Positions 1 through 64,000 of a stretch of DNA of 64,000 nt are shown piece after piece. The stretch is from Polytrichum commune (lineage: Eukaryota > Streptophyta > Polytrichopsida > Polytrichales > Polytrichaceae). A program made the translations under genes and the position numbers. The number at the start of each line of letters is the position of its first letter. Within the stretch, counting starts at the first letter, position 1. The notes below the pieces were generated by a model. It was given only the letters and a program-made list of their open reading frames with translations. It did not search any database and was not told where the DNA came from. The DNA is taken from assembly GCA_950295325.1 (NCBI GenBank), contig OX485808.1, positions 27,796,527-27,860,526 on the forward strand, written 5' to 3'.

Positions 1-147
1 ACTCACTCCAATACAATGGGAAGAAGCACAAAATCACCTCCAAAACATCATAAACTTGCTTAGCACGTGCATTGAAAAAACTTGCATGACTCAACCAACA
101 CCGCCACTTCCCACCCGGGCCAAGGCTCAAGGAGGATTCCTCCCTAG

Positions 148-2390
148 AACACAACAAAAACATGGAAACACCAATTAAAAATTCACCATACCATCCGGAA
201 AGCAATTCGTACTGCATGCCAACACCCATACACACATCTACAACACAACCCGGATATCCAATCATTACTACTAATACCCACCATCAATATACTGCCCCTC
301 CCCACTAACCAAACAGAACACATACAATGGATAGAAAAAATAACCACCATCGGTAAAAATGCCAAAAACCAAGCACACAAAATCGTTATCAAACAAACAT
401 CGATCAACTATCGCACCGCTATTACAAAATATAAAACGCTACTAAATATCAAACAAAAAATAATTCACAAGGAAATCTTCCACCCCACAATCTCAAGCTC
501 TCTCGATTGCATACAAAGTTCCAAAGGTACATCCTAACCAAACCCATAGACATAGCCAACGAAATATACCATACCCAACAAGCATCATTCCATATGCAAG
601 CCCCATTATGCGAAGATACCATAGACCATCTAAACGCATGCATGTGCGCCATACGCAAATACCCATGGCACACAAAAAATGGAATCATAATTGAAAAAAA
701 AGGCCCACATAACACACTTATTAGCACCCAATTTACTAGGAAAATATATGACAAATGCGTCAAAAGACTAATTCGGGGGAAAGCCCTAGGCACGGACAAC
801 ATACCAAACGACATAATAAAAATTTTACCCTCACAATGTCACGATATGTTTTTCCTATTCTTCCGGCAATGCTACAAACAAAGAGAAATCCCAAACTACT
901 GGAAACACAGTAAAACCATCCACCTAACTAACTATAGACCAATCGCCCTTGCCAACACCATATATAAACTATTTACTAGTATCATAACGACTCTTCTCAC
1001 CAATTACGGAGAACAACATAAAATCTTACATTTTAGCCAAGAAGGCTTTCGACCTCAACGAATACATCCCGACAAATCCAAATGATCATCGCTGCCCTTG
1101 AAGACGCTAGACTCACCACCAAGGATATTTACCTTATATACATTGACTTCCGCAACGCCTTTGAATCCATTGACCACGCCCGCCTACTTGCCCTCATGAA
1201 AGACCTAGGCTTCCCCATAGACATGGTAGAAATAGTTGGCAACATCTACAAAAATTCCACCACTTCCTTCGTCGGTAATACCTTTGGCATAACACCCCCA
1301 ATAAAAATAAGTCGTGGCACCATACAAGGGGACACTCTTAGCCCATACCTATTTATTATATGCCTTGAACCTCTACTCTGATGGTTAGAAAAAGACAACC
1401 TCGGATACCACTTCAATACATCCACATCCACTTGCACCACCACGGCATACGCGGACGATTTAGCAATTTTAACCGACAACGTACAAAACATTCAACCCCA
1501 AATTACAAACTACAAAAATTTGCGGAATGGTCACATATGGACCTCAACCTCTCAAAGTGCGCCATTACGGGATGCCCCAATAAATCAAAACTAAAATCTA
1601 ACACATTTAAAATATACATCCAATCACACAACGTCACATATAAAACCAAAAACTTCCCCACCCTCACACAAAACGAATCATACGCATATCTAGGCATCCG
1701 ACTTATACCATCCCTCAAATGGAACTTACAAAGGGAAATCACTCTCCAAAAAGCTAAACAACAAAGTAAACTACTATCCCTATCCCCAGCCAGTCTTAAA
1801 CAAAAAATCAAGATACTAAACACAGTTATAAAACCCCGTATAGCATATGCATATTATGCAGTCCCATTTTCCAAACCCGACATTACGAAACTAGATAAAA
1901 TAATAGGCAAACTAACCAAAGAAATATGCAACATACCCAAAAGCTCTGCCAACATCCTCACGCACCTCACAAATTAAAACTTTGGCATAAGAGTCTCCTC
2001 CCTCTTACCCGACTACATACACTGCATAGGCCAACAATTACTACAAGCCCTTAACGATCCAGGCCAACTAGGAGACATATACCAAGGCCTAACTAAATAC
2101 ATAGCAGCTAAATATGGAGGCTCACTCCACCTCCCGAAACTTAAACAACAAGCATGTACAAGGTCACCCATAGCCCGAACCCTCTTCCTACTCACAAAAG
2201 AATACGAAATACATGTTACCACGGCCAATCGAGCATTCCCCATTAGAAAAACCCCACTAGAGCAAGCATGGCTATCCAACCCAATATACACCACCCTTGA
2301 TAATGTCTCCAAAGCAAAATCCCAAAAATACCTAGACAAACTCTACACACATGGCATTACACACTACCACAAATTCAAAACAAGCACACC
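148..2390 (+). pseudogene. LINE linker and reverse transcriptase, multiply frameshifted
   Basis: Bases 148-531 (frame 1) encode a Lys/Arg/His-rich linker like that between endonuclease and RT in LINEs. Frame 3 from about 507 carries the RT start (GKALGTDNIPNDI near 772) and NYRPIALANTIYKLF. Frame 2 from about 1058 carries the palm: IDFRNAFESIDH, then GTIQGDTLSPYLF near 1315, then YADD at 1448-1459 after a TGA at 1379. Frame 1 from about 1525 carries the thumb with YLGIRL near 1690; after a TAA at 1975 it continues with a connector containing QALNDPGQLG. The catalytic Asp residues of the palm are still readable. Two or three base changes per kilobase break the frame, so no functional protein can be made. 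Several of the stops could be G-to-A changes. Confidence 0.88.
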
Positions 2391-2393
2391 ACA

Positions 2394-3828
2394 ACCATAC
2401 TCACACAAGAGGAATACCGCAACAAATACAAACTCACACCCAAAACCATCAAAGAAGCCCTACACCAAGCCACAATAATATTCCCTATCACAACAATACC
2501 CAACCCCCCCGAAAATCATCCCCAACCATCACACACAACACCCACAAATAATACTCTAGACCTTAACCACCAACCCCACGACATGGACTCCACACTAGGG
2601 CGGGCCATCCATGAAATAGTTGATACAAAAATCACCAACCGAAAGGACAAATGGGGAGCACAAGCCCTCAAGAGAAAATATCTATGTCAATGGCTCACTA
2701 TGCATGGCACTACACAACAATGGCGCCTTGAGGAAGACCTCTTACACCTGGACAACATACTTTTAGAACACAACCTCCTACTAATAACAAGATACCACAC
2801 CACCACCCATAAACAAAAAGCCATCCAAACATATGACAACTACCTCAACTACACCCAAACAAAAGATAAAAAATATATACACCCCCCGCTTAAAATCACC
2901 AACCTAAAAACATTCACACAAGAATGTAATCCGGACAAAGATATCATTACCAATAAACCTACCATACAAATAAACGCCGCGGAATCCCACATATACGACC
3001 AAAATGGACAATTCCTCGCCACCATTACCACGGAAAGACTAGAATGGCTATGGGCACGTTTTTCTCAAAACAACCTAACCCGCCTAACCAACTCCCTACA
3101 TCCCTCAATACAAAACTTCGAAACAGAAACATTATGGCTCATCCAAAGATACATTACCATACTCCCCAAGAAAAAACCTAAACACATACTACCCAACAAT
3201 CAACACCATACAATACACCCGGAAATCACCAAACTACTCATAGACTCCTTCAAACTCACACACTCATACTATTCCTCCCCACTTACATGTCCCACACAAC
3301 TCACACAATACCACTCCCCACATACCCGCGACATACTATTCGGATCCCTAGGACATGCACAATCGACCAAATGGAGTGGTAGGGGCCTAGCATTCCCAAC
3401 AGACTACAATACAACAGTACAAGCCATTCACTGGGCCCGAATGGCCGCCAAAGAAGATACACAAACAAGCACAATCCTCATAATTAACCACCAAGATTGG
3501 ACACCACAAAAATTAACCCTCACCAAAGGAGCAGATATCCACGTCATCTCTACCATACCACCTCATACCATACAATATAAACCCACACCAGAATGGCCAC
3601 AATATTATCAATATACGGAACCATCACTCACATCCATCATATACATACACAACCAACTAACCCCAACACTGCACCAACAATTCCCAAGCAATCTAAATAA
3701 AGTCCTTAAAAGAATTACCAACACCCACATAGACATCCATCCCATTCAACCCACTCCCAACAATTATCACATTAAATTTTCCAAAACTTGGAAAACCACT
3801 CCCATAAACCACACCACCCCCCCCCCCC
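2394..3828 (+). pseudogene. LINE central domain of unknown function (between RT and RNase H)
   Basis: Frame 3 is open from about 2394 (reading ILTQEEYRNKY) to 4052, so about 480 residues of this region are intact. The C-terminal two thirds hold a block that looks globular: SPLTCP near 3277, then DILFGSLGHAQSTKW (3330-3375), GRGLAFP, AIHWARMAA, TSTILIINHQDW (about 3465-3500), a short IPPH segment and PEWPQYYQ near 3590. An aromatic/Trp-rich strand-like pattern of this kind is reminiscent of Rossmann-like methyltransferases such as phage-type adenine methylases. I see no clear (D/N)PP(Y/W) motif, so a function cannot be claimed. The RNase H that follows is in frame 1; the change of frame falls at the 12-C run 3817-3828, a likely slippage site. 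Confidence 0.55.
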
Positions 3829-4881
3829 AACAACAATGTAACACTACCCCTAAACCCCGCATACAACCACATGCACCCCCTCAAATACCACCCACAACAA
3901 TGCATATATATGGACGGTTCCTTCATTCCACCTTCCAAGAACTCCGAGGGACAAATAGTCGGCAATATCGCGGGCTCAGGGGTATACAGTCCCAACAACA
4001 ACACCCAAATAGCCGAAAGATTACCGGGATACCCCAACATTCTAAGAGCTAAACTCAACGCCATACTTATAGCCATAAAAACTATACAAACCACCCAAAT
4101 AGACACACATATATTCACCGACAGCCTTAACAACATTTACCTAATAAACAACCACATCCAACACCCAACATCTCAACACCACCACCCCGACAAGTTACTC
4201 ATCGCAGCCATCGTTCACCAAATATATTGGACCCCACACATGATACACATACACAAAGTACGCGCACACACGGGAATTAGAGGCAATGAAATGGCGGACG
4301 CACTAGCTAATGAAGGGACACTCAAAGACAAACCAGAAAACACGCCACACATACACATAGCACACGCTACCCCCTATTGGCTAGCAACCTCCCCCACGGC
4401 TACACATGATGGAGCCATCCGCAACCTCCACACATTCATAATGAAAGATCACGAAAACCGAGAAACTTCACTAGCCAAACAAAAATTCCCATACGTAGCC
4501 AAATGGCTCTCGAATGAAGAAATCAACCAAAAACTCTCCAACCATTTTTGGAAACATGATAAAATACCCGACACACAAATTACCCAAACTCTAAAATTTA
4601 GATATGCCCAATACATGGGTAACCATAGGAAAAATATATTTTGGCCCCTTAAATACCAAAACCCCAACTGCACACTATGCCGCACCAATGATAGAGACAC
4701 ATGGCCACACCTATTATCCACATGCGAACACCCATACCTAAAAGGCCTACGAATCGCTAGACACAATAAAGCAACCCACCTCATTGCCCAAACCTTACAA
4801 GCCAATAAAAACACCAGGTTCTTCACCTTGACCAATGCGGGCAAACTATCCAACCAACCCCAAGACCAAACAATTCCCGAC
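3829..4881 (+). pseudogene. LINE RNase H domain and Cys/His cluster
   Basis: Frame 1 is open through this stretch. RNase H1-type motifs are YMDGSF (catalytic Asp codon at 3913), then RAKLNAILIAI, FTDSLNNIY, and HTGIRGNEMADALANEG near 4270-4315. The second motif normally reads R-A-E-L; here the catalytic Glu is Lys, a change expected to abolish activity and explained by one G-to-A change. About 120 residues downstream CTLC (near 4671) and HLLSTCEH (4708-4731) form a CCHC-like cluster, followed by a short RHNKA motif. RNase H would remove the RNA strand during second-strand synthesis. The frame ends at TAG 4882, but the same frame continues immediately with the next conserved segment, so this stop is probably a mutation. 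Confidence 0.85.
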
Positions 4882-4884
4882 TAG

Positions 4885-5331
4885 CTCCTCCAATGTATAT
4901 GTACGCAAGAACCATGCCAATGTCAAGCCAAATTAAGACCAGACATAATGTGCATTATCGGAGCTCCCAACCAAACACAAACTCCAATACTACCCTCCCC
5001 AAGCCACACCGTACAATTCATTCAATTCACCTACTGCCATGATAGATTCCCCGAACAAGCCCGCACACGCAAACACAACAAATATGACCCACTAATTACC
5101 ACACTAAGAGCTAACGGATGGAATACCAACCCCCTCATTATTATCACCGCAGGAGTAAGAGGTGCTATTCACGAAAACTCCATCGAGCAACTAACCAACC
5201 TGAAAATCCCTAAAACCCACATCAAAACCCTCATGAAAAACATACACCAAAATGCCATTAAATACCTCACCTACTTGGTCCTAAATAAAAGGAAACTTGA
5301 CAACAAACAAAACCCTATCCCACCACCATAA
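4885..5331 (+). pseudogene. LINE C-terminal domain, PD-(D/E)XK-like nuclease candidate
   Basis: Read in the same frame as RNase H after TAG 4882. A Cys-rich stretch (C-I-C then C-Q-C) is followed by LRPDIMCI, a loop, and VQFIQFTYCHDR, then TRKHNKYDPLITTLRANGW, a Gly-containing strand, and a helical Lys-rich end. The order R-P-D-I, hydrophobic strand ending F-(E/Q)-F-T-Y, then a Lys/Tyr helix matches restriction-like endonucleases of some non-LTR elements, which cut the target site. The residue expected to be Glu is Gln here, so this copy would be inactive. Assignment to the fold is inference; the segment is certainly part of the element's coding region because the frame is conserved for 149 codons. 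Confidence 0.55.
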
Positions 5332-5560
5332 GGTGGAAATTATTTTGTAATACACCAGAACCCACCTCCCACAGGAGGCATAACACCCAATATTGCATCT
5401 CGGATTCCCGGAATCAATATAGGGTTAACGGGCTCACATTCACGCCGGTATGCATATATAATACGGGCGTTATCTTTTCTTTTCTTTTCTTTCCAACCTA
5501 CCATTGGTTGTAATACCACCCTTGAGCAATGGAGAATTGTTGCTCAAGGACTTGGCCTGA
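5332..5560 (+). other. Probable 3' untranslated end of the LINE
   Basis: Non-coding stretch after the last LINE stop codon. It contains a short hairpin-like CACCTCCCACAGGAGG segment (about 5360-5380) and a pyrimidine repeat at 5473-5493. The exact 3' end and the target-site duplication cannot be fixed because the 5' end of the element is outside the window. Confidence 0.4.
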
Positions 5561-5717
5561 TGAATATACTTTAGAGATTGAGGCTATAGCGATCCTAAAT
5601 GGCTACAAGAAATTAGTGGGTTTTTATGTCTTAAATCTTGAACCACCATAAAATGTATCCAAAGGATACGGGGCCCCATGGGGAGAGGAAAGGGGGTGGG
5701 GTTGGAGGGTGGGGGAT

Positions 5718-5720
<3 letters not shown>

Positions 5721-5763
<43 letters not shown>
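5721..5763. repeat. (CT)n microsatellite
   Basis: About 21 uninterrupted CT units, preceded by a G-rich stretch. It produces spurious Ser/Leu and Glu/Arg open frames on the two strands. Confidence 0.97.
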
Positions 5764-5768
<5 letters not shown>

Positions 5769-8700
5769 TAACATGAATTTAATAGAACATCAAATTTTTG
5801 GAGGCCCCCTTGCCCTAGGATATCCATATTTATTTATTTAAAAAAAATCAAAAGCATATAATTGTAATGCACTCACGACCCAATGATATAAAGCTATATT
5901 TTTGGATTCTTGTACCTAAGGCCTACTAGAATAACATCAAATCAAAAAAATCAGACTACATGATTATTGATTAAAGATGACTTAAACCAAAATATGTAAA
6001 AAAGTTTAATACATGAAGTTGCCACCCTGGGAATGGTAGTGACACATCTATCTATTCATGTTGTTTATGGACACAATTATTCTCCTTATGCACATGAACT
6101 AGAGATTATAGATGAAATATGATCTTATGTGTGGTTAGATCAACAAAAGGAGTCGTTGGGAGTGCTTTCCACTTGAATGAAAGCCCAGTTATAGACTAAG
6201 AAAATGGCACTTAAGACACATTTATCGCAAAACTTATGACCTCTGTCAGCTTGAAATCAACCCTCTTTACCACCATATAAATGTTGACTTAGGTGCACAT
6301 TGTCTATGTGGTTGCTAGCCCACTAGATTCTAGAATATAGTGGGTTGGAGGTGTTCTCATGTAGATAAGGTTTAGTTTTTACGTAAATTGTTCACCCACC
6401 AGATTCTAGTGGAAATGTAGATTCCACTTGGTGGTGACAAAACCAAGACATGTGTCATGACATTATTGATTTTGGCTTGATCGCAATTAAATCCCAACGT
6501 TACCTTATAGATTGCCAATGGGATCCTGATTAGGAATAGGCACGTCTACAATACATATAGTGATCCCAGAGTCACGTGCACATTACTATAAATAACCGGC
6601 ACCTAGGGTAGGGTTTTGTAATGGGGCAGCCAGCCAGCCGCGGGGCTCCTACTTGCAAGTCCATCTCTGTGGCTTTAGTTTTGGCTTTCAAGCTTGCTAA
6701 GGTAGAAATACCATAACCTGTGAAAATAAGGTGATTTGCATTGAAGATTTGGTTTGACGATCATGAGATAATTTCCCAAGATAGACGAGAAGGATTCGTG
6801 AAGAATGCAAGTTGTTTCATATTTTTCTGCCCTATACAAAAAAATGTTGTAATTTTTCGAAGTGGAAAGTTGTCCAAACCCCTACTCATTCACTAGCCTC
6901 TCCCTACACCAAACACGGTAATCCGCATTTCCATACAAAACATTGCCTAAATCGGTTACCTCATGAGTACATTAACATATGACTCCCATTGGCTATACTA
7001 AGTGTACACACATTGAAGTTGCCGCCGAGCCATGATCAGTTTTAGAAATGACACTACACCATTACGACGGTGGTCTAGTGCACGGCTAGAGGGTGATTAA
7101 CCACTTATGGTATTTCTACCTTAACTTACGGTGCAGCATGGCTCATAATAAACGTCACGAGTATGAGTGCTAATTTGCCACCACCCCTCATGTAAGTTAT
7201 GTTTGTAAGTTGCACCAAAAGAATGGGAAGCCCACATGGGCGGCAACAAAATAATGCTTCCCACCCCGCATTGAACTCACTTGTTGACCCTCACAACAAC
7301 ATAACAAGTGGACATGGTGGATGCACCCTCACTTCACCTTTTAGAAGCGCCTATTGCATCACGGACATGTTGAGCACTCTTGTCCTTTACCATACCGGTA
7401 ATGTTTGTCATTGACATTTTGTCTCCTTTAACCAATGAACTTCACTTTTAGTCTTTAGTATATACAATTAGCGTGTATGAGACTTGGGCAACACATCTTG
7501 CATTGATGACTATTGTCTTGTGTTATTGAGGGGTTTTTACACCATGGACCATGAAGTCATCCCTTCCTCCTCTAAAATATGTGATTGGTTGTTGAACACG
7601 TCCCAGGATCACTTCGATTTACATCAAGAAACAATCGTAAGAGTGACCATGGAACTTGAGGTCCCCGAAAGGCCTATTTTTGGGCCTACGTTATCCATTG
7701 TCATGGTCCAACAGGCTTTATGATGGGAGAGGCAAAAAAGGTTCTCTCGATGCAAATGTCAAGGGACCATGGCAAAGAAATGTCGTTTTGACACTTCTTT
7801 AATTGTTTTTTTTTTAGCCATTCGTTTCCATAGTTACAAGGAAAGAAGGTGAGAAGGTTAAACATGAAGAAAATTGCCAAAATTGCCATTTTTTGAAATA
7901 CATTAAAAAAATCAACACATCCACTTTTTGGTGCATAGTCACTTATCTTGGTCCACATTTGGTTTAAACCTAGTCAAGGGCCTGAAGACTTTTAAAATGC
8001 ACTTTTGAAAAATCAAAACATGGAAGTGCGACCATGGAAAAATGCCCTCTGACATGGGACAACTTCATGGTCCATGATGTAAACAACCCTTGAAAAGTTT
8101 ATAAATCTACCATTGTGGTAGATTACTAGATTCTTTCGATGGCGCAAGATGTGTCACCCAATGCAAGTCTCGTATGATTGTAGTGTGTCGAAGTACGTAG
8201 TTCTCCACTTGGGGGGGGGGAATACGTATTAGAACTAGGGTGACTATGTTCTTTCCACTTTTTGATAGCTCAGACAATGGCCTTTTCAGACCTAAACACT
8301 TCAGAAATTCCTATCGCATATTAGACTCTATATACAAGTGCACGGAGTGATGGATTTAGGTGCCATTAGTGGTGTCACCTCATAGCGGCCTCCACTACCT
8401 TCATGTAGGGTACATAACGGGCTCCACTCTATCTCGGGTTGGTTCAAGGTGGGTTTAGGGTGGCTTATCCATGCCTATTCTAGCCATTCTATACACTGAA
8501 AGGGGGGGGGGGGGACGGTTCCAGTTAATTTATTCCCAAAGCCAAGGAGGTAGGCTCACCAAGCACAAAGGGGGTCGGTTCTAGGTATAAAGACCAGCTC
8601 ATGGGATGCAAAGGGGTCGGTATACGAGATGCAAGGTGACAATTTTGCAAGCAAATCAGGTGGGATCATGGAGGTGGCCATGTGGCTTTACACATCATTA

Positions 8701-9546
8701 TAAATTGGGCTTTGATCTAGCGTGGGTCTAGTACCCAACTATGTTGTGTTTATTCTAGGCAATCTTGCATTGGTTCTAGGCAATGAAAGTGGGGGTCCTC
8801 ATCATATACAAGGTTGTCATTCATGGGGCCTAGGGATCGATTTAAGGAAACTACTGGTTTTGACTTTGAATATTCATCAAATATTTCATTGAGGCTAAAA
8901 ATATATTTTCTATTTTTATACCTATGTCTAGCCCAAAGGCTAATATGATTATTATTTTCATTTTTATATCAACCACATAGAATATGTTTATGCAATAGCT
9001 TCAAGTGTTGGTTTAAGCACCCTCTACCTTATCCAATCATGGTTGTTGAAAAGCTCTCGCATGGATGTTGGGCCTTGAGTTAAGAACATAATAATCAACG
9101 GAGATGATGCATAACACTCCTAAGCCACACGTTCCATCACCCTATGCATGGGAATAGTATGGCCAAGGACTCGGAATTCTCAAAAAGAACATGTCGTGAT
9201 TCTCCAAAAACAACATCCGAAGTCTTAAAGCATCCCCACTAGGCTAGGTACCTAGTGGGGGAAAGGAAACGGTACTCTACAAAACTCGCAACGAGGACCA
9301 CCAAGTCACGGTGTCCACTAGGCTTCGGCAACCATCAAAGCAACTTTAATATAAGCGACCCACAGTCCGATTCTCGACATTTCTGCTTCGGTTAGCAAGT
9401 TCCCAAGGGCATCATCTTCCTTTAGAGAATTTCCATGATGATAGGCATAGGAGAGGATGGCATCACAATGGGTGGGAGGACCAAGAAGGGCAAGAACTTC
9501 TTCCCAAAGAAGGAGGAGCAATGTTGTAGAAGTTTCATGCATCAAT
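5764..9546. other. Gene-free AT-rich spacer
   Basis: No reading frame here resembles a protein family. Notable only are homopolymer G tracts at 8211-8220 (10) and 8502-8514 (13), and a segment at 6300-6425 related to family G (see that entry). The frames at 7199-7414, 7484-7723 and 9318-9545 show no motif and are treated as chance. Confidence 0.6.
6300..6425. repeat. Diverged fragment related to TIR element family G
   Basis: The core CCCACTAGATTCTAG followed by AATAGTGGG-like sequence, then GGAGGTGTT and CATGTAG, matches 57075-57125 inside the family G element. A second, inverted-looking CCCACCAGATTCTAGTGG lies at 6395-6413. No complete termini were found. Confidence 0.55.
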
Positions 9547-9764
9547 GGTCGGGGAGAACCGGCAGTTAGTTACAGATGAACCGGTTGAGTTTGAGGAATA
9601 ACCGGTTGAAGTTCAAGACTGCAGGAAAATTACCGATCGTTTTAGAGGAATCTATAGAATATACCTCAATTTAATAAAGCAAAACCAGAGGATGTCAACA
9701 TGTAACCGGTTGGACTTGCAAACACTCGGATCTCAACCGATTATGCCCAAAAATCTCCCCGATC
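9547..9764. mobile_element. MITE family D, copy 1 (218 bp)
   Basis: The ends are inverted (GGTCGGGGAGA at left, TCTCCCCGATC at right). The interior carries several ACCGGTT or AACCGGTT motifs. The whole unit matches 25867-26087 in inverted orientation over its full length. Target duplication is not clear. It has no coding capacity. Confidence 0.85.
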
Positions 9765-10140
9765 ATTATCATGCATTCCTTCCACAAACTCGAGGAGAGG
9801 GGTAGGGCAGAAGAATATCGTTTTTGGAGCACCGATGCTTGGCACTACAATCGTCACAAGCCAGAGGGAGGAACAAATTGTCCAACAAGATTGTTGGAGG
9901 CAAAGTGGGGCAACATTAAGGTTGCGGTTGCTAGGTTCAATGTTTGCTATTGGACAATCAAGGACCTTGATGAGAGTGGGACGATAGAAGATGATATAAT
10001 TGTGTTGAATGATATGAACCTTTACAAGCAAAAATGTGGGAAAAAAAACTTTGTTTCAAGCATTGTTGGTTGTTGTTAAAACGTTATCCTCATTTTGCAA
10101 CTATCTTCATGGGCAAGTGGATGGTTGGAGGGTTTGACAT
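9765..10140 (+). pseudogene. Myb/SANT-type, NAM-associated domain remnant, frameshifted
   Basis: The frame from 9771 encodes about 100 residues reading FWSTDAWHYN, RLLEAKWGNIK, ARFNVCYW, DESGTIEDDI, LYKQKCGKK. The frame then shifts inside an 8-A run (about 10039-10046), and the continuation reads FKHCWLLLKRYPHFATIF in the next frame. The order W..I+..V.+F..CY, SG..EDD, LY....GK, F.FKHCW.LLK..P is that of the plant NAM-associated C-terminal/Myb-SANT proteins, many of which derive from the ORF1 of PIF/Harbinger transposons. The A-run frameshift, the lack of a normal N-terminus and the MITE directly upstream make a dead fragment most likely. If the A-run length is an assembly error the gene could be longer. 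A further stretch to 10264 in the second frame has no recognisable motif. Confidence 0.65.
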
Positions 10141-12605
10141 CCCTATTCCAAATGCCGTGCTTGTGGATCGACGCGTTAGAGTTGCTCCAAATGGTGTAGT
10201 TGTGGCCATCAACCAAGCTCCTTACAAAATGCATTCCGTATTTTTATGCTCGAGGACAAATTAATAACATGCGACATCGCAAGACACCTTAAATAGTCAC
10301 CTTTAACATCAAAATTAGCAAAAATATAGAATACACATCCTCATCAATATTCTAGAATATATATACATATATATAATGGTGTATATTAGTTTTAAGTTAG
10401 AGATTTGGCGTGGGTTGAAAATTATAGTGGCTCACAATAATTCTTATTATGAGAATGAGTGTGGGCTTTAAAGATTTACTGTGGGCAACTATCTGATGGG
10501 ACTCTTTATTGTAACTTTTTGCTCAAAATATTCCACTACATTTTTTTCTCTCCAAACAATTGTTAAATTGTTAATTGTTACATCTTATGACCCAAATTGA
10601 GCCAAAAATAAATAAATTGTAGTTGAACAACCTCCCATCCATCACGCTCATGGTTAATTCATTTCAATTGGGTTCCATCATACTTCATTTGGGTTCTTTA
10701 AAGCTAATTCTGGTCTTAAATCAATTAATCAAATAAAATTTTATATAATGAACACCTTGTGTCTTTTTTAATCGGATGAATGGATACTATGTTTGTGTTA
10801 AAAGCTGAACAACCTAAAGGTGATTGTTCTAACTTAACCCACTTAATTCCTAGTTGAATGATAGTCTAGGTTACATTTTGTGCATAATTTTCTTGAGAAA
10901 CGTAATTGTTTGAGGAACACAAATTCTTAACCCTTAAAGGGGTTTTTTTTTTTAAAAAAAAGTTAGATTGTCTAAAATAGAATCTTTATAACCTCCAAAG
11001 CCAATATTGCAAATGTAAAAGTTTTTGAAACTAACCCAAAGATACCATCCATATGGTTGGAAGTTGTGTTCACACATGTGGTATGGAGGAAATAACTTTT
11101 CATTAATTTAGATCTAAATGTCCATTCTCATTCAAAACGTATATTTTACATTAAGGGAATTGTTGAATTGACCACGTAGTTTGTAGAACGATCATAGAGA
11201 GGCATCATGCAGTCGCATGACTTGTCATTGATTCTACAACACATACATGAACAGGAGCAAGATATCAGCTTTATGTTAGGATTAGTAAACTTGGTCAACT
11301 TGGATGACAAGTCATAGCCTAGTTGACACCTTACATATTGATTGTGGTCATTTCAATCAATGTGTGGTCAATTTAACACTACATTAATTAAAAAAACAAT
11401 GACCACATTTTGAAAGGAAGTACCTTTACACCAACATTTGTTAAAACATGATCAATGTAAAAGAAAATGGTCACCCATTCATGTCAGGATTACAAACCCC
11501 AATGATAGTTTCATTTACGGTCAAAGAAATTCAATTATAGATGAATTAGTATATGATAAATTAGGGTCCTCATTGACAAATTTGGCTAAGCACTTGCGTA
11601 GGTGTAAATTACTCTTTATTCTTATTTTGTAACATGTCTGAAACTCATCCAAAATAGGGGACCACCAAATAATGTGAAGTTCATCTAAATGAAATTTTGC
11701 ATACATGTCGCATAGCCCCTAGTTCCTTAAAATAGATGAACCTATTCACTAACTAATGTGTAGTTCATCTGAAGTCTTTGCATCTCGCCATTTCTTGACA
11801 GTAATTTGTTCACACAGGAGCCCTAAAGTTCACCCCCAATATATAGGACACTTCCACTACTGTTCTGCATCTTTACTAAGACACGTTTGGGAAACACAAA
11901 AAAAGTCGTATTATCAAGGTTTTGTCTTCTCATTAATATTACAAATTGCATAAAGTTGTTGTATTATTGAGGGAATACGAAAACATAAGTAATATGAGCT
12001 TTATATATATACACAACGAGTTTAAGCAATATAGATGGTATGAAATAATAACTTATAACTCCAACAAATATAAATATTTTCAAGAACTCTTGAAATAAGA
12101 GTCCAAACATCTCTGGTGTTGCCTACCCAACTTAGGAACTATCATCTTATCTAAATTTCTTACTAACTTTTGAAAAATAATAATTTCATTAACACCAAAA
12201 TACAAAGAGTTCTCTAACAAGAAACTAGACAATAATGATGCATGATGTTTAGCATCAAGATACGGGTGATATTATATCACCCGTGTACAAGGCAACATAG
12301 TAGGCAGGAGGCCACTCTAACCCAAATCATGTCCATTCTACATTAGTAACCATAATTATCATTAAGTTCCGAAGTAGTTCCCATGTGAAAATGGATTTTT
12401 TTTAGATCTACATAACATGGATGAAAAGCATTTTAGCATTAACTAACTCTTTATGACAAAACCGAGATTCTAAATGTCACATTATTGAGTGTCGTAGTCG
12501 TATAAAAGAGGGAATTTTGAACCAAATAGTTTAGTCGCACAAAAATGTGTCGTAATATCGAGGGTGTTGTATAAACAAGTGTCGTATTAACGAGGTTAGA
12601 CTGTA
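10141..12605. other. Gene-free AT-rich spacer with degenerate short motifs
   Basis: No coding signal. A motif of the form GTCGTATTA(T/A)CGAGG recurs at about 11905, 12490, 12550 and 12580, suggesting an old element end or degenerate tandem repeat at 12480-12605. A perfect palindrome is listed separately. Confidence 0.5.
12262..12284. repeat. Perfect 11-bp palindrome
   Basis: ACGGGTGATAT and its exact reverse complement are separated by one base. A weaker inverted repeat (GATGC ... GCATC) lies just to the left. No gene or terminator context is apparent. Confidence 0.9.
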
Positions 12606-13124
12606 CACCATTTATGGTATTTAGTGTCACATGCGTAATAGTGTCACTTACCCCTTTTTGAGGCATATGCTAGGTTATACTGATGATTAACAACTTCACC
12701 ATAAGTATCGTCTCATAAAACTTGGCGTCCAAGTGTGCTTACTAATATCTTGGCATGAGTATGTTCCATAATGTTATGAGGTGGATCTCTATGTTCCACA
12801 TCGTCCACAAATTGACTAAAGAAGTGTACACAAATGATGCTTGCCAACAATGTATAATGCATAATGTGTGCTCAAAAAATATTTTCCTCTTGCATACTAA
12901 AATACAAAACATGACACTTGCCACTGGTACGCTCACAAATATCGTCCCCTTCCATACTAAAACACAAGACTACCATCTAAAACATCTTAATGTGCTACTC
13001 TAAATATTATAAGGTCGACATTTTTTCACTTAAAGAAGCTACTTATGTTGACGAGTGGAGTCGTATTGGCAATTTGAAGGCGTCCCACTTTGAGACCTCT
13101 AGGCATCTAGTTTACCATGTGGTG
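12606..13124. mobile_element. TIR element family C, copy 1
   Basis: It begins CACCATTTATGGTATTTAGT and shares ordered blocks with 40449-40975 and 51566-52042, such as CTTGGCGTCCAAGTGTGCTT and AATATCTTGGCATGAGTAT. The right end is damaged (the last part of the inverted repeat is missing or altered, ending near CCATGTGGTG). A TA flanks both sides, but this is too short to prove a duplication. No coding capacity. Confidence 0.8.
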
Positions 13125-13983
13125 TAGTGTACCATCTGCACTTGTCCTATATATATACTGAAGAGATGTGATGAATTCAGGACTCGTGATTGTGCCAGAG
13201 TCTCCAGATTCTCAAATCAGAAAGTTATTGTCTGACAATTTCTCAATGTTCATGTGAAGATGACTTCCAGAATACACAGCTTTAAACTTGGAAGGACCTT
13301 TAAAGATGCCTTCTAGATTGAAGTGATATTGACATATATAATGCTGAAGTTGTAAAAATCTAAGCACAATGCTATGAATGAAGTTTTACTGATGAATATT
13401 CCTTCCGGTGCTAACTTCCTACTTTTACAAATTTGGTGGAAGCTGGGGAACAAAATGGAAAGCTACCAGGGGAAGACATGAATCAACCTCTGCTTTTGGA
13501 TCTGCAAAATCGCCTCCGCCGGAGGCATCACATAATCATCATCCTCATTCTCATTCTCATCACATGATTTCCAAATCGGGCGTTTCTCTTGATAGCCTTC
13601 CTCTGTAGCGTCCTAAGCTACAACTGTCCACATATACTAGAACCCGGACCCTACGATTCTTGCAAAAGCTTAATTTCTAGGTTCCAACTTGCAGGTGGTG
13701 GTCGCAGCAAGTCCTTAGTTCAAATGTGGGTGTATCTTGCTATGCATCTTACACTTTGCCCGCGGAGCTTGCCTGGGGCCCCCTATGGTTGAGAATTGCT
13801 TTGCCCCATGATCATCAGAGTGCTGTCTGGTTCCACTCAGAACTATTATTGTCACATGCCGTATCCGTATCGGTTAGAACCTGTTCAATCCCACGTGGAA
13901 TCCACCTTTCGGCACTCGACAGGACAGTCGTGCAGAATTATACACAATGGAAGAAGAATAAAATTCGAAACTGTAAGGATTGA
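13125..13983 (-). other. Probable 3' untranslated and downstream region of the PERK gene
   Basis: Lies directly beyond the stop codon of the minus-strand receptor kinase. Small plus-strand frames here, including one with a His-rich stretch near 13535-13565, have no family resemblance. No polyadenylation site can be fixed by eye. Confidence 0.5.
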
Positions 13984-16900
13984 TCAATCCTTCACGACGC
14001 TCGAGGCGAACTGGACGGTCTTGCCAATCGGGATGTACTCGCCGCTGAAAGTGGGCGGCTTGTAGCTGGGTGGTCGCGGCGGTGGCTGTCCAAAGAACCC
14101 ACTGCTGTTGCCATTGTTGTTGTTGTTTGAATTTCCTCCACTTTGCGCGAACTGCCCAGATCTTGGAGGCGTGTAAGAGTTTGAATCCCTCGAATCCGGC
14201 CGCCCGGCCTGCTGCATGTTACCTGAATTGTTGGAAGAGAACTGGCCCGACCTAGGAGCGGTGTACACGTCGATCCTTGATTCATCGCCCAGCAAGTCGC
14301 CACCGGAATCGCCATCAAACTCCCTGCTTGAGGTAATGTTGATCGCGTTGTATTCGCTGCTGTGAGGTAGGGCAAACTCCCCACTTCTGATCGCAGGGAG
14401 CCCGAACTCGCCGCTCCTGATTTGGGGGAGGCCGGATTGCTGGGAGCCCAGCATGGGCTTCTTGAACGACCGGATCCCTGCGTTGTATTCCTCCGTGTCG
14501 AACTGGCCACTGTCAACTCCGTACCTGTTGGTGCCCCCACCGTATTCGCTGCCAAACTGCGAGTCGTACTCCATGCTTTGACCCGGCTTCATGCCCTGGT
14601 AGAGGCATGCTCGGTCAGAGTCACTCTCGAGTGCACGCACAACCTGCAGCAGAGGATTACATCAGGTCAGAGAAGAAACAGTCCAGCAAGGGTTTGGGGT
14701 TTAACCCCCCCCCCCTTTACACTAAAGGTTGAGAGCTCAAGGTTATAGAAGAAACAGTGAGGTGTTAAGACTCGAAGGGGTTTAAGGCCCCCTTAAAGTA
14801 GAGGTGTTAAGACTCGAAGGTTGAGAGAAGATGGGGGGACAGTAGGAAAAGAAGAAGAATATTTGCAGTTGAACTTGCACGGACATGCAGACGGTTGTCC
14901 GGATCGAGTAGGGGAAATTAATGGCTCCCAAATAATAGGTTAGTCTTTACAACATTTAGATGCTTGAAAATGGAAGGGAGTTGTCAAGTAGGTTAGATGT
15001 CGCATTGATTTAGATGCTTACGAAATGAAACATATTTATGTTCACACATACAAGAGGGAGCCAAGAGAGCGACCTTCTTAGCAATAGTGCATTCACAAGT
15101 TTGCATGTGACCACTTTTGTTATGACAATAATCCCCTTTTTCTTCTTTCTCGCTTTTGCTAAATCTTTTTGGCATGAAAAATATAATTAGTACTAGTCAA
15201 TTACAGGACCCTACAAGAGAGAGGAAACATCTCAGCCAAGCTTTAGAATTTCAAAGGAATGTAAATGCAAATGTGAGTTCGCAGCCCGAGATCACTAACC
15301 TGTGCCATTCTTGGACGCTTGAGAGCCGAATGTCGCACACAAGCAGCTGCTGTTTCGATCACACGAATCATTTCAGTGTGATCATATTCATCCATATTAG
15401 GGTCCACAAGATCCTCCAAATGACCATCTTCCAGCACACGGTTCATAACGGGCCTAGCCCACTCCACCAAACTCTCCTCTCCCACTGGCTGTCTCTGGTC
15501 GATCGGCTTCCTCCCGGTCACAAGCTCCAGCAGCACAACACCGAAGGAATACACATCTGATCTGTCTGTGAGCTTCCCGCTCGCAGCGTACTCCGGCGCC
15601 AGGTACCCGAAGGTTCCCATCACTCTCGTTGAGACATGAGTGTGAGTGTCAGAGGACAGCTTCGCTAACCCGAAATCAGCAACCTGCAGATATGCTCAAG
15701 CCCACTCAGCTATGTCAGTGGTCGTTAAAGGTATTCAACTCCACACATAATTTTGGCCATCAGATCGATTCAGTAATTGTCTCATCCTGTTAGCAATTGC
15801 GACTTTTGGAAGATTGTCATTTGCAGTTGCAGAATCGGAGTGTAGTTGCAAAAGATCTCGGAGATTAGTTCTCTCTTCGTATTGGATAGACCCTCCAATT
15901 GTGTTAACAACTGAACCTAGAAAGATTGATATATTTTAAGCACATAGTGCAATCCCATATTTTTTTTGGTGTCCTATCTTAACTACAAACCTTTCCATAA
16001 TTCAATTACAGATGTCCAATTATAAAGATCAACTACGTAAGACCCACATACCTACATTACATGCATTTCACTTTCAGAAGATCAGGTTAAATGAAGTGTG
16101 ATCTAATCCAATCAGAGCAGGATTCCTCACTATCACACTTATTCACAAGGCTGCCAATGCACCACACAATTACCTGAGCTTCAAAATTCTCGTCGAGAAG
16201 GATGTTGGAAGACTTGATGTCCCGGTGAATGATCCTGGGGTGGCAATCCTCATGCAAGTACGCAAGACCCCGGGCACAACCGAGGCCAATCTTGAGACGC
16301 GTGCTCCAATCCATGATGGGCATGTCGGTATTGTGCAAATTATATTCGAGAGTCCCGTTCGGCACGAAATCATACACGAGAAGCCGCTGGCTGTCAGCAA
16401 CGCAGTAGCCCACGAGCGAAACCAAATGCCGGTGGTGCACACGGCTGATGACCTCGACCTCCGCTCGAAACTCACGATCGCCCTGTCCGCCGCCCACAGT
16501 GAGCTGCTTCACAGCCACCAGCGTCCCGTTTGGCAGCGTGCCCTTGTACACGCGCCCAAACCCACCCTCCCCTAACAAATTCTCGCTCGAGTAGTTGTCC
16601 GTGGCGACCGCAAGCTCCTCAAACGTGAACCAAGAGCGTGAGTTCCCCATGGCATCCGACCCACCAGACGGTGGAGGGGGTATCTTGCCATCCGAGCTCC
16701 CGCCCGAGTGCATGCCCCACGCATCGGGGACATCACCCGTCCGGTACTGCGCTCCCGTGAGCGGCACGGTGGCGCCCGAGCTCTTGTACGCATACGCATT
16801 TGCATCCAAATGGTGCCGCTTCCTTTTCTTCTTCCGGCAAAAACAAAACACGACCGCAACCAAAAACACAAAAATCACTACCCCGCCGCCCGCAACCGCC

Positions 16901-18225
16901 ACGCCGACCGACGTGCTGATCTTCGAGCTACTCGAGGAGGAGGAATTTGTTGCAACCGGAACCGACGTCGGCCCCGACGATGAGCCGGGAGGAGAAGGAG
17001 GGGTTAACACCCCGGGAGTAAAAGCCGTCCCCGGTGGACTTGCGGCGGCCGGGGGCGGGGGTGGAGCCCCAGGTGAGGTCAATGGTGATGAAGAATTCAC
17101 CGGCGGAGGTGGTGACAACGCCGTGGGGGGAGGTGCGGGAGGTGGTGTACCTGGAGCAACAGGTGGCGGCACGCCTCCCGAGGGGGCAGGTGCGGGAGGC
17201 GGTGAGGAGCCTTTCGGCGGAGGCGCCTGCTGCTCCTTCGGGGGAGGAGCTGGAGTGCCGCCAGCGGGAGGTGGAGCTGGAGGCGATCCTGGGGGTGGGC
17301 TTGTTGGAGGGGGAGCTGCGGCACCCGGAGGCGTTGCGGGAGGGCTCGGCGGTGTGGCGGGAGGCGGCACATTCCCAGCTGCAGGGGAGGTTGCTGGTGG
17401 AGGGACAGGCGGGGAGGCAGTCGGAGGCGAGCCTGTTGGAGGGGCAGAAGCGCCTGGTGGCGGCGCAGTTGCGGCAGAGGGGGTGGCAGCAGGAGGTGGG
17501 GAGGGGGCGGGCGGGCCAGCAGCATTAGGAGGCGGAGATGGTGGGGAAGAAGATTGAGGCGGGGGAGTAGATTGAGGTGGCGGGGAAGTAGATTGAGGTG
17601 GCGGGGAAGGAGATTGAGGTGGGGGGGAAGATTGAGGCGGTGGGGAAGAAGATTGCGGAGGGGGGGAAGAAGATTGAGGCGGGGGAGAAAAATATTGAGG
17701 CGGGGAAGAAGACAGAGGTGCACTAGCGGCGGGAGGTGGAGACGGGGGTGACCCTACAGGAGGAGGTGGTGGTGACACTGCCGGGGGTGGGACAGCCGCT
17801 GGGGGTGGTGACACTGCCGGGGGTGGTGACACTGTTGGCGGTGATCCTGTGGGGGGGTTGGCCGCCGGAGGAGGGGTAGAAGCAGGAGGTGGACTGAGGA
17901 CATTGCCGCTGGTGGGAGCAGGGGGGGGGGCGGAGCTAGAGGCAGGAGGGGGGGAAGCGGTTGGCACTGAATTGGTGGAGGGTGGGGGAGATGGAGGGGA
18001 CAGGGATGCAGAAGAGGAGGGAGGAGGGCTGGAGCTCAGCAGAGGCGGCGGCGATGCTGTTGGTGCTGGTGAAGTTGTTGTTGATGATGTTGTTAATCCT
18101 GCCGGAGGTGGGCCGGTCGAAGCTTGCGGGGCGGGACTCAGTACTGTTGTGGGGGAAGGGGAAGAGGAAGAGGAAGAGGAAGGGGCACTGGTGGCGGGGG
18201 ACGTGGCTGCAAAAGCACTAACCAT
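13984..18225 (-). CDS. Proline-rich extensin-like receptor kinase (PERK family), 3 coding exons
   Basis: Plasma-membrane receptor-like Ser/Thr kinase thought to sense the cell wall. Coding exons are 18225-16174, 15683-15300 and 14643-13984; both introns have GT/AG borders in phase 0 and the sum is 1031 residues. Residues 1-435 are a Ser/Pro domain with many SPPP units and a tandem SPPPQS block (about 181-230). Residues 439-463 are the membrane segment, followed by basic RKKKRKRHH. The kinase starts near 533 ([14 protein letters not shown]) with GEGGFG 552-557, VAVK (Lys573), [10 protein letters not shown] (Asp669), then ADFGLAK (Asp687), [11 protein letters not shown] and [19 protein letters not shown] in exon 2. 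All catalytic residues are present. Exon 3 closes the kinase (VRALE) and adds a roughly 200-residue tail with repeated SG(Q/E)F motifs. No classical signal peptide is visible, as in other PERKs. The start is the first Met of the open Pro-rich frame. Very C-rich coding strand; the long plus-strand frames opposite exon 1 are shadows. Confidence 0.93.
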
Positions 18226-18740
18226 CTTTGCAAGCCGGCTCGCTTGCCTGCCAGATTCAGCCGCTTCTCAAAATTGGAAATTCTTCACTGAGCTGGAAAA
18301 GGCTCTGCAGCATCCAGCCCCGGGAACAAGTTGCTCGAATGCCGATGCGGGAGTTCCAGCAGCCCCGCACGCTGGCCTACGTCTTGGCCGGCTCAAGTGT
18401 TTCTGCAATTGCAATCATAGAAAAAGGCCATCAATATCTTCACAACACTCATGCACCAACATTTCCCACTACATCAAAGATTCAATGACTCAAACCAGGC
18501 CACTTGAATGCTGCGAAAAATGTTGAAGCTAGACTCTTGATCTCCGGTGGAGAGACGTCGGTCTAGCATTGCAAAGTGCTGGAATGCGGGAGATCTTAAG
18601 AATGTAGACTCTGTACAACATGACTACAATCTTCTGAAATCGAAATCCCAAGGATAGGAACATACCTGCTGAGATGGTCGATCCCCACTTTCCAATCTAT
18701 TATTGGTTTATCTAGCTACTCGCTTACTCTCTCTTTTTAG
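18226..18740 (-). other. PERK 5' leader with a candidate untranslated intron
   Basis: On the minus strand a good donor (CAG then gtatgttc) lies at 18665 and a good acceptor (gattgcaattgcag) ends at 18403, which would remove 263 bases from the leader. Both sites are inferred by eye; transcript evidence is needed. The plus-strand frames at 17849-18526 and 18228-18488 are not supported. Confidence 0.3.
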
Positions 18741-18866
18741 AGTCTGAATAACATCACTACAATCTCCTGAAACCAGCGTACAAGGATAGAACTATTGCTG
18801 CTGAGATGCTCGGTCTTTACTTTCCAATCTACCAGTGGCTCACCTAGCTACTCCGCTCACTCTCTT
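18622..18866. repeat. Two-copy degenerate tandem repeat (period about 132 bp)
   Basis: Blocks ACTACAATCT(T/C)CTGAAA, AAGGATAG, GCTGAGAT, ACTTTCCAATCTA and CTAGCTACTC recur in the same order at 18622-18736 and 18755-18866. Confidence 0.8.
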
Positions 18867-19689
18867 TGCAACAATCGAGGTTTAACAAGAAATAATACCC
18901 AAAAACCAGTGCACAGTAATGATGTTCTCCTGAAGAGCTGGTATTGCTGATGCAAGCAATTTCTCTACACCAATCGTACTAAACTTCTCAGAAACTAGAT
19001 AATCGTGTTAAATGTGCGGGGCCTCGCGCAAATGCACTTGGAAGCCGAAGCTTCATAAGACCGCATTATTACTACATCCATGCACCTCGCATTGCAAACT
19101 TTGTTCAATGGAATTACCCAAATATTCAATGAAGGCTACTGAAAACCAACCGTCCTCTCAGCTTCTGCTGGTCTATGTTCCAAATCAGATCTTCCATACA
19201 GGTCTCATCAACAATGCTATGTGACGAACAGGCTCAAGTTAATCCACATCTACTGCTTCCGAACGCCCACTCTGATCTGACGCAGACTCCTCACAGAAAA
19301 GGTGAGGCAGGATGGATGGATGGATGGTAAGACGAAGAACTTACAAGATGGAGAAGGTGAAGTCCATTGCGCATCCGAGGCCCGATCCTCTTGCACTCGC
19401 ACCAGCTCAAGTGCTGCAAGCTTGCTGATCTGGATGATGCAATAACAACAGCTCCTCGACAACGTCTCCCGGGTTCGCACCATTGGCCTCGCAATGCGAT
19501 GAAACTGGATCCCCAAGTCCAGCAGGACTTGAAGCAACTTAGTCCACGCACATCGTAAAAACCGGAACAGACAATGTGGGTTGGTCCAAATCCAACTCTC
19601 CTTGCCGACCAGCACAAGAGATCATCAAAACACCCGACTAGTGCGCGCCGCCCGCAGATCCAGGTCGGTCACCTCAAAATAAGACTTCA

Positions 19690-20240
19690 CTGAACCCTTC
19701 GAAGGTCGAACTGATGACTACGGGCCTTCACCTCATTCTTCCGAGCCAAACTACAACTCGACCTACTCCTGGTCCTCCTCGCGGACAGAAGAAACTAGGT
19801 GACTCTAGATCCAACAATGCTGGAACCTTGTAGATCAGCAACCCTCCCAACTGATGACCAGCACCAGCATTTGAACCATTCCTCCGAGCCAAATTACCCA
19901 CCCACGCAAGAACTACAAGTCAATCAGCTCCAAGTTGGGAGAACTCACAAGATGATGATGTTAGACTCAACAACTATCCAGGAAGCTCATAGATCCGTAC
20001 CCACTTTACTTAATCCTCCGAACTGGTGACCACCAGCATTGGACTTGACATTCCTCCGAGCCAAATCACCCACCCAAAAACTACAAACCAACCAGTTCCA
20101 AGTTGGAGGAAGTCCCAAGATGGTCATTCTAGATTCAACAGGCAACAATGCTGGAAGCTCATACATCAGTGCTGGCTTCACTTAACCCTCCGAACTGGTG
20201 ACCCACCAGCGCTACACTTGACATTCTCCCCAGCCAAACA
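19690..20240. repeat. Degenerate tandem repeat upstream of PERK (period about 170 bp)
   Basis: The block CCTCCGAGCCAAAT and its variants recur at about 19739, 19880, 20051 and 20226. Between the last copies GATTCAACA, GGAAGCTCATA, CCTCCGAACTGGTGACC and CCAGTTCCAAGTTGG recur in order. Three to four diverged copies; no open frame is conserved across them. Confidence 0.8.
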
Positions 20241-20244
20241 AGAT

Positions 20245-20700
20245 AACTTAGTGAGCTAGATATTCACCAACAATGGGTGGGGATGACGCTATGATGGATG
20301 GAAGGATGCGGCGAGCGAGCGAGGTTGCATGCGTGGCCTGAAGCTGCGGCAGGCAGGTAGGTAGGTAGATTACAAGTCGGTCGAATTGGGTTGGGTTGGG
20401 TTGATTCCCGTTGCGTTGCGTGAGAGGTGCTGCTCCGATTGAGCTCCGGAGTGTTGGAGCAAGCCTCCTGTCTCTCTCCTTCACCCTTCCTCGGAGAACC
20501 GATGCACCAAACCCTTCTTCCCTTCCCATCCCTTCGCTTTGCCTTTGGCTTCCCAGATGATCTCAGCGCACTCCCCGCCGCCTTGCCCGCCCCCCGACAC
20601 CCTGGACTCTTTACTATCACCTTTCCCCAACTTCAATTCCCAGAGAACTAACTCGCTTTACACTCAACAACATCTTATTGTTTGCTATGGCCCTCACTGT
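20245..20700 (-). promoter_or_regulatory. Possible PERK promoter/leader region
   Basis: Locally GC-rich with pyrimidine-rich blocks, falling off sharply to AT-rich spacer beyond 20700. Position about 2 kb upstream of the PERK start suits a promoter followed by a leader intron, but no TATA box or start site can be proven. Overlapping frames on both strands have no family resemblance. Confidence 0.25.
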
Positions 20701-22295
20701 TCATCATCAATTCACATTAATTCGAGTTTCCCTTAAAGGTTCTCAAAACCCTCTCATTGTGGTGGATTGAAGCATAGGCATTTGATTTTGGCCGAATGAT
20801 AGTTTTATGAACGTGGTTTCTATAGTAAACTTTCAAAGGGCTTGGAAATGGTGTTCTCCAAAGTTTAAGAAGAAGTTTTTTTTATGTATTTCTCTCTCGA
20901 GGCAAAAGTCAAATACCATTGTCTTAATTTGCCAAAATTATTAGGGATTTTTTGACACCACTTAAATGCTCCTTAAACATTTTAAAGTCTCCAAAGTGGG
21001 GCGAAACTCCCTACCAAAACATGATTTTATAAGAGATTTCAAGGATAACTCTATTGTCGTGCAATAACTTGGTGGCAAACAAGAGAAGGTGTGACATTTG
21101 GTGCTAACTAGCAAGTCACAAAGACCACTCTATTTAACATGGCATGCCAATTTCAATGCCACGCTCAATGATATTGTTGTTTAGTGTACGTTGATTACAG
21201 TATGTCATATGGGCAAATGTATGGTGTGAATTACATTGAATAGCCTTATAGTGGATAGGGGGGGGGGTATTTCATACAAGCTTACCTCTCATTCATCCCA
21301 CAACAACGCCCTACAATCGTTTGTAGGTCAAAACGTTCTTATTGTATACTTTGACACCATAATAAATTTTAAAGGCCCCCAAATTAATCCATCACAACGC
21401 ATTTGGAATAAACAAACTACAAATCTATAAGGGTATGTTTTTAACATCAATGGATGAGAGGTATACTCGTAGGCAACAATCTCCCTTGCCCCCCTAGTGT
21501 GGCCCACATTATAGACCATCACATATGAAAAAAATGTGCAACCCTAATTCACTTCGCATGTCCTTGTGATATATCCACAGTCTCCTTCTAGGTCAAGAGT
21601 CTTTCAAATGCATCTTATTTACGATTCACTATAAACATTCTCATCTCTAAAGTTAAATATTAATGTGTTGAAAAATAACATACACCCATGCTATTATCCC
21701 CAATAAATTTAGTGTAATGATAAGCTCAATATAATGTGGCCACAATAATCACCTCCTGTTATAACAAGAGATGAGCACGAGCATTTCGACTAAGGGCAAT
21801 TTACACTAGAGCTCGAGGGCCAGGTTGTTGATAAGTTTGCATAGTCTTCGTAAAGAAAACTCTTGAGTCATTCAAATTTGCAAAACCCTCTTCCAAGTGA
21901 CAATCCATCCAACATCACTATGTTCAAGATCCAAGCATTTTGTTTTCGTGTGAGAGAGAGACTTTGAAGCACTGGCAAGTCTCAGTAATGGAGTTACAGT
22001 ATGATAATGTTCTGAACTCTGAAGTCTCACTTTAACTTAGGTATTACTGGGATTCACGGGTTGGGAGATATTTGGAGATCCTCTGTCAGCGGCTGGACTT
22101 TTATCTGTCATCCAGGGACAAACTTATCGTAAGCTTGACAATGACTGCCATAACTTAACCCTGTGACACATCACATGCATATAAGGCCCATTCCAATCGT
22201 GCAGATAGGTAATTGCAATGCTTTTTACAAGTACTTACGGTAGACGTGTGTTATTTGGATGCCTTTCTCTTGGTACACATTTTGCGTAGAATAAA
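20701..22295. other. Gene-free spacer with an old dispersed repeat
   Basis: No coding signal. Parts of 21200-21730 match 41640-41960 in order (GGGCA(A/T)ATGTATG(G/A)TGTGAATTACA, then GTGCAAC, then TTTCAAAT(G/A)CA), at low identity. Around 21793 the motif GGGCAATTTACACTAGAG resembles the ends of families A and B. A 10-G tract lies at 21258-21267. Confidence 0.5.
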
Positions 22296-22812
22296 GGGCC
22301 ACTTTACACCTACAGGCTGGGCCAATTCGTTGTGTAAGAGACTTGAAATCCTCACTTGTGACTGGTCAAAAGGTTGAAATCAGCCCCAACCCTTTTACAC
22401 CTAGAGGCCGGGCCGATTCGGTGGTATGGATTTTTTAATCAAAAAATGCATGGTCTGACATGACCCGAGCTCGTTGAATTGGATGCACCCGAAATGGAGG
22501 GCCAAAGTCAAATTTCAATTTTAAAAAACTTCTTTTTATAAAATATGAATTTTTCAACGAACCAGATCCATTGGATTATGTGGAAATCTGAATGACTCTA
22601 TGCTAGATTATGCTAGATCCGTTGGATTATGGTAGATTTATTGAATCGGCTTGGCTTTTTAACCCTAAGGCCTTTACATGTGGGAAAATTGACCCCCGTT
22701 ATAATCTCATTGTAATGTGTAGTTGAGGCTGGCCTCCAACCCAAAAGGGGCTGAAATTTCATGCAATCGGCCTCAAGGGGAAATGGCCCGGCCTCTAGGT
22801 GTAAAGTGACCC
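22296..22812. mobile_element. TIR element family A, copy 1 (517 bp)
   Basis: Begins GGGCCACTTTACACCTACAG and ends with the inverted counterpart (CTCTAGGTGTAAAGTGACCC). Full-length similarity to 24565-25097 in the same orientation. The flanks are AAA and TAA, consistent with a decayed TAA duplication. No open frame of note. Confidence 0.9.
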
Positions 22813-24564
22813 TAATAAGTGAGGCCTCTCCTCGTGCATTAGCAGGGGTGCCATGGTGGATATATTAACGTGGACCGGTCCCCGTTGGACTGCCAAGTGG
22901 CGTCTGTGGCACTAAACAATTACGTTTTGGTAAATGCCACATTGTGAGTGGCATTTGCATGTGTGGGTTGTCATTCATGTAGTCTTTGTGTCTCGGCTCT
23001 TCATGTGTATGCTCAGTCGTTCAAGTGTTTGTTTGAGCTCTAAACTTCTTTCTCTCTTTACCCTTAGTTGAGTACATGTTCTGTTTTTGAGTGCGAATTT
23101 GCAGGCGTTATTTTTTCTTTTTCTTTTTTCTTTTCTTTGAGTGTGAATTCTAGTATGAAAGCCTCAAAAGATGGGAGCTGTGTGTGTGGGTTTGTGGGTT
23201 ACTGCTTTGGAATTGGGGTTTTCATTTTGTTCGTGTGGTTCTCTGTTTCCAACTCCAACCGCTGGAATGCACAATCTTTCAATATTTATTTTTTTAAATT
23301 TATCTCAAGTATACTCCATAAATGCATCTATGGTGATGGTTGTAGTGTTGAACATCAACCGCTTACTTCTGAAACTCAACCAGTTGATGTTGTATATCAG
23401 CAACGAACAACATCATCTCAAGTTGGGTGTATTATTGGGCATTCTGCAATCATTGTATAGTTTTCTTAGTGCCCTGAACCCTTTGATACACTAAATATGA
23501 ACACATACACTAAATATTAGTAACCCTATGAAAGTAAGTAACATTAAATGTAAACTCAAACACTAAATATCAACTATGGTAATATGTGGAAGTTACATGT
23601 TTGAATTTAGTGTTAGTAAGGATATGAAAAAAAGGATATAATAAGGTAGGTGGTAGTAGGGAAGGTAGCGGCACATTTATGTCTAACACTAATTATCAAA
23701 TAATTGGAAATTAGTGTTGAGCATGGTAGGGTGGTAATAACAATATAATCAAACACTAAATATCATATTTTGTGTAGTTTACACACAAGATTGAAGGCCC
23801 GTGATATCATTGGTCGGAAAGGTAGAGACCACACTAGAAGGTGAAGGCCTAGAGGCCCAAAGAAAAATTCATGGATGAAAAGTCTACATGGAGTCCTACG
23901 TGGTAGACTATGGATAAGGTTTCATGCTCTGCTTAAATTTGCAACAGGCCCACCTCAAAGAAGTAGGCCTAATGCAAATTTTGGCAGACCATGATAGTCA
24001 AACAATTGTTATTGGCTACCGTGTTTTTTTTTTTTTTTTTTTGGTCAAACGATAATCTTTCCATGACAAATTGGTTAAAGATAGGACAAAAGCTTGTCTC
24101 TCCCAATTGCCCATAACTCCAAGTTTTTGCAACTTGCTAGTATATGTGTTTGTAGTAGTTTTTTTAAATATAAAATAATTTTTCTTCAATGGTAGGTTCC
24201 TCGTAAGATGATAGTGGTTTCAAAATCCAACAATAAAAACAAAATTCTCCTTAGATGGCATGGAATAAACCACAATTCAGATTGCATAAGTAGAAGCGAT
24301 TGGATCATAGGTGTCACCAATTGTTGAAGATAATGCAAATGCAATCACAATCCAATCTCTTTTAAAACAAATATCTCTTTGCTACCCGTTTTTAGATGCA
24401 CACATAACCACATACCACTCAAAGATAAGCGTTGTGTAAGATGAGTAGCCGAATTGAACCCGCTTACCTCATCGTTTCCCGGCAATGTCCAATGACTTGG
24501 AAATGCATGAGTTTGATGAAGATATTTTGATGAAGTTACCAGCTTTTAACTTACTTAAGTCTTA
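22813..24564. other. Gene-free spacer with family H-like fragments
   Basis: The short motif ACACTAAATAT recurs at about 23490, 23507, 23560 and 23753, and TTAGTGTT appears in the opposite sense at about 23600 and 23712, as in family H. A 19-T tract lies at 24024-24042. Frames at 23068-23494 are not conserved. Confidence 0.5.
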
Positions 24565-25097
24565 GGGCCGCTTTACACTTAGAGGCCGGGCCAATTCGTT
24601 GTGTAAGAGGCTTGAAATCCTCATTTGTGATTGGTCAAAAGGCTCAAATCGGCCCCAACCCCTTTACATCTAGAAGCCGGGCTGATTTGGTGGTATGATT
24701 TTTTAAATTAAAAAATGTATGTTATGACACGGCCCGAGCTCCTTGAATTGGGTGCACCCAAAATGGAAGGCCAATTCTTGGCCTAGAGGCCAATGTCATA
24801 TTCCACTAAAAAAATCTTCTTAAATAAAGTATAATTTTTTAAAGTGAACTAGATCCATTGGATTATGTGGAATCTAAAGGCTCTATCTTAGATTATGCTA
24901 CATCCGTTGGATTAGGCTAATTTTTTTGAATCAGCTTGGCTTCTTGGCCCGAGGGCCTTTACATATGGGAAAATTGGCCCCCGGTATAATCTTATTATAA
25001 TGTGTAGTAGAGGCCGGCCTCCAACCCAAAAAAGGCTGAAATTTTGTGCAATCGGCCTCAAGGGAAATTGGCCCGGCCTCTAGGTGTAAAGCGGCCC
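24565..25097. mobile_element. TIR element family A, copy 2 (533 bp) with TTA duplication
   Basis: Begins GGGCCGCTTTACACTTAGAG and ends CTCTAGGTGTAAAGCGGCCC; the two ends are inverted repeats of about 32 bp. TTA flanks both ends (24562-24564 and 25098-25100). A 3-bp TTA/TAA duplication with a GGGC-type end is the signature of PIF/Harbinger (Tourist-like) MITEs. Internally there is a second degenerate end-like block near 24657-24680. Confidence 0.92.
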
Positions 25098-25322
25098 TTA
25101 CATGATCTGATGGGTGAAGCGAAAGACCACCCTGACTACAGTACTAAATTTGGAGAGAGACGATTACTGGAATTGTGTAGATGTTATAGAGTCGAGGCGC
25201 CCACAACCGACCACTTAAGAGAGTGTGCGCTAGATCTGGAGAAGTATAAGGTGGTGCAGATTTTCCCCATGTAGGAAGATAAAAAAAAGGAGGATTGTTA
25301 AAAAATTCAGTAATTTTATTTT

Positions 25323-26243
25323 TTAGATTAAAAACACTTTGAAACCAAAAGTTGGCTTGAACATATCATCAATGTCTAGAATCTGCCATAACCATTCCTT
25401 CCTCTTCACTCTAGCACTCCAAATCAATACATGTGTCATCACACTTGCAGTTCCAGCACGATCAAAATTGAGTCCCGCCCTTGACGAAATTCCGGTACCC
25501 TCGCTCGCTAAGAGATCGCCGATTGCGAAAAGGTGCGTCTGCGATACAGATGAGTGATGAGGGCGGAGGTTGAAAGGGAGGGAGGGAGGGAGGTTCCAGG
25601 AAGGAGGGCGGCGCTGGCGCAATGTGGTGATTGTGGGGACTGTAGTATAGCCTAGTGGAAGTGCGGAGGAGGGTGGAGCTGTAGCTTCATCGCAGTACTG
25701 TGGTTGCTGGAAGCGGGGAGGCAATCAAGTAAGTAAGTAGCTGGGCGGGGAGGGGAGACCAAAGAACTTGTCTTGCAAGAGCCAGAAATAGCCACAACCT
25801 CCTCCCAATCTGCGCCAATGGCCTCCTCAATTTGGGCCGCTCCAAAACCTCTCCCTCCCGCCCAGTGATCGGGGAGATTTTGGGGCATAATCGGTTGAGA
25901 TCCTAGTGTTTGCAAGTCCAACCGGTTACATGTTCACAGCCTCCGGTATTCCTTTTTATTAAATTGGGGTATATTCTATGAATTCCTCTAAACTGATCGG
26001 TAAGTTCCCCTGCAGTCTTCATCTTCAACCGGTTATTTCTCAAACTCAACCGGCTCATCTGTAACCAACTGCCGGTTCTCCCCGATCGTAGCTCCCGCCC
26101 TGCCCTCTCTCATCACCAGCCTCCTCGCTGCTGCTGCTGCCAGCATCATTGTCAACCAAGGAGCAGCTGCATCATTAGAGGAAGCAAGCTACGAAGAAGC
26201 AGCACATGCTCAGTACTTACAACACCGCAGGGTGGGCTCGCAC
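25323..26243 (-). other. GC-rich island split by a MITE; possible gene remnant
   Basis: Composition changes abruptly from AT-rich spacer to GC-rich, with a (GGGA)n block near 25578-25592. On the minus strand 25724-25323 is an open frame of 133 codons, Pro/Ser/Arg-rich at its N-terminus and ending with VLIWSARVKRKEW and FKPTFGF; I do not recognise it. The plus strand at 26090-26240 reads an Ala-rich segment with EEASYEEAAHAQYLQH. A family D MITE lies between. It could be a dead gene, a promoter, or a transposon remnant; no function is proposed. Confidence 0.25.
25867..26087. mobile_element. MITE family D, copy 2 (221 bp)
   Basis: Begins GATCGGGGAGA and ends TCTCCCCGATC. It is the inverted counterpart of 9547-9764 over its full length, with the same internal ACCGGTT motifs. 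Inserted in GC-rich sequence. Confidence 0.88.
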
Positions 26244-26564
26244 TAGCTAGGGTCCATGCCAGGACCACACACAAGTCCAAGCTCCAGCGATCCTTTTGCG
26301 CAAGGCCAAAAATTTGGACCCCGATGAGTTTGTGTTGGATCCAAGTTGAAGGTATGAAGAACATGAAGTGTTACTCGCGAGCCAAATTTGTAAAATGAAG
26401 TGTCCCTGTGGCTTAAGAAAATGCTCCTAGTTTGAGAAAACCGATCTTCCAACTTGGGTCTAATCTTTAGTCCACAAGCTTGGGGTCTGAGGCGTACATT
26501 TGGACCCCAAGTTTTTTGGGCTCGGACCCCAATGTACACTCGCCCTAAATTAGGGTCATTTTTA

Positions 26565-27372
26565 TAATATGGTAGCGGGACATGGCCATGGAGTTGTGAG
26601 GGGCCTTGAAACTCATGAGCATGAAGGATGTACTATGGACATTTGAAATTGAAGTTTGCGTTATTTGGTTACTTCTCCTTGTCCTTTGTCTTCTATGGAT
26701 CATATATATGTCTCCGAAGAATGTGTTCCTTTGCAACTATACGATGAAACATTAACAAAAATTAAATTGAAAAGCGGACTTGCCTTGGTGTAGCTATGGT
26801 TATTGGAACTACATGTGTGTTGATTTTCTTAAATGAATCTCTCTCTCTCTCTCGGAGTGGTTAATAAGTCATACAAAGACATAGTCTAATCTCTTTTGAA
26901 GATGTGTCTTTATGGTCTATGTTCTTAGATACTCATCCAACCACACACCTTCGAATATATGTATCTAGTTAAGAAAGTAACTAAACAACACCCACATACC
27001 TTATGCAACCAAACTCGATTAAAATATGTTATTTCATCACCATCCACTCATGTAGGCCCTTCTACACAATATGTTAAAACAAACAAAGGGTGGTAAGAGT
27101 TTGGAGTGCCATGTTCTCCCTATTTTGTGTTAGACCATCTTTTTGAGGTGAGCTTGGTAACAATATATGGTAGACTACACAACACATTCCATTTCATGCC
27201 CACATAGGACTTCATGTAGGGTTATCATCCATCCAAGGCTTCTTTGACCTATCCTTGGGGTCCTCAAGCTCTAGTGTAAAATAATGTGGCATGGTCTCAA
27301 CTTTTTCCCATCAACGAGAGATTTTAGATTTTGAATGGCCGCGGGTCTCAAACTATAGTGTAAAGTGATCAT
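26565..27372. mobile_element. TIR-like element family B, long copy
   Basis: Shares ordered blocks with 31238-31697, including GAAACTCAT, GGCCCTTCTACACAAT, GACTTCATGTAGGG-like sequence and CTCAAGCTCTAGTGTAAA. The right end (TATAGTGTAAAGTGATCA) resembles an inverted end of the GGGC-CTTTACAC type; the left end is diverged (GGGTCATTTTTATAATA). Boundaries are therefore approximate. No protein-coding capacity seen. Confidence 0.6.
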
Positions 27373-30300
27373 AATGTATGTGGTTCTATTGTGGGCACTT
27401 CAACTCCATGTACATTGATGGGTGTTGGAGCAACCCGGGAGTTATCTCACATACTAAGCAATTGCAAATCACCAAAATTATCATGTTCAAGTTTCAAAAT
27501 TGAAGATGTGATTCAAAATGTTACTAAAGGTCAAAGTGAATGACCTATTTCTCCATATTGAGTGATCACATAGACCCTCCCAAAGACAATGACTTTCTTT
27601 CTCTCTCTCTCTCCCTTCTATTAGGGAGAGGGGGAGTTATCACATAAGAGTGTACCTCTCATCCATCCGACATAAAACCTTAACCCAAGCTATATATTTA
27701 TGGTTTGACTCATCTCAAAAGGCGTAGACTAGACTAATTATGGTGTCAAGCAACTCAAAAGTAACAACCTCCAGCATTTACACCATTTCAAAGCCTTTGT
27801 TTTGAATGACAGAGAGCGAGGTATGCGATAATTTCCTCTCCCAAAAAACAATGTATATACTTTGAGCATGTCATCCAATCTCACCCTCATACGTGTGATC
27901 ATGGTATCCATTTTCAACTACAAGCCTTGCCATACACCCTCAAACACAGGCGTCCAATTAACAAAAGTACTGACCACAGAAGGCCCACACACCTACCACC
28001 CAGCACCATATTTAACTCCAGAGCTACTACACGGCCTCTATCAACCTGGCCAAATTGATGAGAGTCCCGGCCACTCTTTTTGGGCTCCAAAGTGTATCTT
28101 GATGACTAGTGGACTGACCGTTTTGTTTGACTTGGCTTGCATGCGTAATTAGGACGCATATTTGGCCTGATTTCGCAGGAATTGTTGCAGTTTTTGCTGT
28201 GTTGAAGGGGTTGTACCAGTATTCGAAAATTCAAGCGGCTAATTCAGGAGTGAGCTGTGCTGCTGTCCATTTTATGATACTATTTTGGTGTGCTACTGCT
28301 TAAGGATAATAATATACAATATCGGTATTCTAAAGTCGAACGTGACTGAACAATCAAGAGTATGCATTCTCCTCGGAACCTATTTTCTTCGCATAGTGCC
28401 ATTTTTGGGATATGTGCTTTCTGCACGAGCGGGCTTCCATCACTTAATTTAGCAGTAGCACATAGTAATGGCACCTGGAGGCTCTTGCGTTGAGAACAGT
28501 TTGTCGATCGTATCTTCTTCGTGACTTGACAATCGTAATGTGGGTGTTCTTCGTTTGTTTTTCATGTTCTCCAACGGCTTCCAATTAGATTTACACAATG
28601 AAACTTGTGTAGCATCAGCATGTCTACAATAGAGACATTCGTAAAGTAAAGCAGATGAAACCGTGGGTTTAGTCCTAAACCTTGAGTCTATGAGAATTCA
28701 CGCGACATCACTCAAGTTTTCTTAATGCTTAAAGTACAATACATAAGGAGTTGGTGTCGGGCTATTAAAAACCGGCTTTCTAGCTTGTCCTACTAGGATG
28801 GATGGGCCAAGCTAAGCCTTGCATAGGCCAATCCAAGATTAAGATAGTGGGTTCCATGCATATACCATGTTTTAGATCCTAATATTCTCTCTAAGTTTGA
28901 GAGGTGGAAAGAGGAGGTCCCAATTGCTTCACCCAATTTTCAAAATAGTCTTCAATACATGATGAGCTAGCGAGTTATTAATAATAATGTTCTCAAAGAA
29001 GGATGAAACTCATGGTTTTATCCTTGTTTGAGGGAATTTATGTTTAACTCTAATGAAGCATGAAAGAAAGTATAAATACATAAATAAGTAATGGATTGAA
29101 AATCATACATCCCCTCAATTAATTTGTGATGATTTTAGGTCCTCCCAATTGCATTCAATATTGAATGTAGAGTGTTTAATAAAAACTCAAGATGTAGTCC
29201 AATCTCTTTGAGCATGTGCTTGTATGGAGTTTGTTCTTTGATCTTCAACTAATCACACACCGATCAAAATATAGACATCCAATTTTTGAAAAAACAAAAA
29301 AACAAACACATACCTTACTTTTGGAATTCTCAAGCAACTTCACGTAAGGTATGTGGCCTTATGTGGCCACTTTTCTTAAATGAACACCTACATTAATTTT
29401 ACAATGTCTTACCATTATCCAACCTTCACCAAGAATAAATGGGAATTTGAGCTGGTATAATTCTCACTCACTTAATTTCCACGCCAATTTTAGGCCTTTC
29501 GTGACAGACTCGCAACTCATGACTGATGGTTTAAGATATTTGGTTTCTTGTATTTTGCAGCAGGCCCCAAGCACTCTTCCCCCTCATGTCCACACATATT
29601 TCACTCGAAACTGGGTCCAGAGGAAGCTCCATGATACTGCTGTCAAAGCTAATAGATTGGAATTTTGATATGCCCTCCTTGTTGACAGTCCATACTGCCA
29701 TTTTTCCAGAAATTAGATTACTGTAAGTTCACCTACTTCTTAGCAGTCTGGCCAATAACCTCTAGATGTGATCAGCCTTGCTTAAATTCATGGCAGATGA
29801 TAAGCTAGCAATTACACCAGTCATTCAACAGTATGCTGAAATTGTTGAAATCGACTATGGCACCAAACATTCCAAAGTGGCAGACACAGTTGTTGGTAAT
29901 TTGACTCTTTAACCTGCAAGCTTACAAACCTATTACTTGAGTATAATAAGGAAGAAAACTTTCACATGTCATATTTCAAAAAAGTCTGGATATGTTCAAA
30001 CATATTCATGTTTGAGGAGTTTTGATAAAGGCAAATGTCCAAGTAAAGAAGCCACAAATTTAAGCCATTTTGACAATTCATTCTTCTCGAAATTCTGTAT
30101 CTGCATTCATGCAGTGGCAAAGACCATATTTTCAGCTTTAAATTTCACCTGACGACCTGGAGTTTCAACACATTGCATGCACGTTGACAGCCAGAGATGA
30201 ATTTACTTTGTAACTTGTGTTTCAGCATGCTAAAACTCTGCCCTCATCATAACCACCTTGACCCCCTTTCGACCAACCTTTAAAAACTCCTTTCAAAGTA

Positions 30301-30674
30301 AGACCAATTTGTGCCACGGTTGGAAGTGTGTAATGAATCTTCAGTAGCACCACCCTTGAAGTGAGGCGAAGCGACCCACCTGATGCTGATCGATCATGTA
30401 CTTGAAGTTAATCCCAATCCCTTTGTACTTCCTTATGGCCCAGACAAAAACAAGAGGGAAATTATAGACAGGAAGCACTGATACATCTTTGTTTGGGGTG
30501 GACAAAGATGGGATGAGTTTATGCTATTTTTGCTCCTACAAGCCGGAGTACTTGCATAGGCCTCTGCTACTGCAACTCAGAAACTCTGCTATGAACATAC
30601 TAACACCTACACACAATGCAAGTCCTGCACGACATGGCTTCTTCAAATTCGTACACAGATTTCGATCCTGACTA
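27373..30674. other. Spacer and phytochrome 3' flank; scattered repeat pieces
   Basis: No confident gene. The right part (up to about 30674) must include the phytochrome 3' untranslated region, end unknown. Pieces related to family B lie at about 27925-27995 and 29185-29320. Two plus-strand segments look exon-like by splice sites and composition only (28181-28250 and 29561-29668; see findings). Confidence 0.4.
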
Positions 30675-33600
30675 CTACTTCACACTACCTTCATCGTCTC
30701 TTTGTGCCAATGGAAGCTCCAATTGAACTAAGAAGTAACTCTTTCCTGTGTCTCGGATGTATTGCACATTTCCATTCATTAATTTTACAAGTTTGCGACA
30801 CATGCTCAGCCCCAAGCCCTCCTGTGTCATGCCTCGTCCTCGGTCAAACATTTCATGTACCAGCTCCTCAGGAAGTCCTGTACCTGGATGTGTTACTCTG
30901 CAAAAAAAGAAGAAAAAAAGACAAAGAAAAAATCACCAACACACCAACGTTGGGCGGGTATTAGAATTTGCACAAAAACCCTGCTGGTTATTGAGGCAGT
31001 TCTTTAAATTCAAAAAAATCTTTCCAATACTCAATTTGATTCATACCCTTAGTTCTAAGAAAAACAAAACCCAGTCAAATAACCTTTAAAACCAGGTTCT
31101 TTCCAAAAAAATGTCAATTCACTGAATTTTCAAATAACCGGGACCAGAAGTTCTTTTCTTTTCAAAACTTTCAAATCTCTGTGCTGGATTGGTATGTAAA
31201 TCAATAATCCAAAAACGTTGTCAGTCTCAGCAACACCAGACTATGGCCAAGGGCTGTGACCATGAAATTGTGAGGGCCCTTGAAACTCATCTCAAGGCCG
31301 TACCAATAGAGAATTAAAGTTGCATTTTGTATGGTCACCAGCCTTCAAGTGTAGTGTAAAGGAAAACGCAACCAGGCTCTCAACCACCTGCTCTTTCATT
31401 ACCATCCTATTCATGTGGGCCCTTCTACACAATGTATTCTAATATACCAAGGGGTTGTGAAATTTTGTGTTGGACCCACCTTATTGAAGTGGGCTTGACA
31501 CAGAATCTGGTAGACCATGAATTTTCAGACAATGTAGAACTCCATGTGGGTTTGTTCACATAGTGTAACTTTCTTGATCCCTTAGGCCCTCTAGCTCTAG
31601 TGTGAAGTGAAGTGGGACAACCTCAGCCTTTCCCACCAATGAGATTTTAGATTTCATTAATCATAGGTCCTCAAGCTCTAGTGTAAAGTGCCCCTGATGA
31701 AAGAGCCACAGTACAGCGAAGTTCATTGTTGGTCAATAACTTACGCACAGTTTAGTACAGTTACAATAATATTCAACTCTAAAACTCACCATTATCCTTA
31801 CTAATACACATGTACTCCATTACAACATGATCAACATCATCATCATCATCACATGACAAGAAGACTTACAAACACGAGTCATAATTCTTACAGAGCTTGC
31901 TTGTGTGTACCTGAATTCTAAGTTCATAACATGTACTCCAACACTGACTCGCTTTTTAGTTGGGACCACCTTGATGCCAACCCAACCCTCTGAAGAGGGC
32001 GTAAAACGAATTGCATTCAGTAGAAAATCGGCAAGCACTTGCTGTAGCCGAAATTGGTCCCCAAACAGGGACATAGTTTTGATCTCCCTAGGAGTTTCCC
32101 GGATCAACTGAAGACCTTTCTCTCTTGAGGATATCATTCCCTGACTGACCACAGCATCCATCACTGTCCCCAACTCAAACTCATTTGTTTCCAGCTCCAA
32201 ATACCTGCTCAATGGAATAATAGTCAGATGCTCACTACCCAACTACACATAAGGTGGGAGTAGAAACCAGGCTCCAGACAAATCATTTCCAAGAACAACA
32301 GGTTGCATATCAGAAATTATTTTTATGAACAGTAGTATACCAAAATAAATCCGGATATCTTAGAATCTGATCACCCACTATATGATCTTTAGCAAAGACA
32401 GCTATACGAAACTGATCTTATGCACAAACCGCAGTAAAGAGGGTACATACCAAACTTCCAAGAGATATTCCATTTTAGTGTCAATGTAGGAGTGACACCA
32501 GAATTTACACTATGATGAGTACGAACAGGAGGAACTGTGATGCAACATGGCAAACACAATTGATTTGCCTCTTGAGAGCAAAACACACAAAGTTAAGCAG
32601 AAAATTGGAATGATCACAGCTGAATTCAAAACCTACCCATCCTCAATGCTTTCAAGGTCCATATCATCCAATATTTTTCGCAATTGCCGTTCACATACTG
32701 CACTAGTCTCCACGAATTGCCTTTGGTCCTCTGACAAGTCTGTTTCTTCCATCAAATTCCGTGTGAACATGATTCCATACAGAGGGTTCTTGATCTCCTG
32801 CCGAATATATGCTAGCTCTTTCAGTTTTGCAAACGCCACTTTCTCAGTTGCTCTTTGCACCGTCAATGCCTGCACAGGTTACACCAAAAAAATCACTCAT
32901 ATGAGTTCCTGATGGAGCTTTTCAAGTGCTAGATCCAGAGCAATTGTTGACCCCATTGGCAAATTCAAAATCACCAAGGTGGCTGACATGCAACCTGACT
33001 TGGTTTCAACTCACATATATCCTACCGTGCACTCTTTCTACAGTCCATGAACTTCATTATGAATTAGAGAGCACAGGTAAGAGGATTGATCATTCCACTG
33101 GTCCTTCACTCAAGGTGCATTTACACACGACCACCATTTCGATGATGGCTGTAAATTACTTTCTTTGGCTTTAATTAAGGATTAAGGAGGGAAAAAGTAT
33201 GTTGATAACCACAACCACAACTACTCTACCTTGCCCAACTACAATACAAGCGTAGTTGCAATGGTTGCCATTTATTTTCTTTAATTCTATTTTGCTTGTA
33301 CTGGCACCAGGAGAGAACTTCAAGGCCAAAGCATAGGAGAGGGTTTGTAGGAGGCAATTACTCTTAGACAACTTTCCACTAAAATCCATAAATTATTTCT
33401 CTCCACTCCACAGATTGCACCAATAGGGGGCCCAATCATTGAGGTCAAATTCACTCTTCAACTACAAGAGTAGTTCTGTATAAACAACAACAAAAAGTCA
33501 TAGGTGTAGTTGGTCTACACCCCAACCCAACTACCACGGTGCTTGTGTAAAAACATACTTTCAAGAAGTCACTGGGAGCTACATGTGTGGACTGTAACAT

Positions 33601-36600
33601 TGCTGTTGAATTACTGAACTTCAATACTTGTAGGTCAATCTCAAAAGGGGAGATGTAGAGTACAGTAATAAAAACGAACCTGTAATAATTCTGGACTGGC
33701 AGTGTGTAAAAAGCAGAACACTCCAGTGATGCTTCCTTCTGCATCAGTTCTTTTATTTGCGGTAAGGAGGGCTTCAACATATTTGCCATGTCTGTCAAAG
33801 AAAGAAAATGGAAACCTATCTGTATCTTGTCCGTCCATTGCACTGTTCAGTACTATCATAAACTTGGTCATCGCATCTTGACCCTTCAGCCGGCAACACA
33901 TTAGCTGCATACCAAAGATCTCACCTACTAGCGATTTTCCAAGCACCTGCAGTCACATTCACAACAAAACCAACTTTCATTTGCAGAACTTTCAAGGAAG
34001 GCTTAATATAGATTCATGGACTCAGTTCCGAATACCCATGTGACATGAAGTGGTCCAGAACCAAGGCATCATACTTGACAACACTGTTTCATCCCTCTCA
34101 TTTGATCTTATTCAGGCCTGTTACTATCTTCACAGAAAAGGTTGAAACATTACCTCTTCTCTCTTCCATCCAGTCAACTTTTCCATGGAGGGGTTCCATT
34201 CAGAGCAGTAACCAAATTCATCAGATCCAAAGATTGGAGGGATCAGTGGGTTTGGATTTTGAACAATAGCTTTGTAGTCACCCTGAATTCGTGTAAACTT
34301 GTCCAATACCTGCTTTTGCCCCGTCACATCCTGTCCCACAAAACAAACTCCAACCACATTCTCTGTAACGTCCCGACTCGAGCATGCATTTACAATCAAT
34401 ATGACTGCATTGGCTTTCTCTTTTTGAGACCCAAATGTCTTCAACTGAATCTCCACATTCTGCTCCTCTACACCTGTCAAAGATCAGCAAAGAACAACAC
34501 AGATCAGCAGCAATTGTCACTTACTAATATTGGTTGGTGATATTTCCTTTTCCTGTTTATTTGATAAAAGCATTGTTTTCAAATATCGTTATTTAGATAA
34601 ATTATGATGCTTCAGAACCCCACAGGGTGCAACATATAATTTTTTATATCACACTCCCTGTTTAAGAGCTCTTCTATAAGGATAGTGAAATCATTCTACA
34701 AGTTGAATACCACAAAGCATTCTAGAGGAACTTCTCTCCAGTCTATGACAATCATCAATCCTGATGAGAAAGTTACCCGTTCAACTGATTTTGGTCCCTC
34801 TTCCGTTAAGCTGCTCAATCCAACTATAAGGCTCTTTATTGCTCTCTTCTATCAAAGCTGGGTCTAGGTGATGCAGAATATACGACTTTATTGAGTGATA
34901 TAAATTGAAGGTTACAAGGTTCAAATTGATGAAATTCATGGAACACTTTTGTATGTTTGTTCAAGAGGTTGATATTCCCAAGTTCAAAATACCGTAATGC
35001 ATCACCCTTTGCTAACAAGTTGTCCTACAATCAATAATTACATAAAGCTGAAAAGATCAAGGTCACTTAAAACCTTAACTTTAGCGTATTGTAGATCCAT
35101 TAGATCATCTAGAAAATGAGACTTCTGAACCTCAATTTATATTGTACCTAAAAGCAAAGTTGTTGCTAATGATTAAGATCGCATCAATACAGTAGCAATG
35201 TTTTAAAAATTCAAGATTTGTTTATAATCGCTTTAGAATCATTAAACTTCAAGAAATTGTGATAAATATATGCCATAAAATTTTGGTCCAAACTTTCAAG
35301 ATTATATTAAGAATAGATACAAGATACACACTTTGAGGTCAGAAAAAGAGTCAAAGAAAATTGACAGTTTTCAATCAGATTTATTCTAATATACTATATA
35401 TAGTAACTTATTAACAAAAGGAAAGTTAGTTCATTCTTGACTTTTAGAATCTGTTGTGAACAACCATCCTTTCATATTGGAATGGGATCATCACCATTGA
35501 CAAGAAAACTTCGTGAGGAACGCGATGACACCTAATGTGACCTTCCTAGCACCTCCCTTTTGGATGAATTTGTGTTCAAGAGTCCTTTATAAGTCAAAAT
35601 ATAGCCTATTAGGAAGTTAAGGGTTAAACATCAAGTGTCCTCAACCCTACCAATCACCTACGATCAAAAATGCTTGGCACCAAGTGAAAGAGACTTGTCG
35701 TTCAAATCAGAATATATACTTCTATAGACATGCCAAAATGTCCCCTCTGCAACAAAGGATGACAAGTCCAGGTTGGCCTTGATACACATTTTGGAATATA
35801 CAAATTAGAAGTTAGAAGGGGCACATGTAAGGAGCCTTGAGTTTGTATGATCAAACTATCATTTGGACACCACAGCAGCTGCTTCCTTCCTCTCTCTATC
35901 ATTCATAAGGACTTATCAATCTGTTGGTAATGAGGCCTTTCCGTTTCAGAGTAGTGATTGTTGAGCACTCTTCATCAAGTACCACATGGCAATCAATTCT
36001 CAATTATTGTTCTCCATGTGAAAAGGGAGAAATCCTATGAGCGCCTTTCATGATTTTGTGAGCTCCTCTCAAAGAATGACAGCTATAACGGCTAAATTTT
36101 CCTCAACCCATTACACTAAATTCAACATCAAAATGGCCCTAACTGATGTTTTAGATCTGGTTGCAAATCAAGTTTCTGTGGGATGTACCTTGTAATGCAA
36201 GTAAGAGCAGCCGCTCCACAATCTCAATTGATTCGTCCAATACTAGGTCCTTGACCAAGGATCGACCCATAGCTTCCACAACTGGAAGTCCTGTCAATTC
36301 TGCTACTTTTGCATTCCATCCATTGATGAATCCGTTAGAATCCACCGCAAGAATAGGGGCAGTGGCTGTCTCTATCAACCTAACCATTTCATTTGCAACC
36401 GTGCTCAGCTCATCCATGCCCTGAAGCTTCAAATCATTCAGCCGTGCATGTATCATGGTTTTTGTATCACTATCATCAATATCTTGAAATGAACCCCTCA
36501 AAATGAGCTGGAGAGAGTGAATTGCATCCATTTCAATATCCTCCCAGGGCAGACTCCTCCTCTTCACAACTTCTAAGAAGGCCTGGAATGAGGACCTGGG

Positions 36601-38773
36601 GTGCATTCTCCTTCCATCATCCTTGTCATCTGGGTCATGCTTTGCACCACCCCACTTGATCTCCTTCGCAGTGTGAGACCTAAAACAGGAAAGCCATCAA
36701 GAATGTGCAGATGTTAATATCTCTTTAGTTATTGATTTTTTAGGTTTGTAATTTAGGTTGTGTGTGGCCAAAATCTAGGATTATGAAGCTCATCATCCAC
36801 TTAAATGCACAGTACTAGTACTACATGGCGTGGACAATGGCTTCTTCCATGCAGATTGTTGTGGATGGCCACTAGTCAAATTGCTTGCTACCATTTGGCT
36901 GGCTATTGCCATATGCATGATGCACTTTCTATTTCATTCTAGGCTTTTGACTGCTTCTTTATGATGGCTTTGTATTGTAGTATGTAACTCTACCTAACAG
37001 GTTTGAATTAACTATCTATCTTGATTCTCATTTTAAGCTTTGATCGGTTACCTTTATCCGTGAGTACTGGTGTTTGCATATCAATCCTTACAAGGATATA
37101 TGCAATATTGTTTTCACAGAATATATGTTACTGCACTTTCAGGTTATGATATTTCCAATCAGGGCATCACAAAAAGCGAGCAATTGTAATAAGTAGTCCA
37201 GTCACGCTTCACACCTGAACCAGAAGAGAAAATCCTTTGGAGTGATTTTGGCAGCTGCCATTCCACACACAGATTCCCCTAACTGCGCCGCGCCTGGGTA
37301 CCCTGCATCTGCCAAACTGTCTGTACTCAACCCAGTGGAATCCTGATGGTGCTCCAGCAGCCAGTCGGCAATCTCTTTGATCTGAGACTCCGTGGGCGTT
37401 GTGCCCAGCAGCCAATACCGTTTCCCATAGTACAATGCAGCGCCATCGCATTTCACGAGATCCATAATGTTGGGCGACTGCGACACAATTCCTATGGGCG
37501 CATCCCGCAGCAACATGTCACACAGCAACGTCTGTGTCCTCAGAATGTGCTTCTCTCTGAGCTGAGATGCCAATTCCACTTCCATGTTCAGCTGTAACCC
37601 AAACACTTGGGCCAGAAACTCGCAAGCGGATCGCAGGGGGAACGAAACCGTCCGTGGGGACGTGTGGTGACAGACCACCAAGCCCCATAGCTTCCTGCCC
37701 TTCTGCTGGTATCCCCGCGCATTGTACTCTTCATCTTGGTCATTGACAATCACCGCCATGACCAAGGACGCAATAGAGTTCATGTTGCCCATGTACTGGG
37801 CATGGCATCCATGGGGCGCTCGCAGCGTCGATCCTGCAAGGCTAATTGGCTGCCTCAGATCCTTGTCTTGGAGGACTTTCACAGGGGGTGCATAGCAATC
37901 CCCAATCATGCGCACTCGGTTCTTCATAAACAAAAACCTGGAGGCTTGTGGGATATCAGTAGCAGGGTAATGCAACCCCAAGTACGGTTCCAGATCTGTC
38001 CGCCTAATCTCCGCCATCACCTCCCCATGCTCATCCTCATGAAACTTATAAGCCATAACCCTGTCGTACCCCGTAAGCTCCCGAACTTCTTCCACAACAG
38101 TGTCACAAAGCAGACCAATATCACCTCCAGGGAGACCCTGCAAGCGCGAAATCGCCTTCGCCGCAAGTTTATGGCTCTGCAGAGCCCCAGCAGAGGACAC
38201 AATCACATCGTTCGACCGCACGGGCTCAAAATCCATCACCAACCCCACATCCACGCGGTGTAAGATGGCGTAGAATGGTTTCCCTGAGCTTCTGCAATGC
38301 ACAGCTATGGGATTCATCATGCTCACATCCATGGCAACTGCAGCTTTCTCCAATGCGGCCGCACTCGAAGGCGTAAACAAACATCTCGCATCAGTGCCAA
38401 TCCCCAACACATCCTGCTGCCCAACACTTGGGACTGCCTGGAGCATCAGGTCAAGCATCTCCGGTGCATTCTCGCTGTACGCAAGAACCCTAAAACTACT
38501 CTCCTCCACTGCAAGCATGCACCCAAATGTTTGGATGAGCCCCCCTCGCTGCATGCGCTGCAGGTATGCGGTGACTGCCTGTGCGGGGACACTCTCCCCC
38601 GTCGACTTGGATGCGTGCACAGACTTGGAGTAGTCGAATGAGTCCCCTGAGTCACCGGATTCCTCGTACACCGCTTGTAGCTTTGCATCTGCGGTTGTCT
38701 GCGCCACGCGTACGCTGTGCTTCGACTTCACCGAACTCCCTGCTGACATGGAAGTCATCTTGGTGGTCGACAT
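30675..38773 (-). CDS. PHY: Phytochrome (red/far-red photoreceptor), 7 coding exons, complete
   Basis: Bilin-binding photoreceptor acting in cytosol and nucleus. Coding exons: 38773-37215, 36679-36189, 34473-34154, 33946-33680, 32869-32637, 32204-31911 and 30897-30675, all with GT/AG borders; they sum to 3387 bases, 1128 residues, the normal plant length. Residues 1-60 are the Ser-rich N-terminal extension ([13 protein letters not shown]). The PAS-GAF part has [10 protein letters not shown] (271-280) and the chromophore site [10 protein letters not shown] with Cys323 and His324. The PHY-domain tongue has WGG (529-531) and PRSSF (547-551). Two PAS domains follow in exons 2-4, then the histidine-kinase-related module: [12 protein letters not shown] (Glu where bacterial kinases have His), [15 protein letters not shown] and [14 protein letters not shown]. 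It ends [15 protein letters not shown]. The junctions after LQ-G (684), ED-G (957) and EF-R (1055) are the classical phytochrome intron sites; those after FWF (520), KREE (790) and ELLQ (879) are extra. The first Met fits other phytochromes (MSTTK). Which paralogue it is cannot be told by eye. Confidence 0.97.
31238..31697. mobile_element. Family B element in the last phytochrome intron
   Basis: Lies wholly inside the intron 30898-31910. Blocks GTGAGGGCCC(T)TGAAACTCAT, GGGCCCTTCTACACAATGTA, AGGTCCTCAAGCTCTAGTGT and a TTTTAGATTT block match 26565-27372 in order. The right end reads CTAGTGTAAAGTGCCCC. It is in the same plus-strand orientation as the long copy. Confidence 0.7.
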
Positions 38774-38780
38774 CTCGCAT
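38652..38780 (-). promoter_or_regulatory. Upstream ORF overlapping the phytochrome start
   Basis: An ATG at 38780-38778 begins 7 bases before the phytochrome ATG (38773) and in another frame. It runs 42 codons to TGA 38654-38652, inside the phytochrome coding region. Both ATGs have a purine at -3. Being so close to the main start, this ATG is almost certainly in the mRNA, and could lower translation of the receptor. Whether it is used is unknown. Confidence 0.6.
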
Positions 38781-39223
38781 ACTCCCTAGCCCTCTCTCTT
38801 TCGCTCTGTCTATCTCTTTCTCTGTGTCACGTCCACTCTTGCACAGAAGCTATGCACCCGCCTGCAGACAGACAGAAAGCCAACCCAATCAAATCCAAAT
38901 ACCACTCCGCCTGCCTCTGCAAACACAAAATTCTCTTTTACGGTCAATCTTACAAAGAAGCCAACCAACCACCCGCTTGCAGACAGAGACAAACAGACAG
39001 AAAGAAAGCCAACCCAATCAGTTCCCACTGCCACTCCGCCTTTCTCTGCAACATAGGAATTGCCAACCCAACGTGTTGACAGATGGATGGAACGGGTGTT
39101 AATGCTGACCAAAGCAAACGACGGCAAACTCTGAGCGAACTAGCTCATCCTCCTCGTCCTCGAGACACCAAGCAACTCCTTCACCGCCTCAGAGTCAGGG
39201 TTAGGCTTCTTCAAAGGCTTAGG

Positions 39224-39256
<33 letters not shown>

Positions 39257-40345
39257 CCACTCACTCGCCGGTCGGTCACGACTCCCCTTTTCCCATCTGG
39301 AAGTTCCGCACTTTCGCACCTCCTCGTCTTCTGCTGCCACAACTATGCTCCATTTGCCAGATGAGCAACGAACCCGGCCGCCAAAGAGCAATCGATCCCT
39401 CTCCCTCGCAGCCCCCAATGCTACCTAACTTAACCCTCTCAAATCCCAAATGCCTTTCTCCTGTCCTTGTCCTTGTCCTTCCCTCTTCCTCTTCACCGTC
39501 TCAAATTCGAAGCTCGCGGCCAACTCCACATCTCCTCCCGCAAAATTCCTCCACGCCTTAACTTAAGGCAACTTCGGACACCACCACCCAATCTCAACCG
39601 AACCCAACCCACCCCACCCCACCCCACTCCACTCCACAAGCGAAGTAACGTAAACAGCCAACCCGCGGGCCAAATTGCGTGCACGGCCACCCCAGAACCG
39701 AAACCGGCGATGTCGACCACAAACAAACAACAAAAACGGCAGCCAGCAGGTCCGTCACCGATGAGGGACCGATGAGCCCAGTGTTGATGCGATGAGTGAG
39801 TTAAAGTTGTCTCTCCTCCCGGCCGACTCCCGCGCACTGCTGTGTGACCGTCTGCACCACCGCCCTGGCCGAAAAACGCCAACAAAAAAGTGGATGCTGT
39901 CACCACTGGCCGCTTAGCTTAGTAGCTCGCATCTTCAGGCTAGCCGTATCGTCGTCATCATCACCATCATCCCCGTCTTCGCCTCCTCATCGTCGTAAGC
40001 TAATGGAGAAATTGGACCTGCATTTACTTATTAGATTGATCACCATTAGGCGCAAACTTACAAGCAACAAACCACGGCCAGATTCCGTGTTCGCGAGCCC
40101 GGCTGCACCTAGTCACCGATTCTTCACCGCAGTTGAGCTGCAGCTCCCACACTCCCTCCCGCGCCCGTCATTGCCCGTCACCCCTATCCGTCACTGTACC
40201 CGGGTACGCTTATTGGCATCCGTATTTGTATTCGTACTGGTATAGTATACTGTATTCTATCCTCCCACGCGACGTGGGATGTCACGACTCCGGGCAGGGG
40301 CAGCCACACGCGGGCAGCGAAATAATTGCGCCACGGCTCTAAAGA
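38781..40345 (-). promoter_or_regulatory. Phytochrome 5' region
   Basis: GC-richer than the spacer beyond 40345, with a purine-rich leader on the gene strand (38781-38850) and a (CT)n microsatellite at 39225-39253. Two similar segments recur at about 38865-38890 and 38995-39020 (CAGACAGAAAG, then AGCCAACCCAATCA). Overlapping frames on both strands are low-complexity and not supported. No TATA box or start site can be assigned with confidence. Confidence 0.4.
39225..39253. repeat. (CT)n microsatellite in the phytochrome 5' region
   Basis: About 14 CT units, GA on the gene strand, about 450 bases upstream of the start codon. Confidence 0.95.
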
Positions 40346-40448
40346 AGCAGAGTTACCTTGTGAGTAACTTCTAACAAGGGCTTAGCATTAACTTAACTTG
40401 ACCCCCCTAATAGGTTCATGGCCCATTCACCTCATTTGACTTGAACTA

Positions 40449-40975
40449 CACCGTTTATGGTATTTAGTGACACTTACCCTATTTTGAGGCGTATGTTGGC
40501 TTACATTGATGATTAATAGCTTCACCACAATTGTCACCTTGTGACACTTGGCGTTCAAGTGTGCTTATTAATATCTTGGCATGAGTATATTCAATGGTGT
40601 TATGAGGTGCATGCATGTGTTATACAATGGTCTACAAGTTGACTAAATTTCACACGAATGGCACTTGGCATTATTTAGTACGCTCGAAACTATCCTCCTC
40701 TTTCAAACTAAAAATGTAAACACATGACACTTGCCATTAGTATACTCAAACCCCCCCCCCTTACATACTAAAGTGCAAGACCATCATCTAACATATCCCA
40801 ATGTGCTACTCGAAATGTCATAATGTAGAAAAAATTTCACTTAAAGAAGTTACTTATGTTGACGAACGGAATCATATATGCAATTAGTAGGCGTGACACT
40901 TTGAGACCTCTAGGCACTTAGTTTAATTAGGCCCTTCACAAACATTGTACATGACACTAAACACCATCAAGGGTG
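40449..40975. mobile_element. TIR element family C, copy 2 (527 bp, best ends)
   Basis: Begins CACCGTTTATGGTATTTAGT and ends ACTAAACACCATCAAGGGTG, an inverted repeat of about 20 bp. Internal blocks match 12606-13124 and 51566-52042. Target duplication not obvious. Contains a 10-C tract at 40751-40760. No coding capacity. Confidence 0.9.
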
Positions 40976-42468
40976 TGAATTGATTTGGCGGTTTTGAACC
41001 TAATTCGGATGTTGAATCGACTTTGAATACTAAATATTTGAGTTGCATACTATTTCAAGGGTTTTAAATTGGATGAATGACAGGTACATTTGTATGTGAT
41101 GACTTCTGCTCGCCTTGGATTAAGGTCCACGGCAACTATCGGGGGAGGGGCATATGATTCATGCCCCTCTCGAGTTTGTGGTTGATTCAATTTAATTAGG
41201 TCTCATTGAATGAAATTGGTTTACAATGCTTCTTCACATTTTTACCCTCCCCCTCCCTTCGTCGGGTGTTGTAAGAATCATTCCCTTATGATTCATGGAA
41301 TTTTTGTAAGTAGGTTTAGTGAAAACCAATGTCATGAGGGTATCGATAGGTAAGGGTGTTGCATGAAATTGAAACATGGTGGGTCGTTCTATCAAAATGA
41401 TTCATGAATGTCCCATGGGTTGTATATAGTAGCATGGGTTTTTGGCGATGATGTATGTGCAAATACCAAGTGGATATCAATAATGATAATCAAGGTTATA
41501 ATGCCATCCTGGTCATGTATTTTATACCCATACATATACCCTTATTGATACTCGGTCTTAGCATAGATACATGCACAACATTGAAAAGAATTTACCCCTA
41601 AATATTTATGAATGATTCATCGCAACCTATTCTCACTACATGGGTTATGGTAAATATCATGGGCATATGTATGATGTGAATTACAATGGCAATGCTATAG
41701 GTGACCTATGTGATACATCGACATGCATGAAAATAGTGTGCAACACTTGCCATGCATCTGACAATACATCCACCTCCTTCCCCTAGGCTAAGAGCATTTC
41801 AAATACACACCATTCATAATTGCTTTAATATATTGTACCCTGCAACATGGACCTCTTAATCGAATGTTATGTGTTGGTAAACAATGTGCACCCATAGCAC
41901 CAACACATTGATATGGTAGAATGTGTTGGTATTGTTATGTTATACGCACCCCTTTCCCCCCCCCCCTCGACATGTGTGATGAACATTCACCCTGCACATA
42001 AAGCGTGAAGTGAAGTTAGGTATTCAACTTCAATCGAGATCGTAACGTGCTTTTGAGTGCCTCACATAAAGATAAGGTGCTTTCAACACGTACTTAACTT
42101 TATATGATATTATTTTTGTGGAAATAAGCTTAGTTGTGACAAGTGGCTAACTCGCATGCAATTGTGAGTTCCCATGTCCTAGTGCGTGTAACGGTAAAGG
42201 TTTTAAGACTTGCTGACACTTTTACTTAGAGTAATAGTATGGCTATTACTTGATTGAACTTTATTAAACTCCTTATAGACATAGACTAGATTTTCAACCT
42301 CGTTTCAAATACCATCACTAATGTCATGCTCACAGTATGAGATAGGGTTCATGGTAAGGGAGCCGTCTTCTGGCTCATAAGGGTGTGAGGCATCCTCTGG
42401 CCTATGCCCATCAGTAAGTGTGGACATGGTTGAAGTCTCTTCCCCACAAGACATAGCCAACAAGAAAA
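40976..42468. other. Gene-free spacer
   Basis: No coding signal. 41640-41960 is a diverged copy of a repeat also at 21200-21730. An 11-C tract lies at 41956-41966. Confidence 0.5.
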
Positions 42469-42911
42469 CGGTAGAACCGTGAGGCTCTGTCCTTTACTAT
42501 CAAAGACTACAATTATAGTTGTCCACTTTGCTCATGCCAATCCATGGCTATTTACTATACCAAACCTTTCTTGGATTTTGTGCACCTTCTTCTCAAATGC
42601 AAGTCAAGGATTTTGATATCACCCGAAATTTTTAGAATAAATAATCAAGAACTGCCGAAATAACTATAGTTAACTAGATTTCTTTCAATGCATTTTAGGG
42701 AGCAATTATAGTTCTATATATACATATACATACATACATATATATACACACACACATATACATATATAATTATAGTTAACATCCACATTAAATAAAGTGG
42801 ACCAAAAATAACAAGAACAAGTAACGTCCAAGTGTGAGCGCAAAGTGGTTAGGAAATTTGCTCTTGAAACGAAGAAGTTGATGCATAGCCTCTGTCCTAC
42901 AGACAAAGCCA
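42469..42911. repeat. 440-bp dispersed repeat, copy 1 (inverted relative to 58211-58621)
   Basis: Begins near AACAAGAAAACGGTAGAACC and ends near CCTACAGACAAAGCCAATAAA. The other copy, about 16 kb away, is in the opposite orientation and matches over nearly all of the length. The middle has TTAACTATAGTTA-type palindromes and, only in this copy, a TA/CA-rich microsatellite (about 42716-42768). Confidence 0.9.
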
Positions 42912-44370
42912 ATAAATCTCCTTCCTTCTTTCCTTGCTTCCTTTGAGAGGTGTGATGGGCAGGTTTCTTACAATTACGTTCATGTGGGAGGTTCATTAAC
43001 TACGTCATGTGCATGTGACGGGCATTGACGGGCGGGGAATTTGAGCCCTGCCCGAGGAGGCCGGGCATCGAGGGAAGGGGGACAGGCTGACTGAGTCGGG
43101 TGCCTAATTCCGCGCAATCTTTTTTAATGGTTTGTTTATTGGGTTGGGGTCTATGTTCGGGGAAAACCGACGGCTAGTTTATTATCATCCGATGGATTTC
43201 CCCTCATGGCTGGTTCAAATTTCCAACCATCGGATGGCAATCCGATTGTAATTTCAATCCTCCGGCAATTAACCGATGGACTACAAGATGTCCCGGAAAT
43301 GTAGCCGATTCTTCTTGTGAGTTACTGGATTTCAGCCGGAAGCATCCATAGTGCTATTTGTCTGGGGCATCTGATGATGCACTTGAGGAAGTACCCTAAA
43401 CCTTAAACTTTTTGAATTATGCAACCTTTCCATGACCAAATCCAATCGCTTCTATGAAGAATTGGGGGACCCTTGGCCTTCAAGCGGTGAAGGCATTGCT
43501 AGGTTCAATTCCTGCCAAGGATATTAACTCTTCAAATTTAAAGTTTTGAACATGCCTTTCTTTTCACTTATTCAAGATTTTGTACTAGGAAATGATTTCT
43601 AATAACGTTTCATACATTTTTTAAACAATTAGTGCCGATATGAATTCCATTTAATCGGATATTGGCCAATGAAAATATGAAAAGATAGGCAATTGACCGA
43701 TTGATTTTACAAAAGACCGGCTGTTGCCGATGTAAATTGGAAAAATCCGACCCTTCGTAGCAACTATCGGCAATTAGCCACTAAGGCTTCAAAAACTTCC
43801 CGAACTCTGGTTGGGGTCTTCTGGGGCTTGTGATTGGCGCCTGGATTTGTGGAATGGGGTCCAAAAGCGCCGCCTAACAACGGCAAAAAAAAACACACCA
43901 AATACCCTCCTTGCTTATTGGATTGTTGGGCAGGAAAGCAGGACTCCCGTTTTGTGGGGTCCATTGGTGGGCCCCACCTCCTTAAGCAAATTGAATTACA
44001 TTAACATACAGTCACTCCCTCCTAATTAACTAAACTTTACTGTAAGGCCGCCCCTAAAACTTGCTTGGTTAGCAGGCCTGGGTTTATATTTATAGAACCC
44101 CGCAAGTTGTGCGACGAGTTGACAAACCAAAGATATGCTTTGGCGATTAACAACGACATATAAATATGTGATAAAAGAAAGTTGCAAATGATGATGATTT
44201 TTATACTTAGGGTAAATACCATTGTCACATTGGTTCCCAACGAGGAGGAGTCCCCACGCAGGTGCGGGTAAGAAGACCAGGCGATGAAGGAGTGGGGCCC
44301 AGCCGAATGAAGATGTGATCTAGCCTGGGGTAAGATAAATTTGCTTTATGTGGTCATCATCTTAGGGCTG

Positions 44371-44454
44371 GGGCGAACCAACCCGTACATTGGTTCCTTG
44401 GAGGCAAGGGTTTAGGCATCCAACAAGGAACGAGTGTATTGGGTTGGTTCGCCC
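44371..44454. repeat. Short inverted repeat (84 bp) with 14-bp perfect arms
   Basis: GGGCGAACCAACCC at the left end is exactly reversed at 44441-44454. Weaker similarity continues outwards (CTTAGGG on one side, CCTTAGGG on the other). Probably a small MITE. Confidence 0.7.
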
Positions 44455-46253
44455 AAATCATCACCTTAGGGTCCACCATCGTTTCCTTGTTAACTCCAAA
44501 AGGTCGAAGCAAAACCGTTTAAAACATTTCATTCCAATTCATAAGCTCGTTAAAGGAAATCAACACTTCTTTATGGCGAATTTGATTGCTTGAATGGAAG
44601 CTTTGCACAGTTAAGATTGCTCGCACAAAATTACAACTAGTCACGTACTTCCAAGTCATCCATACCCCTGATGCTAACCAACCTTTTATCAATGATTAGT
44701 CCACTTTGTTACTTGAATGCATGCCTTTCATCCCCCCCACGTCTCTTCTCCCTTGTGCTACAAGGTGGACCATGTCGATTCTTAAAGCAACCTAGATTAG
44801 CATGTTTTTTAAATCATAAATTAATATCTTATCAACAAAAAAAAACGCTATACAATAAAATGTGGTGTTCCGTTTTAGCGATAGGATGTTATTTGATTTC
44901 ATGTTAACCATAACAAACACAATTGGTGTGGGCCACAAAATATCATAATCTTCGTTATTAGTGCCATAGCCAATACTTGGGCAAGTCGAGTTAACTTTGG
45001 TTGGTCAACTTGACTTCTTTGATTTGTTGTGAAGTGGAAATAGTTTGAGATTTAAGGGGTCAAAAGAACGACTAACACAAACTTTGTGGGTAACGACACT
45101 TAGGCTACAAACTATGACGTGTCAATGTCACCCCCATTATATTGGATGTAACCATGGAAAGCAAGGGCCCAAGATGAATATAGAAAATCTTAGAAGTAGA
45201 AAAAATGTAAGATGCTTCTAGGGCGATATTGTATAGGAGTTTTTAGTGTTAGGTTGTTTGAGAATATATGTGTTCAACACCCGATTTGTCATTTCAAAAG
45301 AGTAGGGCACATTAATATACAACTAGGATTTATTTTTTTATTTTTTTTCCCTTTTTGCTTAACCCATGAGCGTCTAAGAGGCCTTCTCCGGGCCTTTCCA
45401 TGCACAAAGGTTGTGTGTTTGAACTACAAAATCTTGATGTTAGGAAGTATGTTTGGGCTTAAATGTATAGTTTACATAACCTTGCATGAAAATACATACT
45501 TAGTATTTTGATCATTTATGTCACGTGTGTGCGTACTTTTATTTCCTCCTTGCCATAAGACAATGTGCTAAATAAAGAACAAGGCCCCGAATGTAATCAA
45601 ATGTCGTTTCTTAGACTTGGCAAGGCTCAAAGAAATAGTGTATTTTGATGTATATCTAGCCCGTTGGTCCTTTAAAGGGATAGTTTTTGTTGCTAGACAC
45701 CAAACACCAAGAATTGGGTCATGTAGTGGTATGACCTTCTTTTTCCTCCCACAAGGGGAGAGGGTTTAAGCATTGCCAATTCAAGAGCTTAAAACATTTC
45801 CATAGTACACAATCAAATTCTTTGATGATTAAGAATTAAAACCAATATGCACCACATGTATGGTGCATTGCTTAATATGACCCCCGTTTTGTTTTATGCC
45901 CAAGAATTTGTGATGTCCATGTAAATTCATCCGATCGGTAAACACAACAATATACTCTATAACCAATTACTATTTTCTTAACACACTTCCACTATTGGAA
46001 TGACATCAAAGGCCCCAAATTAGTGTACAAAAGTCATGTCAGTATCAACCCTCAATTTATAGGGGAATTGTTTTTACTAAAGCCTCTTCATCCACAATGG
46101 ATGAGTTTTCATAGACACCATGAGCCCCGACTTGCCATGAATAACAAGGACCTAAGATACACATTCTCAAAATACATAACAAATATTCAAATAGCGAATC
46201 AAACATATTTGCTACCACACTTTGTTGGATGTGATCATGAGTAGCATGGTCGT

Positions 46254-46278
46254 AACAACAACAACAACAACAACAACA
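46254..46278. repeat. (ACA)n microsatellite
   Basis: About eight AAC/ACA units, GTT on the other strand. Confidence 0.95.
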
Positions 46279-48205
46279 TTGAAAAAAAACTTGTTTGCAT
46301 TTTATTTTAAAGTAATATTGATACATATATTGAAACTCCTCATTCCAAGGGATCACGAGACTTTTAAGACTCTAGAATCTCCTTCCATGGTGTTTATAGT
46401 GTGTGTCTTATGTGTGGAAGGTCCAACTTTGGGTAGTCATAGGATATACAAACATTCATAATCGGCTACCTTTATGACAAGGGCCGCGTGATTCACAATC
46501 CCTCATAAACTAACATTCAAAGTGTCAATAGTTGTTGGAACCTCAAGGATGGTTTAGAAAGGAAGCTTGTTTATCTTCAACGTGCAAAGATGATACGTTT
46601 TTGTCATCTAAGAAATGGCTTTTCACAAAAGAGAGGTAGCTTCAATGATGTTGCCGGTATGGATTCTAATGTCACTTGTTATATTCAAGTGGACCCGATT
46701 ATATGTGAAATTCTAAAGTGGACATCATGAGTGTTCGAGGAATTTTGAAGAACGTTGTGTTGTTTCAAATGTGAACACCTTCAACAAGCATAAACAAGTA
46801 GCTTGCACATATATGCTCATAGGATGAGCTCCTATGTTCTCACATGGTTGTTTAGAATATGTTTAAATATCCCTAGTATATGAGGATGGATCATAGGTTA
46901 TTCTCAAGGTGCATCATAAACGAAGTGTTAAGAATGTTAGCCATTCTAGAACTATAGTCCCACCTTGTATGGTTGAATTGCCTAAGAAGTCCAAATGTAC
47001 CAAAATGGATGTGTTTTTAGCTAAATTTTGATCTATATGTAATTGATAATGAATATGGTAAGTGCTATAAGATTTGAAACCCACAAACAAATTATATATT
47101 CTACTTGTTTTTCTTGCAAACTGGACCAAATATAAGAATTGGGGATTCTTCAAATGCAAGACGTTGGGATTTCTAGTGTCTTTCTAGTGTATTTTCCCCT
47201 CTCCATGTTGGTTGAGGGGGTTTAGAAGGTCCAAGGTGATGAATGTTAAGAGCCCTACCTCCCATCAATTTTAGAATTGACGAACCATTCTATTATTATT
47301 TGAACTAATTTTTACATGCCAATATCTCCATTGGGATTTGGATCTTGCTTTTGGAACACACGAAGCGTGTGGCCACCGGGCTAGTTTTTCCATCAAGTAC
47401 ATAGAAGATTTCACTACCAGGAATCAAATTGCCAACCACTTCATTCAATTTTGGGTACCTCTCCATTATCATCCAATATTCTAGGATGCTTGGACTTGGG
47501 ATTTGGATTTTGAGGTTCATGATCGAGTACCTCTATCAAAATATTGGGATTTGATCCGACAATGTCTACTTTCCATAGCACATGCTCTCAAAGTCAAAAT
47601 GTGGCATTCATGGGAGTTGTAAATTTCAGGTGATTGATACTCTCAATAAAGTTAATGATGGTGTATAAGTGCACCCAAACATAATTTGGTTCATAATATT
47701 TTTAGATTTTCTATATTTTTTTACTTTGACACATCATCACATAGACCTTCAACTATCTTAGATGGAGATACAAAAAAAAAGTGTAGGTACCTTTCACATG
47801 AATAATCCAATCATTTACGTGGTTCATTTAAAATTCACATGTCAAATGTGGTGGATTTTTTTGGGTCAAAGTTTTCATAGTTGCGAAAGGACTCCCAAAG
47901 TCATGTCAGTGTGTCATGAAGGGGTTAAGCCACCCTCACAATTCACAACCCTTCAAATGTATCCGTCTCATTGAAGTTTGAATGTCATGCCTATTTTCAT
48001 TCCATCTATATTTTTTCACACATCAAAGAACTCCATTACGCACCCTTCTCTCTTCCCCTTGTTAATTTTGTGATTAACGGCTTTACACACACACACATGT
48101 ACATAAATGGGAGGAGGACGAGGCAAATTGATGAGGTTGGGCAAGGCACCTTGTGTTTTAACTATGTAATGGATACTTGTAATGGATACAGTGTTTAACT
48201 TGACA

Positions 48206-48217
48206 TTGTGTATATCC

Positions 48218-48256
<39 letters not shown>

Positions 48257-48625
48257 AACTCCGGTCCCTTTTTAGCAAGGGGCCGGCGTGAATAAAGTGT
48301 CCGTTCGTAATGCCAATGACCCGATGCCCACTGGACAAGGGGACATTGGGACAATACTACTCTCCCCTTTCGAGGATGGACACTATAGTGACACACTATA
48401 CTAGTTCCTAGCTAGCCACTAGTGCCTTGAAGATACCGGACATGGTATCCCCCCAAAGGGCTTTGAGGTACCCATACAACAAGGTCCAAGGACCCCCCAC
48501 CATAGTTGGGTGGACTAAGGTGGTGAGCACCACGCCGGCATGGGGAATAGAACCCACAACCTCCTCATTGGGGGCCATGAGCCCTAACCACCAAGCCAAG
48601 GCCCGTGGTGCCTTGTGTATATCCA
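48206..48625 (-). mobile_element. tRNA-derived SINE with 13-bp target duplication
   Basis: Read on the minus strand, the head at about 48612-48540 has a tRNA-like internal promoter: an A-box-like TGGCTTGGTGGTTAGG (about 48586-48601) and a B-box-like GGGTTCTATTCC (about 48543-48555). The body runs to a simple-repeat tail of CTAT units, (GATA)n on the plus strand at 48219-48257. The whole unit (48219-48612, 394 bp) is flanked by a perfect 13-bp direct repeat TTGTGTATATCCA at 48206-48218 and 48613-48625. Head, tail and duplication together are diagnostic of a SINE. The parent tRNA was not determined. The minus-strand frame at 48408-48650 is only the tRNA-like head read through. Confidence 0.88.
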
Positions 48626-49256
48626 TTACATAGTTAAAAATCGTAACCAAGTTTGATGTTTTGTTTTTTGTTGTTTTTTATAAAACATACCGCTTCTAAC
48701 TAGAATGATGCAAAACTGAACTAAAACAATTACTACAAAAATGAAGATGACAAATATATAGAAAAATATAGAAAAGATATTAACAATAGTTATGTATATG
48801 TAGAAAAAATATCATAATTCTTAAAATTATATGTGGCATATAATACAGGGTAGCAAACTTTCATCGCATGTGGTTATGAAACGTAAGAGGGTGTGATTGC
48901 CCCGAGGGGCAAGGTCACGTGTGTCGCGAATTGCCACGAACCATCGGTGTCAACGTCGAGGTCGTTTGCGAGAAGGTGTTCAACAATCGTCTTGGACAAC
49001 TTGTTAGCTTTGTAATTATGACATTTAAAATCCCCATCAGCCCAGTTGGCACGTGATGTGGTGCTATTCACATTCAGTATGCGAGAGACCTGCCTCATAA
49101 TCAATTCCACTATATGTTCAAATAACAAACATTAATAATATTACGAACTCACATCCTAATGGCATAAAAGAATCCAAGGTCCGGTGCAACGCGCCACGAT
49201 GTTTGGCACATGATCGACTTATTACATGACCGGAGTGTGCGATTCTTGAGGCAACC
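48626..49256. other. Gene-free spacer
   Basis: AT-rich sequence with no coding signal; I see nothing in it. Confidence 0.5.
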
Positions 49257-49259
49257 TAA

Positions 49260-49653
49260 GAGCATCCTCAGTCGGTCTAGGTAAAGCTCACTGCAAACCA
49301 AAACCTATATTTTGACTGACCTAAAATTAGAAACTGAAATTACCATCATTAGAAGCACACCTAAATAAACGTGAGATATTTCTCAAGAAAAAAGAATTGT
49401 AAAAATTTGACGTAGGTGAAATCCCTCATTGAAAACACCACATTTTCAAAATTTAGAGGGAGTGCACCAAATCTTGCTTTAAAATGGAAAGATCCTCCCA
49501 CACTCCCTCCAAATTTTTGACATTTAGAGGGAGTGTGGGAGGATCTGTCCATTTTAAGCAAGATTTGGTGCACTCCCTCTAAATTTTGAGCAATTTTAAG
49601 CAAGATAGGTCTTGGTTTGCAGTGAGCTTTACCTAGACCGACTGAGGATGCTC
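49260..49653. mobile_element. Foldback MITE family E (394 bp) with TAA duplication
   Basis: The ends are perfect inverted repeats of 42 bp beginning GAGCATCCTCAGTCGGTCTA. TAA flanks both sides (49257-49259 and 49654-49656), which fits a PIF/Harbinger (Tourist-like) MITE. The middle is a second long inverted repeat (about 49432-49595, arms with TTTAGAGGGAGTG and CACTCCCTC), so the transcript would fold into a long hairpin. No coding capacity. The perfect ends suggest recent insertion. Confidence 0.95.
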
Positions 49654-49656
49654 TAA

Positions 49657-51565
49657 CTCAAAGTATAAAGTGCTTGGAAGTGGCCACCCGGCCTTGTATG
49701 TGTAGGCGCTTTACAATAGGAAATGGCCCATGACAAAGGTGTTCCCATGGTTCATAAAGTGGACTCCGTATCATCACGGACACGGTTCATTGTAAGGAAA
49801 CAAGCAAGTGGTCTTCCACTCAATCGGATCCCAACTAGCTACTCCCGTACTCTCTCTCTCCCTCTCTCTCTAGAGGACCTTACCCTCACGTTCCCCCTTT
49901 TGTAGACAAAGCAAATTGTTGTGTGTATGGGCAACGGATAAGTTCAATATTTCTCATTATGGACACCTTCCTTACTACGTACGGTACTTATTAGGTCAAG
50001 GATCTTCGATATCAAAATAGACCACGTGGCCCATGGTTAACCCGTAAAGGCCGAAGTGTAAAGCGACGAGTCCTAAGACATGTTATAGAATAAAAACGCA
50101 TCCAAAACATAGTTGTGGAATTGATCGTTCCAAGAGTTTGTGAGCATAATGTGACATTGAATTGATGAAGTTGTTGAATTTCTTTTAAGATGTGAGTACT
50201 TCGTGAAATACAATGGATAAGATTTGATTGTTGACGAGATCTTCTGATGAAGCCTTGATTGAGCTCAAGAGATGGATCTATCTCCCGATAGAGAAGTATG
50301 GGGGGCGGGGAGGAAACAATTGTTCAACATTTGATCATTTGAATTTGAAGCTTCCATTTTGAGCATAAAACATTGTGATTTCTTTTAAAGGAAGCAATTT
50401 AATAATGTAAAAGAACATCAAGTTGAGTCTACGCGATAAGAAGAATATCCCACCATGAAACATCAATTTTAAGATCCAACAAGGAGCATTTGGTGAAACT
50501 AGTGAACCACATATTTTTATAGATAGAGATGTGTGGGACATAGGGCTCGTAGTGCCTGCTGCCCTTCACTTCGAGGACCATGTAAATGAACTCACAACAT
50601 TATCTCTACTAGAGATCGCTACAATAGATAGGTCTATTAGTGTGAACTACAATAGCTCATGAACTTGTAGAAACTCTCACAACGGGGATTAACGTTGACC
50701 ACATTAGTTTATGTCCCACACCAAATTTACAGTTTAAAATTATTGTTGGCCACATTAAATGTTCTTCATTACCTCGTTTTTTTTTTCCTCCCCCCCTCTA
50801 GCCAATACTTAAGGTGTTGGTTGAGAGTGTCTAAGAAAACTTAGGCAAAGACTCATGGTCATAGACTCACATTATTTCCAACCTGACTAGGAAACGAGTG
50901 TGGTCCACATTAATTACTTCCACACTAAATTCCCCACCCACACCAATAAGATTATTGAGTGTAGGTATTGTGAACGCCATCAAACATAAATATCGTTATC
51001 GGGGCAAACTAAATCCGTACTAAAAAACCAAGGGAAAGCCAACCAAGGACCCAATATTCCCGGCTAGCTAGTAGCCTCAAGTGGAGGGTCAAACTTCCGA
51101 GTGCTTCGAATGTGTATGCAATGATGCATAAAGATATGTTGGTGACAAAGTGCCGTAAATTCCACGGGTGCCATTAAATTTTCACATGATGGGTACCGAG
51201 TACGTGTTGGTCATAAATCCAACTATTTTTATATTTGTTTTCCTTTTAAGGGGGCCATCCACTTGTTCATGCAACAAACGTAACAATGGAGTTGGGTTTA
51301 TTTAGTCTTCCACCAAATCACGGGATGTTATGTCGTTATAAGATGTTCGCCTTAAAGGATTGTTAAACACGGTCAAATTGTTGGCTCATGTAAAGGGTAT
51401 GGTTAAAAGAGAGTTAAACATGCAATATGTTAAACATGATGGTCATGGCAATAGGTTCTTCTCGTCAACAAATTGACATGAGGGAGGCATGAGTTGGCTT
51501 CACAAAACAAAACGCAAAACATTTACTAGGTAAGTTTGGTTTAATATCAAAAGCAAAACCTCTTC
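49657..51565. other. Gene-free spacer
   Basis: No coding signal. A CT-rich patch lies at 49850-49875, and a GTGTAAAGCGACGAGTCCTA block near 50056 is reminiscent of family A ends. Confidence 0.5.
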
Positions 51566-52042
51566 ATTGTTTATGGTGTTTAGGTCACACGCGTAATAAT
51601 GTCACTTACCCTATTTGGAGGCATATGCTAGGTTACACTAACAACCAACTATTTCACCACTAGTGCCGTTGCATGACACCTGGCATTCAAGTTTGCCTAC
51701 CAATATCTTGGCATGAGTATGTGCAATAGTGTCGTGAGGTGTATGCTGATCTTTCACAAGGGTTTCCAAGTTGACTAAAGTGTACACAAATGAAATGTGA
51801 CCTTAGTATGGTTAAAAATATCTTCCCCTTGCATAGTAAAACGCATAACTATCATCTTAAGTATTGCAATGTGCTATGCTAAACGTCACAATGTAAAACA
51901 TACTTTCACTTCAAATAATATCCATATCTTGGCAAATAATGCCGTGTTGACAATTAGCGGATGTGACACTTGGACGCCTCTAGGCATCTAGTTTAGGCCC
52001 TTTTGCAAATAGTATATGCAACACTAAATACCATAAACGGTG
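51566..52042. mobile_element. TIR element family C, copy 3
   Basis: The right end ACTAAATACCATAAACGGTG is a good terminus; the left end (ATTGTTTATGGTGTTTAGGT) is slightly damaged. Internal blocks such as AATATCTTGGCATGAGTATG are shared with 12606-13124 and 40449-40975. Confidence 0.88.
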
Positions 52043-52991
52043 GAGTTTCCTAACAAAATGGTCTAATCTAAGCAATTCTATGTGGTGAGCTACCGATGAG
52101 AATTTTAGCACTCCACTTCTTGCTATCACGTCTAATTTAGTGAAAATAGGTTTGTTCAACCTTCCAATTGTTTTACTTCAACACTCCACTCCACTCATGC
52201 CCCAATCACACCAAATTTTTTGTCTGGTTCTAGCCATGATATTGTTGGGGATTATGTTCATCAAAAGATGTTGGTCCACCACTTCTCACACTATTCCAGC
52301 CGGAGATGCCGACAGATGGTGTTAAAAATGGCCGATGTGATCAACCCCTCACTCTTGGTTTGATGGTTGTCACATGACTTTGTATTGTAAGGTACATGCA
52401 AGGTATCCATTTGATTGCATATTAATCAATGTTATTTATTCTAATTTCATATTTGAAGTGAAAATCTTCAAGATGATAATATGCAACTATTCAAGATATG
52501 GTGTTCCTAGTGCAAGATATCTTCTTTTAACAAATCAAAATGATATGACAAGTGAGGGTAATAGGGGCGTGGGAAAAAAAATGACACTTTATTTGTCGTG
52601 AACCATGTGAACCATAAGGAAGAAGTGTCACTTGTAGGTGAACGTGTATCGACATGTATCGTAGACATGCTACTGACCGTGCATATTTGGGTTTCAAATG
52701 GTTTTCCACAAGGTGGGTTAAACCTATTTTATTTTATTTTTTAAAATTGTAATTAGTAAATGAGATGAGAGTATTGTGGTAAAATGAAATGACAATTGTA
52801 TTTGAAAAGTTGTAACCTTTCTACAATCAAGTTCACAACTATATGCATCAATGTGTGATCAATGTGCCATTCACTAACCGTGCATGTTAGGTTTCATTGA
52901 AGGAGCTACAAATTATTGCTACATCTTCATCAAATTGCTACATCTACACCTTGCTATGTGATTTGAGTGAAGGAGACTCCATGATGAGTGT
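52043..52991. other. Gene-free spacer
   Basis: No coding signal and no clear repeat. Confidence 0.5.
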
Positions 52992-53931
52992 GAGTTGACC
53001 ATGGGTAGATCACTCTAAGGCATTTTTGTGCACCACGTGCGGCTGGGGGTTTTTTGTTTTGGGGCTATTTACCTTCAAGGGTTGAATTAAAGCCTCCCTA
53101 TAATTACTTATATTTCAAAAATGGCCCATTTGTTTGCACCCTTCCATTACTTATATTTTCCAAGTCACTGCAATTTTTTGTACTCTATATTCCTTTTAAG
53201 TAATAAAGCTAATTTACTTCCTAACGCAATTGACGAGTATTGAGGGAAAGCATGGAAACAAAGAAGGGTGCAAACAGTAATACCATTGCAAACAAAGTTA
53301 TGAAGAAAACACATAGGAGACCATAGCAAAGTAATACCATTGCAAACACTGTTATGATGAAAACACATAGGAGATGCCAACACAAATACCATAGCGGTCG
53401 TTGCAATGCAAGTGACCAAAAACGCAGAGCATAGTAAAGCGGGTCTAGAATTTACAATTTAGGGTGGAGTCCACAATGTTACAGCGCGTACAAAATAACC
53501 CCAAGTACACCACAAATAGGGTAAGGGTGGAAACATCGGACGAAAACGCAAAGCAAATCGAAACCCTAGCCATCTGCAAACGGGCGTGGGGAAGACGACC
53601 CCAACGACGATGCGTTCCATTTTCATTCATTTTTGGATAGACAAAAATCCCAATTATCATCCATCCCCGTGAGTCCTAAACCCATTTACATACCATACTA
53701 AACATACCTTCTAGGATCCTTATCTTCAGCCCCTATATTAATTTTACAAAAAAATAATGGCCCACGTTTTATGTCCATCTAATTTACTTATAATGGGATT
53801 GTCTACATTTAATGGCCCCTTCATTATTTGGAATTCCTTTATAATTTTTATTTCAAATGATTTTAATCCTCTCTATATTATGCCGCACGTCGTTTTTAAA
53901 ATGCACTAAGTGATCTACCCGTGGAGTTGAC
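52992..53931. mobile_element. Non-autonomous hAT-like element (924 bp) with 8-bp duplication
   Basis: The element 53000-53923 begins CATGGGTAGATCACT and ends AGTGATCTACCCGTG, with inverted similarity continuing about 45 bp inward to a GTGCGGC block. It is flanked by a perfect 8-bp direct repeat GAGTTGAC (52992-52999 and 53924-53931). An 8-bp duplication with a CANGGG-type terminus is the hAT signature. No transposase frame is present, so it would depend on another copy. Confidence 0.92.
53276..53383. repeat. 54-bp tandem duplication inside the hAT-like element
   Basis: Two near-identical 54-bp units, each starting AGTAATACCATTGCAAACA. They generate two similar hydrophobic segments in minus-strand frames, which are not a real protein. 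Confidence 0.92.
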
Positions 53932-56900
53932 AGTGACATTTTAGGTCATTGGCGCGGTCATGATTGAGTTTGAGAGACATCGGACGGTTGAGATTGCATG
54001 TGATATAATTTGACGGCCGAGATTAAAAGTACACGGTAAGTGGCATGGTGGAGTATCGTGACATGCATGGTGAGTGGTGCTGCACGGTGAGTAGCATGTC
54101 TACGATAAATAGTTTTATAACAAGTGGAAATTACTCTTGTAAGTTAATCGCCTCAACATTTAGATGTTTCAGAAATGAAAGACAATTTCGTGTACACGTG
54201 TAATGGGGACACCATTTTTCCAAGACGATAATCTTGATCACATTCTTCAATTTCGGTCAAATGTTCAATTTCTATTCACATTAGAATTTGGTTGTCCCTT
54301 GTTACATTTGGATGGTTTCTAATGGCTATCTAGTATGAACCCATGTTGATTCTTAGAATATACCAACATCTATCTCACCAAGATCATTTTGAAAAGAAAA
54401 AGAAAAACCAAAAAACAAACAAACAAAGTGATATTGTCAAAGAATGCTATGTCCTTCATTGTACACACATACGATCACAAGTTTACACTCGAGCCATGTG
54501 CTTGCCATGTGACCGGAGAATACTTCACTTTGTCATGACGTCGATGATCCCTTGTTTTTTTCATTGGCTTTTTTGGGATTGGAGAAGGTGTCCTAGTGCT
54601 AATGAATGGGGTTTCCATAGGGGACCTCGCAAACAAACCCTAGGGACGAGTTCATTCAACCCTCGTCCAAATGTGAGGGACCGATGGCCGGAAAAGCAAT
54701 TACTCCTCTCCTTGTGGAAGGGGATAACTATAAAAGGTGTTGCCATGTGTGCGACAAGCGTGGACGGCACAACAAACAATGGTCTCGTCATTCTTCACAC
54801 ACATACACACACTTAGCATATGACGTGGATTGAGACAAAACGTAGGTTTGTCCCTCGCTTGCTTTCTTCATATGTTCATCACCATCTCCTCCATTGGGTG
54901 CCTTGTAATTACAATTCCAACTCTCTAGCACATTTTTATTGCCAAAACAACAAATTGGGACGCTTGGAAAGGTCACACAAAGGGAAACACACAAATCGTA
55001 TTTCCTTGTCACCAAGCCCTTTTTTTTAACCTACGAGTATTGCAAAGGTTGCCTTGCCAAATCACTTGAACCCCTAGACATTTTTGGGACATGATTTGGG
55101 CCTCTCGTACATACAATATTTGAAAACGTGAACGTAGATTTTGATGCGGTTTTGTGAAGGACGATAACAATTCGTTGTCTTGCAAGCTTGTTGTCCTTGA
55201 CACTCAAACACACGGTTGTTTGAAAAGCTCTAATGAAGACTTCATACCATCTAGTATGAAGAACTCGCAAATAGGAATGAATGTGCTAAAATCGTTTAGG
55301 GTTTAAGACACCTTCTCAATGTTAGATTATTGCTCCTTACGTGCCATTTGATTGTAGACGAGCTATTGAACCGAGGTTATGGTAAGACCTACCTAAGTAA
55401 TTACACTACATACGATATTTGGTGCCATATGGTATTTAATGTCACTATTGTGACTTTTCGGATGACATTTCTTATGAAGAATAAGTGAACAAATGTTGTC
55501 GTGGATGATGGATGAGTGTGATGGATTTGTTCATCCGTTGACCGAAACCCTAGCTTCTCTTGTTCGCCACTCGTGATGAAATATTGTCATGGATGATTCA
55601 CATTTGGATGAAAAATCAGTTGGTAAGTGCCAGTGATTGCAACAGTGTAGACCTAAAAGTCCCCCCAAAACAATGACAAGTCATGACAAATAATGTTGGT
55701 GACACTACACCGCGGTCTACAATTAGTATTGAGTGAGACAATTAGAATCGGTGACACTAATATTTAGTGTATACTACATATTCCACAAAAGTTTAGGTCA
55801 ATGCAACCACATATTTCTACTTAAGTTGAAGGTGGCCCTACACCCTTGGCAAACACTAAAATATAACCATGAAGTTCACAAATAAGACTTGCTAAGGGGA
55901 TTTTGAAGAATTCTAATGTTTGAAACGTCCCCCGAATAGTTTAGAAACGCACAAGAACTATATGCTCACAAAAATCAACCTGTTTAGAATTCATCACAAG
56001 GTGGATCCGATTCATGCTTGGGTAAAACCAAAAACCACATGTGTTCACAACATACTCTAAGAACCCCTTACACACAAGTATTTATTTGTAAATACATGCA
56101 TAATTTCAATGATAACAAAAAAGACGAGTGACAAGATGTATACTTACAAAACTTGCATTCATATGTAGTCATTAATATACATGTACAAATAGAATTATGA
56201 ATGTCAATTGACCCCTATCATATAATATGTAAAATGCAAAAAACATGGCCTTCATCAATAAAGTCACTAAAGACTTTTTCATCCCCCAAATGGAACTCAT
56301 AAGCATCTAAGTATGCAATCTATGTCATAAAAGCTAATGCAATTAATATTTCTAAGTCTACCGTCAAAAAGGTTGTTAATTCATTTTTTGATATGAACAT
56401 ACACCAATATAAAAAAAAGACTCATGCCATAAAGTCTAGCTACACTACCATACAAGTACAAAAGTTCTATATATTCTAAAGGTCCTCCAAACCTGCACAT
56501 AACTATGAGTTATAATTTGTGTAGCATATGTATACGTAGTATGGCAAAGTGCAAATTAAGACCTATTTTTTGCACTTGCGTATAGTCGTATGTGTTTAAT
56601 ATAGTGCACCCCTGAAAATTATTGCAATGAGATAGCTTTGGTTTCTTGCAAAAGGGAATATACTCTTTATTACAAACATGTAAATTCGATCAATATTAGA
56701 TTCCACTAACATATGCGATCCTTGTGCATGGCATAGTTAACCCATACAAGTTTGGGTTGGTTGTAATGTAATAGCTTTTGACATGCAATCTCAAAACAGG
56801 TAGCCCAACAATGCATGTGGAGATAGTTTAGCACTACACTAAATATGATATTTAGTGTCACTAACTATTTCAAATTACACAATGTTATATCTATTTACTA

Positions 56901-57047
56901 CATGTCTCATATGCTACCAAAAAATGTTAAATTGGTTGGTGTTGGACCAAAATGTTGAACCAAGTACAATGATATTCTAATGCTTCTCAAGGGTTGGATC
57001 ATACAAATGATCATGAATGTTTTATTAAAAAAACACCCTTGGTCCTT
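53932..57047. other. Gene-free spacer with family H pieces
   Basis: No coding signal. 56834-56937 matches the left half of family H (57363-57470), and the start (56836-56858) is itself a near-perfect palindrome of ACACTAAATAT. Similar ATTTAGTGT motifs lie near 55405-55440 and 55730-55770. Confidence 0.5.
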
Positions 57048-57695
57048 TAAGGGCGAGTTTCCATGTAGGCCGCTCACCCACTAGATTCTAGATAATAGTG
57101 GGTCGGAGGTGTTTGCATGTAGTTAAGCACAACCCATCAACCGACCGCATTTTGGTTGTCCGCTAGAATGCGAAGGTTCGTGAACATGGGCTGCTAGACT
57201 TCCATGCACCCACTAACGAATCTTCAACCTACAAGTGTCGGTCGTTGAAGGATTACGGCCAGTTGACGACTCAAGAAACCCAATGCTAGTCTAGAACTTC
57301 TTCCTTGATAATCGGGAAGAAGAAGTTAGTAGGTAGACCCATATTTGAGAAGATAGGAATAGCTACACTAAATATGATAGTTAGTGTGACTTACTATTTG
57401 GAATTATGCAATGCTATATTTATTTTCTATGCATCTCATATTTTACCAACAAATGTTAAATTGGTAGTTTGAACATTATAGAACATTGACAAATTCACTT
57501 GATAAAAACATTTTTCAATAGTAAAAAAATATAGCACAGTGTACATCCAAATAACAAATCACACTAAATATCATAGTTGGTGTAGTTGGCACAAACAAAC
57601 CACGCCCCACTAAACCCCCTTTACATTCCGACATGTTTGTCCTTATTCACACTAGAATCCGGTGGGCGAGCGGTCTACATGTGAACTCACCCTAA
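57048..57695. mobile_element. TIR element family G (642 bp) with TAA duplication, carrying a nested element
   Basis: The element 57051-57692 begins GGGCGAGTTTCCATGTAGGC and ends with the inverted counterpart (GTCTACATGTGAACTCACCC). TAA flanks both ends (57048-57050 and 57693-57695), PIF/Harbinger-like. Similarity of the ends extends about 45 bp (CACTAGATTCTAG left, inverted CTAGAATCCGGTGGG right). A family H element sits inside. Confidence 0.9.
57363..57585. mobile_element. TIR element family H (223 bp), nested in family G
   Basis: Begins CTACACTAAATATGATAGTT and ends with an inverted repeat of the same, differing at three or four positions over 26 bp. Its left half recurs at 56834-56937. 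No duplication was resolved. Confidence 0.75.
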
Positions 57696-57936
57696 GTATG
57701 GCCCAAAACCAACACTTGGCCTAAATCCAACATCTACATTTCTATCCAATAAACACACAAGTGATTATGAAGATGGACACCATCTGAACATCTAATATAG
57801 GTATTGATTTTAAGTCGCCTACGAATGAAACCTCAAACCCTTATAACTTTTTGCATACAATGTCCGAAGGATGCGTTGGAATCCCCTCGACCTTGCAAAC
57901 AAGAAATCACGTAGAGCATGACCACTACATTAGCAC

Positions 57937-59820
57937 TTAGGGCCAAGTTCCATGTGCCGGTCCCAATCCGTTTTTTTTTTAAATAAATGGGTGGGCCGGT
58001 GAAAAGAGGGTGGTGGCATGTGCCCATCCCTCTCACCCAAGGACCGGTACCCCCCATGGATGGGTGTCCCACATTTTGTGTTGTGCAAGAACGGGTGCCA
58101 AATGACCGGCGGTCCTAATGGTCACACGAAGGACATGTGCCGGTTAGAAAGCTCTGGTGACCAGATTGGCCGGTCACCTAGGGTACACCCTTGGATACTA
58201 AAGGCCACTTTGTTGGCTTTGTATGTAGGACAGAGACTATGCATCAACTTTTTCGTTTCAAGAGCAAATTTCCTAACCACTTTGTGTTCACACTTGGATG
58301 TTACTTGTTCTTGTTATTTTTGGTCCACTTTATTTAATGCGGATGTTAACTATAGTTTATATATAAGTGCTCCCTAAAATGCATTGAAAGAAATATAGTT
58401 AACTATAGTTATTTCGGTAGTTCTTGATTATTTATTTTAAAAATTTCGGGTGATAAATGAGTAGCTTCAATCCTTGATCCGTATTTGAGAAGAAGGTGCA
58501 CAAAATCCAAAAAAGGTTTGATATAGTGAATAGCCATGAATTGGCATGAGCAAAGTGGACAACTACAATTGTAGTCTTTCATAATAAAGAACAAAGCCTC
58601 ACGGTTCTACCGTTTTCTTGTTCTTCAAGTCCTTTCTTTTGAGGAGTACTCCTAGGGAACGTGTATTTTATGATGTTTTTAGAATCTAGATCTTAACAAT
58701 ATATATATATATAAGGCAAAAAAACTAAAGGAAGCACTCATGAAATATCTAAAAGACTATTTTGGTATGATTTAGGTGTCACATTTAAGTTTTATTAAAA
58801 AAAACATTATTATTTCACTTTATGTAGTGGTTACATTGACAATTAGATTATCAACTAGGGGTATAAATTTAAAAAAATCTCTATGTACCAGTGCATACAA
58901 TGTTGACAACCACTCGCCTCACTCTAATTACCCGAACAACAATCCGGCAGTGAGTAAGCCATTTACTTACCAAAACCGGGGGCACTTGGGTATAGTCCAT
59001 ACTCTTGCATTTAATTTTTTTAAATTAGTGTAACTTCAAATTTATAATGTAGTCAACATTAATCAAAATTGTTGACATTCTTAAATTAATTATGATTTAA
59101 AATTATGTTGTCATGCTATAGGCTTTTATCCAATCTTGGCCAGGGTAATCAAAATATTCATGGATTGCGTCAATAAGCTAAACCACATATTGACAATCAC
59201 ATGAGGAATCTCTCCTATGTAATAATTCAATTCTTCTATGAGGCAAACCCTAAACCATGTAACAAACCAAGTAACAAACCCTAAACCATGTAAACGCATG
59301 TTATTTTTGCAATCTATTAACGCAAAAATAATGAACTATGTGCTTTTACTTTAAATTCATTCTAGACTACTGTTATCTTAATTCTAGTCAATATGTACTA
59401 ATGATGGCCCATGTTATGTGTCGGGTTTAATAAATAAAATGTATAAAAAATCACTTATAAACAATGTACAATGACCATTTCAACTAAAAAAATAATTTAC
59501 ATAAATATTTACATACTTCCATAGATGACAATAGTACCAACCTACGCATATCAACAACACATAATTTGGAATTCATTCAATAATGTATGGAAATTGATGT
59601 GCAAATCAAATATGAAAAGTTAAATGATGATGACCTCCATTGCTGGTGACCTTCATAAACCATAATTTAGTTAGAAAGTAGGAAATCCAAATAAACCGAT
59701 ACCCCACATAGAAGTACCCCTCCATAAAATGGGTTACATCACCCCATTTTTGGATGATGTCACCCGTTTCTCACCCATTTAAAAAACAGACCGGGACCGG
59801 CACATGGAACTTGGCCCTTA
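57937..59820. mobile_element. TIR element family F (1878 bp) with TTA duplication
   Basis: The element 57940-59817 begins GGGCCAAGTTCCATGTGCCG and ends with an exact 25-bp inverted repeat of it; weaker similarity extends to about 50 bp. TTA flanks both ends (57937-57939 and 59818-59820). These are PIF/Harbinger-type features. No intact transposase was found. It contains copy 2 of the 440-bp repeat. The sharp ends suggest it is fairly young. Confidence 0.93.
58211..58621. repeat. 440-bp dispersed repeat, copy 2 (inside family F element)
   Basis: Inverted counterpart of 42469-42911. In both copies one reading direction carries an open stretch containing VGQRLCINFFVSRANFLTTL; the conservation may be at DNA level only. 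It suggests that the copy at 42.5 kb is a fragment of the same element family. Confidence 0.9.
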
Positions 59821-62160
59821 TTATATCGGTTTAGGTCTACTTCCGTCAATAAATAACACCATCCTAGAAAATTATTTACTATGTGCCCTCGGGCAGCCCA
59901 AGTTTTTTTGTATTAAAAAAAAAAAAAAAAAAAATCCAACAAAGTGGCGGAGGAGTTCGATGCCCCTCACACAAGCCCCGGGGGCCCGCGTAATGCCAGC
60001 TCCATAGCTAAGCTTACGAACCAATGGGGATCGAGTGCTAGGAATATTCTCCTTGATTCCCCCAAAACCGAGGAAGCTTTTTGCACCCAAGTTAAGTGTG
60101 TATGTGGCATGTCCATAGCCATTGAACCCCATTTTACACGTGTTTTCCCAATATTAGGCAATGCTTTCCCCATGAGTCCCATGGCTTTCACTTGCACGTT
60201 GGAGCCTCTACACAATAATGTTCACTCATATTACATGCATGTCATAATACAAAGCATGGGGTTCGTGGTGTCTACGTGAACTCGTCCATTGTGGAGTTTA
60301 GTTTCAATGAATCAACCATTTCCTTTTGTAGGGGACTTGTTTTTACTCGAGCCTCTTCGTTTACGATGGTAGAAGTTACATAGATGCCGAGAATCTCAAG
60401 CTGTAATACAAGGTGACATCAATGTTGAAGCCTGGTATATTGAGATGAGTGAACCTCTCGTTGTAGGTTTGTTACCTGTAGGTTCATCTCAAATGACCTT
60501 GAGTGCAGTAATTTAGATCCTTTAGAACTAACAATTAGTTTTTTGTTTTTTGTTTTTTAAAAAAATGACCTTTGGGTGTGTCCAAGTAGGAGAATCTTTG
60601 TATACCCGAATTGTAAATTGGGTTAGAATGATTCTCATTTGTTTTTTCATTGGTAGTTGTGGGCAAGGCTCAATTACAAGCAATTGAAATTGTGAATCCA
60701 AAGAGCATAAATTCACTTCATAAGTCCAAGAACAAAGGGAGGAAACATCAAAAGCTAAGATGAAGGCATTACTCGAAGGTAAATGTTGTAACCAATTTTT
60801 GGGAGGATCATTACAACCAAACATCTAAGAGGTTTCTTTGTTTGGCACAAATACCAAACATCTAAGAGCTAGGAGATGATATTGGTTTCTTTGGAAGAGC
60901 ATGAGACACTCTATAATATGTGAGAAACAAGCAAGATTTGAAGGGGATATCCACAATATTATTCAATGTGTTTTTTGGTGTTGTTCTTCATTATTAGTGA
61001 GCCCCATAATCATGACCATGAAATAAACCATGTTTGTTGGTTGCCTAGATCTTACAGCGAGTCCACCCAAACATGTTGTCTTGGGTGATTGTATGCTTTA
61101 CATTATGTCTCATTACCAATGCTTCTAAAACATGACATGGGTTATTTTTTGTTGCATCCATGGGTTACTAATGTAGACATGCCCTCAATCTAGAACCACG
61201 TTTTAGTTTTATTTGTCCTAGAGTTTGTTTGTTGGCTTTGCCATGTGGGGAGGAGGCTTAGTGAAGGTATTTGAAATGAGCCAAAAGTTTAGCCTCTATC
61301 TTTAAGGAGTTAAATATAGTCCACTCATGTAAAAACCAATGTTGGTCCAGTACGGGTATTTACGATTGGTATTAGCTCGGTATAAGCCATTGAGGACCAT
61401 GCTAGCATGGTTCAAGAAACAAGCTATTAAAGTCAATACCAATGTAGGTAGGAGACATGGTTTTATATACCAAGGCGATACTCACACCGGGTTGGTATGT
61501 TGCCTTAGGATGTAGGGTTGATGCTCAATGTTTGAGGATTGCCGCTTTTGAAATTGGGCTAGTATGATATGTCGACTCAAACGTTAGGGTTCATGCTTCG
61601 TCACTTTTGATTTGCAAGTTTTGAGCACCACAATGTATCAAAGACAAGGATGGCATATTTCAATGCAACCATCATAGATGTTAAGTTGGTGGTTGGATTG
61701 CTAAACCCCAATCAATTCGTAGGTTGAATACTCGTGTATGTAAGTTCAGGGTTTCTTCATTTGTCATATTGTTCTTCCTTGCTTTCATGTGGATTTGTTG
61801 CTTTCAAGTTGTTTTTGTACCGTAGTTGGTAGTGTTGCATTCAAGGTTTGCAAAAAATGACGTCGAGTTCTTGGTGTCTAGTTAGCAGGGATAGAAACTC
61901 TTGCACGTTCTTATGCAAGGAAATAATAAGAGCAAGTTATAGATTTCAACATTTATTACCTTGTTGATTTCCTTGCGTGTTGAAGAGACAAAATTGTTTG
62001 AATGGACATGTATCACATAGAATGAACAACTTGTGGAGGATATTGAGGTGAATGCCGAACAAGAACCAATCTGCAGCCAACAATACAAGGAACTCCATAA
62101 AAAATAAAAAATGATGGCATCCTCATAATTGAACAACTTCTACACAGTTTTTGTTTTTGT
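59821..62160. other. Gene-free spacer
   Basis: A 20-A tract at 59915-59934 is followed by a short GC-richer stretch (59940-60150) with small frames on both strands that I do not recognise. 60328-60400 resembles 46058-46130. Nothing else stands out. Confidence 0.5.
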
Positions 62161-62247
62161 CCCCCCCCCCCCCCTTTCTCTTGAAGCGCACTTGTTGTGT
62201 GTGTGCTGTTGGTTTTGGTTTAGCGATTGAAATCTTAGAAATACGGG

Positions 62248-62310
62248 GGCGTGTAATATACACTGTTGGAAAGGTATTCTCAAGACCTCTCCAACAATAT
62301 ATTACACGCC
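62248..62310. repeat. Hairpin-forming inverted repeat (63 bp)
   Basis: GGCGTGTAATATA and TGTTGGA(A)AGGT on the left pair with ACCTCTCCAACA and TATATTACACGCC on the right around a short loop. About 24 of 26 positions per arm pair. Could be a minimal MITE relic or a small-RNA precursor; there is no evidence to choose. Confidence 0.75.
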
Positions 62311-63566
62311 ACAAACTTTTAAGAATGAAGTTGCAAAATAAAAAAGAAAAATATGTGGTTGTTTAGTGACTGCATATCAAGTTGGTCAAAAGAACTGCAA
62401 CCGATTTCGGCTACGGTTTTTTGGGGCATAGTTTTCTACTAGTGTTTTCATTCTCAAATGAGAGAAGAACGCGAATTGAACTTCGCTCACCAACATGGCG
62501 TTGGAGGGTATCGTCCATAGCAAGCAACACGATCGCCTAACCAAAGTTTGAGCGCAAACAAAACATTTAATTCACTGATGCCACTTTTAATTTGCATGGT
62601 GTGCCACTTTTAAGCTAAAAATGGGAAAGGGTGGCATATGCCACTTTTTAGGAGGCTTGATCTAGTGTCTCTAACCTTCCACCAACCTATGGTAGATTTC
62701 AGGTCATTATGACTACTTTACTATTGTCAAGTAACATTTTTGGTTAGATCAGCCAACTTATAGAGGTGGTTCTCGCAAACCGAGTCCAAATTTGGTCTCT
62801 TTGACCTCCTACCTACCCTATGATAATGTTTTTAGGTGATTATGATCATTTGCACGATATAGCCTACCATGTGCGTCATGTCCACGAACACACCCTCCTT
62901 ACTTTCTAATGCGTTTCTAGGCAATACCTCACAAGTTATCTAATACACACTTACACTAACACATTCAACACCTTAGCCTTGTACGTCAAACCTTGATGAA
63001 CATTTTAGCTTACAAGAAGACCAACAACAAGATAATACCAATAATGAGTATATTTTTTAAATCCCTTTCTCAACACTTAATTGTTTGCTTTCAAAAGACT
63101 ATTGCTTCTTTGTATCGCCACATAGTTCCAAAACACTTCACATCCAAAACTCACAAATTTTACACACACTCTCTAAGCTATCTTTGCAGATGTAAACTAA
63201 GAGAGCCAAAAAAACTCTAGGAATATCCTAGATAATTTGACACTATATAATTTGACATCAACCACTAAAATACCATTTCTAGCCATTCTCATTATCTATG
63301 GTCAACTAGTATGGCTTTTATAGGTTAGTTTGTCAAGGTCATGTTCTTAAATCATAATGTTGAATGCCACCTTAATACTATCCCCCTTTCAAGTCTTTGT
63401 TACATCATCGTGACAAACATTATGAGGTTTACAAGCTAGTTTGTTGGTCATTTTCCATGGGCATTTGACATGCAAATGGATGCAATTGCCGTCATCTATT
63501 CCTATGTTGTCCGTTGGGGTTGGTCAGCATGCAGGGTCGAATAGTGAATTGGTAGTTGTGGGGGCG
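62311..63566. other. Gene-free spacer
   Basis: No coding signal. A 14-C tract lies just to the left at 62161-62174. Confidence 0.45.
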
Positions 63567-63716
63567 TTGGGCTACCAACGGGTTGTAGTCACAAAGATGG
63601 GATACTTGTTGGTCGAAGGCGAGCATATGAGATGTTTGTGGGTCTCGGGCGTACAGTTGGACTACCTAATGGTTGGGGATGTAAGGATGGGGTACGAACT
63701 GGTTGGACCATTTTTG
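63567..63716 (+). repeat. 30-bp minisatellite with an open 10-residue repeat
   Basis: Five consecutive 30-base units start at 63567, 63597, 63627, 63657 and 63687; a partial unit precedes them from about 63540. On the plus strand they read LGYQRVVVTK, MGYLLVEGEH, MRCLWVSGVQ, LDYLMVGDVR and MGYELVGPFL within an open frame 63441-63830. The period is exact and the frame is kept although the DNA has diverged. I recognise no protein family; it may be a decayed coding repeat or a plain minisatellite. Confidence 0.7.
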
Positions 63717-64000
63717 TACCTTGTTTGTCATCATCCTCCACATCACTCCAATAAAGAAAACGGGGCAATGCCTCGTACAATGGTTGCAATTGATGATGGT
63801 AAACGGCTTCATTGCATTGGTAAGCCTTAGATGTCTCATGAATGTACACCTACAACTTTGATCAGAAATCTTGGAAGTTGGAAGGGCCCACTAAGGATGT
63901 TTTTAGAAAAAATAATTTTAAATAATAAAAATTTAAATGCGTCCAATAGGCCCTTAGCAAAAAGTATTTCACATTGCATGGCGTCGTAGTTGGCCAATTG

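Follow-up and report, generated by a model that had tools for sequence, protein, structure and literature searches.

The first 5493 positions of a 64,000-nucleotide stretch of the Polytrichum commune genome (hereafter the window) hold the 3' part of a non-LTR retrotransposon copy that is dead; the element is present in many copies in this moss and most probably belongs to the dual-endonuclease Dualen/RandI type, Dualen being compared by description only. In intact copies, an ORF1 is followed by an ORF2 that encodes, in this order, a 2A motif (NPGP), an APE endonuclease, a reverse transcriptase (RT), a PCIF1/CAPAM-like domain, RNase H, a CCHC cluster and a C-terminal restriction-like endonuclease (RLE). 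As predicted from sequence, the layout comprising APE, RT, RNase H and RLE is the set that defines Dualen/RandI. What is new about this element is its PCIF1-like domain, its 2A motif, its host and its abundance.

The window copy and its lesions

The first-pass annotation, made on positions 3829 to 5331, had described a LINE in which RNase H and a CCHC-like cluster are followed, past one TAG, by a PD-(D/E)XK-like domain. RNase H (in the frame 3808-4884; Pfam PF00075, E 3e-13) and the cluster are indeed present in that arrangement, and the frame runs on past a single TAG (4882-4884) through 4885-5331 with the motifs LRPDIMC (4933-4953), FIQFTYCHD (5017-5043) and HNKYDPL (5074-5094). Beyond what was then described, the element continues far upstream, with APE, 2A and ORF1, and has the PCIF1-like domain placed after RT and before RNase H. 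The intact copies L010, L011 and L012, used in tblastn, matched in changing frames across the upstream sequence L009 and the window up to position 5328, and the window copy extends about 5.3 kb beyond the upstream edge of the window. Its features, all on the plus strand, are as follows (negative positions lie upstream of the window):

about -5308 to -2652 (L009:2692-5349), +: ORF1
about -2043, +: 2A NPGP
about -1000 to -160, +: APE domain
1..5493, +: 3' part of one dead LINE copy, most probably of a dual-endonuclease element (tblastn of L010/L011/L012, frames changing)
645..1645, +: reverse transcriptase, broken by frameshifts (Pfam RVT_1, motifs)
2916..3803, +: PCIF1/CAPAM-like methyltransferase-fold domain (Pfam PF12237, alignment, family fold match to PCIF1)
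3898..4317, +: RNase H (Pfam PF00075, E 3e-13)
4669..4725, +: CCHC zinc knuckle CTLCRTNDRDTWPHLLSTC, preceding the nuclease (C, C, H and C invariant in 22 relatives)
4882..4884, +: in-frame TAG (TGG/Trp at the same place in intact relatives)
4885..5331, +: predicted restriction-like endonuclease (PD-(D/E)xK), C-terminus of ORF2 (alignment, model, R2 fold match), with PD at 4939-4944, Q for E at 5023-5025, K at 5071-5073 and 5080-5082, and TAA at 5329-5331
5332..5438, +: 3' UTR (common to close copies; flanks diverge past the tail)
5439..5474, +: conserved 3'-terminal hairpin, TTCACGCCGGTATGC...ATACGGGCGTTATC
5474..5493, +: short-repeat tail (CTTTT)n, 3' end of the element

The Pfam matches in the window follow the frame order RT, PCIF1_WW (PF12237) and RNase H. 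Compared with L012, the nearest intact copy read, the window copy shows at least six frame changes and several in-frame stops; judged against the intact relatives, the TAG at 4882-4884 is a lesion of this copy. In addition, the nuclease glutamate is replaced by Q, which occurs in the window copy only when compared with 22 relatives, and the catalytic glutamate of RNase H is K (RAKL), whereas it is E in seven intact relatives. Given the frame changes, the in-frame stops and these two substitutions, we consider the window copy dead. The sense strand of the element (window 1-5400) consists of about 0.39 A, 0.30 C, 0.12 G and 0.19 T, with A and C strongly enriched and G and T depleted relative to the remaining window.

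The family in the moss genome

The host genome comprises 408 Mb, nearly all of it held in seven large contigs; a moss-type rbcL query matches its contig C8 at 95%, as expected of a moss. The C-terminal 126 residues recur at no fewer than 150 scored places of this genome with 75-98% identity (5006 first-look candidates), so that the C-terminal motif pattern is not a product of chance. ORF2 frames of 2123-2924 codons were found in eight copies (L010, L011, L012, L013, L027, L028, L029 and L030). The subfamilies are clearly distinct, with an RLE identity of 40-48% between the L011 group and the L027/L028 group; domains were compared copy by copy and not through a whole-element consensus. For the pair L028 and L030, whose synonymous sites are unsaturated (dS 0.42-0.63), dN/dS is 0.05 in both RT and RNase H, 0.07 in APE, 0.10 in RLE and 0.13 in the PCIF1-like domain. 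By this comparison of coding sequences, all five ORF2 domains are under purifying selection, and values of 0.05-0.13 indicate that both nucleases and the PCIF1-like domain were retained by selection up to recent copies.

The C-terminal nuclease

An alignment of 22 relatives revealed that C-C-H-C, RH, [RK]PD (HD in one copy), FIEFTY or FVEFTY, and K..KY are nearly invariant, and the PD, E and K residues are kept across subfamilies only 40-48% identical. The AlphaFold model of the domain (pLDDT 81, pTM 0.80) matched R2 proteins, with a best Foldseek E of 4.8e-7 and VIA Z of 12.2-14.4 (rmsd 2.7-3.0 over 164-173 residues), and the next family was that of the bunyavirus cap-snatching nucleases (Z 9.2). 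The sequence profile alone retrieved only R2Bm, weakly (E 2.4). The PD-(D/E)xK assignment is thus supported by residue pattern, fold and selection together, and the predicted domain is supported as a restriction-like endonuclease of the R2 type. The nuclease-like C-terminus that had been proposed from the window copy is therefore borne out by the residues of its relatives, which retain P, D, E and K, and by the fold search, which led to the R2 restriction-like endonuclease.

APE, reverse transcriptase and RNase H

In intact copies the APE domain lies upstream of RT and is recognised by Pfam Exo_endo_phos (E 9.3e-8 to 1.3e-5) and the motifs QETK, GDFN and SDH; its closest PDB family is exonuclease III. 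The RT of the window copy (Pfam RVT_1, E 2.7e-10, frame 1037-1381) carries YIDFRNAF at 1139-1162, QGDTLSP at 1325-1345 and YADD near 1448. R2 provides the closest solved RT, and the RT profile reached 130 bits with R2 of Platysternon, compared with about 81 bits for human L1 and for R2Bm. The RNase H residues of the relatives are D, E, D, H and D.

APE, RT and RNase H also occur in plant L1 LINEs, of which this genome is full, and the element might have been one of them with a C-terminus that resembles a nuclease by chance. We consider this very improbable. In an RT tree built with few references (eight moss L1s, human L1 and two R2s, no Dualen RT among them), the elements cluster together and are separated from every L1 by a branch with support 100/98. 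The C-terminal model has the R2 RLE fold (Z 12.2-14.4), PD, E and K are conserved between the 40-48% identical subfamilies, and RNase H has a histidine here, as opposed to the arginine of the archaeal-like RNase H of plant L1s (PMC4640811). A plant L1 identity was rejected on the basis of the RT tree and the fold. The grouping with ordinary plant L1 elements that would have undone the land-plant dual-nuclease proposal of the first-pass annotation is thus absent, and the proposal gains support from an R2-like RLE combined with an APE upstream of an RT that falls outside L1.

The PCIF1-like domain

The domain between RT and RNase H was recognised in the window copy by Pfam PF12237 (PCIF1_WW, E 3.6e-7). 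A profile of 20 copies, searched against all PDB chains, retrieved PCIF1 only (6irx, E 0.0032; 6irv, E 0.13). The model of the domain (pLDDT 78.5, pTM 0.77) matched all six PCIF1 entries (Foldseek E 3.2e-11 to 2.1e-9) with VIA Z of 15.4-16.0 and rmsd of 4.2-4.5 over 217-228 residues, the next family being RlmJ (7.9); it aligns to PCIF1 417-673, the methyltransferase core only. The FxSP and FGSxG motifs are retained. The catalytic NPPF is replaced in 44/44 copies read, by HPHN, HPHT, FPTD, HPPN, HPYN and similar, and reads FPTD (3393-3404) in the window copy. Since NPPF is found in none of the 44, we regard the domain as PCIF1-like in fold and do not file it as a PCIF1 enzyme.

N6-adenine methyltransferases of the PCIF1 type require NPPF, and METTL14 (EPPL) is a known example of a fold that is retained yet non-catalytic. 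The loss of NPPF from a domain that is nevertheless kept by selection favours a role in binding over one in catalysis, and the modelled domain is probably a retained non-catalytic RNA-binding module; the cap is a plausible ligand. An active methyltransferase with an altered motif, which would mark the RNA or cDNA of the element with N6-methyladenine, is distinctly unlikely given the replacement of NPPF in every copy read, although the PCIF1 methyltransferase-core fold is retained in the model and constrained according to dN/dS, and other retroelements do possess methyltransferases, such as the DNMTs of Symbiodinium LINEs and the Dam-like enzymes of DIRS (PMC5890265).

Comparable cases are SymbioLINE-Dnmt, SymbioDIRS-Dnmt3 and the Dam-like DIRS, where a methyltransferase fold was likewise taken up by a retroelement. 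The enzymes there are DNA methyltransferases, located in ORF1 in the case of the LINE (PMC5890265), whereas the moss element has a cap-RNA methyltransferase fold in ORF2, in the interval between RT and RNase H, with its catalytic motif replaced. With respect to PCIF1/CAPAM itself, the cap-specific adenosine N6-methyltransferase (PDB 6irv, 6irx and 6irz), the domain shares the methyltransferase-core fold, FxSP and FGSxG and differs in being embedded in a LINE polyprotein and in lacking NPPF. Our literature search met no report of a fusion between PCIF1 and a retrotransposon and, as far as the literature was searchable, no retroelement methyltransferase of the PCIF1 family or at the RT/RNase H position. 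The PCIF1-like profile found no relatives in prokaryotic genome contigs, nor did the RLE and PCIF1-like profiles in viral contigs.

ORF1 and the 2A motif

ORF1 has a conserved core of about 540 residues, with dN 0.12 at dS 1.8 between the window copy and L012. ORF1 was searched in the window copy and in one relative without a Pfam match above the cut-off, and that of the window copy has no PDB match either. In the window copy, ORF1 is a single open frame of 886 codons despite the badly broken ORF2 of the same copy.

ORF2 starts with a part judged by eye to be hydrophobic and of low complexity, followed by the 2A motif, which reads GDIELNPGP in L010, GDIETNPGP in L012 and L027, and GDIEPNPGP in L030. 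NPGP is present at this position in 9/9 copies read, twice in L013, and is absent from a six-frame translation of 56 kb of the remaining window. The StopGo/2A core is (D/G/C/N)(V/I)ExNPGP (PMC12846837); it is matched exactly in L010, L012, L027 and L030, and in L011, L013, L028, L029 and the window copy the place of E is taken by K, H or Q. Since the 2A frame is shifted relative to the rest of ORF2 in L011, L012 and the window copy, these three carry at least one lesion. A recent StopGo survey reported no natural use in plant viruses (PMC12846837). Some copies contain a tandem duplicate of the 2A-containing unit a few hundred bases apart (L013:878-1340; G000:C2:44327115-44327798; G000:C1:44784460-44785263; G000:C2:36080449-36081594), and a second unit, though only a partial one, is also found in the window copy.

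Ends and insertion

In the copies of the subfamilies read, the 3' hairpin starts with TTCAC[GT]CCGG. Between subfamilies, both arms of the stem change in concert (e.g. GGTAT/ATACC and GGTCCC/GGGACC), and in six of the seven sequences tested the hairpin folds better than nearly all shuffles. The tail that follows is (CTTTT)n in the window subfamily, while other subfamilies have (CTAT)n or (CTT)n. L029 is 5'-truncated relative to L028, with which it has 13.3 kb in common, and is flanked on both sides by GACTCCCACT, a target-site duplication of about 10 bp; about six additional bases stand at its 5' junction. Since the flanks vary between copies, there is no sign of a fixed target site. The hairpin, the repeat tails, the 5' truncation and the target-site duplication are signs of target-primed reverse transcription with recognition of the 3' end.

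The 3' UTRs of L027, L028, L030, L036 and L044 contain stretches such as GGGAATCGAACCTGGACC that resemble an antisense tRNA T-arm. ARAGORN called no tRNA in those of L027, L028 and L030; they are possibly a piece of an old SINE.

Relationship to known elements and proposed mechanism

The combination of APE and RLE defines Dualen/RandI (PMC4640811, PMC3636483), for which RNase H is reported too (PMC4640811). These elements were placed in green algae only by a 2015 survey (PMC4438587), and are also known from further Chlamydomonas relatives (PMC8226300) and from cryptophytes (PMC12747079). For land plants, our search, which covered mainly openly accessible papers, found no report. The moss element resembles Dualen/RandI in its APE upstream of RT, its RNase H downstream, its RLE and its short-repeat 3' tails, which are of the same kind as the (ATT)n and (CTATTT)n of algal RandI but are built from other units (PMC3747384); it differs in its land-plant host, its PCIF1-like domain and its 2A motif. 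With R2 (PDB 9nl2, 9nl3, 9dou and 8gh6) it shares the C-terminal CCHC and PD-(D/E)xK fold as well as the closest solved RT. R2 has one nuclease, neither APE nor RNase H, and inserts in 28S rDNA; the moss element, unlike R2, has an APE and flanks that vary between copies. Plant L1 LINEs, among them the L1s of this moss, likewise have APE and RT, but the 100/98 branch of the RT tree separates them from the element; the one moss L1 ORF2 read through, that of L014, showed neither RLE nor PCIF1-like domain. Kojima and Fujiwara (2005) are said to have described Dualen/RandI non-LTR retrotransposons as encoding a cysteine protease also. No Pfam match to such a protease was found in ORF2 of the moss element, long parts of which stay unmatched.

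A PCIF1-like domain and a 2A motif have no place in the described Dualen layout (PMC4640811, PMC3636483), and the tree places the RT at a great distance from R2 and L1 alike, on a stem of 2.4 changes per column. The moss elements could accordingly form a new, deeply branching LINE clade that shares both nucleases with Dualen without being its sister, the layout being ancestral or gained a second time. We find this rather unlikely, in view of the full Dualen set of APE, RT, RNase H and RLE and of the resemblance of the tails to the (CTATTT)n and (ATT)n of algal RandI (PMC3747384).

For a moss element of the Dualen/RandI type, we propose that the 2A would act during translation to split off the N-terminal part of ORF2 from the polymerase polyprotein. 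The element protein would then copy the RNA that encodes it by target-primed reverse transcription, with the 3' hairpin and the repeat tail as the features it recognises. One nuclease would nick the first strand and the other would possibly serve the second, a division of labour that we infer, and the template would be cleared by RNase H. The PCIF1-like domain would most likely serve to bind RNA instead of methylating it, with the capped 5' end of the element transcript as a plausible ligand. We tentatively suggest, at somewhat less than even confidence, that a land-plant LINE lineage may have captured PCIF1, lost its chemistry and retained it under selection as a part of its polymerase that binds the cap or the 5' end. 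If so, it would be the first known LINE with a device for recognising the cap, and land plants would have their first reported dual-endonuclease LINE lineage. That a LINE may recognise the capped 5' end of its own transcript, as the PCIF1-like domain suggests, is relevant to cis-preference and to the completion of full-length copies.

Dualen-type elements have been used to argue for a LINE switch from the restriction-like to the APE nuclease (PMC4640811), and have so far been described from few algae. A many-copy land-plant lineage with intact frames, in which selection maintains both nucleases, lets the question of why two nucleases are kept be tested.

Other sequences in the window and genome

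Pieces of a phytochrome gene (PAS_2, GAF, PHY and PAS) lie on the minus strand of the window at 36154-38785, and a GC-rich frame with a protein kinase domain at 16090-18267, also on the minus strand. Elsewhere in the genome, L014:1-7316 is a moss L1, belonging to a separate LINE family, whose two long open frames have 600 and 1845 codons. On a nuclear contig, G000:C3:14137816-14138196 holds a 127-codon rbcL piece that is 93% identical to the moss-type rbcL query and is likely to be plastid DNA moved to the nucleus.
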